Shown: positions 1-64,000 of the stretch, piece after piece
Position numbering within the stretch: the stretch's first letter is position 1
How the letters are laid out: each line of letters starts with the position of its first letter
Source: Serratia surfactantfaciens
GTDB taxonomy: Bacteria; Pseudomonadota; Gammaproteobacteria; Enterobacterales; Enterobacteriaceae
Assembly (NCBI RefSeq): GCF_001642805.2
Contig: NZ_CP016948.1
Location: 2,356,001 to 2,420,000, forward strand
Direction of reading: 5' to 3'
DNA length: 64,000 bases
The notes under the pieces: generated by a model
Told to the model about the DNA's origin: nothing
Database searches by the model: none
Seen by the model: only the letters and a program-made list of their open reading frames with translations
Translations under genes and position numbers: made by a program

Positions 1-1241
1 GGCAACTGGTAGAGATGGCGTTAGCGGTGGGCCGCGGCGATTTCAGCCGCCGCTTTCCCCAGCGTGGACACCAGGATGAAATGGCCTCGCTCGGCGGCGC
101 GTTGAATACCATGTCCGATGAGCTGTCTGCCACCTACAGCGGGCTGGAGCAACGCGTAGCCGAAAAGACCGCCGACCTGCAGCAGAAAAATCAAGTGCTG
201 AGCTTCCTCTATCGCGCCAGCCGCCAGCTGCACGCCAACGAACCGCTATGCAGCCGCCTGACGCCGCTGCTCAACCAACTGCAAACCCTGACGCCGCTGC
301 GCGCCATCCAGGTGCGGCTGTATGAAAACGACAGCCGGGAACCGCTGCTGCAGCTGAGCGGCAACCAGCCGTTGCGGCCGGAGCACTGCCACAACCCGGT
401 GTGCAGCGCCTGCCTGAACGACAGCGATCGCCAGCATCCCGATAACCCGTCGCTGAGCTGGAGCCTGAGCGACAAACTCGGCGACTACGGCGTGATCGTG
501 GCTCAGCATGCGCCGCAACAGCCGCTGAACGATGAGCACCGCCAACTGATCAACACTCTGGTAGAGCAACTGACCAGCGTGCTGGCCATCGAACGCCAGG
601 TCGACCACCAGCAACAGCTGATGCTGATGGAGGAACGGGCGGCGATCGCTCGCGAACTGCACGACTCCATCGCTCAATCGCTCTCTTGCCTGAAAATGCA
701 GATCGCCTGCCTGCAGATGCAGGGCGAAACGCTCTCTTCCGCCAGCCAGGCGCTGGTGCAACAGATGCGCGAAGAGTTGAACGGCGCCTACCGCCAGCTG
801 CGCGAGCTGTTGACCACCTTCCGCCTGCAGCTGACCGAACCGGGCCTGCTGGCGGCGCTGCAATCGACGGTGGCGGAGTTCAATCCCAAACTGGGCCTGA
901 CCATCAACCTCGATTACCAGCTCGGGCCGCGCACGGTGCCCGCCTATCAGGCCATTCATCTGCTGCAGATCGCCCGCGAGGCGCTCAGCAACATCCTTAA
1001 GCACGCCGCCGCCAGCCAGGTGAGCATTCAGGTCATCAATAAACGGGGCGAAGTGACCCTGAGCGTTTGCGACAACGGACGCGGCCTGCCGGCCGAGACG
1101 TCCCGCCCCGACCATTACGGCCTGATCATCATGCGCGATCGCGCCAAGAGCCTGCATGGCCGCTGCGACATTTTACCGCGCAGCGGCGGCGGCACCGAAG
1201 TGCGAGTCAGCTTCACGCCGGATAACCACGCCATCGACTAA
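1..1241 (+). CDS. narX: Nitrate/nitrite sensor histidine kinase NarX (3' part)
   Basis: NarX is the inner-membrane kinase that senses nitrate and nitrite and phosphorylates NarL. The window opens inside the gene, in the HAMP linker; the periplasmic sensor and both membrane helices lie outside. Visible in order: HAMP end and coiled coil (about residues 1-60 of the fragment), a central module with the NarX/NarQ cysteine cluster (CHNPVCSAC, fragment residues 125-133), the HisKA_3 box RELHDSIAQ with the phospho-accepting His at fragment residue 216, and the HATPase domain with [11 protein letters not shown] and DNGRGL. narL follows after 10 bases, so they form one operon. Confidence 0.95.
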
Positions 1242-1251
1242 CGGAGACACC

Positions 1252-1902
1252 ATGACGACAGAAACCGCCGCCACAATTTTACTGATCGACGACCATCCCA
1301 TGCTGCGCAACGGCGTAAAACAGCTGATTGGCATGGACGCTCGCCTGCAGGTTATCGCCGAAGCCGGCAGCGGTGAGCAAGGCGTGGAACTGGCGCAACA
1401 GCACGATCCGGATCTGATCCTGCTCGACCTGAACATGCCCGGCATCAACGGGCTGGAAACGCTGGATCGCCTGCGCCAGACCGACCTGTCAGGGCGCGTC
1501 GTGGTGTTCAGCGTATCCAACCATGAAGACGATGTCGTCAGCGCGCTCAAGCGCGGCGCCGACGGCTATCTGTTGAAAGACATGGAGCCGGAGGAACTGC
1601 TGAAAGCGCTGCATCAGGCGGCGGCCGGGCAGATGGTGCTCAGCGAAACGCTGACGCCGATCCTCGCCGCCAGCCTGCGTGAAAACCGCCCCAGCGCCGA
1701 GCGCGATATTCAGCAGCTGACGCCGCGCGAACGGGATATTCTCAAGCTGATCGCCCAGGGGCTGCCGAACAAGCTGATCGCGCGCCGCCTGACCATCACG
1801 GAAAGCACCGTCAAGGTGCACGTCAAACACCTGCTGAAAAAGATGAAGCTGAAATCCCGCGTCGAGGCCGCCGTGTGGGTGCTGCAGGGTAAAAACGGTT
1901 AA
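1252..1902 (+). CDS. narL: Two-component response regulator NarL
   Basis: NarL is the DNA-binding regulator of nitrate-responsive anaerobic respiration genes, paired with NarX. The 216-residue protein has a receiver domain (acidic pair in LLIDDHPML, phospho-accepting Asp59 in LLDLNMPG, Lys109 in YLLKDM) and a C-terminal LuxR-type helix-turn-helix ([15 protein letters not shown] to [16 protein letters not shown], about residues 152-205). The ATG at 1252 follows a GGAG ribosome-binding site; longer in-frame starts would run into narX. Its stop overlaps the stop of convergent ychO, so there is no room for a terminator between them. Confidence 0.96.
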
Positions 1903-3410
1903 TCTTCCCCGTACAACGGCCCGGTTTGCGCCGGAATGGGCGGCGGCGTCAGGGTTTGGATCGCCGGCAGGTCCTCGCCATCGCCGGCGCTCGCCGTCAG
2001 CGGCGGCGCCACTTTCAGCTCGATCCAGTTGGACGTCACGCGTTGCTGCTTGTCGTCCTCCAGCGTGACCGACAGCCGGTAACTGTTGGCGGCACCCGGC
2101 GCGTCATCCCACGGCGGCACGATCGCCGTCCAGCCCTGCGGATCGTTGGCGTTGTGCGGCGGCGTCAGGCTCAGCGCCTGCGTATCCCCCTGCCAACTGA
2201 CATGAGAAATCCCGTGCAACGCCTTGATTTCCAGCACCAGCGGCACAGTCTCTCCCGCCTGCAGGTTCCACGGCGGCGTAGCCAAGAACACCTGCAGCGT
2301 CTTGCGCTGACGGAATTCCAGCACCGGCACATTTTTACGCTCGATGGGATCGTAGCGGCTGCCGCGCAACGACTTGGCCTGCGCCACATACTCCGGCGAA
2401 ATCTGCTTCACCAATGGCACCCCGAGCCGATAGCTCAGCGCCAGCTCAACCTGATCCTGGCTTTGGCCGCCCGCGCCAATCTTATGCAACGCCTTCATCG
2501 TCACCAGCGGCACCGGGGTGTAATTGAGCCCCAGCTGCATGGCGCGCGGATCGTTTTGCTTTTTCCCGCTGCCGAACAGATCGACATTATCGCCCAGATA
2601 TTGCTCATAGCTGAGCGAACCGCCGATCTGGCGATAAAACGGCAGATAGCCTTGCGTCGTGATGTCGTAGCCTCGCGCCGGACGGCTGAAGAACACCCCA
2701 TCGCCGGGCTGTTGCGACAACGCCGACAGCGGGTAGTAATAGTTGGTGGAGAAACGCAGATAGTCTCCCCAGGCCTCCGCGCCGATGCTGCCGCGATTGC
2801 GCTGCCGGGCGAAATCGCTGTCGAGCGCGGTGTTGTAACCCAGCAGCCAATCGCCGGCGATCCAGCGCTGCCCCAGTGCAAAATTGCCCAGCGCCCCGGC
2901 GCTTTGCTGCAGCCAGCCGATCTGGCTGTAGGTCAATAGCCCGTCGACGTCGTACAGCGGGCTGAATAGCTGGCCATTGCTGCCGGTAAAGTCGCCCTCA
3001 CCGGTCATCTTCAGCGACAGCCTGGCGGTCCCCAGCGGAGACAGCAGCTCCTGCGCCTGTTGCTGCAGCGCGCCGGTCGCCTGGCCCAGCAAATAATCCT
3101 CAGCGCGGCTGCGCATCTGCTGACGAGACACATTGTTCAACTCTTGTTCACCGAGCTGCTTGGCCATCTCGGCCCACTGCTTTTCGCGCGCCGCGTCGTC
3201 GGGCGCACCGCCCAGCTCGGGCAAATTCGCGGCAGGATCCGCGGCGGTCTGTTCGGAAGGGATCACGCTGTCCGGCGCCGGTGGGGACTCGGCGCACGCG
3301 GGCGCCGCTCCGGCCAGCCACATCAGCGGCCCGGCCAGCCACGCCGTCTGACGCCGGCGCCAGAATCGTTTTTTGGTCTTGTTGAGTACTGCCTGAATGA
3401 CGTCGTTCAT
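1899..3410 (-). CDS. ychO: YchO-like inverse autotransporter / invasin-type outer membrane protein
   Basis: A 503-residue secreted protein with a basic start, a hydrophobic signal peptide ending near the AxACAES region, a helical low-complexity stretch, then an aromatic-rich beta-barrel domain of the intimin/invasin type (repeated alternating strands such as [12 protein letters not shown] and [13 protein letters not shown]) and a C-terminal Ig-like domain. The family sits in the outer membrane; E. coli YchO is linked to adhesion and motility, but its ligand is unknown. E. coli also has this gene convergent to narL. The ATG at 3410 was chosen because it directly starts the signal peptide; an AGGAGG lies about 14 bases upstream. 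An in-frame extension upstream lacks signal features. Confidence 0.85.
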
Positions 3411-3836
3411 GACACCGTTAGCTCCCTCCTTCCTGGAGCACGCCAACCCACTGCTGCGCCGCCGCCTTCCCGCGACAGTTCTGAAAAACCTCACGCCCCG
3501 ACCAGGCGGGTGCGCCTCTACCCTAAAGCCTAACGGCTTGACGAGAAGAAACAATAGGATAAACCCCTAATCCCTCTTTTGTGACGACGTCACATTATGC
3601 GGTTTACCCTTTCATTTCAGCCATCGGGTGAATTCACGCCATTTTAGCGCCGATTTTGCCGATAAAAAGTACGCCAGCCTTTGCGCGCCGCCGCGCATGG
3701 CGTTGCACTGCCATGTAATCAGCACAGTGCCGATGCGTGCTATCGCGCGTTCCCCGCAGGCAGCCGCGTTTCACTCCGATGAAATCAGCATTTTGCCGTT
3801 ATTTTAAACGCCTGTTTTACGGTTGGCGGAGTCCTG
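3411..3836. other. Intergenic region between divergent ychO and prepilin peptidase
   Basis: This 426-base stretch separates two divergent genes and must hold their promoters. I see no convincing gene in it. The most visible element is a 15-base palindrome at 3580-3594. The stretch also carries poly-T/AT-rich segments around 3597-3665 and an AT-rich segment directly before the plus-strand gene. Confidence 0.5.
3580..3594. promoter_or_regulatory. 15-base palindrome TGTGACG-A-CGTCACA, possible operator
   Basis: Seven-base perfect arms around a single A. The outer TGTGA/TCACA halves look like a CRP site, but the spacing is 5 instead of the usual 6 bases, so CRP binding is doubtful. It lies 170 bases upstream of the ychO start and 243 bases upstream of the prepilin peptidase start. 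Confidence 0.3.
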
Positions 3837-4505
3837 ATGTTAATTTCTCTACTGTGGCACGCGCTGTTTTTCACCGCGCTGCTGGCGGCAGGCCTGGGCG
3901 CCTTCGCACTCATCACCCGGCTGGAGCGAACGGTAGCCACACGCGCCACCCCGCCGACATTACGTCGCCGCAGCCTGCTGTTGACGGCCCTGGGTTTGAC
4001 TGTGGCGGCGCTGCCTTTCGAGCTGCCGGCGGCGCAGCGGTTATGGTTGCCGGCGGCGGCGGCGCTGCTGATCGCCCTGGCGTGGCTGGACTGGCGTCAT
4101 CGCTGGTTGCCGGACCGACTGACTCAGCCGCTGCTGTGGGGTGGGCTGCTGTGCAACCTGGACGCTCGCTGGGCGCCACTGGACGACGCGGTTATCGGCG
4201 GCGCCGCCGGTTACGGGGCACTGTGGCTGCTCAACGCGCTCTATCGGCTGGTGCGGGGGCGTAACGGCATTGGCCAGGGCGATTTCAAGCTGCTGGCGGC
4301 ACTGGGCGCCTGGCTCGGCTGGACGGCATTGCCGCTGCTGGTCTGTCTGGCGGCAGTATTCGGACTCGGCGCGGCATTGGCGCACGGCCTGCACAACCGC
4401 CGCGCCTGGCGCGCACCGCAACCTTTCGGCATCGCCCTGGCGGCCGCCGGCTGGCTGTTGCTGATGATGAACGCCGACCAAAATATGCCGGCGTTGTTCG
4501 GTTAG
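3837..4505 (+). CDS. Short A24-family prepilin peptidase, GspO/HofD-like
   Basis: An integral-membrane aspartic protease predicted to cleave leader peptides of type IV pilin-like or type II secretion pseudopilins. The 222-residue protein has multiple hydrophobic helices and both catalytic aspartate motifs: LAWLDWRHRWLPD (about residues 79-91) and GIGQGDFKLLAALG (about 143-156). It lacks the N-terminal zinc-binding cysteine tetrad and methyltransferase region of full-length PilD enzymes, as E. coli GspO also does. ATG 3837 starts directly with a membrane helix and has GGAG 5-6 bases upstream. No pilin or secretion genes are nearby. Its end overlaps the end of the convergent beta-helix gene by 4 bases. 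Confidence 0.85.
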   Translation: MLISLLWHALFFTALLAAGLGAFALITRLERTVATRATPPTLRRRSLLLTALGLTVAALPFELPAAQRLWLPAAAALLIALAWLDWRHRWLPDRLTQPLLWGGLLCNLDARWAPLDDAVIGGAAGYGALWLLNALYRLVRGRNGIGQGDFKLLAALGAWLGWTALPLLVCLAAVFGLGAALAHGLHNRRAWRAPQPFGIALAAAGWLLLMMNADQNMPALFG

Positions 4506-6112
4506 TTCTTCAGCGCGTCGATCAGTCGATTGAGCACGCCGGCCACTTCCGCCGTGCTGGCCGTTGTCGGATTGGCCAGGGGCTGGATCGCCGCGAGCCT
4601 GGTCGTGGAGAGCACCTCATCGCTGCGGATTTCCAGCGCATCGGATGGCGGTGCGTTTAACGATCCGCCATCCGGTCGCCAATAGCTGCCTCGCGTAGTC
4701 TGCACCTGATAGCTGCCAAAACCAAAGTCCTTCTCGACGCGGTAATATATTTCGCAGCTCAGCGGCCCGGTGCGCCGCAGCATAAAAGCGCCTTTCGCGC
4801 TATAGCTGCCTTTATTGACGACAAAGGCGGCGGCCTGCGAAGACAGATCGAACGTGATATACAAATCGCACGCCAGCACTTTGGTGCTTACTCCCTGTTG
4901 CAGAGTAATGTGCGTTGTGGGTTGCCGATCCGGCGCAGTCAGGGTGCCTAAAAAAGTCCACGATTGCTGTTTCGAGATATTGCGTGGCAGATGATTGCTG
5001 GTGGCGGAAGGCGCTATCCCCCGCCCCCCCAAACTGTTCATCACCTCAACTCCGCTCAAAAATGACGTGACGTCGACGGTGCTTTTGCCGGCTACCGCTA
5101 CGCCGCCGTTGTATACGTTGCTGAACGTCACCTCGGTATTGTTGTTGCAGGCGGCGATCGCCACCGGGAAGGGAGTCGTCGAACCGCTGTAAAGACTCAA
5201 CTGGCCGATATCCCAACGGGATTCGTTGATGAATCGGCACAACACGCCGCCGCTCTCCACGTTCTGCGCGTCCTGGATATTGATATTGCCTATTGTGCCT
5301 TGGGCAAAGTTGGTGGACAGCACGCTGACATTGGCGGCGCGCTGCGTGTTGCGGTTCTCGCAGCCCAATGAATTAATAGTGCCGTTAAAATCTTTGAAAT
5401 AGTAGATATCGCCGATGCAGTCATCCGCAGCCAACGAGCCGACAGTAGAGTAAAACCCTGAGATTCTGAACGCAGTACCCTTGGCACGCGCAGCATAAAG
5501 GCCATCGATAAAGTTGGTGGTGCCGGACTTGTCCATCCACAACACCCCATCGCCCGGGCGACTGGCGTTAGCCTCCATCTGCACATTCACCAGCCAGTTA
5601 ATGAACATGTCGCCCGAGACAAACAGCGAATAACCGCCGACGTTGGTGTAGATATCACGGATATCGAACTTCGTCATATTGCGATCGCTAAACCATACGC
5701 CGTGGGTGTCGTCTACGCCGGTATCATCCCGCAGCGTCAAGCCGTGCAGCGTCAGATTGGCGAATCCTTTCACTACGATTACCGCTTTCTTCGTTTCACC
5801 CTGTTCATTGGTGTAACTGCTGTCCGCGGTCTTGACGATTTTGGTCGCTCGCCCCAATCCGACCACCCGCAAACCGATGCCGCCGTAGATGTCCGTTGTC
5901 GTCTGAATGAGTACATGTCCAGCGACCGTATATACCCGTTTCCCCAGAGACAGTGTACCGCCTGCTTGCAACGCCGCCTCCGCCGCTTTGTTGATCGCCG
6001 GCCCCCAGTTGCTTCCGTCGCTGTCCTGATAAAACTGTTCCGGCGTCACAACCTCACCGGTGGCGAGCAAGGTTGCTGCGCGCTGTACTGGAACGTTTTC
6101 GTTATTGTCCAT
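4502..6112 (-). CDS. Orphan right-handed beta-helix (tailspike / pectate-lyase-3-like) protein
   Basis: A 536-residue protein without a signal peptide. After a short N-terminal linker, about residues 30-75 (NWGPAINKAAEAAL, GGTLSLGKRVYTVAGHVLIQT) look like the start of a pectate-lyase-3 / phage-tailspike fold, followed by long runs of short Asn/Gly-rich beta repeats (residues 110-350) typical of a parallel beta-helix, and a beta-rich C-terminal domain. Such folds bind or cleave polysaccharide, or form tail fibres; the actual substrate is unknown. AGGAG six bases before ATG 6112 supports the start. No phage structural genes adjoin. I would not assign an enzyme activity. Confidence 0.6.
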   Translation of the reverse strand: MDNNENVPVQRAATLLATGEVVTPEQFYQDSDGSNWGPAINKAAEAALQAGGTLSLGKRVYTVAGHVLIQTTTDIYGGIGLRVVGLGRATKIVKTADSSYTNEQGETKKAVIVVKGFANLTLHGLTLRDDTGVDDTHGVWFSDRNMTKFDIRDIYTNVGGYSLFVSGDMFINWLVNVQMEANASRPGDGVLWMDKSGTTNFIDGLYAARAKGTAFRISGFYSTVGSLAADDCIGDIYYFKDFNGTINSLGCENRNTQRAANVSVLSTNFAQGTIGNINIQDAQNVESGGVLCRFINESRWDIGQLSLYSGSTTPFPVAIAACNNNTEVTFSNVYNGGVAVAGKSTVDVTSFLSGVEVMNSLGGRGIAPSATSNHLPRNISKQQSWTFLGTLTAPDRQPTTHITLQQGVSTKVLACDLYITFDLSSQAAAFVVNKGSYSAKGAFMLRRTGPLSCEIYYRVEKDFGFGSYQVQTTRGSYWRPDGGSLNAPPSDALEIRSDEVLSTTRLAAIQPLANPTTASTAEVAGVLNRLIDALKN

Positions 6113-6154
6113 AATATCTCCTGACGTGATGTGTTCGCATCATTGCGAACGACC

Positions 6155-6190
6155 GCGCTGAAAGGCGTAAATAACGCCACCTTTCAGCGC
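6155..6190. repeat. Strong hairpin, 11-bp perfect inverted repeat
   Basis: Arms at 6155-6165 (GCGCTGAAAGG) and 6180-6190 are perfect inverted copies around a 14-base loop that can itself pair CGT with ACG. It lies 150 bases after the stop of the downstream binding-protein gene and 43 bases before the start of the beta-helix gene, both read on the minus strand. No T-run follows on the minus strand, so it is either a Rho-independent-like processing hairpin or a leader element of the beta-helix mRNA. Confidence 0.55.
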
Positions 6191-6342
6191 CAATCTATCA
6201 CCGCCACATGAGCACGTTATGAAATTTCATTTTATTTCACCTTGATACAACATCTCGCGTTTCGCGGTTGCAACAGCACGCGATTTCACACGCTGTCGGC
6301 CTTTGGCGCGCCAGAAGCCCGGCCAGGCGCGCAGCGCGGTCG

Positions 6343-7917
6343 CTACTTACTCACCCGGTCCAGATACAGCATGCTGTTGGCGATATCCACCCGAGCATCT
6401 TGAACGTTGTTGCGTAATGCCACCAGCGTTTGCCCCTGCAGCGCCACAACATAGGGCGAACTGGCCTGCAGTTCCCGCTGCAGCGTAACGTAGCGTGCGC
6501 TGCGCGCGGCGTTGTCGCCCTCCGCGGCCGCCGCGCGCGTTTCCGCGCTGATGGCGGGTATGCGCCATTGGGTGCGCCAGGCCAGGGTTTTCGGCCCGTC
6601 GGCCACGTTATAAGCAAATGCGCTGGCGTTGGTGTTCGGATCCAGGTAGTCGGCGCCCCAATAGGTGAATATCGCCTGAAAATCGCGACCGCGCATCTTG
6701 CCCCACAGATCGCTTTCCACCACCGGATGGATATCCAACCGCAGCCCGGCCTGCGCAAAACTGGCCTGCAGCGCCTGGGCGATATCGGTATACGGCGGCT
6801 GATTGATGACGATTAGGTCGATGCGCGTGCCTTCAGCGATGCCGGCATCGCGCAGGATCTGTTTGGCTTTATCCACGTCGAGCTTAAACGGCCGATCGTT
6901 GAGCGCACCGTCCAATCCTTGCGGCAAGAAGGCCTGATGCACCCGGTATTGCCCTTTCAGCAACCGCTCGGCGATGCTCTGATAGTCCACCAGCCAGCGT
7001 GCCGCCTGCCACAACGCCGGATTGCCCAGCGCCGGGTTGTCTTTGTTGCCGGTGTTGAAACCAAGATAATACACCCGGGGCGCATCGGCCTGCTCGATGC
7101 GCACACCCGGCGCCTTGCGCAGCGAGTCGAATTGGTCGGCGCCCAGATCGTAGGCCACGTCGGCATCCCCCTTCAGCAACAGCAGGCGGCGGGTGCCGGC
7201 GTCGCTGACATTCTTGAACAGCACCGTTTTCAGCCGAGCCGGCGACGGCGCATAGTCGTTGCGGCCAAACAGCAGCGCCTCGTGCGGCACATAGTTATTC
7301 ACCCGATACGGGCCGCCGCCGGCGGAATGGCTGCGCAGCCAGGCGTTGCCGTAATCCCCCTGCTGCGCATGCTCATTCAGCAGCTTCTCATCCACAATCG
7401 AAGCCACATTCGCCGTCAGCAGACGCAGCGCCAGCTCACTGCCGATATTGGCCGGCCAGCTGAGCTGCACCTGGTCATCCCCGATCTTCTTCAGCTGCTG
7501 TTCAACGTTATCCGGCGTCCAACCAAACTCGGCGAGAATAAACGACGGCGCCTTGTTCAGCTTCACCGCACGCACCAGTGAGAAAATCACGTCCTCAGGC
7601 CGTAACGGATTACCGGAGGCAAAGCGTTGCTGCGGTTTCAGGGTAAAAGTCAGGCTGCGGCCATCGGCGCCCGCTTGCCAACTGCCTGCGGCGTCCGGCG
7701 CCAGCTTTTGCGGCGCGGCGCGATCCGGCGCCACCAGGCGCTGATAGAGGTTGACCAAATTGGCCGAGCTGACGGTTTCAAAACTCTCCGCCGGATCGAG
7801 GCTGATAATGCCCTCCAGCGAACTGACCACCACCAGGGTGTCTTGCGGGGTGGCGGCCTGCGCACCGAAAGCGGCCGCCAGCGCACCATACAACAAAGTT
7901 GGAATTAACCGTTTCAT
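6343..7917 (-). CDS. Peptide-type ABC transporter periplasmic binding protein (second copy)
   Basis: A 524-residue SBP_bac_5 (DppA/OppA-class) receptor, last gene of the transporter operon. It has a Sec signal peptide (MKRLIPTLLYGALAAAFGAQA), then landmarks of the family: LTFTLKPQQRFASGNPLRPEDVIFSL in the first half, HSAGGGPYRVNNY in the centre, and a DYLDPNTNASAFAYN segment near the C-terminus. It is clearly paralogous to the receptor at 11471-13039, which shares all these motifs. ATG 7917 was chosen because it begins the signal peptide; the upstream in-frame ATG adds seven unlikely residues. The ligand is not deducible. It lies 132 bases after the ATPase gene, so it may also have its own promoter. 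Confidence 0.85.
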   Translation of the reverse strand: MKRLIPTLLYGALAAAFGAQAATPQDTLVVVSSLEGIISLDPAESFETVSSANLVNLYQRLVAPDRAAPQKLAPDAAGSWQAGADGRSLTFTLKPQQRFASGNPLRPEDVIFSLVRAVKLNKAPSFILAEFGWTPDNVEQQLKKIGDDQVQLSWPANIGSELALRLLTANVASIVDEKLLNEHAQQGDYGNAWLRSHSAGGGPYRVNNYVPHEALLFGRNDYAPSPARLKTVLFKNVSDAGTRRLLLLKGDADVAYDLGADQFDSLRKAPGVRIEQADAPRVYYLGFNTGNKDNPALGNPALWQAARWLVDYQSIAERLLKGQYRVHQAFLPQGLDGALNDRPFKLDVDKAKQILRDAGIAEGTRIDLIVINQPPYTDIAQALQASFAQAGLRLDIHPVVESDLWGKMRGRDFQAIFTYWGADYLDPNTNASAFAYNVADGPKTLAWRTQWRIPAISAETRAAAAEGDNAARSARYVTLQRELQASSPYVVALQGQTLVALRNNVQDARVDIANSMLYLDRVSK

Positions 7918-8049
7918 CGATACACTCTCCACAATCACGCGGTTGCGTTGTTTTTCGAGTGTATGGGGTAAGAATTAACAGAAGAACGACGATAAATTGC
8001 TTTATTTATTACCAAGATGGATATGCCCGCCGCGTTGGCGGGCACAGGT

Positions 8050-8721
8050 TTAAATGATGATGCGACCGTGCGCCATCGCTACCGCGCGATCGCACATGTG
8101 GTCGATGACGTCCGCATCGTGGCTGACCAGCACCATGGTCAGATCGCCCGCCTGCTTCAGCTCGTTGAGCAGATTGAGGATCTCCGCCTGTACCGACATA
8201 TCCAGCGCCGAGGTCGGCTCATCCAGCAGCAGCAGCTTCGGCCGCAACAGCAGCGCGCGCACGATCGCCACGCGCTGGCGCTGGCCACCCGACAGCTGAT
8301 GCGGATAGCGATCCAGCAGGCGCGGATCCAACCCGACCTGGCGAAATCCCGCGCTGATCTTGCGTTCGATATCGCTTTCCTGCAGCAGTTTTAGCGGCTC
8401 CGACAACGTGCGCAGCAGCCGGTGTTTGGGGTGCAGCGAAGCATAGGGATCCTGAAACACCATCTGCACTTCGCGCCGCAGTGGGCCGGTAAACGCCTGG
8501 CCCGGTTGCAGCCGCCGCCCCAACAGCTCAAAGCCGCCGCGCCAGCTGTCGTTCAGCCCGGCCAACACCCACAGCAACGAGGACTTGCCGCAGCCGGAAG
8601 GCCCCACCAGCCCGAAACACTCGCCCGGTTCGATGCGCAGGTTAACGTCATGCACCACGGTGCGCAGTTCGTATCCCTGACGATGGCTGACGCTCAGGTT
8701 ATCCAGTGCAATCACGCTCAT
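8050..8721 (-). CDS. Peptide-type ABC transporter ATP-binding protein (DppF-like, short)
   Basis: A 223-residue cytoplasmic ATPase that energises the permeases encoded upstream. Walker A GPSGCGKSS is near residue 41, Q-loop VFQDPYASLHP follows, the signature is LSGGQRQRVAIVRAL, and Walker [13 protein letters not shown] precedes the switch His in VSHDADV. At 223 residues it is about 100 shorter than DppF/OppF and ends right after the H-loop region, so the C-terminal oligo_HPY extension of that class is missing. ATG 8721 overlaps the stop of the preceding gene as ATGA, indicating translational coupling; upstream in-frame ATG at 8799 lies deep inside that gene. Confidence 0.9.
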   Translation of the reverse strand: MSVIALDNLSVSHRQGYELRTVVHDVNLRIEPGECFGLVGPSGCGKSSLLWVLAGLNDSWRGGFELLGRRLQPGQAFTGPLRREVQMVFQDPYASLHPKHRLLRTLSEPLKLLQESDIERKISAGFRQVGLDPRLLDRYPHQLSGGQRQRVAIVRALLLRPKLLLLDEPTSALDMSVQAEILNLLNELKQAGDLTMVLVSHDADVIDHMCDRAVAMAHGRIII

Positions 8722-9560
8722 TTCAAGGTCTCCAATAGCGCCCGATCCAGCACCGGCAATGGTTTTCCGCGCGTCTCGCGGCTCGGCCGGCACGCCCACA
8801 GCGTACGGGTATAGGGGTGCGTGGCCTGCGCCAACTGCGTCGCCGGCAGCTGATCCAACAGCTCACCCTTGTACATCACCAATACCCGTTCGCAGTGGTG
8901 CGCCACCTGCTGCAAATCGTGGCTGATCAGGATCAGGCCCATATTGCGTTGCACGACCAGATTTTCTATCAGCTGCAGCACCTGATCGCGCATCTGGTGA
9001 TCCAGCGCCGAAGTCGGTTCGTCGGCAATCAGCAGCTGCGGATCGTTGATCAGCGCAATGGCCAGCATCACCCGCTGCCCCATGCCGCCGGAGAGCTGAT
9101 GCGGATAGCGCCGGCACAGCGCCGCCGGATCGGGCAACCCCACCGCCGCCAGCATCTCCAACACTTTTTCACGCCGCTCGGCGCGACTCAGCTTCGCATG
9201 CAGCACCAGCGGCTCCTCGACCTGACGCCCAATCGGCTGATTGGGGTTCAGCGCATGCTTGGGGTCTTGCATCACCATCGCCACCCGATCGCCGCGCAGC
9301 CGGCTCCACTGGCGTTCGCTCAGCCGCGTGAGGTCTTCGCCGCCCAGCGTCAGGCGCTGCGCCTGCAGCTGCAACGGCGGCGGCAACAGCCCCATCAGCG
9401 CACGCGCGGTCAACGATTTGCCCGAGCCGGACTCGCCGACCAGCGCCAGGCGCTCCCGCCCCATGCTGAACGAAATATTTTTCACCAGCGCCACCGGCTG
9501 CGGCCCCGGCACGCCGATCGCCAAACGCTCGACGGTCAATAAGGTGTTATCAGTGCCCAT
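8718..9560 (-). CDS. Peptide-type ABC transporter ATP-binding protein (DppD-like)
   Basis: A 280-residue ATPase of the Dpp/Opp/Nik class. Walker A GESGSGKSL (near residue 43), Q-loop VMQDPKHALNPNQPIG, signature LSGGMGQRVMLAIAL, Walker [13 protein letters not shown] and H-loop LISHDLQQV are all intact. It keeps a short C-terminal tail (HPYTRTLWACRPS) typical of the oligo_HPY region. The start at 9560 overlaps the end of the permease gene by 11 bases. Together with the second ATPase it would form the heterodimeric motor of the importer. Confidence 0.9.
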   Translation of the reverse strand: MGTDNTLLTVERLAIGVPGPQPVALVKNISFSMGRERLALVGESGSGKSLTARALMGLLPPPLQLQAQRLTLGGEDLTRLSERQWSRLRGDRVAMVMQDPKHALNPNQPIGRQVEEPLVLHAKLSRAERREKVLEMLAAVGLPDPAALCRRYPHQLSGGMGQRVMLAIALINDPQLLIADEPTSALDHQMRDQVLQLIENLVVQRNMGLILISHDLQQVAHHCERVLVMYKGELLDQLPATQLAQATHPYTRTLWACRPSRETRGKPLPVLDRALLETLK

Positions 9561-10419
9561 GACGAGGATCCATTTTGTCGCGCAGGCCATCGCCCAGCAG
9601 GTTAAAGGCCAGGCTGGCGAACAGGATCGCCCCGCCCGGTGCGGCGGCGACCCACCATTGGTCGAAAATCACTTTGCTGCCTTCGGCCACCATCGAGCCC
9701 CATTCGGCGGTCGGCGGCGCGACGCCCATGCCGAGGAACCCCAGACCGGCTGCGGACAGGATGATGCCGCCCAGGCTCAGCGCCGCGCGCACCACCGCGC
9801 TCGGCAGGCACAGCGGCAAAATGTGGCCAACCATCAGCCGCAGCCCGCGGATACCCTGCATGCGCGCCGCCGCCAGGTAATCGCTGCGCCTCAGCGCCAG
9901 GGTTTCGGCCCGCGCCTGGCGGGCAAAGGCCGGCCAACTGGTCAATGCCAGCGCCAGCGCGCCGTTCATCAGCCCCGGCCCCATCACCGCCACGAACGCC
10001 AGCGCAATCACCAGACTCGGCAACGACAGGAAAATGTCGGTCAGACGCATCAAAATACGCTCTACCCAGCCGCCGAGATAGCCGGCGCAGATACCGACCA
10101 GCAGACCGATAGGAATGGTCAGCACCAGAATCAGCGACACCAGAATCAGCGTCGGCCGCGCGCCGTAAATCACGCGGGAGAGCAAATCGCGGCCGAAGCC
10201 GTCGGTGCCCAGCCAATGCTCGGCGGAAGGTGGCAGCAAGCGCAGTTCGATATGCTGCAGATTAGGATCGAAAGGCGCCAGCCACGGGGCCAGCAGCGCG
10301 GTGACGATCAGGATCGCTACCAGCGCCGCGCCCAGCGTCAGCGTGGTCAACCGCTGACCGGTGCGGTAACCGACGGCCGGCTCGCTTTGCGGTTCGTGTT
10401 CAGAAAGATATTGGCTCAT
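9550..10419 (-). CDS. Peptide-type ABC transporter permease (DppC-like)
   Basis: A 289-residue inner-membrane permease. After a cytoplasmic N-terminus and the first helix it carries the DppC/OppC landmark HWLGTDGFGRDLLSRVIYGAR, then five further hydrophobic segments and the EAA loop around DYLAAARMQGIRGLRLMVGHILP that docks onto the ATPases. C-terminal AEWGSMVAEG and WWVAAAPGG segments are also typical. It overlaps the preceding permease gene by 4 bases, and the following ATPase gene by 11. Confidence 0.92.
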   Translation of the reverse strand: MSQYLSEHEPQSEPAVGYRTGQRLTTLTLGAALVAILIVTALLAPWLAPFDPNLQHIELRLLPPSAEHWLGTDGFGRDLLSRVIYGARPTLILVSLILVLTIPIGLLVGICAGYLGGWVERILMRLTDIFLSLPSLVIALAFVAVMGPGLMNGALALALTSWPAFARQARAETLALRRSDYLAAARMQGIRGLRLMVGHILPLCLPSAVVRAALSLGGIILSAAGLGFLGMGVAPPTAEWGSMVAEGSKVIFDQWWVAAAPGGAILFASLAFNLLGDGLRDKMDPRHGH

Positions 10420-11471
10420 CGGGTTCGCGGATCCACTAAATAGGTCAAGGCGTCAGCCAGCGCATTCAACAGCACAAAACAGGTGCCGATCAGTAGCGTA
10501 GCGCCGAGGATCGCCGGCGTGTCGGCGGCAAACAGCGCCGAAGTCAGGTAACGCCCGACGCCGGGCCAGGCGAACACCGTTTCGGTCAATACCGCGCCCT
10601 CCAGCAGGCTGGCGTAGGAGAGAGACAGTACGGTGATCAGCGTGCCCAGCACGTTGGGAAACACGTGGCGCAGCAGAATGCGCAGACGCCCGGCTCCCTT
10701 GGAACGCGCCAGCGTCACGTATTCCTTGTTGCACTCTTCCAGCATCGCCGCACGCAGCAGCCGGGTGATGCCCGCCATCGACAGCAGCGCCAGCGCCACC
10801 ACCGGCAGCCACAGGTGGCTGATGGCGTTATAGAACATCTCGCGATCGCCGGACAGCCAGCTGTCGATCAACACGAAACCGCTGCGCGGCTCCATGCTGT
10901 ACAAGTAGATATCGTCCAGCCGCCCCGGCCCCGCCGACCAGTGCAGCGTGGCGTAGAACAGCAGCAGCCCGAGCAGGCTCAGCCAGAAAATCGGCACCGA
11001 ATAGCCGATCAGCGACAGCAAACGCGCCGCGTTATCCAGCCAGCTGCCCGGTTTGAGCACCGCCAGAAACGCCAGCGTAATGCCGCCGAGGGCGCCGAGG
11101 ATAATGGCGCAAGTGGCCAGCTCCACCGTCGCCGGGAAGGTACGCAGCAGATCGCTCAACACCGGCTGGGCGGTGATGCGCGAAATGCCCAGATCGCCGT
11201 GCGCCAGGTGCGTCAGATAACGCCAAAACTGCTCCGGCAGCGGCTGATCCAGCCCCAGCTCATGCCGCACCTGCGCATAGGTGGCTTCACTGGCGTGATC
11301 GCCCGCCACCTGCAGCGCCGGATCGATCGGCGCAAGGTGCGACAACATGAAGGTGAACAACAGCAGGCCGAGCAGCGTTAACGCCAGCGACAGCGCGCCG
11401 CCAAGCAGCCGCCCGCCCCAGCGCCAATACCGCCGGGCAGCTCCGGCGGAAGCGGAGAGTTCAGCGGCCAT
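10416..11471 (-). CDS. Peptide-type ABC transporter permease (DppB-like)
   Basis: A 351-residue inner-membrane permease with six predicted helices. DppB/OppB hallmarks are LDQPLPEQFWRYLTHLAHGDLG after helix 1, the central SVPIFWLSLLGLLLFY helix, and the EAA loop KEYVTLARSKGAGRLRILLRHVFPN. The periplasmic segment between helices 4 and 5 is longer than in E. coli DppB. Its first base coincides with the stop codon of the upstream receptor gene, so translation is coupled in a receptor-B-C-D-F order. Confidence 0.92.
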   Translation of the reverse strand: MAAELSASAGAARRYWRWGGRLLGGALSLALTLLGLLLFTFMLSHLAPIDPALQVAGDHASEATYAQVRHELGLDQPLPEQFWRYLTHLAHGDLGISRITAQPVLSDLLRTFPATVELATCAIILGALGGITLAFLAVLKPGSWLDNAARLLSLIGYSVPIFWLSLLGLLLFYATLHWSAGPGRLDDIYLYSMEPRSGFVLIDSWLSGDREMFYNAISHLWLPVVALALLSMAGITRLLRAAMLEECNKEYVTLARSKGAGRLRILLRHVFPNVLGTLITVLSLSYASLLEGAVLTETVFAWPGVGRYLTSALFAADTPAILGATLLIGTCFVLLNALADALTYLVDPRTR

Positions 11472-13039
11472 TACTTGCTGACCTTGCTGTAGAACACCAT
11501 GTCAGGGTTGATGCCCTGTACATAGCCCTTGAGATTGTCGCGCACCGCGATCAGGCTGCGCGCCTGCAGGCCGATGACGAACGGCGAGCTTTGCTGCACC
11601 TGTTTTTGCAGTTGCTGGTAGTCGGCCACCCGTTTGGCAGTGTCGTTTTCCGCGGTGGCGGCCAACGTCAGCTTGCTCAGCGCCGGGATCTGCCAGTTAG
11701 CGCGCCAGGCCAGCGTCTTGCTGCCGTCTTCCGGATTGTAGGCGAAGGCTGCGGCATTGGTGTTAGGGTCGAAATAATCCGGCCCCCAGGAAGTCAGCGT
11801 CGCATCGTAGTTAAGCGCTTTCACCTTGGTGGAGACCTGCGAGCTGATACCCGGCACCAATTCGACCTTCACGCCGCCCTGGGCGAAACTGGCCTGCAGC
11901 GCCTGGGCGATATCCAGATACGGCGGCTGATTGTTGACGTCCAGACGGAAACTGACGTTGCTGAGCCCCGCTTTGGCCAGTATCTCTTTGGCTTTTTGCG
12001 GATTGAAGCTGTATGGCTGATCCTTGAGCGCCCCCAGATAACCCTCCGGCAGAAACGCCTGATGGCTCTGGAACTGCCCTTTCAGCAGATCGTCGGCGAT
12101 GCCTTTATAATCGAACAGCCAACGCGCCGCCTCCCAGAACGCCGGATTGCCGAGCGCCGGCGACGCCTTGGCGTTGAACTGCAGGAAATACAGCGAAGCA
12201 TAGGGAATAGCCAGCGGTTTGACGCCCGGCTTGCCCTTCAAGGCCGCCATTTGGTCGGCCCCCAGGTTGCGCGCGATATCGGCATCGCCCTGCTCGATCA
12301 GCAAGCGACGCGCGGCCGGATCGGGCACGTTTTTGATCAGGATGGTTTTCAGCGTCGGCGCGCCTTCCGGCGAGCCCGGGTTGGCGTCCAGCACTACCAC
12401 TTCATGCGGCACATAGGTGCGGATTTTGTAAGGACCGCTGCCGGCGGAGTGGCTGTTCAGCCACTGGTGGCCCAGATCGTCGCCCTGCTGATGTGCCAGC
12501 GCCTCTTTGGCGTCGACGATCGACGATACCGGCGCCGACAGTAGGCTGAGCACAAAGGCCGGGCTGACGTTTTCACTCCAGCTGATTTTCACCTGGTGGT
12601 CATCCACTTTGATCAGATGTTGCTCGACGTTTTTCGCGTTCCAGCCCAGCTGCGTCAGGATAAACGACGGTTCCAGATTCAGCTTCACCACCCTTGAAAG
12701 CGAGAAGATCACATCCTCCGGCCGCAGCGGGTTGCCGCTGGCGAACCTGGCGTCCGGGCGCAGACGGAAGGTCAGGCTGCGGTTGTCGGCACCGGCCTGC
12801 CAGCTGCTGGCCAGGGTCGGCTTGAGATCGATGGGGTTGTGCGGATCGGACTGGATCAGACGTTGATACAGGCTGTTGAACGACTGCACCGTGGTCAACT
12901 CAAATCCCTGGGCCGGGTCAAAACTGACCACGTCATCGATAGATTGCGCGATCACCAGCGTGTTGGCCGGCGTCGCCGCCTGTACGTTTACGCTGGCCGC
13001 CACGGCCAAAAACAGCAAAGAAGGAACGAGCGCTTTCAT
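11471..13039 (-). CDS. Peptide-type ABC transporter periplasmic binding protein (first copy)
   Basis: A 522-residue SBP_bac_5 receptor with a Sec signal peptide (MKALVPSLLFLAVAASVNVQA). It shares with the receptor at 6343-7917 the segments ASGNPLRPEDVIFSL, HSAGSGPYKI, ALQASFAQGG and DYFDPNTNAAAFAYN, so the two are duplicates flanking the permease/ATPase genes. It is the first transporter gene and lies 175 bases downstream of cbl on the same strand. GGAGAG just upstream of ATG 13039 is a good ribosome-binding site. The context with cbl and chaC suggests, but does not prove, a sulfur-containing peptide or thiol ligand. Confidence 0.88.
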   Translation of the reverse strand: MKALVPSLLFLAVAASVNVQAATPANTLVIAQSIDDVVSFDPAQGFELTTVQSFNSLYQRLIQSDPHNPIDLKPTLASSWQAGADNRSLTFRLRPDARFASGNPLRPEDVIFSLSRVVKLNLEPSFILTQLGWNAKNVEQHLIKVDDHQVKISWSENVSPAFVLSLLSAPVSSIVDAKEALAHQQGDDLGHQWLNSHSAGSGPYKIRTYVPHEVVVLDANPGSPEGAPTLKTILIKNVPDPAARRLLIEQGDADIARNLGADQMAALKGKPGVKPLAIPYASLYFLQFNAKASPALGNPAFWEAARWLFDYKGIADDLLKGQFQSHQAFLPEGYLGALKDQPYSFNPQKAKEILAKAGLSNVSFRLDVNNQPPYLDIAQALQASFAQGGVKVELVPGISSQVSTKVKALNYDATLTSWGPDYFDPNTNAAAFAYNPEDGSKTLAWRANWQIPALSKLTLAATAENDTAKRVADYQQLQKQVQQSSPFVIGLQARSLIAVRDNLKGYVQGINPDMVFYSKVSK

Positions 13040-13214
13040 CTGAAACTCTCCAAGCGGATGGAATTTATAATAATTTTGCGAGTGTATGCGAGCACGATCG
13101 GCAGCTGAAGGTACTTAAATCACTATAGATATTCTTTTTATGTATATAGCTGGGATTTTGATTATTAGGCGGGCTTTGGGGCAAATGCGGCAGGAATTGC
13201 CTGCCGCCTCTCGC

Positions 13215-14168
13215 TTAAATCTGATAGTCAATCACCGCATCCAACTGCGACGAGAAGACTTTGTCCTTGATTTCGGTTAGCGACAGCGTGGGGTTGCACA
13301 GTTGGATAAAGCGCCAGGCATAGTTGCGCTGCAGCTGGCTGCGCTTCAGGCCCAACCATACCGTATTAGGTTCAAACAAATGCTCGGCGTTGAGGCTGAC
13401 CAATCCGCGATCGCGTTCTTTTTCATACGACATGTCAGCCAGCACGCCCACGCCTAACCCCAATTCAACGTAGGTTTTAATCACGTCGGAGTCCTGTGCG
13501 CTGAGCGCGATGTCCGGCGTCAGCCCCGCCGTTTTAAACGCCGCATCCAGCTTCGCGCGCCCGGTAATGCCCTGGCGGTAAGTAATCAGCGGCAAGGTGC
13601 TGAGCATCTCCAGCGTCACCTGCGGCTGTCGCGTCAACTCGTGCCCTTCCGGCACCAGAATGGTGTGATGCCAGCGATAGTAAGGAAACGCCGCCAACGA
13701 TTCGTCACTCATCAATCGTTCGCTGGCGATGCCGATATCGGCTTCGCCGGCGGCCAACATCGAAGCGATCTCCTCCGGGCTGCCCTGGTTGAGCACCACC
13801 CGCACCCGTGGATAAAGCGCGCGAAACTCTTTGATCACCCCCGGCAGGCTGTAGCGCGCCTGAGTGTGCGTCGTCGCGATATGCAGCTGCCCCGAATCGT
13901 TGCTGCTGAAAACGTCCGCCAGGCGACGGATGTTATTGGCATCGTTGAGAATGCGCTCCGCCACCACCAGCAGCTCTTTGCCGGGTTCGGTCATGCCCAG
14001 CAAGCGCTTGCCGCGGCGAATGAATATTTCGATACCCAGTTCTTCTTCCAGCTCGCGAATATGGCGGCTGACGCCGGACTGCGAGGTAAATAAGGTATTG
14101 GCGACCTCAGTCAGGTTGTAGTTGCAGCGCGCCGATTCACGAATAATTTTTAATTGTTGAAAGTTCAT
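13215..14168 (-). CDS. cbl: LysR-type sulfur/sulfonate regulator Cbl
   Basis: Cbl is a CysB paralogue that activates sulfonate and taurine use genes when sulfate is limiting. The 317-residue protein starts MNFQQLKIIRESARCNYNLT, with the winged helix-turn-helix around VANTLFTSQSGVSRHIRELEEELG, and has the CysB/Cbl effector domain (ATTHTQARYSLP, PLITYRQGITGR, LSAQDSDVIKTYVELGLGVG) and the C-terminal NTVWLGLKRSQLQRNYAWRFI and DYQI end. ATG 14168 matches the start of E. coli Cbl; the frame extends further upstream without support. Its position upstream of the transporter genes makes it a plausible regulator of them. Confidence 0.92.
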   Translation of the reverse strand: MNFQQLKIIRESARCNYNLTEVANTLFTSQSGVSRHIRELEEELGIEIFIRRGKRLLGMTEPGKELLVVAERILNDANNIRRLADVFSSNDSGQLHIATTHTQARYSLPGVIKEFRALYPRVRVVLNQGSPEEIASMLAAGEADIGIASERLMSDESLAAFPYYRWHHTILVPEGHELTRQPQVTLEMLSTLPLITYRQGITGRAKLDAAFKTAGLTPDIALSAQDSDVIKTYVELGLGVGVLADMSYEKERDRGLVSLNAEHLFEPNTVWLGLKRSQLQRNYAWRFIQLCNPTLSLTEIKDKVFSSQLDAVIDYQI

Positions 14169-14469
14169 CCCCGTCTCCCTGTTTCTTGCAGTAGCGTTTG
14201 CCATATTGATACGGAGTCCTGCGAGGCTGAACAAATAAGAAATAACCTTTAGTTATGCAATTTAATACTAAGTGAATTATTCATCGTTGCTCTCGGCTCA
14301 ACAAGGCGCAACGAAATGCCAAATGACTTTAAAAATAAAGAGATAAACAACCATACAAAAAATAAGCATTAAATAATCATGCAGAAGAAAGTTATTAAAT
14401 ATAGGCATTAGATATATAAAAAGGGCTCAGCATGCTGAGCCCTTCAGTGTCTGCTGCCCTGCTAACGCC
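14169..14469. other. AT-rich intergenic region between cbl and chaC
   Basis: About 300 bases, strongly AT-rich from 14220 to 14420, separate two minus-strand genes. The half next to cbl must carry the cbl promoter; the half next to chaC carries the chaC terminator. No coding frame of note. Confidence 0.5.
14416..14444 (-). terminator. Rho-independent terminator of chaC
   Basis: A 24-base perfect palindrome (14421-14444; arms AAGGGCTCAGCA and its complement) lies 26 bases after the chaC stop. Read on the minus strand, the GC stem is followed by TTTTTATATAT. Confidence 0.85.
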
Positions 14470-15165
14470 TCAGGCCGTGGCTTCAGCCCCGAAAGCGCCA
14501 GGGCGGTTCTGTTGCAACCACTGCTGTACATAGCGCACCAGATCGCCGATGCAATCATCCTGCATGCCGTGGTGTTTCAGCTCGTTATCCAGCGCAAACA
14601 AATATTGCGCGTTGGTGCCCAGCGGGCCGCTGGCGCTAGCGATCAATGGCGCGATCACCTGGTAGCTGGTGTCTTCTTCAAACAGCGGGTGCTGCGGGTT
14701 CATCACAAATACCAGCGCGGTCACGACCTCGCCGCCATCCAGCTGCAGCTCGCACCAGGTAGGCACGTAGCAATCGGTGATCATCTCGCGCTTCCACAGC
14801 AGTTCCAGCTCTTCGCGCAGCTTGTTTTCCGGCAGGCGGAATGCCAGGCCGGTGGTCTGGCCGCCCTCTTTCAGCGCCAGCATCCGCCCCGGCTGGTGCA
14901 GCGTGCCGCGCCCGGCGGTCAGGCGCATGCAGAACGCCCGATGCCAGCCCGGCAGCGTGGCGGGCCGCACTTCTTCCGATTCAAAAACCGGATTCCACAT
15001 CAGCGAGCCGTAGCCGAATACCCATACCGGGCTGTGATCCGGCCGGCGCGATAACGTGCAATCCAACGAGGCTGCCCGCTGTTCAGGCGTCAGCAACATC
15101 GACTCCTCAATAGCGCCGAATGCGGTTTTACAATCCGCTTTTTGCAGAAAATCTCGCGTTAACAC
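14470..15165 (-). CDS. chaC: Glutathione-specific gamma-glutamylcyclotransferase ChaC
   Basis: ChaC cleaves cytosolic glutathione to 5-oxoproline and Cys-Gly. The 231-residue protein has the gamma-glutamylcyclotransferase glycine motif VFGYGSLMWNP near residues 49-59, the CMRLTAGRGTLHQPGRML segment, and the acidic loop LELLWKREMITDCYVPTW expected to carry the catalytic glutamate. The start at 15165 gives a length close to the E. coli protein; ATG at about 15099 (MLLTPEQ) is a possible shorter start. In E. coli it follows chaA-chaB; here chaB is absent and a siderophore reductase gene lies between chaC and chaA. Confidence 0.93.
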   Translation of the reverse strand: MLTRDFLQKADCKTAFGAIEESMLLTPEQRAASLDCTLSRRPDHSPVWVFGYGSLMWNPVFESEEVRPATLPGWHRAFCMRLTAGRGTLHQPGRMLALKEGGQTTGLAFRLPENKLREELELLWKREMITDCYVPTWCELQLDGGEVVTALVFVMNPQHPLFEEDTSYQVIAPLIASASGPLGTNAQYLFALDNELKHHGMQDDCIGDLVRYVQQWLQQNRPGAFGAEATA

Positions 15166-15664
15166 TGTTACAACCTCCCGGGAATACGATTGCTCGTCCT
15201 CCCTCGCCGCTGCTGAACCTTTGCAATTTTATTTTTGGTGCGGAATTTTATTAATTCAATAACCGCGCCTATTAATAATGACCTTATTCTTTTCCCGTCG
15301 CGCAATCAAGTTGCAAAGCGGTATTAAAGTGAAAAAGTATTTGTACTGAGCAGCAATAATATTAATTCCCGTGGTCGCATAGCGCATGTGCGATCCTCAC
15401 CGCGGGGAAAACGTGACTTTTGCGCCCGCACGCGTTGTCGCCGGGCGCTGTTGAACGCTTCCTTATAATAGAGCGCCTGCGCATGTTTGGCTTCACCGCG
15501 TTCGGCAAGCCGTTCGCGGCGTGGCAGAACATCATGCCCTCGGTGCATGTTCCGAGAATCCTGACTAAACCGGGTTCGCGGCCGATGCGCCTCAATGAGC
15601 AAACAATTCTCATTATCAAACGGCATGATATACTCACCGCCAAACGAACTATAAGGAGATCCCC
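15166..15664. other. Divergent promoter region chaC / siderophore-interacting protein
   Basis: A 499-base region between divergent genes. The left part (15220-15370) is AT-rich and should hold the chaC promoter. The right end has a Fur-like box and a strong Shine-Dalgarno for the plus-strand gene. Short open frames between 15320 and 15670 have no recognisable product. Confidence 0.5.
15599..15617 (+). promoter_or_regulatory. Fur-box-like operator upstream of siderophore-interacting protein gene
   Basis: The 19 bases match the Fur consensus GATAATGATAATCATTATC at 13 positions, with the right half (TCATTATC) intact. It lies 48 bases before the GTG start. Iron-repressed control is inferred from this match and from the product type. 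Confidence 0.6.
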
Positions 15665-16483
15665 GTGACTACCGAAGCCCCTCGCTCACGCGCCCCCTAC
15701 CTGATTGCCGTCAGCGCCGTACAGGACATTACCCCGCATCTGCGCCGCATCACCTTTACCGCGCCCGATCTGCGCTACTACCCGGCCAACGCCGCCGCAG
15801 CGCACATCAAGGTATTTTTACCGCTCGCCGGCCAAACCCAGCCGGATCTGCCGACGCTGACCGAAAACGGCCCTCGCTGGGCCGCGGACGCCGTGCGCCC
15901 GATCGTGCGCACCTATTCCATTCGCGCCGTGCGCCCGGAGCAGGCAGAAGTGGACATCGAGTTCGCCATCCATGACCACCAAGGCCCGGCGGTCGACTTT
16001 GCGCGCCAGGCGAAAGCCGGCGATAAAATCGGCATCAGCAACCCGGGTGGCCCGAAACCGATGCTGCCGCAGGCCGACTTCTACAGCCTGGCGGGCGACC
16101 CCTCCTCGCTGCCTGCGCTGGCCGCGCTGCTGGAAAACCTGCCGCCGCATAGCGCGGGGCGCGCTTTTGTCCGCATTGACAGCGCCGCCGACGTGATTGA
16201 GCTGAAGAAACCGGCGGACGTTGAAGTCAACTGGGTCGTTGGCGGCACGGAAAAAACCGACGAATTGATCGCACTGTTCCGCGAGCAGTCCTTGCCGCAA
16301 GGCGAGACGCATTTTTGGCTGGCCGGTGAAGATCGTTTGGTGGTAGGGCTGCGCCGTTACCTGCGCCGCGAACGCCAATGCGATCGTAATCGTCTTTATG
16401 CCGTACCTTACTGGCGTGAGGGACTAAATGAAGAGGGTTATCATAATAAACGGCATGAAATCATGGATAATATTGACGACTAA
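15665..16483 (+). CDS. Siderophore-interacting protein / ferric-siderophore reductase (SIP family)
   Basis: A 272-residue flavoprotein of the ViuB/YqjH family that reduces ferric siderophores in the cytoplasm with NAD(P)H and releases iron. The FAD-binding signature RTYSIRAVRP lies near residues 79-88, with a downstream FAIHDHQGPAVDFARQA and SNPGGPKP segment, then a C-terminal NAD(P)-binding half and the family ending LRRERQCDRNRLYAVPYWREGLNEE cut across two motifs. It starts with GTG at 15665, supported by AAGGAG six bases upstream. A Fur-like box precedes it and a terminator follows. Confidence 0.9.
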   Translation: MTTEAPRSRAPYLIAVSAVQDITPHLRRITFTAPDLRYYPANAAAAHIKVFLPLAGQTQPDLPTLTENGPRWAADAVRPIVRTYSIRAVRPEQAEVDIEFAIHDHQGPAVDFARQAKAGDKIGISNPGGPKPMLPQADFYSLAGDPSSLPALAALLENLPPHSAGRAFVRIDSAADVIELKKPADVEVNWVVGGTEKTDELIALFREQSLPQGETHFWLAGEDRLVVGLRRYLRRERQCDRNRLYAVPYWREGLNEEGYHNKRHEIMDNIDD

Positions 16484-16584
16484 CGGTCGCATTTTCCTTG
16501 ATTAACCACGCACTAAATAAGTAAACACGACTTTTCTCAAATCTAACGTTAAAAAACAGCGTTATTGCGTAAAAGTAAGTAAAT

Positions 16585-16610
16585 AAAACCGCACCCCGTG
16601 CGGTTTTTTT
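16585..16610 (+). terminator. Rho-independent terminator after siderophore-interacting protein gene
   Basis: Stem CCGCAC / GTGCGG (16589-16594 with 16598-16603) flanked by an A-run upstream and seven T downstream. It lies about 100 bases after the stop and before the chaA promoter region. Confidence 0.85.
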
Positions 16611-16777
16611 GCTACCCTGATCACATAAAGCAAGCAATTGCTTTCTCAGATAAAAACAACATCACACCGGCGCCGTGGGTGTATCCTAATATAAAATACC
16701 TACTGGAAACGCAGAGTTGCCGTGTTACGGCGACCGGCGCTGACGGGCTACGCTGTTTGAAAAGGAGTGCCACCCTC

Positions 16778-17881
16778 ATGAAGTCGCAACACGATCCTGG
16801 CCGATCCACCAAATCTCGCCACACCGAATACTCGCTGATCTTCCCCATCGCCGCACTGGTGGTGTTGAATCTGTGGAGCAGCACCACTAACTTTCCGCTG
16901 ATCGTCGGCATCAATATTCTCGCGCTGGTGGGGATCCTCAGCAGCGCCTTCAGCGTTGTGCGCCACGCCGACGTGCTCGCCCACCGTTTGGGCGAACCCT
17001 ACGGTTCGCTGATCCTCAGCCTGTCGGTAGTGATCCTCGAGGTCAGCCTGATTTCGGCGCTGATGGCCACCGGCGACGCCGCGCCGGCGCTGATGCGCGA
17101 CACGCTGTACTCCATCATCATGATCGTCTCCGCCGGCCTGGTCGGTTTCGCACTGTTGCTCGGCGGGCGCAAGTTCGCCACTCAGTACGTCAACCTGGGC
17201 GGCATCAAACAGTACCTGATGGCGATTTTCCCGCTGGCGGTGATCGTGCTGGTATTCCCGAGCGCGCTGCCGGGCGGCAACTTCAGCACCGGGCAAGCGC
17301 TGTTGGTGGCGCTGATCTCCGCCGCCATGTATGGCGTATTCCTGGTGATCCAGACCAAAACCCACCAGAGCCTGTTCGTGTATGAACATGAAGATGATGA
17401 TGGCGACCCGCATCACGGCAAACCTTCTTCGCACAGCAGCGCCTGGCATGCCGCCTGGCTTATCGTGCACCTGATCGCGGTTATCGCCGTCACCAAATTC
17501 AACGCCAACCCGCTGGAAGGCCTGTTGACCAAGGTGAATGCGCCGGCGCAGTTCACCGGTTTCCTGGTGGCGCTGTTGATCCTGTCGCCTGAAGGGCTGG
17601 GTGCGCTGCGCGCCGTGCTGAACAACCAGGTGCAGCGCGCCATGAACCTGTTCTTCGGTTCGGTACTGGCGACCATCTCCCTGACGGTGCCGGCGGTGAC
17701 CATCATCGCCACCCTGACCGGGCAGACGCTGATCTTCGGCCTGCAAACGCCGCATATCGTGGTGATGCTGACGGTGCTGCTGCTGTGCCAGCTGTCGTTC
17801 TCGACCGGCCGCACCAACGTGCTGAACGGCACCGCCCACCTGGCTCTGTTCGCCGCCTACATGATGACTATCTTCGCCTGA
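16778..17881 (+). CDS. chaA: Calcium/sodium/potassium-proton antiporter ChaA
   Basis: ChaA exports Ca2+, Na+ and K+ in exchange for protons, mainly at alkaline pH. The 367-residue protein has about 11 membrane segments in two inverted halves typical of the CaCA superfamily; acidic helix motifs SVVILEVSLISAL (first half) and LLILSPEGLGALRAVLNN (second half) are the ion-binding alpha repeats. A His/Asp-rich cytoplasmic loop (YEHEDDDGDPHHGK) lies between the halves. ATG 16778 follows AAAAGGAG with 10-base spacing and gives the E. coli length; an in-frame ATG at 16598 would add 60 non-homologous residues. Confidence 0.95.
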   Translation: MKSQHDPGRSTKSRHTEYSLIFPIAALVVLNLWSSTTNFPLIVGINILALVGILSSAFSVVRHADVLAHRLGEPYGSLILSLSVVILEVSLISALMATGDAAPALMRDTLYSIIMIVSAGLVGFALLLGGRKFATQYVNLGGIKQYLMAIFPLAVIVLVFPSALPGGNFSTGQALLVALISAAMYGVFLVIQTKTHQSLFVYEHEDDDGDPHHGKPSSHSSAWHAAWLIVHLIAVIAVTKFNANPLEGLLTKVNAPAQFTGFLVALLILSPEGLGALRAVLNNQVQRAMNLFFGSVLATISLTVPAVTIIATLTGQTLIFGLQTPHIVVMLTVLLLCQLSFSTGRTNVLNGTAHLALFAAYMMTIFA

Positions 17882-17883
17882 TC

Positions 17884-17910
17884 AAAAAGGGGCGCACTCT
17901 GTGCGCCCCT
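17884..17910 (-). terminator. Terminator in the chaA-lpxO convergent gap, strongest for lpxO
   Basis: Stem AGGGGCGCA / TGTGCGCCCCT at about 17888-17910 sits between the two convergent stop codons. On the minus strand it is followed by TTTTTGAT; on the plus strand no T-run follows. Confidence 0.75.
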
Positions 17911-17917
17911 GTCTGCG

Positions 17918-18820
17918 TTATACCGAGAAGAATATCGCCGCGGCGATCCCCCCGAACAAAATCCACTTGATGATGTAATAACCGGTGCGGTTCCAGGCCT
18001 TCAGGCGTTTCCCCACCCGGCGTATCGCATAGATGTATTTGAACATCTTGTTGACACCGCCGGTGCGATCGCCCTCTTCGTTCGGCGCAGTGGCGGCGCT
18101 CATCAGATTGCGCCCCAGCCAATGGTTCACCGCCTGCGTCCAGCGGTAGCGCATCGGCCGTTCGATGTCGCAGAACAAGATCAGGCGATTCTGCCCGCTC
18201 TGGTTTTCCGCGTAGTGCAGATAGGTTTCATCGAACATCACCCCTTCACCGTCGCGCCAGCTGTAGCGCTCGCCGTCCACTTCAATGAAGCAACGGTCAT
18301 CGTTAGGGGTAATCAGCCCCAGGTGATAACGCAGCGAACCGGCGTAAGGATCGCGGTGACGCGGCAAACGGCTGCCGTCCGGCAGTTCGGCGAACATCGC
18401 CGCCTTGACCGAAGGCAGGCTGCGCAGCAGCTCAGTGGTCTGCGGGCACAGGGTCATGGCGGAAGGATGGCTGTCTTCATACCATTTCAGATAAAAGCGC
18501 TTCCAACCGGTCTTGAAGAACGAGTTGAAACCGGCGTCGTTGAATTGATCGGACGCTTTGATCTGCTGGATCTCCATCAGCTTCTGTCCTTCGTCGCGGA
18601 TGGTTTCCCAATTCTCCCGCAGTACCGCCAGCTCAGGGAACTGCTCCGGCTTCAGGTACGGCGTAGTCGGCACGCGAGAAAACAGATACATGAAGACGTT
18701 CAGCGGTGCGGTAAAGGTGGAATGGTCAGACAGCTGCCGCCATACGTTGTAGCGCACTCGTCCGCGGTAATGCACATAGACGACGCATAAAATAAGCAAA
18801 ATCAGAATGATATATTTCAT
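17918..18820 (-). CDS. lpxO: Lipid A 2-hydroxylase LpxO
   Basis: A Fe(II)/2-oxoglutarate-dependent dioxygenase that 2-hydroxylates the secondary acyl chain of lipid A at the cytoplasmic face of the inner membrane. The 300-residue protein has an N-terminal membrane helix (residues 1-20), the aspartyl/asparaginyl-hydroxylase-like core with the metal ligands in LPRHRDPYAGSLRYHLGL and the second histidine in FDETYLHYAENQSGQNRL, and a C-terminal hydrophobic tail (TGYYIIKWILFGGIAAAIFF). ATG 18820 begins the first helix; the frame extends nine codons further without purpose. Monocistronic. Confidence 0.93.
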   Translation of the reverse strand: MKYIILILLILCVVYVHYRGRVRYNVWRQLSDHSTFTAPLNVFMYLFSRVPTTPYLKPEQFPELAVLRENWETIRDEGQKLMEIQQIKASDQFNDAGFNSFFKTGWKRFYLKWYEDSHPSAMTLCPQTTELLRSLPSVKAAMFAELPDGSRLPRHRDPYAGSLRYHLGLITPNDDRCFIEVDGERYSWRDGEGVMFDETYLHYAENQSGQNRLILFCDIERPMRYRWTQAVNHWLGRNLMSAATAPNEEGDRTGGVNKMFKYIYAIRRVGKRLKAWNRTGYYIIKWILFGGIAAAIFFSV

Positions 18821-19013
18821 GTTTGAATCGCAGCAAAGAACCCACACTCAATGCGCCGCGCGGCGCACACCCCAGATAGTGTCCTTTTGGCGGCACACGC
18901 AAACTGCGCGCCAATCTGGAACCCATTAATCATTAACGCTAACTCAACGAAAATCTATACAAATAACCACAATAATTTACACAAAGGTTAAACGAGAGCG
19001 GAAATTGCGGAGA

Positions 19014-19038
19014 TAAAAAAGGCCGCCGAAGCGGCCTT
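19014..19038 (-). terminator. Rho-independent terminator of phoH
   Basis: Stem AAGGCCGC / GCGGCCTT with CGAA loop (19019-19038), 17 bases after the phoH stop. The minus strand continues with TTTTTTATC. Confidence 0.88.
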
Positions 19039-19054
19039 TCCATTAGCGGATAGG

Positions 19055-19843
19055 TTAACTGTAAGCGTTGAGCGTGCGCTGGCACAAAGCGGAGCGCACG
19101 CAGTCCTGTTTCTCAAAGCGGATAACGCCGATCATCTCGTCCTCTTCGAAGCGCTCCAGCGCGTCGCTGAGGCCGGATTTTACGCCGCGTGGCAAGTCGC
19201 ACTGGGTCACGTCGCCGTTAACGATAACCGTCACGTTTTCGCCCAGGCGGGTCAGGAACATTTTCATCTGGCTGGCGGTCACGTTCTGGGCTTCATCCAG
19301 GATAACGACCGCATTTTCGAAGGTGCGTCCGCGCATATAAGCGAACGGTGCAATCTCTACCTTGCCGATTTCCGGCCGCAGGCAGTACTGCATAAAGGAA
19401 GAGCCCAAACGGCGCACCAGAATGTCATACACCGGGCGGAAATAAGGGGCGAATTTCTCGGAGATATCCCCCGGCAGGAAACCGAGGTCTTCATCCGCCT
19501 GCAAAACAGGACGGGTAACGATAATCCGATCCACCTCTTTATGGATCAGCGCCTCCGCCGCCTTGGCGGCGCTGATAAATGTTTTGCCGCAGCCGGCTTC
19601 GCCGGTGGCGAAGATCAGCTGCTTATTTTCTATGGCTGATAAGTAATGACCCTGAGCTTCGGTTCTAGCCTCGATGGGTGAGCTATCGCGCTTGTCTCGC
19701 GCCATGCCGATAGACTCGACTCCCCCCATTTGCACCAGCGAGGTCACAGACTCTTCTTCCAGCTGGCGATGACTACGAGCGTCACGACGAATAACGCGTT
19801 TCGCTTCACGACGTGCTTTGATCACTGCTTTCTGTCTACCCAT
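19055..19843 (-). CDS. phoH: PhoH family P-loop ATPase
   Basis: A cytoplasmic ATPase of the PhoH family, phosphate-starvation-induced in E. coli; exact role unclear, with RNA-related activity proposed for relatives. The 262-residue protein has a basic N-terminus, Walker A FATGEAGCGKT (about 78-88), the RPVLQADEDLGFLPGD segment, Walker B AVVILDEAQN and the GDVTQCDLPRG motif. At 262 residues it lacks about 90 N-terminal residues given for E. coli PhoH, which fits the shorter form in many enterics. Synteny efeU-efeO-efeB-phoH is as in E. coli. Confidence 0.93.
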   Translation of the reverse strand: MGRQKAVIKARREAKRVIRRDARSHRQLEEESVTSLVQMGGVESIGMARDKRDSSPIEARTEAQGHYLSAIENKQLIFATGEAGCGKTFISAAKAAEALIHKEVDRIIVTRPVLQADEDLGFLPGDISEKFAPYFRPVYDILVRRLGSSFMQYCLRPEIGKVEIAPFAYMRGRTFENAVVILDEAQNVTASQMKMFLTRLGENVTVIVNGDVTQCDLPRGVKSGLSDALERFEEDEMIGVIRFEKQDCVRSALCQRTLNAYS

Positions 19844-20559
19844 AGTGGCACCTTACAGTTTGTTTCACCTACCGCAACGGCCAGGCCGCGCGATTATGTT
19901 TCACACACGTATTAGGTTTTGGCCTCCTCCGAGCCAATAAGAGCCAAGGGACAAAGTGAATCGACGGCAATGCTTCGGCGCCGTATCTTCACGGGACAAC
20001 GCGGACTGCATCAATAAACGTGGAGTAAAAAACGATGAGATTCGGTAGCGATAAGGGTGCGGAGTTGCCGGTAAAAGAGAGTCGGAGAGAGAACCCTCGT
20101 AACAACGAGAAATCAGGGGAGATGTGTTATTTTTTCTTTCCAGCCCAACCAAGGACTTTACCATTAGCGATCCCCGCAGTGATATTTACAGCTTCAAGCT
20201 GTGCACCGTGTGAAAACTACCGCCAGATGATTACAGTATAATGACATTCAATCCCACAGCGTTACTAAAATGTAAAAAAATTTAATATCTTTTGTTTTCA
20301 GTTAACGCAAAAACACTATATCACGCCTAAGACGTCATTCCATAGAAAATTATAATTAATAAATATCAATGAATTACAATTTAAAACCACGAATGACACT
20401 TTGGTTTCCCGATTAAATTTTGCGCAATCAAAAACAGCGCAACTGCGGTTTTTTTAATCTGCCGGCACAGCATTGAATTGCGTTTCATCGTTCATTGCCC
20501 CCACAACGGGAAAGACAAACGTAAAGCGAGGCGGAAGATCCCGCCCCGCCATTCCGTCT
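19844..20559. other. 716-base gap between efeB and phoH (phoH leader/promoter region)
   Basis: No convincing gene. Both flanking genes read on the minus strand, so this holds the efeB terminator and the phoH promoter. Bases 20230-20460 are very AT-rich. Around 20096-20125 there is a small hairpin (CTCGT-AACA-ACGAG inside CCCT/AGGGG arms). The AT-rich part ends with a GCG-rich stem-like stretch and seven T at 20456 on the plus strand. Short frames here have no recognisable product. Confidence 0.5.
20529..20546 (-). terminator. Weak terminator-like hairpin after efeB
   Basis: Stem GGCGG / CCGCC with a six-base loop, 14 bases after the efeB stop. On the minus strand it is followed by TCGCTTTACG, only a short T-run. 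Confidence 0.4.
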
Positions 20560-21858
20560 TCAGGCCTTGAGCAAGCCGCTGGCCAGATAGTCGCCGCCCT
20601 CTTTCACGCCCGGCAATACGAAGAAATACCCGCCGCCGATCGGCTTGATGTATTCCTCCAGCGCTTCGCCGTTCAGTCTTTTTTGCACCGTCAGAAACCC
20701 TTTTTCCAGATCGGCCTGATAGCAGACGAACAGCAGCCCCATTTCCAGCTGGCCGGCATTGGATACGCCAAGGGAATAGCTGTAGCCACGCCGCAACATC
20801 AGATTGCTTTGGCTTTCCGGCGTGCGCGGATTAGCCAATCGGATATGCGCATCCATCGGGATCACCTTGCCGTCGGGATCGCTCGCATAGTTCGGCTCAT
20901 CATGTTCATGCTTCATGCCGAGCGGCGCGCCGCTGTGCTTTTCACGGCCGAAAATGGTTTCCTGCTCCTGCAACGGCGTGCGGTCCCAAAACTCAACGCG
21001 GAAACGAATAATGCGCGCGGCCTGATAGCTACCGCCCGCCGTCCACGCCGGCTCGCCGGCGTTGTCACCGACCCATACCACCTTATCCATCAGCGGCTTG
21101 TCGTCGGTTTTCGGGTTAGCGGTGCCGTCTTTGAAGCCCAACAGGTTAATCGGCGTCTCTTTGCCTTTGCTGCGCGCCGCATGCGCGGAGATAAACCCTT
21201 CCCGTTTCCAGCGCACGCTGAGCAGATCCGGCGAATGCTTGATGATGTCGCGCAGTGCGTGAATCACCGTTTCATTGGTGTTGGCGCAGATCTGCAGCAG
21301 CAGATCGCCATGGCACAGCCCGGCGTCCAACGCATCGTTGGGGAAGCGTGTCATCTTCTGCAACCGCAGCGGCTTGTGCGCCTGCAGGCCAAAGCGCTCG
21401 TCGAACAGCGAGGCGCCGACCGAGACGGTGACGGTCAGATTGTCCGGGTAAATCTCCGGCCCCATGATGCCGGAATCGAGCGGCGGTAGCTTGGCATCCA
21501 CCTCCGGCGCCTTGCCGCCGTGGGTCAGGAAAGCGATGCGATCGGTCAGCAGCCTAAACAGACGCTCCAGATCCGCTTTGCTGGTCGCCAGCACGTCGAA
21601 CGCCACCAGCATCATCGCCGCCTGTTGCGGGGTCAGCACCCCGGCCTGATGGCGGCCATAAAACGGCTGTTTCTGCCAGCGCTCATCCTGCGGCGCTGCC
21701 AACGGCTCCGCCGCTTTGTCCGCCGCCTGCACCAGGCGGCTGCCGCCCAGCGCCAGCGCGCTCAGCCCCAGTCCCTGCAGCAAACGGCGGCGTGAAGGGG
21801 ATGCAGCCCCCTGAGAGTGCGGATGAGGCCCGTTATTCGGGCCTGCCTTGTTGCTCAT
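20560..21858 (-). CDS. efeB: Tat-exported DyP-type heme peroxidase EfeB
   Basis: EfeB is the periplasmic heme peroxidase of the EfeUOB iron import system; it oxidises ferrous iron and has been linked to heme-iron recovery. The 432-residue protein has a twin-arginine leader ([18 protein letters not shown], from about residue 22), the DyP hallmark [11 protein letters not shown] with the catalytic Asp, and a C-terminal half with RRGYSYSLG and [20 protein letters not shown] segments. It is the third gene of the operon, 11 bases after efeO. Confidence 0.95.
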
Positions 21859-21869
21859 AACCGTATGCC

Positions 21870-23006
21870 TCAGTCCAGACCCAATACGCCACGCAGTTGG
21901 GAAAGATCTTCCGCCAGGGTGGTGATCGGCCCTTTCAGCGCATTGCGATCGGCATCGGTCAGCTTCTCGTAGGACTCATACCCCTCTTTGGTTTGGTACT
22001 TCGCCAAAATGGTGTCGACGGTTTTGAAGTTGGCGTCGATCTTGTCCAGCAGCGGCTTGTTGGCTTTGATCAACAGCGGGCGCAGCAGGTTAACTATCTT
22101 CTGCGCGCCGTCGACGTTAGCCTGGAAATCCCACAAATCGGTGCGGCTGTAACGGTCTTCTTCACCGCTGATCTTGCTGGCCGCCACTTCTTCGATCAGC
22201 CCGGCCGCGCCGCCCACCACCTTGCTCGGCGGGAAGGTCAGTTCACTCACGCGTTTTTGCAGCTCAACGGTGTCGTGATACAGGCGATCGGCATATTTAC
22301 CCATGTCTTTGGTGGAGTTATCAGCAAACAGCGCCTTCTCCAGACGGTGGAAGCCGGTGAAGTTAGGGTCCGCCGATTTCTTCTCGTAGTCGTCTTCACG
22401 GGCGTCGATACTGCCGTCCAGATCGGAGAACAGTTCGGCGATCGGTTCGATGCGCTCATAGTGTTGGCGGGTAGGCGCATACAGCTTGCGCGCTTGCTCC
22501 ACATTGCCGGCCTTCACCGCATCGGTGAACAGCTTGGTCTGTTTCACCAGCCCATCGACCTCTTTGGTGACGTAGACCTTGTATTCGGCGATCGGGCCGA
22601 CCAGGTCCAGCGCGCTCGGCTTGCCGTCGGTGGCGCCGCCGGCCGCTGCGGTGACGGTCAGTTTGCCTTTCGGATTGCTCAGCAGCCCGCAGGTCATGTC
22701 ATATTCGCCCGCCTCGAGCGTGGCGGTCATTTTCTGGGTGAAGCCCGGCGCGATGTTCTCGCGCTCTTCCACCACCATCACCCCTTTCAGGATTTCCCAT
22801 TCGACGTTTTTCTGGCTGGTGTTGTGCACCACAAACTGCGTCTTGCCGGCCGGCACGGTCAGCTGCATCGGCTCACACTGTTTGTCGTTGACCGTGACCT
22901 TGACCTGCGGCACATCCGCCGCCAATGCGTCGATGCTCAGCGCAAACGCCGGGATAGCCAGTAATGCTGCGTGCAACGCCTTGCGGCGAAATAACGGAGT
23001 AGACAT
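21870..23006 (-). CDS. efeO: Periplasmic iron uptake protein EfeO
   Basis: EfeO binds iron in the periplasm and hands it to EfeU. The 378-residue protein has a signal peptide ([18 protein letters not shown]), an N-terminal cupredoxin-like domain ([21 protein letters not shown], ending near residue 120) and a C-terminal peptidase-M75-like helical domain with the HxxE-type metal motif in [11 protein letters not shown] conserved [17 protein letters not shown] stretch precedes it. It lies 20 bases after efeU. Confidence 0.95.
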
Positions 23007-23026
23007 ACGAGATTCCCTATTAAATA

Positions 23027-23872
23027 TTAATGATTGATTTTACGTTGCGCCGGGGCCGCTGCCGGCTCCGCGCGCTGCGGCAGGAAGAAGAAAATCAGCG
23101 CCGGGATCAGATACAGGAAGTAGACCGCCACTTCGCTGACCGTCGGCGCTTCCTGATAACCGAGAATGCCTTCCAGCAGGGTGCCGAACAGCGAATGGGT
23201 CGACAGGGTGCTGCTGAAGTCGAAGGCGATATCCTGGAAGTGGTTCCACAGGCCGGCTTCGTGGAATGCGCGGATCGCCCCGGCGGCCAGGCCGGCGGCG
23301 ACGAACAGAATGAACAGGCTGGTCCATTTGAAGAATTTGGCCAGGTGCAGCTTCACCCCGCCCCAGTAAATCATCATGCCCAGCACGATGGCGGCCACCA
23401 GGCCGAGCACCGCGCCGATCGGCGCTGCGGCGCCCACGTCTTGCTGAAACGCCGCCAGCAGGAAGAACACCGACTCCAGCCCTTCGCGCGCGACGGCGAA
23501 GAACACCATCGCCACCAGCGCCCAACCCTGCCCTTTGCCGGCGTTGAGCGCCTGATCGATCGCCCCTTCCAGATGCACCTTGACCGACTTGGAGACTTTA
23601 CGCATCCAGAACACCATGTAGGTGAGGATCACCACCGCCACCACCGCAACGATACCTTCGAACAGCTCCTGCTGTTTCTGCGGGAACTCGCCGGTGGTCT
23701 CATTGATGAAGATGCCGAGCGCCAGACACAGCGCGGCTGCGACTATCACGCCGATCCACACCGCGCCGAGCCATTGGCTGCGCTGCGTGCGCTTCAGGTA
23801 GCTGGCGATCAGGCTGACGATCAACGCCGCCTCCAGCCCCTCGCGGAACATGATAAGAAAGGGAACAAACAT
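23027..23872 (-). CDS. efeU: Iron permease EfeU (FTR1/OFeT family), intact
   Basis: EfeU is the inner-membrane iron permease of the operon. The 281-residue protein has about seven helices and both REXXE iron motifs: FREGLEAAL in helix 1 and [10 protein letters not shown] in helix 4. In E. coli K-12 this gene is broken by a frameshift; here the frame is uninterrupted. It is first in the operon, with a Fur-like box about 90 bases upstream. Confidence 0.95.
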
Positions 23873-24273
23873 AAATAATCACCCCTGAAAAGAGCGCGGC
23901 GGCAGAAACGGTGGCTGCGAAACAAGCCGCGCGGCTATGTAAAGAAACGTAAAACTCAACGAGAGTGATTATCATTCGGCCAAGGATAAATACAAGAGGC
24001 GCGAGGGTGATTTTTTCTAATCAAATGTCGCCAGGTGTTACCGCTGGGTGGTGCGGAGCGCTCATGAAGTGCCATGATATACTGCAAAGAGCAGAAGTAT
24101 GCCGTTCTGACGCCATAAACAGCGAGGAGATATCGACGCCGTTTGCTTTACGGACAGACCAGAAACGGTAGGATGGCAGCATCCATCACGATCCGTAGAA
24201 GTATGATTTAATCCTGCCGTCAGAGCCTGATTAACCGGTAAGGCGAGCCCGTAGCAAGTTAAATGGAGTAAAA
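23873..24273. other. Divergent region between efeU and the orphan glycosyltransferase
   Basis: About 400 bases with the efeU promoter (Fur-like box at 23961-23979) on the left and the glycosyltransferase promoter on the right. No gene recognised. Base composition drifts from GC-rich to AT-rich towards the glycosyltransferase. Confidence 0.5.
23961..23979 (-). promoter_or_regulatory. Fur-box-like operator upstream of efeUOB
   Basis: The 19 bases match the palindromic Fur consensus at 13 positions (core GTGATTATCATT). It lies 89-107 bases before the efeU start. E. coli efeU is Fur-repressed, so iron control is expected. Confidence 0.65.
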
Positions 24274-25236
24274 ATGAAGATATCCGCCATCGTTCCGGCA
24301 TTTAACACGGAAAACTACATTAGTGAGTGCGTTGAATCTTTATTAAAGAACGATCAGGATAATATTGAAATCATTCTGGTCAACGATGGTTCAACCGACA
24401 AAACGGGCACGATCCTGAGTAGCTTCGTTGCACCTTGCATTAAAGTGATCCATACCGAAAACAAAGGGCAATCGTCTGCCAGAAACACGGGGCTCGCCGC
24501 CTCATCAGGCGACTATGTGATCTTTGTGGATAGCGATGACAAACTCGCGGAAAATGCACTGGATCGATTAGCTGGCATGCTAAAAGAAACCCAGGCGGAC
24601 GTGGTCTTTTTTGAGTCTTCCGTGTTCTTCGACGATGAAAGTCTGGCTGAGCGATTCAACCCTAAGTATGAAAGAAATGGTTCATTAAGTAACATCACTT
24701 GCCCAGGAACGGATTTTTTTCAGAAAGCAATCAATGTCGGTAACTATATCGTCAGCCCTTGCTTGTATATATCCAGTAGAAAAGCTTTAAAAAACATCCA
24801 GTTCAAAAACGGCATCGTACACGAAGACAACATATTCACTACGCGTCTTCTGCTTGAGAATGATATTACCGTTCATTGTGTCAATGAAAAATTTTATTTA
24901 CGTCGAGTGCGTCATGGTTCCGTGATGACGCAAAAGAAAGGCGATGAACATGTAAACGGCTACTATAGCTGTATTACCGAGCTGATTAATTATCCCCCAA
25001 CCAATGCCGGCCGGGTACAGGCCGAGTACAATAAGTTTATTTGCCATATGGTCGATTGCTTCAAGTACACCAATGGCGACATCATTGCCGATTTGAAAGG
25101 TGAACTTGCCAAGAAAAACGACATAGTTTCAGGCAAGTTAGCGGGGTTGGAGCGAGAAATCACTGAGCTGCGCAACTCCACATCGTGGAAAATAACCTCG
25201 CCATTAAGACGCATGGTGACTTTATTGAAAAGATAA
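24274..25236 (+). CDS. Orphan family 2 glycosyltransferase
   Basis: A 320-residue GT-A enzyme. The N-terminus ISAIVPAFNTENYISECVESLL with LVNDGSTDKTG is the GT2 nucleotide-binding region, GQSSARNTGL and VIFVDSDDKL carry the DXD-type metal motif (near residue 88), and HEDNIFTTRLL holds the likely catalytic ED. The tail ends in a coiled-coil-like ELRNSTSWKITSPLRRM, common in capsule and O-antigen glycosyltransferases. GGAG five bases before ATG 24274 supports the start. It stands alone between efeU and putP, where E. coli has nothing, and is clearly more AT-rich than its neighbours, which suggests transfer. Sugar donor and acceptor are unknown. Confidence 0.82.
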   Translation: MKISAIVPAFNTENYISECVESLLKNDQDNIEIILVNDGSTDKTGTILSSFVAPCIKVIHTENKGQSSARNTGLAASSGDYVIFVDSDDKLAENALDRLAGMLKETQADVVFFESSVFFDDESLAERFNPKYERNGSLSNITCPGTDFFQKAINVGNYIVSPCLYISSRKALKNIQFKNGIVHEDNIFTTRLLLENDITVHCVNEKFYLRRVRHGSVMTQKKGDEHVNGYYSCITELINYPPTNAGRVQAEYNKFICHMVDCFKYTNGDIIADLKGELAKKNDIVSGKLAGLEREITELRNSTSWKITSPLRRMVTLLKR

Positions 25237-25249
25237 CCCTATAACTTTA

Positions 25250-25280
25250 TCAAAAGAAGGGGCGCCATTGGCGCCCTTCG
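25250..25280. terminator. Bidirectional terminator between glycosyltransferase and putP
   Basis: Stem AAGGGGCGCC-ATT-GGCGCCCTT at about 25257-25279 lies between convergent stop codons. T-rich tails follow on both strands (TTCGTTATTTG plus, TTCTTTTGAT minus). Confidence 0.7.
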
Positions 25281-25294
25281 TTATTTGACGGCAG

Positions 25295-26779
25295 TTATAC
25301 CGTTTTGTACTCGGCTTCCGCCTGATCGAAACGCTCGGTCATGGTGGCGGAAGGCTGGCGGCCCATCAGGCTCACCACCACAATGGCCAGACAGCCCAGA
25401 ATGAAGCCTGGGATGATTTCATACAGGCCCAGCCATTCGTACTGTTTCCAGACGATCACCGTCACCGCGCCGACCAGCATGCCGGCCAGCGCGCCGTTGC
25501 GGGTCATGCGTGACCACATTACCGAGATCAGCACAACCGGGCCGAAGGCGGCGCCGAAACCGGCCCAGGCGTAGCTCACCAGGCCCAGCACGCGGTTTTC
25601 CGGGTTGGCCGCCAGCGCGATGGCGACCAGCGCCACCACCAGCACCATCACGCGGCCGACCCACACCAGCTCACGCTGGCTGGCGCCTTTGCGCAGAAAC
25701 GCCTTGTACAGGTCTTCGGTGATCGCGCTGGAGCACACCAGCAGCTGGCAGCTCAGGGTGCTCATGACCGCCGCCAGAATCGCCGAAAGCAGCACGCCCG
25801 CCACCCATGGGTTGAACAGCAGCATCGCCAGCTCGATGAACACACGCTCGCCGTTCTGCGACACGTTTCCGGCCTGATCAGGGTTGTTGGCGAAGTAAGC
25901 GATGCCGAAGAAACCGACGGCGATGGTGCCGGCCAGGCACAGGATCATCCAGGTCATGCTGATGCGACGCGCGCTGCGGATGGTGCGGTGAGAATCCGCC
26001 GCCATGAAACGCGCCAAGATGTGCGGCTGGCCGAAGTAGCCCAGGCCCCAACCCAGCAGCGACAAGATGGCGACGAAGTTCAGGCCTTTCAGCATGTCGA
26101 GGTTGGCCGGGTTCTGCGCCTGGATCACCAGCATCGAGGTATCGATGCCGCCGACGGCGAAGATCACGATCACCGGCGTCAGGATCAGCGCGAAAATCAT
26201 CAGGCTGGCCTGCACGGTGTCGGTCCAGCTCACCGCCAGGAAACCGCCGATAAAGGTATACAGGATGGTCGCTGCGGCGCCGGCCCACAGGGCGGTTTCG
26301 TAGCTCATGCCGAAGGTGCTTTCGAACAGACGTGCGCCGGCCACGATGCCGGAGGCGCAGTAAATGGTGAAGAACACCAGGATGACGATGGCCGAGATCA
26401 CCCGCAGCAGCTTGCTGTTGTCTTCAAAACGGCTGGTGAAATAGTCCGGCAGCGTCAGGGCGTTGTTGTTGGCTTCGGTATGCACGCGCAGCCTGCCTGC
26501 CACCAGCTTCCAGTTCAGGTAAGCGCCGATGGTCAGACCGATGGCGATCCAGCTTTCGGAGATGCCGGAGAGGAAGATGGCGCCCGGCAGGCCCATCAGC
26601 AGCCAGCCGCTCATGTCGGAAGCCCCGGCGGACAGCGCGGTCACCACGCTGCCCAAACTGCGACCGCCGAGAATATAATCATCAAAGTTGTTGGTTGCCC
26701 GGTAGGCAAGCAGGCCGATCAGCACCATCCCGAAAATGTACACCAGGAAGGTCACCAGCATAGGTGTGCTCATTGTCAT
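25295..26779 (-). CDS. putP: Sodium/proline symporter PutP
   Basis: PutP imports proline with sodium for use as carbon and nitrogen source. The 494-residue protein has about 13 helices of the SSS family and near-identical landmarks to E. coli PutP: NFDDYILGGRSLG, ALSAGASDMSGWLLMGLPGA, LTLPDYFTSRFED, GIAYF and SYAWAGFGAAFGPVVL. Two starts are possible, ATG 26779 and ATG 26773; GGAG six to seven bases before the first favours 26779. It is divergent from putA across a 571-base control region with PutA-type operators. Confidence 0.96.
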   Translation of the reverse strand: MTMSTPMLVTFLVYIFGMVLIGLLAYRATNNFDDYILGGRSLGSVVTALSAGASDMSGWLLMGLPGAIFLSGISESWIAIGLTIGAYLNWKLVAGRLRVHTEANNNALTLPDYFTSRFEDNSKLLRVISAIVILVFFTIYCASGIVAGARLFESTFGMSYETALWAGAAATILYTFIGGFLAVSWTDTVQASLMIFALILTPVIVIFAVGGIDTSMLVIQAQNPANLDMLKGLNFVAILSLLGWGLGYFGQPHILARFMAADSHRTIRSARRISMTWMILCLAGTIAVGFFGIAYFANNPDQAGNVSQNGERVFIELAMLLFNPWVAGVLLSAILAAVMSTLSCQLLVCSSAITEDLYKAFLRKGASQRELVWVGRVMVLVVALVAIALAANPENRVLGLVSYAWAGFGAAFGPVVLISVMWSRMTRNGALAGMLVGAVTVIVWKQYEWLGLYEIIPGFILGCLAIVVVSLMGRQPSATMTERFDQAEAEYKTV

Positions 26780-27350
26780 TTAATTCTCCACTTTCATTAT
26801 TATTCGCGTTTCGCTCCGGCCAAGCCGGCGCTGGTAAACCCACGCGCAATGCATTTCACTGGCCGCCGCGCCGGAACGTGGCGCAGCCTGCGAGCAAGTG
26901 CAGGTAAAATAGTTTCTGCCCGTAATTGTTGACCGTCGGTTATCCTAGATGAGCCTTTCATCAACCAACAAGATATTTAACAACAAAGTTACACAAAGTT
27001 TACCCTGCGTCACATTTACCGGGCCTGCAGGTTGCACTCACGACAAACAAAATGAGTTGCACCTGGTGATTACCCTTATATACCGCAAGGTAAAGCGCCT
27101 GCGGCATAATAAACCCCGCCGCATTCGCTCAATAACGCAACATTCATGCCAACTGTCCATGTTAAAAAATCGATGAAACTCACACTTCACTCATCAGCCT
27201 GATTTAACAAGGTTGCACAAAGTTGCAACATGCAGGATATTGTCTGCATTCTTAACACCACACATCTCACGAACCTATCCCAACAGGCTTTCCGGCCTGC
27301 TGTTTGTCTAGCCTGATGGGATAGGTTCTAAACACAGGAGTTGGACAGGC
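26780..27350. promoter_or_regulatory. put control region between putP and putA
   Basis: A 571-base region holding divergent promoters. It contains GTTGCA motifs, the known PutA-binding core of E. coli and Salmonella, at 27031-27037, 27056-27062, 27212-27218 and 27222-27229 (the last is palindromic GTTGCAAC). With no proline, PutA would bind here and repress both genes. Bases 26950-27010 and 27100-27210 are AT-rich. A long inverted repeat lies just before putA (separate entry). Confidence 0.75.
27271..27328 (+). repeat. 18-bp inverted repeat in the putA leader
   Basis: Arms 27271-27288 (GAACCTATCCCAACAGGC) and 27311-27328 pair at 17 of 18 positions around a 22-base loop. The inner AACAGGC can instead pair with GCCTGCTGTT at 27295-27304, giving an alternative shorter hairpin. 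The element ends 22 bases before the putA start, so it lies in the putA leader or promoter. A long stem here could act on mRNA, or be a remnant of a small repeat element. Confidence 0.7.
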
Positions 27351-30300
27351 ATGGGCACTACCACAATGGGCGTGAAACTCGACGAGGCAACACGCGACCG
27401 GATCAAGAGCGCCGCGCAGCGCATCGATCGCACGCCGCACTGGCTCATCAAGCAGGCCATCTTTAATTACCTCGAGCGTCTCGAGAGCGGTAGCGATATT
27501 CCTGAAATTCCAGCGCTGGCCGCAGCGGGCCAGCCTGAAGCGGACGACATTATGCCGCAAGCGCAGGAAGAGTCACACCAACCATTCCTCGATTTCGCCG
27601 AACAAATTCTGCCGCAGTCAGTCACCCGCGCCGCCATCACCGCCGCGTATCGCCGCCCAGAGACCGAAGCGGTGCCGATGTTGCTCGAACAGGCGCGATT
27701 ACCCGCCGATCTTGCACAGGCCACTCACAAAATGGCCTACGGCATCGCCGAGAAGCTGCGTAACCAAAAAAGTGCAAATGGCCGCGCCGGCATGGTGCAA
27801 GGCCTGCTGCAAGAGTTCTCCCTCTCCTCGCAGGAAGGTGTGGCGCTGATGTGCCTGGCGGAAGCGCTGCTGCGCATTCCGGACAAACCGACCCGCGACG
27901 CCCTGATCCGCGACAAGATCAGCAACGGCAACTGGCACTCGCACCTGGGGCGCAGCCCGTCGCTGTTCGTCAACGCCGCCACCTGGGGCCTGCTGTTCAC
28001 CGGCAAGCTGGTGTCGACCCATAACGAAGCCAACCTGTCCCGCTCGCTGAACCGCATCATCAGCAAGAGCGGCGAACCGCTGATCCGCAAAGGCGTGGAC
28101 ATGGCGATGCGCCTGATGGGCGAGCAGTTCGTGACCGGCGAAACCATCGCCGAAGCGCTGGCCAACGCGCGCAAGCTGGAAGAAAAAGGCTTCCGCTACT
28201 CTTATGACATGCTGGGCGAAGCCGCCCTGACCGAGGCCGACGCTCAGGCCTACCTAGTTTCCTACCAGCAGGCGATCCACGCCATCGGCAAAGCCTCCAA
28301 CGGCCGCGGCATCTATGAAGGCCCCGGCATCTCCATCAAACTGTCCGCTCTGCACCCGCGCTACAGCCGCGCGCAGTACGAACGCGTCATGGAAGAACTC
28401 TACCCGCGCCTGCTGTCGCTGACCCTGCAGGCGCGCCAGTACGATATCGGCATCAACATCGACGCCGAAGAGGCCGACCGTCTGGAGATCTCGCTCGATC
28501 TGCTGGAGAAGCTGTGCTTCGAGCCGCAGCTGGCCGGTTGGAACGGCATCGGCTTCGTGATTCAGGCCTACCAGAAACGCTGCCCGTTCGCCATCGACGC
28601 GGTGATCGACATGGCGCAACGCAGCCGTCGTCGCCTGATGATCCGTCTGGTGAAGGGCGCCTACTGGGACAGCGAAATCAAACGCGCCCAGATGGACGGC
28701 CTGGAAGGCTACCCGGTTTACACCCGTAAGGTGTACACCGACGTTTCCTACCTGGCCTGCGCCCGCAAGCTGCTGTCGGTGCCGAACCTGATCTATCCGC
28801 AGTTCGCCACCCACAACGCCCATACCCTGAGCGCCATCTATCACCTGGCCGGCAACAACTACTACCCTGGCCAGTATGAGTTCCAGTGCCTGCACGGCAT
28901 GGGTGAACCGCTGTACGAACAGGTGGTGGGTAAAGTGGCCGACGGCAAACTGAACCGCCCGTGCCGCATCTATGCGCCGGTCGGCACCCATGAAACGCTG
29001 CTGGCCTACCTGGTGCGTCGCCTGTTGGAAAACGGCGCCAACACCTCGTTCGTCAACCGCATCGCCGACGCCACCCTGCCGCTCGACGAGCTGGTGGCCG
29101 ATCCGGTCAGCGCCGTGGAAGCCATGGCGGCCAGCGAAGGCCAGATGGGCCTGCCGCATCCGCGCATACCGCTGCCGCGCGAGCTGTATGGCGAGAAACG
29201 CACCAACTCCAGCGGTCTGGATCTGTCCAACGAACAGCGTCTGGCCTCGCTGTCCAGCGCCCTGCTCACCAGCGCCAGCCATCCGTGGCGCGCGGAACCT
29301 ATTATCGACGCCGAGTTGGATCAGGGCGTGGAACAGCCGGTGATCAACCCGGCCGAGCCGGGCGATGTGGTCGGCTACGTGCGTGAAGCCACCGAAGGCG
29401 AAGTCAGCCGCGCGCTCGACGCCGCCGCGGCCGCCGGCCCAATCTGGTTCGCGACACCGCCAACGGAGCGCGCCGCGATCCTCGAACGCGCCGCCGAACT
29501 GATGGAAAGCCAGCTGCAAAGCCTGCTGGGCATTCTGGTGCGCGAAGCGGGTAAAACCTTCAACAACGCCATCGCCGAAGTGCGTGAAGCGGTCGACTTC
29601 CTGCACTACTACGCCGGCCAGGTGCGCGACGATTTCGCCAACGACAGCCACCGCCCGCTGGGCCCGGTAGTCTGCATCAGCCCGTGGAACTTCCCGCTGG
29701 CGATCTTCACCGGCCAGATCGCCGCCGCGCTGGCAGCAGGCAACAGCGTGTTGGCCAAACCGGCCGAGCAAACGCCGCTGGTGGCCGCTCAGGCGGTGCG
29801 CATCCTGCTGGAAGCCGGTATTCCGCAAGGCGTGCTGCAGCTGCTGCCAGGCCAGGGTGAAACCGTCGGCTCGACGCTGGTCAACGACGCCCGCGTACGC
29901 GGCGTGATGTTCACCGGCTCCACCGACGTCGCCGGCATTCTGCAGCGCAGCATCGCCGGTCGTCTGGATCCGCAGGGCCGTCCAACGCCGCTGATCGCCG
30001 AAACCGGCGGCCTGAACGCCATGATCGTAGACTCTTCCGCCCTGACTGAACAGGTCGTCACCGACGTGGTGGCCTCCGCCTTCGACAGCGCCGGCCAACG
30101 CTGCTCCGCGCTGCGTATCCTGTGCATTCAGGAAGACGTGGCCGAACACACGCTGCAGATGCTGCGCGGCGCGATGGCCGAATGCCGCATGGGCAACCCG
30201 GAGCGCCTGTCCACCGACGTGGGCCCGGTGATCGACGCCGAAGCCAAAACCGGCATCGAGCGCCACATCCAGGCGATGCGCGCCAAAGGCCGCAAGGTGT

Positions 30301-31322
30301 ACCAGGCCGCCAAAGGTAGCACGCAGGATGAAAAAGAGTGGGCGCGCGGCACCTTCATCAAGCCGACGTTGATCGAGCTCGACAGCTTCGACGAGCTGCA
30401 GAAAGAGATCTTCGGCCCGGTGCTGCACGTCGTACGCTTCCAGCGCAGCAACCTGGACGCGCTGGTCGATCAGATCAACGCCGCCGGTTACGGCCTGACG
30501 CTGGGCATTCACACCCGTATCGATGAAACCATCGCCCGGGTGACCGAGCGCGCCAAGGTCGGCAACCTGTACGTTAACCGCAACATGGTGGGCGCAGTGG
30601 TCGGCGTGCAGCCGTTCGGCGGCGAAGGCCTGTCGGGCACCGGCCCGAAAGCCGGCGGCCCGCTGTACCTGTACCGTCTCTTGGCCAACCGGCCGGACGA
30701 CGCGCTGCAGCGCACGCTGCAGCGCCAGGACGAGGAGCGCCCAATGGAAGCCACCGCACGGCCGCAGCTGCTGGGCGCGCTGCAATCGCTGGAGAAATGG
30801 GCGGTCACCAGCCAACACGGCGAACTGGCGGCATTGGCGCAGCGCTATGCGGAACTGGGCCAGGGCGGCACCGTCCGTCCGCTGCCAGGGCCGACCGGCG
30901 AGCGCAATACCTATGCCCTGTTGCCGCGTGAACGCGTGCTGTGCCTGGCGGATAACGAAGCCGATGCGCTGATCCAGCTGGCCGCCGTGCTGGCGGTCGG
31001 CAGCTGCGCGCTGTGGCCGGAAGCGGAACTGCAGCGCAATCTGTTCCGCCGCTTGCCGAACGATGTGCAGGCGCGTGTCGCCTTCAGCAAAGACTGGCAG
31101 CAGGATAAGGTTGAGTTCGACGCCGCCATCTACCACGGCGATGCCGACCAACTGCGCACCCTGTGCGAGCAGATCGCCCAGCGCGGCGGCGCCATCGTTT
31201 CGGTGCAGGGCTTCGCCCACGGGGAAACCAACATTCTGTTGGAGCGCCTGCTGATCGAACGTTCGCTGAGCGTCAACACCGCCGCCGCCGGCGGCAACGC
31301 CAGCCTGATGACCATCGGTTAA
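27351..31322 (+). CDS. putA: Trifunctional proline utilisation protein PutA
   Basis: PutA oxidises proline to glutamate and represses the put genes. The 1323-residue protein has an N-terminal ribbon-helix-helix DNA-binding domain ([19 protein letters not shown], residues 1-47), the FAD-dependent proline dehydrogenase barrel (about 260-610, with [16 protein letters not shown] and FATHNAHT), and the NAD-dependent P5C dehydrogenase (about 650-1130) with [11 protein letters not shown] and catalytic Cys in [10 protein letters not shown], followed by a C-terminal lid domain. ATG 27351 has AGGAG 10 bases upstream and starts exactly before the RHH fold. Length and order match E. coli PutA. Confidence 0.97.
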
Positions 31323-31373
31323 CGCATCGTCAAGGCGGCGACACGTCGCCGCCTGATTTGCTTACCGCTACGC

Positions 31374-31402
31374 AAACCCTGCACTCGTGCAGGGTTTTTT
31401 AT
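31374..31402 (+). terminator. Rho-independent terminator of putA
   Basis: Stem AAACCCTGCA / TGCAGGGTTT with CTCG loop followed by TTTTATTG, about 55 bases after the stop. A further GC hairpin (GGCGGCGAC/GTCGCCGCC, 31334-31353) sits in between. Confidence 0.9.
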
Positions 31403-31485
31403 TGTCCGCCGCCCGGCCAGTCGTTAGCGTATTAATCTCCTTGCCTGAGAGTGTGTATGGTGTGTAGATTAAGGACGATAACATC

Positions 31486-31689
31486 GTGAAGAGTTCAGAG
31501 CTGATCGCGCTGCTGGAAAGCCACGGCTGGGTATTGCGGCGGGTAAAAGGCAGCCACCATCAATTCAAACATCCCGATTTTGCGCTGATCATCACCGTGC
31601 CGCACCCAAACAAAGATCTCAAGCTGGGCACGCTGCGGCAGATACTTAAAGACGCGGGGTTAACTGCACTTCACATCGCCACGCGTTAG
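31486..31689 (+). CDS. hicA: HicA-type mRNA interferase toxin
   Basis: A 67-residue YcfA/HicA family protein. HicA toxins cleave mRNA with a small dsRBD-like fold; the catalytic histidine sits in GSHHQFKH (residues 22-29), here intact, and the family segment VPHPNKDLKLGTLRQILKDAG follows. It starts with GTG at 31486 with AAGGA ten bases upstream. The antitoxin gene follows after 12 bases; toxin-first order is usual for hicAB. Arms TTAATCT (31432) and AGATTAA (31466) upstream could be an operator. Confidence 0.9.
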   Translation: MKSSELIALLESHGWVLRRVKGSHHQFKHPDFALIITVPHPNKDLKLGTLRQILKDAGLTALHIATR

Positions 31690-31701
31690 ACAGGAGAAAC
31701 C

Positions 31702-32115
31702 ATGTTTTATCCCGCTTACATCCATACCGAATCAGACGGCAGCGCCAGCGGTTTCTTTCCCGATGTCCCCGGTTGTTATTTCGCCGGCGCCAGCCTGGAC
31801 GACGCCTTTGCCGATGCCCAAAGCGCGCTGGATGCGCACTTTGAGTTGTTGAGCGAAGACAATCAGCCGATACCGCGTCCGCGGGCCGTCGCCGTGCATC
31901 TTGCCAAAAACGCGGAATCCTTCGAGGGGGGGCAGTGGCTGTTGATCGCTATCAATATGGATAAGTTTGACGGCCGGGCCGAGCGAATCAATATCACGCT
32001 GCCCCACCGACTGTTAAGCCGCATTGATTCTCTGGTTCGGCAACATCCTGGATACGGCAGCCGCAGCGGGTTTCTCGCCGCCGCCGCGCGAAATGAATTG
32101 TTGAAAGTGGAGTGA
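31702..32115 (+). CDS. hicB: HicB-type antitoxin
   Basis: A 137-residue antitoxin. The N-terminal half (YPAYIHTESDGSASGFFPDVPGCYFAG) is the degenerate RNase-H-like HicB fold that binds the toxin; the C-terminal ERINITLPHRLLSRIDSLVRQ is a ribbon-helix-helix DNA-binding motif, so it should autorepress the operon. GGAG seven bases before ATG 31702. The gene ends 29 bases from convergent tcyN. Confidence 0.92.
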   Translation: MFYPAYIHTESDGSASGFFPDVPGCYFAGASLDDAFADAQSALDAHFELLSEDNQPIPRPRAVAVHLAKNAESFEGGQWLLIAINMDKFDGRAERINITLPHRLLSRIDSLVRQHPGYGSRSGFLAAAARNELLKVE

Positions 32116-32122
32116 ACGCAGT

Positions 32123-32139
32123 CGGGGGAAGCTCCCCCG
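32123..32139. terminator. Short GC hairpin between hicB and tcyN
   Basis: Perfect stem CGGGGGA / TCCCCCG with a three-base loop in the convergent gap. No T-run follows on either strand, so termination may be weak or Rho-assisted. Confidence 0.4.
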
Positions 32140-32144
32140 CCGCC

Positions 32145-32897
32145 TTATTGATTCAGAAACTTGTCGAGGAATTGCTGGGTGCGCTGGTGCTGCGGGTTGG
32201 CGAACAGCGCTTTGGCCGGGCCCTGTTCGACGATGCGGCCATGGTCCATAAAGATAACCCGGTCGGCCACGTCGCGGGCGAAGCTCATCTCATGGGTGAC
32301 AATCACCATGGTGCGTTTCTCTTCCGCCAGTGAGCGCATGGTATTGAGCACTTCCCCCACCAGCTCGGGATCGAGCGCCGAGGTCGGCTCATCGAACAAA
32401 ATCACCTCCGGCTGCATCGCCAGCGCGCGCGCAATAGCCACCCGCTGTTGCTGCCCACCGGACAGCCGCCGCGGATAGGCCTGCTCTTTGCCGCTCAGCC
32501 CCACCTTGGCCAGCAACGCGCGAGCGCGCTGTTCAGCGCTGGTTTTTGCTTCGCCCTTGACGATAACCGGCCCTTCGATAATGTTTTCCAGCACCGAACG
32601 ATGCGGGAACAGGTTGAAGTTCTGGAACACGAAGCCGACCTGCTGACGCAGCGCACGCACCTGGTTCTTCTGTTTGCTCAGCGGTTTGCTGCCGTCGATC
32701 AGGATATCGCCGACGCGAATGGTGCCGGAATCCGGCTCCTCCAGCAGGTTGATGCAACGCAACAAGGTGGTTTTCCCCGAACCGCTCGGCCCGATGATCG
32801 CCACCACTTCGCCGGCGTCCACCGCCAGATCGATTCCATGCAGCACCGTCTGACCCTTGAACTGCTTGGTCAACTGTTTAACTTCAATGGCACTCAT
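32145..32897 (-). CDS. tcyN: L-cystine ABC transporter ATP-binding protein TcyN
   Basis: The ATPase of the high-affinity cystine importer (formerly YecC). The 250-residue protein is very close to the E. coli one: Walker [14 protein letters not shown] near residue 35, [17 protein letters not shown], signature [15 protein letters not shown], Walker [20 protein letters not shown] and H-loop [11 protein letters not shown]. It is last in tcyJ-tcyL-tcyN, three bases after tcyL. Confidence 0.95.
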
Positions 32898-32900
32898 GCG

Positions 32901-33563
32901 TTACTCCTGATCCTGGCGATTTACGTGGGCTTCCAGACGGTTTTGCAGTGCGGAAAGCAGGGTCGCCATCACCCAGTAAATCAGCGAGGCCGCCAGGTAC
33001 ATGGTGAACACTTCCAGCGTGCGCGAGGTGATCAGCTGCGCCTGACGGAACAGTTCCGGTACCTGAATGGTGGCGGCCAGCGAGGTGTCCTTCACCAGAC
33101 CGATAAAGCTGTTGCCGAGCGGCGGCAAGGCGGTGCGCGCCGCCTGCGGCAGGATCACCCGGCGCAGAGTTTGCCAGCGGGTCATGCCGATGCTGGCGGC
33201 GGCTTCCCACTGCCCTTTATCGATCGACGAAATCGCCGCGCGCAGCGTTTCCGAGGTGTAGGCGGCGGTATTGAGCGACAGGCCAATCAGCGCCGCCGGG
33301 AAGGGATCGAATTCGATGCCGAACTGCGGCAGACCGTAATAGATCATAAACAGCTGGGCGATCAACGGCGTGCCGCGGAACAGCGACACGTAAATGCGCG
33401 ACAGCCACGACAGCGGCCACAGCGGCGAAAGGCGCATCAGCGCCAGCAGAAAACCGAGCAGCAATCCCAACGCCATCCCGCCCAGGCTGAGCTGAAGCGT
33501 CAGTATGGCGCCCTTCAATAAAAATGGCGCTGAATCCAGCGCCAGTTGAATACTTTCGTGCAT
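32901..33563 (-). CDS. tcyL: L-cystine ABC transporter permease TcyL
   Basis: A 220-residue inner-membrane permease (formerly YecS) of the HisMQ type with about five helices, the SLFRGTPLIAQLFMIYYGLPQ segment and the EAA loop QWEAAASIGMTRWQTLRRVILPQA. Its start overlaps the tcyJ stop as TAATG, indicating coupling. It forms the transmembrane pore with TcyN as motor. Confidence 0.95.
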   Translation of the reverse strand: MHESIQLALDSAPFLLKGAILTLQLSLGGMALGLLLGFLLALMRLSPLWPLSWLSRIYVSLFRGTPLIAQLFMIYYGLPQFGIEFDPFPAALIGLSLNTAAYTSETLRAAISSIDKGQWEAAASIGMTRWQTLRRVILPQAARTALPPLGNSFIGLVKDTSLAATIQVPELFRQAQLITSRTLEVFTMYLAASLIYWVMATLLSALQNRLEAHVNRQDQE

Positions 33564-34363
33564 TATTTAGTTACGTCCGCGCCAAACCATTTCTCGGAGA
33601 TCTTCGCCATCGTGCCGTCTTTTTGCATCTCGGCGATCGCCTGATCAATCGCGGCCAGCAGCTCTGGGTTATTTTTGCGCAGCGCCACGCCGGACTCCTG
33701 ACGAGAGAACGCCGGGCCGGCTACCGCCAGCGTATCACCGGTTTTCTTCACCAGATCCAGCGCCGCCAGACGATCCACCAGAATGGCGTTGATGCGGCCA
33801 ACGCGCAGATCCTGATACTTGGTCGGGTCGTCGTCGTAGGTACGCACGTCCACGCCCTGCACGTTCGCGCGCAGCCACTGTTCATAGTTGGTGCCAAGAC
33901 CCACGCCAACCTTCTTGCCCTTCAGGTCTTCCGGCTTGGTGATGGTGCCTTCGTTGCCTTTCTTCACCAGCGCCTGAATACCGGAAACGGTGTAAGGGGT
34001 GGAGAAGTCATATTTCTTCTTGCGCTCATCGGAGAGGGTCACCTGGTTGATGACCACGTCGATACGTTTCGAGTCCAGCGAAGCCAGCATGCCGTCCCAT
34101 TTGGTCGGGTTCAGCTTGGCTTTCACGCCCAGGTGTTCCGCCAACGCGTTGGCGAAATCCACTTCGAAACCGGTCAGCTTGCCGTCTTCACCCTGGAAGC
34201 TGAACGGCGGATAGGTGCCTTCCAACCCGACGATCAGCGTACCGCGCTGTTTCACCTGCTGCAGCAGATTGTCGGCGGCATAGGTTTGCGTCGACAAACC
34301 GGCGGCCAACGCGACACCCACTACGCCCAACAGCCATTGACGACGAACTTTCGCAAACATCAT
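33563..34363 (-). CDS. tcyJ: Cystine-binding periplasmic protein TcyJ (FliY)
   Basis: The periplasmic cystine receptor, historically fliY because of its position next to fliZ. Signal peptide LLGVVGVALAAGLSTQTYA is followed by the SBP_bac_3 core RGTLIVGLEGTYPPFSFQ, GFEVDFANALAEHLG, SKRIDVVINQVTLSDERKK and the C-terminal AEMQKDGTMAKISEKWFGADVTK in two parts. Starts at 34369 (GTG), 34363 and 34360 are in frame; AGGGG five bases before ATG 34363 favours that one. Confidence 0.94.
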   Translation of the reverse strand: MMFAKVRRQWLLGVVGVALAAGLSTQTYAADNLLQQVKQRGTLIVGLEGTYPPFSFQGEDGKLTGFEVDFANALAEHLGVKAKLNPTKWDGMLASLDSKRIDVVINQVTLSDERKKKYDFSTPYTVSGIQALVKKGNEGTITKPEDLKGKKVGVGLGTNYEQWLRANVQGVDVRTYDDDPTKYQDLRVGRINAILVDRLAALDLVKKTGDTLAVAGPAFSRQESGVALRKNNPELLAAIDQAIAEMQKDGTMAKISEKWFGADVTK

Positions 34364-34478
34364 AAACACCCCTGTGTGTTATTTATCTTTTTTGATATCA
34401 GCACTTTAACAGTGCGTCCGTCCGCATAAAGGAATATAACTTTATAAATATAGTTCAAAATGGAATAACAAGCGGTAT

Positions 34479-35471
34479 TTACACCTGCGGATGATAGGCG
34501 AACAGCGCCGGCGCACCGCCGGTGTGAACGAACAGAATAGGCCCCTCATCGCGGAAACGCCGCTGGGCGATGCCGTCGATCAAACCGGCCATCGCCTTGC
34601 CGGTGTATACCGGGTCCAGCAACACGCCCTCTTGCTGCGCCAGCAACTGCACCGCCGCCATGCCTTCTTCATTCGGCATGCCGTACTGCGGCGCGAAGTA
34701 ATCGTCCCACAGCGCGATCGGCGCCAGTTCGTCGATATTCAGCGAACAAGCCAGGGCCTTTTGGATCTGCTCAACCTTCGGCAGCTGATCGATCACGGTG
34801 CGCGAAACCGTCACGCCGATCAGCTCGGTTTCCGGCAACAGCTGCTGCAGCCCCACCGCCAGCCCGGCGTGGGTACCGGCGCTGCCGGAGGCCACCACCA
34901 CCGAGCTGAACGCCACGTTGCTGCGCTGGCTCTGCTCAGCGATTTCCAATGCGCACTGCACATACCCCAACGCGCCCAGCGCATTGGAGCCGCCCACTGG
35001 CACCACGTAAGGTCGGAAGCCCTGCGCTTCAAGGCGCATAGCCAGTTCCGCCAGCTGCTGCTGCGGATCGTGCAGCGCTTCGCACATCACCACTTCGGCG
35101 TTGAACAGGCCGAGCAGCAGGCGGTTGCCGTTAGTCAGATAATTTTCTGCACGGGTGTCGATAGGATTTTCCAACAGCGCGACGCAATGCAGGCCCAGCT
35201 TCGCCGCCACCGCCGCCGTCTGGCGCACGTGGTTGGATTGAATGGCACCGGCGGTGACCAGCGTGTCGGCGCCTTGGCGCAGGGCGTCGGCGGCCAGAAA
35301 CTCAAGCTTTCTCAGCTTGTTGCCGCCCATTGCCATAGGAGTGACGTCGTCACGTTTAAGGTAAATATCGCGGCCGAGGTAATCGGAAAGACGGGACAGC
35401 TTTTCCAGCGGTGTGGCGGTGCCAACCAGGTCCAGGCGCGGGAATTGCGCCAGTTGTTGTTGCAGGTTCAC
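34479..35471 (-). CDS. dcyD: D-cysteine desulfhydrase DcyD
   Basis: A PLP enzyme that converts D-cysteine to pyruvate, ammonia and sulfide. The 330-residue protein has the fold-type II core with the PLP lysine in [14 protein letters not shown] (near residue 52), [33 protein letters not shown] and the C-terminal [13 protein letters not shown]. It sits between fliZ and the cystine transporter, as in E. coli, and may remove D-cysteine taken up by TcyJLN. A 108-base gap before tcyJ suggests a separate or internal promoter for the transporter. Confidence 0.95.
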
Positions 35472-35566
35472 TTCTTCCCCCCAGGGAATCGAATATCAAC
35501 ATCTGATAACCGATAGATTTAGCAGATGTGAACTGAATAATCATCCTTTATCACGGGGGAAACAGC

Positions 35567-35592
35567 CAGCCCCGGCCCAACGGGCCGGGGTA
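35567..35592 (-). terminator. GC-rich terminator-like hairpin after fliZ
   Basis: Perfect 9-bp stem CCCCGGCCC / GGGCCGGGG with AAC loop (35570-35590), just after the fliZ stop. On the minus strand only a short T-run follows (CTGTTTCCC), so termination is plausible but not certain. Confidence 0.55.
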
Positions 35593-35596
35593 AAGC

Positions 35597-36106
35597 TCAG
35601 TAGCTGCGCTGCCAGGCGAGATACTGATCGTATTTGCGCAGCGCAATGCGGTAGTTGTTGTGCGCCGCGGAAGGCAGATCGTCGATGATGCGCTGATGGC
35701 TGGCGCTGTTGGCGAACTTGTCCGCCGGGTAGTTGCGCGCCACCAGCATTTCGTCCAGCCGGCGCAGCCGCACCACATACTCGCGGATGGTGCTGTGGCT
35801 CATCTCGGTCTGTTCGAACAGATACTGTTTGAACGCCATGATGTCGAAATAGCTCGGGTGGCTGTTGCAGGAGATCTCGCTGCAAAAGCGGCACAGCGCG
35901 GTCAGCTCATGCTGTACGTTCAGCCAGACCGCGTCGTCGATCGGCTGATCCATGCGCGCGATGGCTTCTTTATTGATGATCTTGCCGCGAAACACCAGCG
36001 CCATGCGGTCCAACAGTTTACCGCACTGGGAGCAATGGGTCTGGCTGTGCTTGTAATCTTTCAGGTAACGGCTAAGCGGCCGTTTTTTCAACAGTATTCC
36101 TGGCAT
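35597..36106 (-). CDS. fliZ: Flagellar regulator FliZ
   Basis: FliZ is a DNA-binding regulator that raises flagellar gene expression and represses sigma-S-dependent genes in E. coli; it regulates flagella and virulence in relatives. The 169-residue protein has the core RRPLSRYLKDYKHSQTHC-like start, the alpha helix similar to sigma-70 region 3 (FEQTEMSHSTIREYVVRLRRLDEML) and ends NNYRIALRKYDQYLAWQ. ATG 36106 was chosen because it just precedes KKRPLSRYL as in E. coli; no strong ribosome site is seen, which fits coupling with fliA 57 bases upstream. Confidence 0.9.
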   Translation of the reverse strand: MPGILLKKRPLSRYLKDYKHSQTHCSQCGKLLDRMALVFRGKIINKEAIARMDQPIDDAVWLNVQHELTALCRFCSEISCNSHPSYFDIMAFKQYLFEQTEMSHSTIREYVVRLRRLDEMLVARNYPADKFANSASHQRIIDDLPSAAHNNYRIALRKYDQYLAWQRSY

Positions 36107-36162
36107 AAGGGGCAGTCCGATTGTCGCATGAGTCTTCGAGTTGAGGGGGCGGCGAGCCACCG

Positions 36163-36885
36163 TCAGGTATCGTTCGCCAGCCGCGCGCGCAGCCGTTTGA
36201 TCGCCTGACTGTGCAGTTGGCTGACGCGGGATTCCCCGACGTCCAGCACGGCGCCGATCTCCTTGAGGTTCAACTCTTCCTGGTAATACAGCGTCAGCAC
36301 CATTTTTTCGCGCTCCGGCAACGCCTCGATGGCGTCGATCACTCGCTGGCGCAGGCTGCCTTCCAACAGGTGATGCAGCGGGTTGGCCTCTTCATGCCCT
36401 TCCAGCATCGGTTCCGCGTTCTCGCCATGCTCCTCGCGCCATTCGTCGTAGGAGAAAAGCTGGCTGTTATTGGTGTCCAACAGAATTTGACGGTACTCAT
36501 CCAGCGAGATATTCAGCGTCTGCGCCACTTCCGTCTCGCTCGCCGGACGGCCATAACGCTGTTCCAGTTGCCGCATCACCTGTGCGACCTCGCGCGCATG
36601 GCGCCGCACGCTGCGCGGCACCCAGTCGCGGCTGCGCAGCTCGTCGAGCATCGCGCCGCGAATGCGCTGCACCGCATAGGTGGTAAAGGCGGTTCCCTGT
36701 AGGGCGTCATAACGCTCAACGGCGTTCAATAACCCGATTCCCCCGGCCTGCAGCAAATCGTCGAGCTCCACGCTGGCGGGCAGCCTGACCTGCAGGCGCA
36801 ACGCCTCGTGGCGCACTAACGGGACGTAGCGCAGCCAGAGAGAATTTTTGTCCATCACGCCTTCGGCGGTATACAGATCGCTCAC
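36163..36885 (-). CDS. fliA: Flagellar sigma factor FliA (sigma-28)
   Basis: FliA directs RNA polymerase to late flagellar promoters. The 240-residue protein is nearly identical to the E. coli one: region 2 (LPASVELDDLLQAGGIGLLNAVERYDA, TAFTTYAVQRIRGAMLDELRSRDWVPRS), region 3, and region 4 with NLKEIGAVLDVGESRVSQLHSQAIKRLR. The region-2 and region-4 promoter contacts fit the TAAA/GCCGATAA boxes seen at fliC, fliD and flgK here. It heads the fliAZ operon, downstream of the fliC terminator. Confidence 0.97.
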   Translation of the reverse strand: MSDLYTAEGVMDKNSLWLRYVPLVRHEALRLQVRLPASVELDDLLQAGGIGLLNAVERYDALQGTAFTTYAVQRIRGAMLDELRSRDWVPRSVRRHAREVAQVMRQLEQRYGRPASETEVAQTLNISLDEYRQILLDTNNSQLFSYDEWREEHGENAEPMLEGHEEANPLHHLLEGSLRQRVIDAIEALPEREKMVLTLYYQEELNLKEIGAVLDVGESRVSQLHSQAIKRLRARLANDT

Positions 36886-37013
36886 TATGTCTTAAACCTG
36901 CGGATAAGAGAGTCAGCGCTATTATGCTTAGGGGGCGAAATGCCAATCGGCTGAACAGTCGCACAAAAGAGGCTTTATTTGCGCCATGTAATAACCGCGC
37001 GGTGCGCGAACAT

Positions 37014-37044
37014 AAAAAAACCCCGCCGAAGCGGGGTCTTTTTG
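37014..37044 (-). terminator. Rho-independent terminator of fliC
   Basis: Stem ACCCCGC / GCGGGGT with CGAA loop (37020-37037), 23 bases after the fliC stop; minus strand continues with TTTTTTTATG. Confidence 0.88.
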
Positions 37045-37067
37045 CGACAGTTAATCGGGAGAGACGA

Positions 37068-38123
37068 TTAACGCAGCAGGGACAGTACGTTCTGAGTAGA
37101 CTGGTTAGCCTGTGCCAGAACAGAGGTGCCAGCCTGTTGCAGGATGTTGGCACGGCTCATGTTGGACACTTCGGTCGCGTAGTCAGCGTCCTGGATACGA
37201 GACTGAGAAGCAGCCAGGTTGTTCACGGTGCTGTTCAGGTTGTTGATAACAGAATCGAAACGGTTCTGTACCGCACCCAGGGAAGAACGCAGACCGTCAA
37301 CCTGTGCCAGCGCTTTGTCCAGGGTAGCCAGTGGATTTTTAACACCAGCGTCAGTGCCGGAATCAGTCACTTTACCGTCATCAGCAACTTTAGCTTTGGT
37401 GTAAGCAACATCACCTGTTGCATCATCTTTGGTTGCGATGAAGTAAGCTGCTTTACCGTCTGCGTCGGTACCTGAAACCAGAGTCTGGCCTTTAGCCAAG
37501 CCAGTCACATCAGCGTCAGCCTGTTTTGTTGCATCGCTATCAACAGTGATCTTGGTACCAGTAGCGATTTCAGCGCCTGCTTTTGCAGATTTAGTAGTAA
37601 CGTCGAAAGTATCCAGGCCCAGTTGCTTAGCGTCGATTTTTTTCAGGTCGATATCGATGGTTTCGCCGTCGTTAGCGCCAACCTGAATAGTCAGTTTCTG
37701 ATCGCTGCTCAGCACTTTCACGCCGTTGAAGTCAGTCTGCTCGGAGATGCGGTTGATTTCAGCCAGACGCTGAGTGACTTCGTCCTGGATGGATTTCAGG
37801 TCGCTGGTGGAGTTAGAACCGTTCAGAGCCTGTGCGGTCAGACGACGAATGTTCTGCAGGTTGTCGTTAACTTCGTTCAGTGCGCCTTCAGTGGTCTGTG
37901 CCAGAGAGATACCGTCGTTGGCGTTACGGGAAGCCTGAGTCAGGCCTTTGATGTTAGCGGTGAAACGGTTGGAGATCGCCTGACCCGCAGCGTCGTCTTT
38001 AGCGCTGTTGATACGCAGACCGGAAGACAGACGCTCAATCGCAGTGCCCAGAGAAGACTGAGATTTGTTCAGGTTGTTCTGCGCCATCAGAGACAGGCTG
38101 TTAGTGTTGATTACTTGTGCCAT
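37068..38123 (-). CDS. fliC: Flagellin FliC
   Basis: The filament subunit, exported through the flagellar apparatus. At 351 residues it is much shorter than E. coli FliC. The conserved N-terminal D0/D1 region ([20 protein letters not shown] to about residue 165) and C-terminal D1/D0 region (from about residue 255, ending [12 protein letters not shown]) are intact; only about 90 residues of surface-exposed variable domain lie between, rich in Asp, Ala, Lys and Thr. The gene is transcribed from a near-consensus sigma-28 promoter 93-120 bases upstream of the start. Confidence 0.97.
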
Positions 38124-38216
38124 TGTTTGCTTTCCTTACGAGTCAGTTGCGTTCTTCGCAACACAGTTAAAAGGTTCGGGCTTATTTGCCCACGGCGTCA
38201 ACCACCGTCCCCTCAG

Positions 38217-38243
38217 GTATCGGCCCTCCCCCAACAACCTTTA
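38217..38243 (-). promoter_or_regulatory. Sigma-28 promoter of fliC
   Basis: On the minus strand TAAAGGTT (38243-38236) and GCCGATAC (38224-38217) are separated by 11 bases. This matches the FliA consensus TAAAGTTT-N11-GCCGATAA at 14 of 16 positions. Confidence 0.92.
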
Positions 38244-38337
38244 GAATTTTTTTATTTTTTTTTGCGTCTGCGGCAATGGCGGAAATAACGCGCTTTTTCC
38301 CTCTTCTATTGCGCCATCGGTTTTTTGTTTTTTTCGG

Positions 38338-38364
38338 TAAACTTTTTCATCACTGAGCCGATAA
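38338..38364 (+). promoter_or_regulatory. Sigma-28 promoter of fliDST
   Basis: TAAACTTT (38338-38345), an 11-base spacer and a perfect GCCGATAA (38357-38364) lie 41 bases before fliD. FliA-dependent expression of the cap and chaperone genes follows. The promoter is back-to-back with that of fliC. Confidence 0.92.
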
Positions 38365-38404
38365 CGCGTAAAGCGAATAAAGTCATCATCAAGGAGAATT
38401 ACAC

Positions 38405-39805
38405 ATGGCAACGATCAGTTCATTAGGTCTCGGCTCAGGACTCGACCTCAACGGCTTGCTGGATAAGCTGACTAAAGCGGAACAACAGCGCCTGACCCCT
38501 TACACCACCAAACAGTCCAGCTATAACGCACAGCTGACCGGTTACGGCACGCTGAAAGGTGCACTGGAAAAGTTCGACAATCTCAGCAAAGAGATGGCGA
38601 AAGAGGACTCCTTTAAAGCCACCACCGCCACCGAACACGACGCCTTTAAAATCACCACCAACGCCAAGGCAGTGCCGGGCAACTACGTGGTGGAAGTGAA
38701 CAAACTGGCTCAGGCGCAAACCCTGACCACGCAGGCGAAAGTCAGCGACCAGGGCGCTAAATTAGGCGCTGAAGGCGTGACGGACCGCTCATTGACCATC
38801 ACCGCCGGCAATCCGCCTAAAGAAACCAAGATCCCGCTCAGCGACGATCAAACCTCGCTGCTGGAGCTGCGCGACGCCATCAACGGCGCCAAAGCCGGCG
38901 TCACCGCCAGCATCATGCGCGTCGGCGACAACGACTATCAGTTGGCGGTCAGCTCTTCCACCACCGGCGAAAACAATAAGATTTCTCTGCAGGTCGATAA
39001 TGACGACAAGCTGGGCGATATCCTGAACTACAACGCCACCCGCGGCACTGGCACCGCCATGAAGCAGACGGTTGCGCCGCAGGATGCGGAGCTGATGGTA
39101 AACGGCACCGCTATCAAGCGCAGCACCAACTCGATCAGCGATGCCCTGCAGGGTGTCACCATCGATCTGAAAACCAAAACCAAAACCGATGAGCCGCAAC
39201 ATCTGGTGATCAGCACCAACACCGCCGGCACCACCGACAAGATCAAAGAGTGGGTCGACAGCTATAACTCGCTGCTGGACACCTTTAATGCGCTGACCAA
39301 ATATACCCCGGTGAAAACCGGCGAAGCGCCAAACCCAACCAACGGTCCGCTGCTCGGCGACAACACCCTGCGCGGCGTTCAGTCGTCGATCAAAAGCGCC
39401 CTCAGCGGAGTCCAAGATAACCCGGAGTTGAAAGGCCTGGGCAACCTCGGCATCTCCACCAACACCAAAACCGGCAAGCTGGAAATCGACAGCGCCAAGC
39501 TGAAAAAAGCGATGGATGAAAAACCGGATCAGGTCACCAACTTCTTCGTCGGCAACGGCAAAGACACCGGCATGGCCACCGAGATCCACAACGAGATCCA
39601 AAGCTACATCAAATCCGGCGGCATCATCGAGAACTCGACCAAGAGCATTAACACCAACCTCGATCGCCTGAACAGCCAGATCACCACGGTCACCGCCAGC
39701 ATTCAGAGCACCATCGACCGCTATAAACAGCAGTTCGTTCAGCTGGATACCATGATGTCGAAAATGAACGGCACCAGTAACTATTTGGCTCAACAGTTCA
39801 AGTAA
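38405..39805 (+). CDS. fliD: Flagellar filament cap protein FliD (HAP2)
   Basis: FliD forms the pentameric cap at the filament tip that folds arriving flagellin. The 466-residue protein begins ISSLGLGSGLDLNGLLDKLTKAEQQRL, has the FliD_N coiled coil to about residue 60, the central variable domains D2/D3, and the FliD_C coiled coil (from NTNLDRLNSQITTVTASIQS) ending in NYLAQQFK. AAGGAG seven to eight bases before ATG 38405. It heads the fliDST operon. Confidence 0.97.
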   Translation: MATISSLGLGSGLDLNGLLDKLTKAEQQRLTPYTTKQSSYNAQLTGYGTLKGALEKFDNLSKEMAKEDSFKATTATEHDAFKITTNAKAVPGNYVVEVNKLAQAQTLTTQAKVSDQGAKLGAEGVTDRSLTITAGNPPKETKIPLSDDQTSLLELRDAINGAKAGVTASIMRVGDNDYQLAVSSSTTGENNKISLQVDNDDKLGDILNYNATRGTGTAMKQTVAPQDAELMVNGTAIKRSTNSISDALQGVTIDLKTKTKTDEPQHLVISTNTAGTTDKIKEWVDSYNSLLDTFNALTKYTPVKTGEAPNPTNGPLLGDNTLRGVQSSIKSALSGVQDNPELKGLGNLGISTNTKTGKLEIDSAKLKKAMDEKPDQVTNFFVGNGKDTGMATEIHNEIQSYIKSGGIIENSTKSINTNLDRLNSQITTVTASIQSTIDRYKQQFVQLDTMMSKMNGTSNYLAQQFK

Positions 39806-39829
39806 CCCTTAATCAGGTAAAGAAACAAC

Positions 39830-40240
39830 ATGTATAACCGTAGCGGCACTCAGGCCTACGCACAGGTCAGTCTGGAAAGCGGCGCCATGAGCGCCAGCCC
39901 GCACCAGTTAATCGTGATGTTGTTCGACGGGGCGCTCAGCGCCCTGCTTCGCGCACGCATTTTGATGAACCAGGGCGATATCGCAGGCAAAGGCATGGCG
40001 CTGTCCAAAGCCATCAACATCATCGACAACGGCCTGAAAAGCGGCCTCGACCATCAACAGGGCGGCGAGATCGCCGAAAACCTGGCGGCGCTGTATGACT
40101 ATATGAAACGCCGGCTGATGCAGGCCAACCTGCACAACGACGAAGAGGCGATCGCCGAAGTGGTCAAGCTGCTGGAAAACATCGCCGACGCCTGGCGCCA
40201 GATCGGCCCCAACTACCACCCTTCGCAGGACGCCGTGTAA
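39830..40240 (+). CDS. fliS: Flagellin export chaperone FliS
   Basis: A 136-residue helical cytosolic chaperone that binds the C-terminus of flagellin and prevents premature assembly. Family landmarks YAQVSLESGAMSASPHQLIVMLFDGALSALLRA (in two parts) and YDYMKRRLMQANLHND are present. The TAA stop shares its last A with the fliT start. Confidence 0.96.
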   Translation: MYNRSGTQAYAQVSLESGAMSASPHQLIVMLFDGALSALLRARILMNQGDIAGKGMALSKAINIIDNGLKSGLDHQQGGEIAENLAALYDYMKRRLMQANLHNDEEAIAEVVKLLENIADAWRQIGPNYHPSQDAV

Positions 40241-40608
40241 TGGAACGTCAACAACAGCTCTTAGCCGCTTATCAACAAATCTATGCCCTGAGCAGCCAGA
40301 TGATCGCGCTGGCGCAGACCGGGCGCTGGGAAGAGCTCGTTGAGCTCGAATTCGCCTACGTGACGGCGGTGGAAAAAACCGCCGCCTTTACCGGCCAGGC
40401 CGGCCCGTCAATGGCGTTGCAGGAGATGCTGCGCAATAAGTTGCAGCAAATTCTCGACAACGAAACCGAACTAAAACGCCTGCTGCAGCAGCGCATGGAT
40501 GAGCTGAAAATGCTGATCGAACAGTCCACGCGCCAAAACGTGGTCAATAATACCTATGGTCAGTTTAACGACCGTTCGCTGCTGTTGGGGGAGCCACAGG
40601 TCCGATAA
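40240..40608 (+). CDS. fliT: Flagellar export chaperone FliT
   Basis: A 122-residue, Gln-rich helical protein. FliT chaperones FliD and inhibits FlhDC, linking cap export to gene control. It begins MERQQQLLAAYQQIYALSSQM and has the pattern of four helices; the C-terminal helix that folds over the FliD site runs to QFNDRSLLL. Its ATG overlaps the fliS stop as TAATG. Confidence 0.93.
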   Translation: MERQQQLLAAYQQIYALSSQMIALAQTGRWEELVELEFAYVTAVEKTAAFTGQAGPSMALQEMLRNKLQQILDNETELKRLLQQRMDELKMLIEQSTRQNVVNNTYGQFNDRSLLLGEPQVR

Positions 40609-40916
40609 GATCGACAATACCGGCGAAAATGGATTAAATAGCACTATGCGCTATTACTCTCGGGTTAGGTTAGGATATTAATCTATGGCATTTGAATTAT
40701 TCAGTTTATGGGTAATTGGTAAAATGCGCGCTTTGAGCTTTGCTCTCACTTTAATGGATAAACATCATCCCGACACGGACGTTTTCTGTTCAGCAGGAAA
40801 TTGATTTTTGATAGATAAAACTCGCCGCTGTGTTTCACGGCCCATGGAAAAATGTTGCTCCGACGCTGATCAAAGCGTAAAGATATTCTCAGATAATGGC
40901 TGCGAAATGAATATCG
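40609..40916. other. Intergenic region between fliT and the AraC-family gene
   Basis: About 308 bases, AT-rich, without a clear gene or an obvious terminator. It marks the left edge of the non-flagellar insert in the cluster. A possible 39-codon frame at 40685-40804 is noted but not called. Confidence 0.45.
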
Positions 40917-41777
40917 ATGGAACGTACAATTAATCTCTGTCCTGGAATTGGTGCCTCAGCGCACATCATTCAGCATACTGAATTATTATTCCCTTCAGTC
41001 TATTTTGAGCAACCACATCTGTATCTGATACAACAAGGCCATAAGCGCGTGCGCTGGCAACAACAGGAAGTGGTGGCTCATCCCGGCGAGCTGTTGATTA
41101 TCGACGGCGGTCAAACGGTGGACATTATTAATGGCCCATCCGAAGAAGGTGTTTTCAGCTGTCAGTTGCTGACCTGCGATCCGCTGCTGCTCAACGTCCA
41201 GCCGCCGGTAGAAGAAATGCCGCCATCGATGCCGTTCGACGCCGTCCTGACGCTGCGCAACCTGCCCTGTGCCCTGAAACACAGCTTTGAGACCACCAGC
41301 CTGGCACTGGCGCTTCGGCAGCGTTTTCCCACCCTCATCGTGCGGCACAAAATGCTGGAAATTCTGCTGTGGTTGGCCCAGTTCGGTATTCGCTTCATCC
41401 ATAACGAAGCCAAGGATCTCACGCAGCGCGTGCGCCGCTGCCTGGCGACCGATCCGCACAGCATTTGGACAGCGGCCAAAGTCGCGGAAAGCCTGTCGAT
41501 GAGCGAAGTGATGCTGCGTCGCAAACTGTCGATGGAAAATACCGCGTTGCGCAATCTGATGATCGACGTGCGTATGAGCAGCGCGCTGGCCCTGCTGCAG
41601 TCGACCGACTGGCCTATCTCCGCCATTGCGCAACATGTCGGCTATGAAAGTGCGTCGCGTTTCGCCGAACGTTTTCGTAAACGCTTCGGTTTTGCGCCTA
41701 CCGCCATTCGCGGCCACCAGAGAATTATGGAGCCCGGCCTCCAGGGGGGCGAGGCGATAGTCGCCGGAGAAACCTAA
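40917..41777 (+). CDS. AraC-family transcriptional regulator
   Basis: A 286-residue regulator. The N-terminal half resembles the cupin-like sensor of AraC proteins (PHLYLIQQGHKRVRW, PGELLIIDGGQTVDI). The C-terminal half has the two helix-turn-helices: AAKVAESLSMSEVMLRRKLS and PISAIAQHVGYESASRFAERFRKRFGFAPTAIR (about residues 185-270). Target and effector are not known. It is a single gene inserted between fliT and fliE; a link to motility control is possible but unproven. The start at 40917 lacks a strong ribosome-binding site. Confidence 0.85.
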   Translation: MERTINLCPGIGASAHIIQHTELLFPSVYFEQPHLYLIQQGHKRVRWQQQEVVAHPGELLIIDGGQTVDIINGPSEEGVFSCQLLTCDPLLLNVQPPVEEMPPSMPFDAVLTLRNLPCALKHSFETTSLALALRQRFPTLIVRHKMLEILLWLAQFGIRFIHNEAKDLTQRVRRCLATDPHSIWTAAKVAESLSMSEVMLRRKLSMENTALRNLMIDVRMSSALALLQSTDWPISAIAQHVGYESASRFAERFRKRFGFAPTAIRGHQRIMEPGLQGGEAIVAGET

Positions 41778-41881
41778 ATAGACGCGCAACAAAACGGTTT
41801 TATTTAACACAAGCCCTTAACGGTTGTAACAATGCTGAGATACGCTATGTAACGTCCACCCGCCGAACAGCGAATTAAACG

Positions 41882-41989
41882 ATGCATAATGAAAAGCGGT
41901 TATTTTCTCTGGCAATAATGTTGTTGGGGCTGTGGCTGTTGGCACTACTGTATGAAGAAGACATGATGCGCTTACTTGCCGCACAATAA
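41882..41989 (+). CDS. Small single-pass membrane peptide (35 aa)
   Basis: A short frame with a basic start (MHNEKR), one strongly hydrophobic helix (LFSLAIMLLGLWLLALLY) and an acidic end (EEDMM). It has the form of a small membrane protein. No good Shine-Dalgarno is visible. It ends immediately before a hairpin at 41992-42016 that it shares with a second small frame on the other strand. Family not recognised. Confidence 0.4.
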   Translation: MHNEKRLFSLAIMLLGLWLLALLYEEDMMRLLAAQ

Positions 41990-41991
41990 GA

Positions 41992-42016
41992 CGACCAGGC
42001 TTTTTATCGCCTGGTC
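41992..42016. terminator. Hairpin between two convergent small membrane ORFs
   Basis: Stem GACCAGGC / GCCTGGTC with a loop of about nine bases (TTTTTATC region). It lies between the stop codons of the two small frames and could end both transcripts, although no T-run follows directly. Confidence 0.5.
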
Positions 42017-42021
42017 AGACT

Positions 42022-42117
42022 TCAATCCAGTTTGACCAAAATGCCAATTAACACGGCGAGCACCGTCAACATTAAAATACTGATCAAACGCCATCTGGAT
42101 TCGCTTTTACTGCTCAT
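42022..42117 (-). CDS. Small single-pass membrane peptide (31 aa)
   Basis: A 31-residue frame starting at ATG 42117: polar/basic N-terminus (MSSKSESRWR) then one hydrophobic helix (LISILMLTVLAVLIGILV) ending KLD. Charge pattern fits a Nin-Cout or Cin small membrane protein. The ribosome site is weak (GACGGG about six bases upstream). Family not recognised. Confidence 0.4.
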   Translation of the reverse strand: MSSKSESRWRLISILMLTVLAVLIGILVKLD

Positions 42118-42253
42118 TGACCCGTCTCGAATAATAACCCTACTAATAAGGTTATAATAAACGCTCGCCTGCGCATTCAATAAGCCCGGCAGCACAGGTT
42201 TCATCCCTCTATTCGGTGCATTGCCCTCCCTTTCCCGCCGGTGCGGGCACCGG

Positions 42254-43186
42254 TCATGGCCGATGCGACATCGACGGCGCAACAAGCGCCAATTTTCCCG
42301 GCAGCTCCGCCACCAGTTTGTCCACCGCCAGCCGCACCTTAAGCGGCTGATAAGGCATAAAGGGCCACACAACGCTCACCGGAAAACTGAGGCTGGACTC
42401 ACCGCGCATGACCTCCGTCAACGTCCCCGCCATCAACCGATCACGCACCAGCCACTCCGGCAGCCACGCAATGCCGGCACCGGCGGAAACCGCATCGACG
42501 ATCCCCTGCATATCATCCATCATCATCTTGGCCGGCGGCCTGAACGACCGGAGTTCACCGTCTGCGCCGCGCAGCTGCCAGGGCAACACGACGCCGCCGT
42601 GTAAATACCCGACGGCCTGATGCCGGCTTAACGCTTCCGGCGTCCTGGGCTCGCCGTGGCGCTGTACGTAATCGGGCGAGGCGCAGAGGATCATGCCGTG
42701 TTCCCCCAGTCGCCGGGCAACCAGACTGCCGCTGTCCGCCAGCTCACCGATGCGCACCGCCAGATCGAATCCCTCGTCGATCAGATCGATCCTGCGATCG
42801 CTGAACGACATCTCCAGCGTCAATAGCGGGTGCTCATTCGCCAGCGCCGTCAGCAAGGGCGCAATGCACAGATGGCCAAACAATACCGGCACCGAGACTC
42901 TGAGGCGGCCGCTGACCTGCATCTTGCCGCTGTCCAGCTGATTTTCCGCCGCCTGCACATTCGCCAACGCCTGCCGGCAATGTTCATAGTACAACGCCCC
43001 TTCATCTGTCAGGCTCAGGCTGCGCGTGGTGCGCATAAACAACATGACCCCGAGCCGATCCTCCAGGCGCGACACGATTTTGCTGACCGCAGAACGGGTC
43101 AGATGAAGCTTGTCTGCGGCGGCGGCAAAACTGCCGCCTTCCGCCACGGCGACAAAAGCCGGCAGTGCGCTGAGATCGCTTTTCAT
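42254..43186 (-). CDS. LysR-family transcriptional regulator
   Basis: A 310-residue regulator of the CrgA/YafC-like group. The winged helix-turn-helix covers ALPAFVAVAEGGSFAAAADKLHLTRSAVSKIVSRLEDRLG (residues 6-45) in short segments, followed by the substrate-binding domain (GRLRVSVPVLFGH, DRRIDLIDEGFDLAVRIGEL, VSAGAGIAWLPEWLV). It is divergent from azoR across about 130 bases, the usual arrangement for a LysR regulator of the neighbouring reductase. ATG 43186 chosen over an in-frame TTG at 43210. Confidence 0.9.
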   Translation of the reverse strand: MKSDLSALPAFVAVAEGGSFAAAADKLHLTRSAVSKIVSRLEDRLGVMLFMRTTRSLSLTDEGALYYEHCRQALANVQAAENQLDSGKMQVSGRLRVSVPVLFGHLCIAPLLTALANEHPLLTLEMSFSDRRIDLIDEGFDLAVRIGELADSGSLVARRLGEHGMILCASPDYVQRHGEPRTPEALSRHQAVGYLHGGVVLPWQLRGADGELRSFRPPAKMMMDDMQGIVDAVSAGAGIAWLPEWLVRDRLMAGTLTEVMRGESSLSFPVSVVWPFMPYQPLKVRLAVDKLVAELPGKLALVAPSMSHRP

Positions 43187-43314
43187 CTTATGTTTCCAAT
43201 TTGGAATCAATAATGTGAAAACCTATCACCACTGGTGAATACTAAGCAATGATAACCTGCAGTCATTCCGGTACTCCCGGTGAAATCCACAGATTACCGT
43301 CAGAGGACAACCAC

Positions 43315-43914
43315 ATGAAAAATATACTGGTGCTCAAATCCAGCATTATGGGAAACGACTCGCAGACCAATACCCTGATTGATCATTATCTGGCGGAACG
43401 TCGGGCCAAAGGATATGACGATAAGATCGTCGAACACGACCTGGCGGCGTTGGATCTGCCGGTATTGGACGGCGAGCTGTTCAGCGCGCTGCGCGGCGCG
43501 GAAAACACCAGCCAACGCGCCAAAGCGGCGGTGGCGCTCTCCGATCGACTGATTGCCGAACTGAAAGAGAGCGATCTACTGCTGATCGGCGCGCCGATGT
43601 ACAACCTCAACGTACCGACCCAGCTGAAGAACTGGTTCGATCTGGTGGCCCGCGCCCGGGTAACGTTCAACTACACCGCCACCTATCCGGTTGGGTTGGT
43701 CGAGGGCGTCAATGCGCTGGTGTTCAGTTCACGCGGCGGCGTGCACGTCGGTCAGCCAACCGACGCCGTGACGCCCTACCTGCGCTCGGTGCTGGGGCTG
43801 ATGGGAATTGGCGACGTGCAATTTATCTATGCTGAAGGGCTGGACATGAAACCGCACGGCCACGCTCAAGGGTTGGCGAATGCTCACGAGCGGATCGCAG
43901 AATTGGATGGCTGA
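43315..43914 (+). CDS. azoR: FMN-dependent NADH-azoreductase AzoR
   Basis: A 199-residue flavodoxin-fold quinone/azo reductase using NADH and FMN. The FMN phosphate segment is LKSSIMGNDSQTNTL near residues 6-20, the flavin ring contact LLIGAPMYNLNVPTQLKNWFD near 85-105, and FSSRGGVH is the third FMN loop. These match E. coli AzoR, which protects against thiol and quinone stress. The frame could extend to 43249, but ATG 43315 follows GAGGA at seven to eight bases and begins the fold. Ends in a terminator at 44031. Confidence 0.93.
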   Translation: MKNILVLKSSIMGNDSQTNTLIDHYLAERRAKGYDDKIVEHDLAALDLPVLDGELFSALRGAENTSQRAKAAVALSDRLIAELKESDLLLIGAPMYNLNVPTQLKNWFDLVARARVTFNYTATYPVGLVEGVNALVFSSRGGVHVGQPTDAVTPYLRSVLGLMGIGDVQFIYAEGLDMKPHGHAQGLANAHERIAELDG

Positions 43915-44030
43915 GGTAAACGTACAACGGCATTGATTTGTTATAACATAACAAATATGATAACCGCGTCGGCGCCACTTCGAGCGGGCGTCGACGCTCC
44001 TACATTACACAAATGTTTTATCGCACCTTC

Positions 44031-44060
44031 AACCAGCTATTTCGATAGCTGGTTTTTTTT
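44031..44060 (+). terminator. Rho-independent terminator of azoR
   Basis: Ten-bp stem AACCAGCTAT / ATAGCTGGTT with a TTCG tetraloop, followed by six T. About 117 bases after the azoR stop. Confidence 0.92.
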
Positions 44061-44083
44061 GTCCATCGGCTGGGGCCACGACG

Positions 44084-44284
44084 TCAATATTGCCGGGCGA
44101 CGCGTTTCATCTCTCGCTCGCCGGGCGACTGCGTCTTCACGGACAGCGGTGCGACAAACGCTTTCCATTCTTTGCTGCTTTCCTGCTGAGCCGCATTCTT
44201 TTGGGCCGATGAATAATCATCGTTTTGCCCAGCGCATCCTGACAACGCTATCAAGGCCAGAACAAAACACCGTGATTTGCACAT
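44084..44284 (-). CDS. Small putative lipoprotein (66 aa)
   Basis: A 66-residue protein with a short signal peptide and lipobox LSGC (lipid-modified Cys17), followed by a polar, Gln/Ser-rich linker and a basic end. Function unknown. ATG 44284 is preceded by AGGG eight bases upstream, better than ATG 44290. It lies between azoR and fliE, transcribed away from azoR, and is monocistronic. Confidence 0.6.
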   Translation of the reverse strand: MCKSRCFVLALIALSGCAGQNDDYSSAQKNAAQQESSKEWKAFVAPLSVKTQSPGEREMKRVARQY

Positions 44285-44364
44285 AATCATATCCCTATCA
44301 ACAACAGTCGCTATAGGGTAACAGCGCCGAGCAAAATTTCACTGAAAAATGACCGGCATGCTCA

Positions 44365-44679
44365 TCACACCGGCATATTCATGATGTCCTGGTAGGCCGC
44401 CACCAGCTTGTTGCGCACCTGGACGCCCAATTGCAGAGATACCGACGATTTTTGCAGATCGACCATCACATCGTTCAGGCTGATGCCCGGCACGCCCAGC
44501 TCGAAATCCTGCGCCTGTTTGCGCGCCGTTTGCTGCGTCTCGCTGATCTTACCGAGCGCAGCGGTCAGTTCACTGGCGAAACTAACGCCCTGCGGCGCCG
44601 CATTTTGCCCCATCTTGCCGGCCTGAACCGCCATGGTCTGCATCTGCTGCAGCACCCCTTCAATGCCCTGAATCGCCAT
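44365..44679 (-). CDS. fliE: Flagellar hook-basal body protein FliE
   Basis: FliE links the MS ring to the rod. The 104-residue protein has [14 protein letters not shown] at the start and the C-terminal [35 protein letters not shown] in segments, as in E. coli. ATG 44679 chosen: GAGGG four bases upstream; ATG 44694 is an alternative. Divergent from fliF. Confidence 0.95.
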
Positions 44680-44993
44680 CTGACCCTCAATCATTTCGTC
44701 TTGCCGGGTGAAGTTTCACCCTGCACTTCTCCAATGATGCACACCCTAGCACAGCGTTTTCAGAGCTAAAGCGGTTAATTAACTGCAAAAAACCCGGCTT
44801 ATCGGGCAATCAGAATCATCTGATAAGGCGAATAATGGCCTGCCCAGAAATGGGAGCGCCGCTATTTAGAAGATATGTGTATCAGGGAGTCTGTTTTGTC
44901 ACACAACGCTAACCATACCGTTCATCAGCCTGGCAGGGAGCTGCTCAGCGGCCCGTACGGGATCGTGAGCGCCATTGAAGGACGAGACCTAAA
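44680..44993. promoter_or_regulatory. Divergent fliE/fliF promoter region
   Basis: About 314 bases between fliE and fliF, AT-rich around 44760-44920, which would hold the FlhDC-dependent class 2 promoters for both. Small inverted repeats CCCG-GCTTAT-CGGG (44793-44806) and ATCAGA-ATCA-TCTGAT (44809-44824) are present. No sigma-28 site found. Confidence 0.6.
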
Positions 44994-46694
44994 ATGAGTG
45001 CTTCGATAACCGCCGGCGAAAGCCGCGACAACGGCCTGCAGGCCATCTGGAATCGTCTGCGCGCCAACCCGAAATTTCCGTTGCTGGTCGCCGCCTCCGC
45101 CGCGATCGCGATCGTCGTCGCACTGCTGTTGTGGGTGAAAAGCCCCGACTACCGCGTGCTGTACAGCAATCTGAACGACCGCGACGGTGGTGCCATCGTC
45201 ACTCAGCTGACGCAGATGAACATCCCTTACCGCTTTGCCGAAAATGGCGCGGCGCTGCTGATCCCGGCGGAAAAAGTGCATGAAACCCGTCTGCGTCTGG
45301 CGCAGCAAGGGCTGCCAAAAGGCGGCGCTGTCGGTTTCGAACTGCTGGATCAGGAAAAATTCGGCATCAGCCAGTTCAGCGAGCAGATCAACTATCAGCG
45401 CGCCCTTGAAGGCGAGCTGTCGCGCACTATCGAATCGCTGGGACCGGTGCAAAACGCCCGCGTTCACCTGGCGTTACCTAAGCCTTCACTGTTCGTGCGC
45501 GAACAAAAATCCCCTTCCGCCTCGGTGACGCTGACTCTGCAACCGGGCCGCGCCCTGGACGACGGCCAGATCAACGCCATCGTTTATATGGTGTCGAGCA
45601 GCGTTGCCGGCCTACCGCCAGGCAACGTGACCGTCGTCGATCAGGCCGGACGCCTGCTGACGCAGTCCGACGGTACCGGGCGCGATCTCAACGCCTCGCA
45701 GCTGAAATACGCCAACGAAGTGGAAAACGGCTTCCAGCGCCGCATCGAAGCGATCCTGGCCCCGGTGGTCGGCAGCGCCAACGTGCGGGCTCAGGTCACG
45801 GCGCAGATCGATTTCGCCACGCGCGAACAAACCGATGAACAGTATCAGCCGAACCAGCAGCCGGACAAAGCCGCTATCCGCTCCCAGCAAACCAGCCTGA
45901 GCGAGCAGATCGGCGGGCCACAGGTCGGCGGCGTGCCGGGCGCGCTGTCCAATCAGCCGAGCGCGCCGGCCACCGCGCCGATTGAAACCGCCAAGCCGGC
46001 CACCGCGGCGGGCAACAACGCCAACGCGACCGCGCAAAACGCCGCAACCACCCGCAGCGCAGCGGCCAGCGGCGTGCCGCAAAACACCCGACGCGACGCG
46101 ACGACCAACTACGAGCTTGACCGCACCATCCGCCATACCCAGCAAAAAGCCGGCACCGTGCAGCGTCTGTCGGTCGCCGTGGTGGTCAACTACCTCGGCG
46201 TAGACAAAGACGGCAAACCGCAGCCGATGAGCAAAGAGCAGCTGGCGCAGATCGAAGCGCTGGTGCGTGAAGCGATGGGCTATTCCAGCAGCCGCGGCGA
46301 TACCCTGAACGTGGTCAACACACCGTTTACCGACAGTCAGGTTACCGGCGGTGAACTGCCGTTCTGGCAAAGTCAGTCGTTCATCGATCGTTTGCTCGAC
46401 GCCGGCCGTTATCTGCTGGTGCTGCTGGTTGCCTGGCTGCTGTGGCGCAAACTGGTGCGGCCGCAGCTGCAACAGCGCCAGGCGGCGCAACAGGCCGCCC
46501 TCGCCGCCGCCAACGCCCCTGTCACTAAAACGGTCGACAGCAACAAACCGAGCAACGAGGAGCTGGCGCAGCGTCGCAAATCGCAGCAGCGCGTCAGTGC
46601 AGAAGTCCAGAGCCAGCGGATCCGCGATCTGGCTGACAAAGACCCACGCGTGGTCGCTCTGGTAATCCGCCAATGGATGAGTAACGAGATATGA
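44994..46694 (+). CDS. fliF: Flagellar MS-ring protein FliF
   Basis: FliF forms the MS ring in the inner membrane around the export gate. The 566-residue protein has an N-terminal helix ([21 protein letters not shown], residues 24-44), ring-building motifs RBM1/2 ([42 protein letters not shown]) in segments, an Ala/Thr-rich periplasmic linker, a second membrane helix ([15 protein letters not shown]) and the C-terminal cytoplasmic tail ([17 protein letters not shown]) that binds FliG. It heads the operon running to fliR. Confidence 0.97.
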
Positions 46695-47683
46695 GCCTGA
46701 CCGGAACCGACAAAAGCGCCATCTTGCTGATGACGCTGGGTGAAGATCGCGCGGCGGAGGTGTTCAAACACCTCTCCTCGCGCGAAGTACAGCTGCTGAG
46801 CGGCACCATGGCCGGCATGAGCCAGGTTTCACACAAACAACTCGGCGAAATACTGACCGAGTTTGAAGACGACGCCGAGCAATACGCGGCGCTGAGCGTC
46901 AACGCCAGCGACTACCTGCGCTCGGTGCTGGTCAAGGCGCTGGGCGAGGAGCGAGCCGCCAGCCTGCTGGAAGACATTCTCGAATCGCGCGAGACCACCA
47001 CCGGCATGGAAACGCTCAACTTTATGGAGCCTCAGAGCGCCGCCGATCTGATCCGCGACGAACACCCGCAGATCATCGCCACTATTTTGGTGCACCTCAA
47101 ACGCGGCCAGGCGGCAGACATCCTGGCCCTGTTCGACGAACGCCTGCGCAACGACGTGATGCTGCGTATCGCCACCTTCGGCGGCGTGCAGCCGGCGGCG
47201 TTGGCGGAGCTGACCGAAGTGCTGAACAACCTGCTCGACGGTCAGAACCTCAAGCGCAGCAAAATGGGCGGGGTGCGTACCGCCGCCGAGATCATCAACC
47301 TGATGAAAACCCAGCAGGAAGAAGCGGTCATCGACGCGATGCGCGAATACGACGGCGAGCTGGCGCAGAAGATCATCGACGAGATGTTCCTGTTCGAAAA
47401 CCTGGTGGAAGTCGACGATCGCAGCATCCAACGCCTGCTGCAGGAAGTGGAAGGCGAGTCGCTGCTGATCGCGTTGAAAGGCGCCGAACAGCCGCTGCGC
47501 GAGAAGTTCCTCAAGAACATGTCGCAACGCGCCGCCGACATCCTGCGCGACGATCTGGCCAACCGTGGGCCGGTGCGCATGTCGCAGGTGGAGAACGAGC
47601 AGAAAGCCATCCTGCTGGTGGTAAGACGCCTGGCGGAAACCGGCGAAATGATCATCGGCGGCGGCGAGGACACCTATGTCTGA
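46691..47683 (+). CDS. fliG: Flagellar motor switch protein FliG
   Basis: FliG couples the C ring to the stator and generates torque. The 330-residue protein has the N-terminal FliF-binding domain, a central EHPQ motif region ([23 protein letters not shown]) and a C-terminal domain with the charged torque helix [23 protein letters not shown]. The start overlaps the fliF stop as ATGA. Confidence 0.97.
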
Positions 47684-48380
47684 TCGCATTAACACCCTGC
47701 CCTGGCAGCCCTGGTCGCTCAACGATTTGGGCGAGCAGAAACCGGCTCTCGAGCTGCCGCCCTTGCCGGATCTCGAACTTGACGATCCGTCGCCGGACGC
47801 GCAGGCCGAATTGCAACAGCAGCTGGCGACGCTGCGCCTGCAGGCAGAGCAACAGGGCCAGCAGCTGGGCTATGCCGACGGCCAGCAAAAAGGGTATGAG
47901 GCCGGTTTTCAGTCCGGTCTGGAGGAAGGCCGCCAGCAGGGGCTGCTGGAAGCGCAGCAGCAGCAACAGCCGCTGACCGCTCACTGGCAGCAGTTGGTCA
48001 CCGAATTCCAGCACACGCTGGACGCACTCGACAGCGTGATCGCTTCGCGGTTGATGCAGCTGGCGCTGACCGCCGCCAAACAGGTGCTGGGCCAGCCGCC
48101 GGTGTGCGACGGCACCGCCCTGCTCGCGCAGATCCAACAGCTGATTCAGCAGGAGCCGATGTTCAACGGCAAGCCGCAGCTGCGGGTCCACCCGGACGAC
48201 TACCAACGCGTCGAACAGCAGCTGGGGGTCACCCTCAGCCTGCACGGCTGGCGCCTGCTGGCGGACGGCGAACTGCACCCGGGCGGCTGCAAGGTCAGCG
48301 CCGAAGAAGGCGATCTCGACGCCAGCCTGGCGACGCGCTGGCATGAACTGTGCCGCCTGGCGGCACCAGGAGAAGTCTGA
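47676..48380 (+). CDS. fliH: Flagellar export stator FliH
   Basis: FliH regulates the FliI ATPase and links it to the C ring. The 234-residue protein has a Gln-rich coiled coil with GxxxG repeats ([25 protein letters not shown], about 69-93) typical of FliH and a C-terminal peripheral-stalk-like domain. ATG 47676 lies inside fliG, giving an 8-base overlap. Confidence 0.93.
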
Positions 48381-49741
48381 TGACCGCGCGTCTCGGCCGC
48401 TGGCTGAGCTCTCTGGATACGCTGGAAAAGCGCATCGCCCGCGCGCCGACGGTGCGTCGTTACGGCCGCCTGACCCGCGCCACCGGGCTGGTGCTCGAGG
48501 CCACCGGGCTGCAGTTGCCGCTCGGCGCGACCTGCCTCATCGAACGGCACGACGCCGGTGAGGTGCAGGAAGTGGAAAGCGAAGTGGTCGGCTTCAACGG
48601 CCAGCGGCTGTTTCTGATGCCGTTGGAAGAAGTGGAAGGCATCGTGCCAGGCGCGCGGGTTTACGCCCGCATCGCGCCGGAAGGCCAAAGCGCCGGCAAA
48701 CAGCTGCCGCTCGGCCCGGCGCTGCTGGGCCGCGTACTCGACGGCAGCGCCAAACCGCTCGACGGCCTGCCCTCCCCGGAAACCGGTTACCGCGCGCCGC
48801 TGATCACCGCGCCGTTCAACCCCTTGCAGCGCACGCCGATCGAGCAGGTGCTGGACGTGGGAGTGCGCACCATCAACGGCCTGCTGACCGTCGGGCGCGG
48901 CCAGCGCATGGGCCTGTTCGCCGGCTCCGGCGTCGGTAAGAGCGTATTGCTCGGCATGATGGCCCGTTATACCCAGGCGGATGTGATCGTCGTTGGCCTG
49001 ATCGGCGAACGTGGCCGCGAGGTGAAAGACTTTATCGAGAACATTCTCGGTGCCGAAGGCCGCGCGCGCTCGGTAGTGATCGCCGCTCCGGCAGACGTGT
49101 CGCCGCTGCTGCGCATGCAGGGAGCGGCCTACGCCACCCGCATCGCCGAAGATTTCCGCGATCGCGGGCAGCACGTGCTGCTGATCATGGACTCCCTCAC
49201 CCGCTACGCCATGGCGCAGCGTGAGATCGCCCTAGCCATCGGCGAGCCGCCGGCGACCAAAGGCTATCCGCCTTCGGTCTTCGCCAAGCTGCCCGCCCTG
49301 GTGGAGCGCGCAGGCAACGGCATCAGTGGCGGTGGCTCCATCACCGCCTTCTATACCGTATTGACCGAAGGGGACGATCAGCAGGACCCGATCGCCGACT
49401 CGGCCCGCGCCATACTCGACGGCCATGTGGTGCTGTCGCGCCGCCTGGCGGAGGCCGGCCACTACCCGGCGATCGACATCGAAGCGTCGATCAGCCGCGC
49501 CATGACGTCGCTGATCGACGAAGAGCATTATCGCCGGGTTCGCACCTTTAAACAGATGCTGGCCAGCTATCAACGCAACCGCGATCTGATCAGCGTCGGC
49601 GCCTACGCGGCAGGCAGCGATCCGTTGCTGGACAAAGCGATGACGCTGTATCCGCAGATGGAAGCCTACCTGCAACAGGGCATCTTTGAACGCAGCGGCT
49701 ATGATGAAGCCTGTCAACAGCTGCAGCAGTTGATTGTTTAA
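48380..49741 (+). CDS. fliI: Flagellum-specific ATPase FliI
   Basis: The hexameric export ATPase, related to F1-beta. The 453-residue protein has Walker [16 protein letters not shown] (near residue 180), [14 protein letters not shown], Walker [19 protein letters not shown] and [19 protein letters not shown] 48380 shares the last base with the fliH stop (TGATG); upstream in-frame ATG 48350 is inside fliH. Confidence 0.97.
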
Positions 49742-49761
49742 CGTCACAGAGGCGCAGAGCG

Positions 49762-50208
49762 ATGAAATCACAGTCACCCCTGATTACCCTACGCGATCTG
49801 GCGCAGGATACGGTGGAACAAGCCGCGCAACAGCTGGGCCAGGTACGGCAGGCGCAGCAGGCGGCGGAGCAACAGCTGTCGATGCTGCTCAACTATCAGG
49901 ACGAATACCGCCAGAAGCTGAATCATACGCTCTGCGACGGCATGGACAGCTCACGCTGGCAAAACTACCAGCAGTTTATCGGCACGCTTGAGCAGGCCAT
50001 CGACCAGCACCGCCAGCAGCTGCTGCAGTGGGGGCAGAAAGTGGATCACGCGGTGAAGCAATGGCAAGACAAACAACAGCGGCTGAACGCTTTCGAAACC
50101 CTGCATACCCGCGCAATGAATGCGGAGCAGCAGCAGGAGAACAAACGGGATCAAAAATTGATGGATGAATTCGCTCAACGCAGCGCACAAAGGAATATCA
50201 ACCCATGA
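49762..50208 (+). CDS. fliJ: Flagellar export protein FliJ
   Basis: FliJ is the antiparallel coiled-coil stalk that stimulates the FliI hexamer. The 148-residue protein is almost entirely charged/Gln-rich coiled coil and ends in KLMDEFAQR. It lies 20 bases after fliI and overlaps fliK as ATGA. Confidence 0.93.
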   Translation: MKSQSPLITLRDLAQDTVEQAAQQLGQVRQAQQAAEQQLSMLLNYQDEYRQKLNHTLCDGMDSSRWQNYQQFIGTLEQAIDQHRQQLLQWGQKVDHAVKQWQDKQQRLNAFETLHTRAMNAEQQQENKRDQKLMDEFAQRSAQRNINP

Positions 50209-51434
50209 ATCTGAACGCCCTGCCCGGCCTGGCCTTACCCGGCGACGCCGGCGGTCTGACCGAACTGACCTCGGCGCTGGACGAAAGCCAGCTGTCGTCC
50301 GCTTTTGCCCAGTTGCTCGGCGCGCGTTTCGCGCCCGCCGCCGATGGCAAACCTCAGCCGGCCACGCTGAGCGCGGACGATGAACGTGCCCCGGCCCTGA
50401 GCCGCAACCAGCTCAATCAACTGCTGGCCACCTTCGGCGAGCGCGGCGGTCTGTTGCCGAACCTGTCAACCTCAGCCGACGCGCCTTCACCTGAAGCCGT
50501 TGAAGGCGATGCGCCCGCCGCCGGCGATAAACCGACGCAGCCGCCGATCGTCGCCGCCAAAGAGCTGGATGCCGCGACGCTGCAGGCGCTGTACGCCATG
50601 CTGCCGGCCGCGATCGTCGCCCAGGCGCAACCGGCCGAAGGCCAACAGTCGCTGCCGATGGAAAACGCTGACGAGGCCACTGCGCTGCAGCCGGGCAACG
50701 GCCTGCTGAACATCGCGGCGGCCGGTGATAAAACCCCTGCTCGTTCAGCGGCGCCAGCCGCCCCGACGGTGACCAGCGTTAAAACACCGGCCACCGACGG
50801 CGATAACGCTACGGCGGCGCTCACGCAGCCGGCTACCGGCGAACGTGCAAGCACCGCGCAACCGCTGCCGGCCAGCGATGCGCAGCAGCCGCCGACGCTC
50901 AATCACGCCGTCGCCCTGGCTGCCGCCAGCCCGACGCAAACGGCCGCCCCGGCCAGCGCACTGGTGAGTGCACCGCCTACGCCGCAGCTCAACGCGCAGC
51001 TGGGCAGCCCGGAATGGCAGCAGGCGTTGAACCAACAGGTGCTGATGTTCCACCGCAACGGCCAGCAGAGCGCCGAGCTGCGCCTGCACCCGCAGGAACT
51101 GGGCGCTTTGCAGATCACGCTGAAACTGGACGACCAGCAGGCGCAGCTGCACATCGCCTCTGCGCACGGCCAGGTGCGTGCGGCGGTGGAAGCGGCGATG
51201 CCGCAGCTGCGCCACGCGCTGGCGGAGAGCGGTATCAACCTGGGGCAGAGCAGCGTGGGCGGCGAATCCACGCCGCACTGGCAACAGGCGCAACAGCAGG
51301 CTTCCAACGGCCAGGGGCGTTCCAGCTATGCTGAACATCATGGCGGCGAGGCGGCAGCAGCCGACAACGTCAGCGCGCCGGTGGCGCTGCAGCGCATGGC
51401 CAGTGCGGTCAACGGCGTCGATATTTTCGCCTGA
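50205..51434 (+). CDS. fliK: Flagellar hook-length control protein FliK
   Basis: FliK is a secreted ruler that ends hook growth and switches the export gate. The 409-residue protein has a low-complexity Ala/Pro/Thr/Gln-rich N-terminal and central ruler, and the conserved C-terminal Flg_hook domain with SAELRLHPQELGALQITLKLDDQQAQLHI in segments (about 285-315). Ruler length is expected to vary between species. Start overlaps fliJ. Confidence 0.95.
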   Translation: MNLNALPGLALPGDAGGLTELTSALDESQLSSAFAQLLGARFAPAADGKPQPATLSADDERAPALSRNQLNQLLATFGERGGLLPNLSTSADAPSPEAVEGDAPAAGDKPTQPPIVAAKELDAATLQALYAMLPAAIVAQAQPAEGQQSLPMENADEATALQPGNGLLNIAAAGDKTPARSAAPAAPTVTSVKTPATDGDNATAALTQPATGERASTAQPLPASDAQQPPTLNHAVALAAASPTQTAAPASALVSAPPTPQLNAQLGSPEWQQALNQQVLMFHRNGQQSAELRLHPQELGALQITLKLDDQQAQLHIASAHGQVRAAVEAAMPQLRHALAESGINLGQSSVGGESTPHWQQAQQQASNGQGRSSYAEHHGGEAAAADNVSAPVALQRMASAVNGVDIFA

Positions 51435-51599
51435 GCCGCCGCAAACGCCCAAGCTGGCACCCATTTGCGCGTTTATTCAGGCTATTGCACGCCGCAATAG
51501 ACGCGATAATACCTTTACATGTCATGCGTGCGGCTTTGCTGCGCGCTATGCTCGCCGCCTCGCAGGCCGCGGGTGGAACAACAGGAATTAGATTTGGCT

Positions 51600-52085
51600 A
51601 TGTCTCAGAACTCCCTTCCGGCAGCACCGAAACGCCCCCTTCTGGTCATCCTGCTGGTGTTGATCAGCGTCGTCGCCTGTGGCGCCGCGGGTTACAGCTG
51701 GTGGCTGCTGCAACAGCATAAAAACGGCGCCGAACCGGCCGCCGTCAAAGAACAACCGCCGGCGGCGCCGGTGTTCATGCCGCTCGACACCTTTACCGTC
51801 AATCTGGTGACGCCGGACAACAACCCGGATCGCGTGCTGTACATCGGCCTCACGCTGCGTCTGCCGGACGAAAGTACCCGCCGTCAGCTGAACGATTTTC
51901 TGCCGGAAGTGCGCAGCCGTCTGCTGATGCTGCTTTCCCGCCAGGAAGCGAGCCAGCTGGCCAATGAACAAGGGAAGCAACAGTTGGTGGCGCAGATTAA
52001 GGATGTGCTCAGCCCGCCGCTGGTTAAGGGACAACCGAAGCAGGTGGTCAGCGACGTGCTGTTCACCGCCTTCATACTGCGGTAA
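51600..52085 (+). CDS. fliL: Flagellar basal-body protein FliL
   Basis: FliL is a single-pass membrane protein around the stator. The 161-residue protein has one helix ([22 protein letters not shown]) and a periplasmic stomatin-like domain with [21 protein letters not shown] and the C-terminal [12 protein letters not shown]. The start is uncertain: ATG 51600, with AGGA about 13 bases upstream, or TTG 51594. A 165-base gap after fliK suggests a separate or internal promoter. Confidence 0.94.
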
Positions 52086-52090
52086 TCACT

Positions 52091-53095
52091 ATGGGCGATA
52101 GCATTCTTTCACAGGCAGAGATCGACGCCTTGCTCAACGGCGACAGCGCGGGTGACGAACCCGAAGCGGTGGTCGGCAAAGAGAGCGAGGTCAAGCCTTA
52201 CGATCCGAACACCCAGCGCCGAGTGGTGCGCGAGCGTCTGCACGCGCTGGAAATCATCAACGAACGTTTTGCCCGGCAGTTCCGCATGGGATTGTTCAAC
52301 CTGCTGCGCCGCAGCCCGGACATCACCGTCGGCCCGATCAAAATCCAGCCGTATCACGAGTTCGCCCGCAATCTGCCGGTGCCGACCAACCTGAACCTGG
52401 TGCATCTGAACCCGCTGCGCGGCACCGCTCTGTTCGTGTTCGCGCCGAGCCTGGTGTTCATCGCCGTCGACAACCTGTTCGGCGGCGACGGCCGCTTCCC
52501 GACCAAGGTCGAAGGCCGCGAGTTCACCCCGACCGAACAGCGGGTGATCAAGCGCATGCTGCGCCTGGCGCTGGACGCCTACGGCGACGCCTGGAGCGCC
52601 ATTTACAAGATCGACGTGGAATACGTGCGCGCCGAAATGCAGGTGAAGTTCACCAATATCACCACCTCGCCGAACGATATCGTGGTCACCACGCCGTTCC
52701 AGGTGGAGATCGGCGCGCTGACCGGCGAATTCAACATCTGCATTCCCTTCGCGATGATCGAACCGCTGCGCGAGCTGCTGACCAACCCACCGCTGGAAAA
52801 CTCGCGGCAGGAAGACAGCCACTGGCGCGAAACGCTGGTGAAGCAGGTGCAGCACTCCGAACTGGAGCTGATCGCCAACTTCGTCGATATCCCGATGCGG
52901 CTGTCGAAAGTCCTGAAGCTGCAACCGGGCGATGTACTACCGATAGACAAGCCGGAACGCCTGATCGCCCATGTGGACGGCGTACCGGTTCTGACCAGCC
53001 AATACGGCACGTTGAACGGGCAATACGCCCTGCGTGTTGAACATTTGATTAACCCTATTTTGAATGCTCTGAGTGAGGAACAGCCCAATGAGTGA
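52091..53095 (+). CDS. fliM: Flagellar motor switch protein FliM
   Basis: FliM is the CheY-P receptor in the C ring. The 334-residue protein has the N-terminal CheY-binding motif SILSQAEIDALLNG, the middle CheC-like domain (FRMGLFNLLRRSPDI, VFIAVDNLFGG) and the C-terminal SpoA domain (LKLQPGDVLPI). It follows fliL after 5 bases. Confidence 0.97.
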   Translation: MGDSILSQAEIDALLNGDSAGDEPEAVVGKESEVKPYDPNTQRRVVRERLHALEIINERFARQFRMGLFNLLRRSPDITVGPIKIQPYHEFARNLPVPTNLNLVHLNPLRGTALFVFAPSLVFIAVDNLFGGDGRFPTKVEGREFTPTEQRVIKRMLRLALDAYGDAWSAIYKIDVEYVRAEMQVKFTNITTSPNDIVVTTPFQVEIGALTGEFNICIPFAMIEPLRELLTNPPLENSRQEDSHWRETLVKQVQHSELELIANFVDIPMRLSKVLKLQPGDVLPIDKPERLIAHVDGVPVLTSQYGTLNGQYALRVEHLINPILNALSEEQPNE

Positions 53096-53504
53096 TCCTA
53101 AGCAACCGTCTGGCGAAGGAAAGGAATCCGTGGACGATCTGTGGGCTGATGCGTTTAACGAGCAGCAGTCCTCAGAGAAATCCGGCGCGAGCACCGAAGG
53201 GGTGTTCAAGTCGCTGGAGGCTCAGGATGCGCTCGGCAGCCTGCAGGATATCGACCTGATCCTGGATATTCCGGTCAAGCTGACCGTGGAACTGGGGCGC
53301 ACCAAGATGACTATCAAAGAGTTGCTGCGCCTGTCGCAGGGCTCGGTGGTGGCGCTGGACGGCCTGGCCGGCGAACCGCTGGACATCCTGATCAACGGTT
53401 ACCTGATCGCACAAGGTGAAGTGGTGGTGGTGGCCGACAAGTTCGGCGTGCGCATCACCGACATCATCACCCCGTCCGAACGCATGCGTCGACTGAGCCG
53501 CTGA
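53088..53504 (+). CDS. fliN: Flagellar motor switch protein FliN
   Basis: FliN forms the lower C ring with FliM and binds FliH. The 138-residue protein has an acidic/variable N-terminus and the SpoA domain ([33 protein letters not shown] in segments; [17 protein letters not shown]). The start overlaps fliM by 8 bases. Confidence 0.96.
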
Positions 53505-53908
53505 TGACCGCCGCCGCGCCCGTTACCGTGCAAAGCACCCAACAACCCGCCGCGCCGGCCCTGCCGGCCGGTTCGGTGTTGATGCAGGTCAGCAGCGCGC
53601 TCGGCGGCATTCTGCTGCTGATCCTGCTGGCCGGTTGGCTGTTCCGTCGGCTGGGGTTCGCCCCGCAGGCGCGCAACAACAAACTGCTCAACCTGCGCGC
53701 CAGTTGCCAGGTCGGGCAGCGCGAGCGCGTGGTGGTGGTGGAAGTCGACGACACCCTGCTGGTCTTGGGCGTCACCGCCCAGCAGATCACCCCGCTGCAC
53801 ACCCTGCCCGCCCCGCCGAAAGACGAAGGCGAGACCAACGCGGCAACACCGGCGGACTTCCGCCAACTGATGCAAAAAGTTCTGAAACGCCCGGAAAAAT
53901 CGGCATGA
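53504..53908 (+). CDS. fliO: Flagellar export protein FliO
   Basis: FliO is a single-pass membrane protein that assists FliP assembly. The 134-residue protein has one helix ([22 protein letters not shown], about 31-52) and a small C-terminal cytoplasmic domain ([25 protein letters not shown]). Start overlaps fliN as TGATG. Confidence 0.92.
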
Positions 53909-54666
53909 CCTCGACTCTTCATACCCTCGTCCGCCGTCCGGCGGTTTGGCTCCCTGCCGCCCTGCTGCTGATCAGCCCGGCGGCTTTTGCACAACTGCCG
54001 GGGCTGATCAGCCAGCCGCTGGCCAACGGCGGCCAAAGCTGGTCGCTGCCGGTGCAGACGCTGGTGCTGTTGACCTCGCTGACCTTCTTGCCCGCCATGT
54101 TGCTGATGATGACCAGCTTCACCCGCATCATCATCGTGCTCGGGCTGCTGCGCAATGCGCTGGGCACGCCGTCAGCGCCGCCGAACCAGGTGATGCTGGG
54201 GCTGGCGCTGTTCCTGACCTTCTTCATCATGTCGCCGGTGTTCGACAAGGTCTATCAGGACGCCTACCTGCCGTTCAGCCAGGACAAGATCGGACTGGAG
54301 GTCGCGCTGGATAAAGGCGCGCAGCCGCTGCGCGAATTCATGCTGCGCCAAACGCGCGAAACCGATCTCGCGCTGTACGCCAGGCTGGCCAATCAGCCCC
54401 CGCTGGCCGGCCCGGAAGCGGTGCCGATGCGCATCTTGCTGCCCGCCTACGTCACCAGCGAACTGAAAACCGCCTTCCAGATCGGCTTTACGGTGTTTAT
54501 TCCGTTCCTGATTATCGATCTGGTGGTCGCCAGCGTATTGATGGCGCTGGGGATGATGATGGTGCCGCCGGCGACCATCTCGCTACCGTTCAAGCTGATG
54601 CTGTTCGTGCTGGTCGATGGCTGGCAGCTGCTGCTCGGCTCGCTGGCGCAGAGCTTCTATTCGTAA
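53905..54666 (+). CDS. fliP: Flagellar export gate protein FliP
   Basis: A core export-gate subunit. The 253-residue protein has a signal-peptide-like start ([14 protein letters not shown]), then FliP signatures: [42 protein letters not shown] in segments and [21 protein letters not shown] 53905 overlaps the fliO stop as ATGA. Confidence 0.96.
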
Positions 54667-54687
54667 CCCCCGACCGGAGAAAGCGAG

Positions 54688-54957
54688 ATGACACCTGAAT
54701 CGGTTATGGCGCTCGGCACCGAGGCGATGAAAGTGGCGCTGGCGCTGGCCGCCCCGCTGCTGCTGGCAGCGCTCATCAGCGGCCTGGTAGTCAGCCTGCT
54801 GCAGGCCGCCACCCAGATCAACGAAATGACGCTGTCGTTCATCCCCAAAATTCTGGCGGTGGTGGCCACCATCATCATCGCCGGCCCCTGGATGCTGAAC
54901 CTGTTGCTGGACTACATGCGCACCCTGTTCAGCAACCTGCCTACCCTGATCGGCTGA
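54688..54957 (+). CDS. fliQ: Flagellar export gate protein FliQ
   Basis: An 89-residue, two-helix export-gate subunit with [23 protein letters not shown] and a second helix [20 protein letters not shown]. It follows fliP after 21 bases with GGAG upstream. Confidence 0.97.
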
Positions 54958-54959
54958 CC

Positions 54960-55742
54960 GTGCTCACTTTCGACAGCGCCCAGCTCACCGTCTGGCTCAG
55001 CCACTATTTTTGGCCGCTGCTGCGCATTCTGGCACTGATCAGCACCGCGCCGATATTCAGCGAAAAGCAAATCAGCAAAAAGGTCAAAATCGGCCTTGGC
55101 GGGCTGATCGTCATCCTGATCGCGCCGACGCTGCCTGCCAGCAATATTCCGATCTTCTCCGCTGCCGGCCTGTGGCTGGCGATTCAACAGATTCTGATCG
55201 GCGTGGCGCTGGGGTTGACCATGCAGTTCGCCTTCGCGGCGGTGCGCCTGGCGGGCGAAGTGATCGGCATGCAGATGGGCCTGTCGTTCGCCACCTTCTT
55301 CGATCCCAGCGGAGGCCCGAACATGCCGGTGCTGGCGCGCCTGCTCAATCTGCTGGCGATGCTGCTGTTCCTCAGCTTCAACGGCCATCTGTGGCTGATT
55401 TCGCTGCTGGCTGACAGCTTCCACACCCTGCCTATCCAAACGCAGCCGCTGAACGGCAACGGCTTCCTGGTGCTGACCCAGGTCGGATCGCTGATCTTCA
55501 TCAATGGCATGATGCTGGCGCTGCCGCTGATCTGCCTGCTGTTAACGCTGAACATGGCGCTCGGGCTGCTCAACCGCATGACGCCGCAGCTGTCGGTGTT
55601 CGTGATCGGCTTCCCGGTCACCATGACCTTCGGCATCATGACGCTGGGCATGATGATGCCGATGCTGGCGCCATTCTGCGAGCACCTGTTTGGTGAGATA
55701 TTCGATCGTCTGGCGGCGGTGATCGGCGGCATGACCTTCTGA
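54960..55742 (+). CDS. fliR: Flagellar export gate protein FliR
   Basis: The 260-residue, multi-helix FliR completes the FliP-FliQ-FliR gate. It has [31 protein letters not shown] and ASNIPI-type segments, [21 protein letters not shown] near the end. It starts with GTG at 54960, two bases after the fliQ stop. Last gene of the fliF operon. Confidence 0.96.
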
Positions 55743-56094
55743 ATCCGCCTCCTCCTTCCTTCCCCCCCTTTTGCCTGAGACAAAATGGCAATAAAACCGT
55801 TTTATTGGGACAAAAGCCTGAGAAACGCCTTTTATCCGGATTAAGGTTCAAATGTCTCCGGCGGCTTGAATAAATAAAACCCCGACCTAGAATAGACCCG
55901 GTAACAAGAAAACATCGCCTCCCCGTTAGCCATCGGCGGCGATAAAAACGCTTACTCCTCAGCGAAAATAAAAAATAACGCAGTCACGCAGAGTTAAATG
56001 CGCGACAGATAACTTACACCCTGAATAAATGCGTCCGGCAGCCTGCCGGCTGCAGGGCGCAGCATCGACCTTTGCTAACCACAGGAGCGAGATC
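55743..56094. other. Intergenic region after fliR
   Basis: About 350 bases between fliR and the small plus-strand frames. It carries a perfect short inverted repeat AATAAAAC-C-GTTTTATT (55790-55806) and an ATCGCC/GGCGAT hairpin (55914-55943). I see no gene. E. coli has rcsA in this position; it is absent here. Confidence 0.5.
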
Positions 56095-56229
56095 ATGATT
56101 AAAGCGAAAAGCAACCGCAAGGCACGCCGATTATTCGGCTTGACCCACTGGAAAAGCAACAAGTTTAGAGTTTCCTTCACCGAGACCAGCGATGGCGGAA
56201 AATGGAAAGTGGTGAAGAAAAAGAAATAA
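56095..56229 (+). CDS. Small basic protein (44 aa), unknown
   Basis: A 44-residue Lys/Arg-rich frame beginning MIKAKSNRKARRLFGLTHW and ending VVKKKK, with a Shine-Dalgarno AGGAG eight bases before ATG 56095. No membrane segment or signal. It could be a small nucleic-acid-binding protein, or part of the microcin-like locus further on. I do not recognise a family; its reality rests on the ribosome site and codon pattern. Confidence 0.5.
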   Translation: MIKAKSNRKARRLFGLTHWKSNKFRVSFTETSDGGKWKVVKKKK

Positions 56230-56569
56230 TCACGCAGGACCTGTAGCAAAAATTCCGGGTTGCGCCCCTATCCGGCTTCTGCAACGTCATTCGACGCGGC
56301 GCCGCATCGGCAGCCCGGGACCCACACTCATCACTCGCCGGCAAACCGTGCCGGTGTACTTTATTCTTAGGAAGGGAATAACGCGCCACATCACCCTGGC
56401 TGCTGCGTTAAATTTAAAAATAATGTATTAATGATTTAATTTACTCACACCCCTTATTTATTCACTGACAAGAAAAATCGATTTCCCACCTTATTTCCCC
56501 AGCGTTATATTGAAAACAACCTTGCTACCAGTACGCAGCAAGCCTCACTAAAATATAAACGGTGTAAAT
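56230..56569. other. AT-rich gap upstream of the microcin-like locus
   Basis: About 340 bases; from 56400 to 56570 strongly AT-rich in contrast with the flagellar genes around it. It should hold the promoter of the two following genes. I could not find a convincing sigma-70 pair. No gene recognised. Confidence 0.45.
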
Positions 56570-56836
56570 ATGAAGATAAAGTTTCAGCTGAGTGATTTAT
56601 TCATCAGCGGCATCGCCCTTTTGATCATGAGCACTATTTTAAATACGCTGGGTTTTTCCTGGGGTTTATTTGCTCTGCCGCCTGGCGTCGATAGTTTTGT
56701 CATCATCCCGTTTACCTTATTTGGCTCATTGAAGTTGGCCGAGTGCCTCTATAAGCCAATACGCTGGCTGCTAAATGAGAGCCGCAAATCTCAAATCGAA
56801 AATAACAACCCTAAAAATAACGCTAAGTCGCGTTAA
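56570..56836 (+). CDS. Two-helix membrane protein, candidate microcin immunity protein
   Basis: An 88-residue protein with two predicted membrane helices (about residues 10-32, ISGIALLIMSTILNTLGF, and 42-60, SFVIIPFTLFGSLKLAE), then a basic, Asn/Lys-rich cytoplasmic tail. Low GC compared with neighbours. It lies 14 bases upstream of a gene encoding a microcin-like peptide, so a role as immunity protein is inferred from position and architecture (small, two or three helices, basic tail), not from homology. Ribosome site is weak (GGTG). Confidence 0.6.
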   Translation: MKIKFQLSDLFISGIALLIMSTILNTLGFSWGLFALPPGVDSFVIIPFTLFGSLKLAECLYKPIRWLLNESRKSQIENNNPKNNAKSR

Positions 56837-56850
56837 CAGGAGATCGACCT

Positions 56851-57177
56851 ATGCTGAGAGAACTGACCAGAGAAGAAATGCAACGGATTGGCGGCGCCGG
56901 TGACGGCAATAACGGCGGCGACCGGGATCGCGACTATGGCCCAAGCTCCTACGGCGCGCAGGCGAACGGCTTCCAGCCTAATTGGGCGGCGAAAGGCTAT
57001 GGGCTATTTCAGGATCCTTGTACCGGCGCGGTGGTGACCGGCGCCATTGCCATGGCCGGCGCCCTGGCCAGCCGTAACGGCAGTGCGATTAGCACCGCGG
57101 CGGCCTCAGCCTTTGTCAACATAGGCGGTCAATGCACTAAAGGGTCCGGCAACGATCGCGGCGTGCCTTTCCGCTAA
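56851..57177 (+). CDS. Candidate class II microcin precursor with double-glycine leader
   Basis: A 108-residue precursor. The start MLRELTREEMQRIGG is a double-glycine leader, closely like that of microcin N (RELxREE...GGAGD), with predicted cleavage after Gly15 to give a 93-residue mature peptide beginning AGDG. The mature part has an Asn/Gly/Asp-rich hydrophilic front, then from about residue 57 a hydrophobic Gly/Ala-rich segment (GAVVTGAIAMAGALA...ISTAAASAFVNIGG) bounded by Cys57 and Cys95, possibly disulfide-linked. AGGAG eight bases before ATG 56851 is strong. No CvaA/CvaB-type exporter lies in the window; export would need a system elsewhere. Confidence 0.7.
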   Translation: MLRELTREEMQRIGGAGDGNNGGDRDRDYGPSSYGAQANGFQPNWAAKGYGLFQDPCTGAVVTGAIAMAGALASRNGSAISTAAASAFVNIGGQCTKGSGNDRGVPFR

Positions 57178-57213
57178 CGCGTAAGCTGAATGAGGAAAAC
57201 GCAGACAAAAAAA

Positions 57214-57324
57214 GGCGCGTCGCTCAGTCAGTAGTGGGAGAACGAACGACGCGCCAAACGAGTGCGCCCGGTTTCAAGAAGCCTCCCTCCCCGCGGGGCG
57301 GAGAGGGCATTTTCTAAGCGCACT
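57214..57324. other. Structured convergent gap between microcin-like gene and flgL
   Basis: Contains a 9-bp inverted repeat GGCGCGTCG/CGACGCGCC (57214-57222 with 57247-57255) and a nested element with arms AGTGCGC/GCGCACT (57261-57267 with 57318-57324) around a CCCC-GC-GGGG core. Both strands would form strong hairpins; likely terminators of the convergent transcripts, though no T-run follows. Confidence 0.5.
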
Positions 57325-57364
57325 AAAGGGAAACCCGTCGCGGTCAGGCAACGGGGTATTGCTC

Positions 57365-58324
57365 TTAACGATTCATCTGGAACAGCGACATGCCCTGCAT
57401 ATCGCTGAAGGTTTTGTACGACGCCTGCAGCGCCGCCTGCTGCATGAAGTAAGACGAGATAGACTCGGCCAAGTCGGCATCCGTCAACGCGCTCATCTGG
57501 ATCTGGTTGGTCATGTCACGCTCTTTACCGATGCTGTCCAGCTGATCCATCTCCTGCAGCTGGCTGCCCAGCTCGGCACGCACGCTCAACACGTTGTTGT
57601 AGGAGTTGTCCAGGCCGCGGTTGGCTTTCGCCAACGCATCGTTCACCTGCTGTTTGGTAGCCTCGTCGGCGCCCTGCAGCGGCGTTTTCAGCGCATTCAG
57701 CGCGATGTCGATGCTCTCGAAAACGTTGCTGACCGGCGCGCTGCCGTCCGGCTCAGGCTTCGGGTTGCTGGTCAATGACATGAACACCGCGTTGCCGGTA
57801 TGGCCGATGGTCATGGTGCGGTTGGCGTCCACTTTCTGCTCAACCGTCTTGTCGCCCCCCTGATAGCTGACGGTGCCGCCGTTGTCGACGAACGGCGCCT
57901 TGTCGTTCACGTATCCGCCGAACATATAGCGGCCGTTGCCGTCGGTGCTGTTGGCCTGGTTCAGCAGCTGATCTTTCAGCCCCTGCAGTTGGGTGGCCAA
58001 CGACTGGCGGTCGTTATCGCTTTCGGTGCCGCCGGCATTGACGATCAGCGCCTTCATGTCCGCGATGGTGGAGGTCGCGCCGGCCAAGACCGTTTCTTCC
58101 ATCGACACGCTCTGACGCGCGAAGGTGCGCGCCAGCGTGTATTGGCTGTTTTCCGCCTGCGATTGCGACAACATCACCGCGCGCGACGCCGCCAGCGGAT
58201 CGTCGGACGGGTTGATCACCCGCTTGCCGGAGGAAAGCTGCTCGGCGGCCTTCATGAACAGCGACTGGTTGCCCGTGATGCCGCTCATGTTCTGTTGGTA
58301 CATCATGCTGGTGCTCATGCGCAT
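57365..58324 (-). CDS. flgL: Hook-filament junction protein FlgL (HAP3)
   Basis: FlgL joins the hook to the filament next to FlgK. The 319-residue protein starts RMSTSMMYQQNM and shares SSGKRVINPSDDPLAASRAV, NGRYMFGGY and the C-terminal SYFMQQAALQASYKTFSDMQGMSLF in segments with enteric FlgL. ATG 58324 corresponds to the E. coli start. It follows flgK after 58 bases. Confidence 0.96.
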   Translation of the reverse strand: MRMSTSMMYQQNMSGITGNQSLFMKAAEQLSSGKRVINPSDDPLAASRAVMLSQSQAENSQYTLARTFARQSVSMEETVLAGATSTIADMKALIVNAGGTESDNDRQSLATQLQGLKDQLLNQANSTDGNGRYMFGGYVNDKAPFVDNGGTVSYQGGDKTVEQKVDANRTMTIGHTGNAVFMSLTSNPKPEPDGSAPVSNVFESIDIALNALKTPLQGADEATKQQVNDALAKANRGLDNSYNNVLSVRAELGSQLQEMDQLDSIGKERDMTNQIQMSALTDADLAESISSYFMQQAALQASYKTFSDMQGMSLFQMNR

Positions 58325-58382
58325 GCTGTGGGTTCCTTACTCTGAACGACCGGCGCTGCAACGGCGCCGGCTAACAATGAAA

Positions 58383-60032
58383 TCAACGAATATTCAGCAA
58401 CGCATCGAACAGCGAGCTGGCGGTCTGAATGACCTGCGCGTTGGCCATGTAGTACTGCTGGAAGCGCAGCAGCTCACCGTATTCTTCGTCGAGGTTAACC
58501 CCTGACAGCGATTGCTGTTGCTCACCCAGTTGCTTGACGATCTTGGCCTGCGAGGTCGCGATCGCCTTAGCGGCGGCGGTCTGGTTGCCCACGCCACTGA
58601 CGATGCCGGCGTAAGCGCCGCTCAGGGTCGCCTTACCGTCCACCAGATTCTTGGTTTGCAGATCCAGCAGCTTCTTGGCGTTTTCGTTATCGCCGCGGCC
58701 GCTGTCGTCTTTACCGGCGGCGGCGATCTTGGACGAGTCGGTGATGGCGACTTTCAGGTTGCCCGCCACGTCGCTGACCGGCTTCACGGTGAAGCTGTCT
58801 TTGGCTTTCGCATTGCCGTCGATGCTCACTTCCAGGCCGTCGAAGTTCAGCGTCGGTTTGCCGTCGGCACTGGTGCCCGGCGTGGCGTTGACTTTTACGT
58901 TGTCCGGCAGGCGGCTGACCTGCCAGTTGCTGCCGTCGAACTCGACGCGATAATCGTTGGCCTTCACTTTGCCGGTGTCGGTGTAAGCCACCGACAGCGA
59001 AGCGTCGCCGGTGTTGCGGGTATTATCCACGACCCGACCGCCGCTGAAGCTGAAGAAGTCGCCGCCCGCGTCGCCGTTCAGATCGAAGCCTGCGCGATGC
59101 TGCTGGTTAAAGCTGTCCGCCATCGCCAGTGCCAACTGCCCCAGCTGATTGCGCACGCCGTCCAGCGTTTCGCTGCGGAATTTCAGCACGCCACTCAGAC
59201 TGCCGCTGGTGATTTGCCCTTCCGGCACTTCGCTGGCACCGTTGCCGCGGTTGTAACCGATAGTCAAACGGGAAGGATCGCTGCTGGAAGGCATCGCCTC
59301 CACCTGATAGGTATTGCTGCCCTGCACCAGGGTCAAACCGTTGGCGAAGGAGACGGTATACGCGTCGCCATCCTGCTGCGTGACCTGAACCCCCACCAAC
59401 TGGTTCAGCTCGGTGACCAGTTGGTCACGCTGATCCAGCAACGCGTTCGGTTCACCGGCGGCGCTGCCGCGCAGGCGGGTGATCTCGTCATTCAGCTTGG
59501 CGATCTGTTGGCTGTAGCTGTTGATCTGCTGCGCCGTATCGCTGATCTGCTGATTAACGCCGCTGTCCATGTCGCGCAGGAACTTGTCGGTGTTATTGAA
59601 CTGGTTAACCAGGCCATTGGCCTTGCCCAGCACGGTCTGACGTGCGGCGTCGTCGCCGGCGTTGCTCACCAGGTTTTGCAGATTGGTGAAGAAGTCCTGC
59701 ATGTTGGCCGACAGCGGGTTGGTTTTGCTCGCCAACAGATTGTCGATCTGCGAAATCTTCTCGTAATAGGCGTTTTGCGCCCCGAACGCGCTCTGTGAAC
59801 TGCGCAGCTGATTGGTGATGAACTGGTTGTATTCACGGTTGACGCTGGTGACGGTCACGCCGTTGCCGATGAAGCCGCTCATGGTGGCCATGCCGCCATT
59901 CTGCGCCAAGATCGCAGTCTGGCGGTTGTAGCCCGCCACGTTATAGTTGGAGATGTTGTTGCTGACGGTACTGAGCGCCACCTGAGCCGCATTCAGCCCG
60001 CTCATCGCGGTATTGATTAAGCTATTGGACAT
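58383..60032 (-). CDS. flgK: Hook-associated protein FlgK (HAP1)
   Basis: The first hook-filament junction protein, 549 residues. The N-terminal flagellar-rod motif SLINTAMSGLNAAQVALSTVSNNISNYNVAGYNRQ in segments and the C-terminal EEYGELLRFQQYYMANAQVIQTASSLFDALL in segments are conserved. Transcribed from a sigma-28 promoter 82-108 bases upstream. Confidence 0.97.
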   Translation of the reverse strand: MSNSLINTAMSGLNAAQVALSTVSNNISNYNVAGYNRQTAILAQNGGMATMSGFIGNGVTVTSVNREYNQFITNQLRSSQSAFGAQNAYYEKISQIDNLLASKTNPLSANMQDFFTNLQNLVSNAGDDAARQTVLGKANGLVNQFNNTDKFLRDMDSGVNQQISDTAQQINSYSQQIAKLNDEITRLRGSAAGEPNALLDQRDQLVTELNQLVGVQVTQQDGDAYTVSFANGLTLVQGSNTYQVEAMPSSSDPSRLTIGYNRGNGASEVPEGQITSGSLSGVLKFRSETLDGVRNQLGQLALAMADSFNQQHRAGFDLNGDAGGDFFSFSGGRVVDNTRNTGDASLSVAYTDTGKVKANDYRVEFDGSNWQVSRLPDNVKVNATPGTSADGKPTLNFDGLEVSIDGNAKAKDSFTVKPVSDVAGNLKVAITDSSKIAAAGKDDSGRGDNENAKKLLDLQTKNLVDGKATLSGAYAGIVSGVGNQTAAAKAIATSQAKIVKQLGEQQQSLSGVNLDEEYGELLRFQQYYMANAQVIQTASSLFDALLNIR

Positions 60033-60113
60033 CGGAATTCCTTATGCTGCGGCGCCGGTGGCCCACAGAGTTCTTAATTGAGCTGCTGAGCCTGTTCGCT
60101 CAGCCTGTCTCGG

Positions 60114-60140
60114 TTATCGGCCAAAATGGGAAGAACTTGA
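60114..60140 (-). promoter_or_regulatory. Sigma-28 promoter of flgKL
   Basis: On the minus strand TCAAGTTC (60140-60133), an 11-base spacer and perfect GCCGATAA (60121-60114). The -10 box matches fully, the -35 at 6 of 8 positions. A stem CTGAGC/GCTCAG (about 60085-60102) lies in the predicted leader. Confidence 0.85.
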
Positions 60141-60238
60141 GGAAAAAAAGCGGCAACGCGCTCAGCATCCAGCTAGCCTTCGTTACCGCCTATCCCCTAA
60201 ATAATTGGCGCCGCTGCGGCGTCAAGAATGACGGGGAT

Positions 60239-61183
60239 TTAGAACAAATCTTTCAGATCGTGGGTATAAGCTTTGACCGCCTGTTCCCCGGCGTTCTTCA
60301 TCTGCTGAATCACGCTGACCAGTTTGCTGGCGTACTGCGGGTCGGTGGCATAACCGGCGCGCTGCAGCGCATGTGCCGCCTGTTCCGGGCTGCGCGCGGC
60401 GGCCACGTCGGCGTAGCGCGGGTTGTTGGTCAACAGCTTGACGTAATCGGCGATCGCTTCGACGTACGAGCCGTAAACGCGGAACTTCGCCTTCACCTTC
60501 TTCGCGGCGCCCTGCTCAAACTCGGTGGTGGTGATCTCCGTCACCGGCCCATTCCAGCTGCCGCCGGCCTTGATGCCGAACAGGTTGTAGCTCGGCGTGC
60601 CGTCAGAAGTCGGGATCTCGCGCTGCCCCCAGCCGGACTCCAGCGCCGCCTGCGCGACAATCAGCTGATGCGGAATACCGCTCTGCTGGCTGGCGACCTT
60701 CGCCGGGATCGACAGACGGGCGACGAAGTTGCCGTTGTTGAGCGACAGCGGCGCGGCGGCCGGCGGCGCTTTCGGCATCGCCCGGCGCACCATCTGCTCC
60801 AGCGCCTGATTCGGCAGCGTTTGCAGCACCTCGTTGTCCAGCGCCATCGGCGACAAGCCCGCCGTTTCGCTCGGCACCGTATTGGCGTTGCTCATCTGCT
60901 TGACCATCATGTCGGCCAGCCCCAGCCCTTTTTGCGACATCTGCTGGGCGATTTGCTGGTCGTACATCGAGGTATAAAGCCGCGTTTGATCGCTGCTTAA
61001 TACCCCGTCCTGTGGCAAGGCAGAACGCATGCTTTTCAGCATCATCTGCACGAACATGCCTTCCACCTGCTGCGCCACCTGCTTGAGGTTGCCCTGCGGA
61101 TCGGCCGCCGCGTCGCGCTTCAGGCCGTTCAGCGCCTGGGCGTCATAGGCCGCGCCCGACATCGCCATCAGATCGCCGGCCAT
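60239..61183 (-). CDS. flgJ: Flagellar rod cap / peptidoglycan hydrolase FlgJ
   Basis: A two-domain periplasmic protein, 314 residues. The N-terminal rod-cap domain (KQVAQQVEGMFVQMMLKSMRSALPQDG in segments, QQIAQQM) and the C-terminal GH73 glucosaminidase-like domain (IVAQAALESGWGQRE with the catalytic Glu, PSYNLFGIKAGGSW, RVYGSYVEAIADYV) are both present. ATG 61183 shares one base with the flgI stop; the frame continues upstream inside flgI without support. Confidence 0.95.
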   Translation of the reverse strand: MAGDLMAMSGAAYDAQALNGLKRDAAADPQGNLKQVAQQVEGMFVQMMLKSMRSALPQDGVLSSDQTRLYTSMYDQQIAQQMSQKGLGLADMMVKQMSNANTVPSETAGLSPMALDNEVLQTLPNQALEQMVRRAMPKAPPAAAPLSLNNGNFVARLSIPAKVASQQSGIPHQLIVAQAALESGWGQREIPTSDGTPSYNLFGIKAGGSWNGPVTEITTTEFEQGAAKKVKAKFRVYGSYVEAIADYVKLLTNNPRYADVAAARSPEQAAHALQRAGYATDPQYASKLVSVIQQMKNAGEQAVKAYTHDLKDLF

Positions 61184-62283
61184 CAGATGATTTCCAGCTT
61201 GGCGCGCAGGCAGCCAGCGCTCTGCATCGCCTGCAGGATCGACATCAGATCGATCGGCGTGGCGCCCAGCGCATTCAGCGCGCGGATCACGTTGTTCAGG
61301 TTGGCGCTGGCGTTCACCTTCTGCAGCGACCCACCCTGCTGTTGCACCGAGATCTGGGTGTTTGGCGTCACCACCGTCTGGCCGCCGCCGAACGGCGTCG
61401 TCGGCTGGCTGACGGTGTTCTGCCGATCGACCACCACCGACAGATTGCCCTGGGCCACGGCGCAAGAGTCGAGGATCACGTCGCGGTTCATCACTACCGA
61501 ACCGGTGCGCGAGTTGATGATCACCTTGGCGTCCATCGCACCGACGTTGACGGTGATGTTCTGAATCTCCGCCAGGAAGCGCACCTGAGAGCTGTTACCC
61601 TGCGGCACCAGCACCTGAATGGTGCGGGCGTCGAGCGGCGTCGCGGTGCCGCCGCCGCGTTGGCGGTTGATGGCGTCGCTGATCTGCTGCGCCAACGTGA
61701 AATCTTCGTCGTTCAACTGCAGATTGAGCACCCCGCCGCTGCCGAAGGTGGTCGGCAGCTCGCGCTCGATGGTGGCGCCGTTGCTGATGCGCCCGCCCGC
61801 CAGCTGATTGACCTGCACGCTGCTGCCGCCGGCCGCCGCGCCCGCACCGCCGACCAGCACGTTGCCCTGCGCCAGCGCATAGACCTGGTTATCCACGCCT
61901 TTAAGCGGCGTCATCAGCAGGGTGCCGCCGCGCAGGCTCTTGGCGTTGCCCATCGAAGAAACCACCACGTCGATGTTCTGCCCGGCGCGCGAGAACGGCG
62001 GCAGTTTGGCGGTCACCATCACCGCCGCCACGTTTTTCAGCTGCATGTTGGTGCCCGGCGGCACGGTGATGCCCAGCTGCGACAACATGTTGCTCAGGCT
62101 CTGGGTGGTGAACGGCGTCTGCATGGTCTGGTCGCCGGAGCCGTCCAGCCCCACCACCAGGCCGTAGCCAATCAGGGCGTTGTCTCGCACGCCCTGCACC
62201 GTCACCAGATCGCGGATGCGCTCCGCCGCCGCCGGCAAGCACACCAGCCCGACGCACAGCGCGATAAACCATTTTTTCAGCAT
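61183..62283 (-). CDS. flgI: Flagellar P-ring protein FlgI
   Basis: FlgI forms the P ring in the peptidoglycan layer. The 366-residue protein has a signal peptide ([19 protein letters not shown]), the family start [30 protein letters not shown] in segments, and the end [38 protein letters not shown] in segments. It lies 10 bases after flgH. Confidence 0.97.
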
Positions 62284-62293
62284 CAGTCAATCC

Positions 62294-63013
62294 TTAGAAC
62301 GGTGAAACATTTAAGAAGAAGCGCTGCAGCCAGCCCATGGTCTGCGCTTCGTTGATATAGCCATTGCCGACGTATTCGATACGCGCATCCGCCACCTGCG
62401 TCGAGGTGACCGAGTTGTTGCCGCTGATGGTGCGCGGGTTGACGACGCCGGAGAAACGAATGAATTCGGTGCCCTGGTTGATGGCGATCTGTTTTTCCCC
62501 CACCACGTGCAGGTTGCCGTTGGCCAGCACCTGGTTGACCGTCACCGTAATGGTGCCGTTGAAGGTGTTGTTGGCGTTGGCGCCGCCCTTGCCGCCGAAG
62601 GTGCTGTCGCCGGAAATGTCCATATCGGCGCGCGCATTGCCCAACAGGCCGTCGAGGTAACGCGGCGAGGTGGCGACGCCGAACTTGCTGGCGCCGTTGC
62701 GGCTGGCGTTGGCGGAGGAACTCTTGCTGGCGCTGACGTTTTCCTGCAGCACGATGGTCAGGGTGTCACCGACGTTGCGCGGACGGCGGTCTTCGAACAG
62801 CGGCTGATAGCCATAGTTCATCGGCTGCACCGTCTGGAAGATCGAGCCGTTCGGCATCGGCGCGCTGGCCGGCGCGGGCTGCGCCGTGGTCGCGCCGTCC
62901 ACCAGCGGTTTGTGCGGGATATAAGCGCAGCCGCTCAGCGTCAGCATCACCATTCCCGCCAGCCAGCGTTGTCCCTGCCGCGGCAGGATTGCCATCGAAT
63001 ATGTGGTTACCAC
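62294..63013 (-). CDS. flgH: Flagellar L-ring lipoprotein FlgH
   Basis: FlgH forms the L ring in the outer membrane. The lipobox [11 protein letters not shown] is followed by [34 protein letters not shown] in segments and ends [21 protein letters not shown]. The start is GTG 63013 (AAGG nine bases upstream); ATG 62995 is an alternative giving a shorter signal peptide. Confidence 0.95.
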
Positions 63014-63078
63014 GGGTATCGCCTTTGTTTCACGAAAGAGAATGACGGGCGCGGCATGCCGGGCCCGTCAATGACAGA

Positions 63079-63864
<786 letters not shown>

Positions 63865-63879
63865 TTATTTCCTTGCTGC

Positions 63880-64000
63880 TTAACTCAATGAGAGCAGTGA
63901 GTTGGCACGCTGTTCGTTTTCATCCACGCTGTGGATGACTTTCATTTGCATTTCAAAGCGACGGGCGTTGGCGATCATATCGACCATGGTTTCCATCGGC
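63880..64000 (-). CDS. flgF: Proximal rod protein FlgF (3' end only)
   Basis: The window ends inside flgF. The visible 39 codons read METMVDMIANARRFEMQMK...NEQRANSLLSLS, matching the conserved C-terminal helix of FlgF. The stop is at 63880-63882. The rest of the gene and the other flg genes lie beyond the window. Confidence 0.95.
   Translation of the reverse strand, partial: PMETMVDMIANARRFEMQMKVIHSVDENEQRANSLLSLS

Follow-up and report, generated by a model that had tools for sequence, protein, structure and literature searches.

Two small genes lying between fliR and flgL in Serratia surfactantfaciens probably (with a likelihood that we put at about 80%) form an exporterless class II microcin cassette, the product of which would be exported in trans and the upstream member of which is a putative immunity gene. 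The pair lies in a stretch of 64,000 nucleotides (NZ_CP016948.1, positions 2,356,001 to 2,420,000 of the forward strand), here called the window, and positions given below without further label refer to it. The original prediction of a class II microcin with an immunity gene is supported by the leader, size and composition of the peptide, by the paired gene for a two-helix protein, by the relatives of the peptide and by the presence in the same genome of three C39/HlyD exporters.

The cassette and its setting

The genes fliR (ending at 55742) and flgL (minus strand, ending at 57365) flank three plus-strand frames: sra, a frame of 88 amino acids (aa) and a frame of 108 aa. The product of sra (56095-56229), the stationary-phase-induced ribosome-associated protein, was recognised by model NF007473 (63 bits; cut-off 35). 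The putative immunity protein of 88 aa, with two hydrophobic segments and a basic tail, is encoded at 56570-56836 and the putative class II microcin precursor of 108 aa, for which homologues and relatives in or near exporter clusters were found, at 56851-57177; the frames and the 14 bases between them are as first described. From the sequence, the peptide gene has a ribosome-binding site, AGGAG, at 56838-56842 (plus strand), 8 bases before the ATG. Just to the right of the inserted cassette the minus strand carries an inverted repeat and, after it, a run of T (57214-57255). This is probably the flgL terminator; it is kept in the aligned genomes with an empty site, and owing to its long loop it is absent from the terminator scan.

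The upstream gene had been described as AT-richer and indeed has a G+C content of 42.7%; the peptide gene is at 62.7% and the window as a whole at 59.4%. This contrast between the two genes was left out of the argument for immunity. As was also claimed, there is no exporter next door among the frames of window positions 52000-62000. The cassette is chromosomal, on a single contig of 5.1 Mb, and the nearest C39 transporter is some 173 kb away. No modification gene was recognised among the frames adjoining the cassette. A promoter scan gave one promoter-like site at the cassette, a count no higher than in shuffled sequence, and no convincing Fur box was seen, the best match in the upstream region (12/19) being beaten at seven other places in the window.

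The peptide

The double-glycine leader on which the prediction was built is present. The peptide starts with MLRELTREEMQRIGG followed by AGD, MLRELTREEMQRIGG being a leader of 15 residues (56851-56895, plus strand) that is recognisable both from the sequence and from a match of profile A1 to an S. plymuthica peptide described below. The leader ends in GG in six of seven aligned sequences and in SG in S. inhibens, as it also does in cluster P0011. The predicted mature part of 93 aa (56896-57174, plus strand) would have a mass of about 9.2 kDa, which falls in the class II microcin range of 5-10 kDa. It holds 18 Gly and 16 Ala, in agreement with the Gly/Ala-rich core first noted, and the two cysteines, residues 57 and 95, do flank a hydrophobic segment of the peptide. 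The C-terminus, KGSGNDRGVPFR, has no Gly/Ser-rich class IIb motif for siderophore attachment, and SG[NR]D[RP]GVPFR forms the C-terminal end of the window peptide and of six aligned homologues. AlphaFold placed helices at residues 56-73 and 77-96 with a mean pLDDT of 53, the values being 74-76 at residues 61-90 and below 50 at 8-54 and 99-108. In this low-confidence model Cys57 and Cys95 lie near the outer ends of the two predicted helices.

Neither gene of the cassette reaches a Pfam or NCBIfam cut-off and a search of solved structures gave no match at E <= 1. Assignment of the peptide to the type 2 lantibiotics was considered and rejected, the Mersacidin model (Pfam) scoring 16.8 of 27.6 bits (E 0.0058) and the lantibiotic model TIGR03893 (NCBIfam) 10.6 of 32.95 bits, both below cut-off. 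The weak Mersacidin and lichenicidin leader matches can be attributed to the general nature of the double-glycine leader. The same low specificity means that the leader type alone cannot separate a toxin from a signal, and the gene might instead encode some other C39-exported double-glycine peptide, for example a signalling peptide, and no toxin. Such a function is very unlikely for a 93-residue Gly/Ala-rich core with a two-helix gene beside it and relatives in microcin-type clusters, and the patchy gain and loss described below, usual for bacteriocins, also speaks against a signalling peptide.

The upstream two-helix protein

The 88 aa protein is most hydrophobic at residues 10-28 and 33-51 (Kyte-Doolittle peaks of 1.91 and 1.66), its pI is 9.8 and AlphaFold models it, with low confidence (mean pLDDT 60), as a pair of helices. 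In size, in its two hydrophobic peaks and in its adjacency to the peptide gene it matches the immunity genes of class II microcins, the products of which have 51-216 aa and transmembrane helices. Wherever a full-length peptide is encoded (3 of 30 genomes), this gene directly precedes the peptide gene. Comparison with the small proteins of the related clusters described below gave no clear similarity to the small membrane protein of the cluster at L004 (shuffle z 2.5; BLASTP E 0.10), and shuffle z values of 4.0 against the small protein of plasmid pSERAS01 and 6.5 against that of Yokenella.

Exporters in the same genome

It had been proposed that the prediction would fall if the genome had no C39-peptidase ABC exporter and homologues of the peptide lacked the GG leader. 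Three C39 ABC transporters were found (E 9.5e-35 or better), so that this ground for rejecting the prediction is removed. All three carry both the C39 and the ABC domain (Pfam) and HlyD adjoins each of them, which makes export in trans plausible; the outer membrane efflux family is represented in the genome by 12 OEP domain matches. The first transporter belongs to a complete cluster of microcin type, with peptide, two-helix frame, C39 ABC transporter and HlyD (L004:5276-10318; G000:C1 2831275-2836317), in which the double-glycine peptide is convergent with the transporter. Residues Cys32, His105 and Asp121, numbered as in the available text of PMC9746304, are present in this transporter. The second, at L005:5939-9787 (G000:C1 2583938-2587786), is accompanied by HlyD and a double-glycine, glycine-rich peptide of 119 aa. 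One of these systems may serve the cassette. Full-length matches to the L004 transporter reach at best 84% identity in S. plymuthica NBRC 102599 (G016) and 60% in S. inhibens S40 (G005). Serratia genomes that have no cassette likewise encode C39-type transporters, and co-occurrence of transporter and cassette therefore proves nothing.

Some further features of these loci may be recorded here. L004 holds an additional two-helix frame of 68 aa, which may be an orphan immunity gene. L005 adjoins a fimbrial usher gene, and no immunity gene was recognised at that locus. At the third locus, L006:4440-9839 (G000:C1 130439-135838), genes for a radical SAM enzyme, an aspartyl protease, HlyD and the C39 ABC transporter are consecutive, a row that we take to resemble the xye type of modified-peptide cluster.

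Related peptides and their clusters

The peptide of the window and that of L004 have a YG[AG]QANG block in common (BLASTP E = 2e-4). In S. plymuthica (G016) about 1.7 kb separate a YG[AG]QANG peptide from a C39-type transporter, and profile A1 matched the leader and YG[AG]QANG part of this peptide over 45 columns with an hhalign probability of 95.8%. S. inhibens (G005) has a broken block-bearing peptide about 1.5 kb from a C39-type transporter. A related peptide near a C39-type transporter in genome G018 is without the block and was not counted among the block-bearing relatives. Outside Serratia, a two-helix gene comes after the gene of a YGAQANG peptide in Kosakonia cowanii and K. quasisacchari, and the K. 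cowanii locus includes HlyD at a distance of about 2.7 kb. At a Yokenella regensburgei locus the two-helix gene is present, the peptide frame stops early (75 aa) and the HlyD region appears split into two open frames, of which the second has the HlyD domains; the Yokenella peptide was therefore used as a related sequence only.

A contiguous cluster of peptide, two-helix protein, C39 transporter and HlyD was found on pSERAS01, a conjugative plasmid of S. marcescens AS-1, where a Tn3 transposase gene lies on either side of it. The plasmid and L004 transporters are 93% identical, and the peptides of both clusters have the same leader. Like the cassette, the L004 and pSERAS01 clusters have the block (as YGGQANGF), cysteines around the hydrophobic part and a neighbouring two-helix gene. 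They differ from it in that the exporter is adjacent and the two-helix gene is downstream, and their peptides have a longer C-terminus and extra cysteines. A profile built from nine peptides matched four peptides in the window's genome (E <= 4e-23); all four are within the profile, and the figure is a count and no independent test.

Several other loci were seen in the course of these searches. At L025:8114-8437 and 8477-8707 (G000:C1 4912113-4912706) the window's genome encodes another exporterless double-glycine peptide (GGCGDGHNGGDRD...) and, downstream, a two-helix frame; relatives occur in genomes G005, G009, G016 and G022. The paralogous peptide of S. inhibens (L029 from about 6926; G005:C23) adjoins a stretch that, from its repeated translations, resembles a CRISPR array. 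A conjugative plasmid of S. ureilytica (L120; NZ_CP074169.1 16294-26440) encodes the same small membrane protein, WP_126502361.1, together with a C39 transporter; there is a microcin match without an annotated gene, HlyD is not among the genes listed there and blaIMI-22 is nearby.

Conservation and distribution

A protein search with the peptide gave 14 cluster representatives at E <= 0.01, and the seven that are named are from Serratia. Clusters P0001-P0004, with 116 member sequences, are of full length or nearly so, P0003 having a six-residue gap. The other 10 of the 14 (21 of the 137 member sequences) are truncated, frameshifted or internally deleted, the state of each cluster being judged from its representative sequence; many strains, therefore, manage without the toxin. 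Full-length copies of the peptide occur in S. marcescens, S. plymuthica and S. inhibens. Conservation of the 108-codon frame, the lack of which would have counted against the original prediction, was confirmed by seven aligned sequences (the window's included) that are of full length with invariant blocks.

Among 30 Serratia genomes a full-length peptide is encoded in three, namely the window's own (G000), G016 (95% identity) and G005 (63%), and the upstream gene in five (these three, G013 and G010). The S. inhibens pair sits at a different chromosomal locus, and there too the small gene comes just before that of the peptide. The partner has 71 aa, is 46% identical over 71 aligned positions, has two hydrophobic peaks and stops 28 bases ahead of the ATG of the peptide. 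The view that this partner is decayed was dropped, as the two stops are at its own C-terminal end and the frame is open and shorter. Comparison of the window's genome with S. plymuthica G016 gave a pN/pS of 0.33 for the peptide gene (13 changes) and of about 0.06 for the upstream gene (6 changes), values that are rough at so few changes. It might be supposed that the two frames are open by chance in the gap between fliR and flgL, the genes being small and matched by no family model at cut-off. Chance is an extremely improbable explanation, given the homologues from other genera, the occurrence at a second locus, the pN/pS values below 1 and the conserved pairing.

A search with profile A1 across the order matched 1 of 394 genomes, drawn from a larger group, and this was the window's own. 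Against 72,556 plasmid records the window peptide gave a single weak match (E 7e-3, 40% over 68%), to pSERAS01, and the K. quasisacchari peptide matched two plasmid records.

Insertion, probable exchange and toxin loss

The flgL gene was located in 27 of the 30 Serratia genomes. By tblastn the upstream gene of the cassette lies within 1.5 kb of flgL in 4 of the 27, and neither gene is present there in the remaining 23. Alignment from sra onward of nine genomes (four carriers and five with an empty site), with a second alignment of 15 genomes, showed that at empty sites only a short unrelated stretch separates sra from the flgL terminator. No sra was found near flgL in 5 of the 23 cassette-free genomes. 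In one genome (G020) flgL is split in two frames (L064/L065, G020:C2 4583925-4584880).

Identity to S. plymuthica G016 is 86% for fliR, 98.5% for sra, 95% for the gap that follows, 97.8% for the small gene and 96% for the peptide gene; beyond the cassette it is 82% for the gap to flgL and 83% for flgL itself. For fliM, which is further off, it is 93.5%. Since identities to G016 differ between fliR, the stretch of sra and cassette, flgL and fliM, the region is a mosaic. These figures suggest a recent exchange between species of the stretch that runs from sra through the peptide gene. Such an exchange, together with the lack of the cassette from 23 of 27 flgL neighbourhoods, argues for its recent arrival.

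Two of the four carriers at the flagellar locus have lost the toxin and retained the partner gene. G013 has an intact small gene, and of its peptide only the two termini remain, each in another frame. Most of the peptide is deleted in G010, where the small gene reads on into it and has an altered tail. These losses, the contrast of 10 broken clusters among 14 for the toxin with three partner clusters of intact core (P0016 with altered ends) and the weak promoter would all fit a cassette that is a microcin by descent and not a working weapon here, being intact but not expressed, or lacking an exporter able to accept its leader, and kept mainly for immunity to kin. We consider this unlikely, because in the window's genome the frame is intact and has a good ribosome site, the changes between the window and S. 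plymuthica favour silent sites and three exporters are encoded.

A heptanucleotide repeat in the peptide gene

Two heptanucleotide units (GGCTAT GGGCTAT) are present at 56995-57007 on the plus strand, where database variants apparently have three or six copies and a shifted frame. The tails of P0007-P0010 correspond, barring single residues, to the next reading frame of the window from 57000. Judged from protein alone, P0008 and P0010 fit one extra GGGCTAT unit and P0007 four extra, and P0009 fits a short deletion and not extra heptanucleotide units. Tandem Repeats Finder reported no array in 56200-57400, and the two-copy heptanucleotide therefore matters solely because the variants differ there.

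These variants raise the idea of a phase-variable weapon in which slippage at the repeat toggles the microcin and the separately translated immunity protein stays on, the whole being a mobile, exporter-dependent add-on spreading by recombination across fliR-sra-flgL. If this were so, populations would stay protected while toggling a costly toxin. The idea is a doubtful one; in the other broken clusters P0005, P0006 and P0012-P0014 the frame shifts are at other places, which speaks for ordinary decay. Among the matches listed, no publication on phase-variable microcins was evident from titles and abstract openings.

Proposed mode of action

Under the preferred reading, that of an exporterless microcin cassette, the 108 aa precursor would be made with its 15-residue double-glycine leader and a C39-peptidase ABC transporter encoded elsewhere would cut the leader off after Gly15. 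The 93-residue peptide would then leave through the HlyD partner and an outer membrane channel of TolC type. A precedent for sharing of this kind is provided by microcins H47 and M, described in the available text of PMC13101503 as two microcins with one export system. Outside the cell the peptide may inhibit related bacteria, probably at the inner membrane, with a Gly/Ala helical hairpin closed by a Cys57-Cys95 pair as the predicted acting part. The producer would be shielded by the 88 aa inner-membrane protein encoded just upstream. As to its history, the cassette would have been inserted between sra and flgL, recombination would move it together with sra among Serratia lineages and it would tend to lose the toxin before the partner gene.

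Comparison with known microcins

The class IIa microcins N, V and L have, in general terms, a leader style and a size like those of the window peptide. The original assignment to class IIa holds in part: it agrees with the C-terminus, which has no Gly/Ser tail of class IIb, and with the neighbourhood, in which no modification gene was recognised, and the chromosomal position is unlike that of the classical members, which are plasmid-borne. According to the available text of PMC6795089, microcins V, L and S are encoded on plasmids, in contrast to the chromosomal cassette, which does have a related cluster on plasmid pSERAS01. A relative of microcin N in Serratia was noted in 2014, SMA1574A of S. 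marcescens Db10 being 41% identical to it (PMC4117218, as far as that text is available).

The most extensive comparison is offered by Parker et al. 2026 (PMC13101503, in the part of the text available). Putative class II microcins were reported there in 1,562 of 1,621 S. marcescens assemblies (96%) and C39 transporters in all but five of the 1,562. There were 93 unique sequences, of which 17 had antibacterial activity and none a class IIb tail; the microcins bear the names SM001-SM080. The terms flagell, fliR and frameshift are absent from the main text of that paper as available, and among the matches listed the titles and abstract openings of the literature gave nothing further on this locus. 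In common with the cassette, the SM microcins have a double-glycine signal of 15-18 residues, no IIb tail and an adjacent immunity gene (PMC13101503). There are usually several per genome, and SM020 and SM064 are encoded away from the exporter cluster; an exporter in the same cluster is thus not a defining feature (PMC13101503, text as available).

The novelty of the present cassette is modest, as its kind was already published in 2026 with some members away from the exporter (PMC13101503, same text). If confirmed active, the peptide would be added to those acting against Serratia or other enterobacteria, and would open no new class. What the flagellar locus contributes to the known systems is an intact exporterless pair whose chromosomal site is defined and occurs in three states (empty, intact and without the toxin), with probable exchange between species. 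It thereby provides a clean natural series for how a microcin may borrow a distant exporter and why immunity outlives the toxin.
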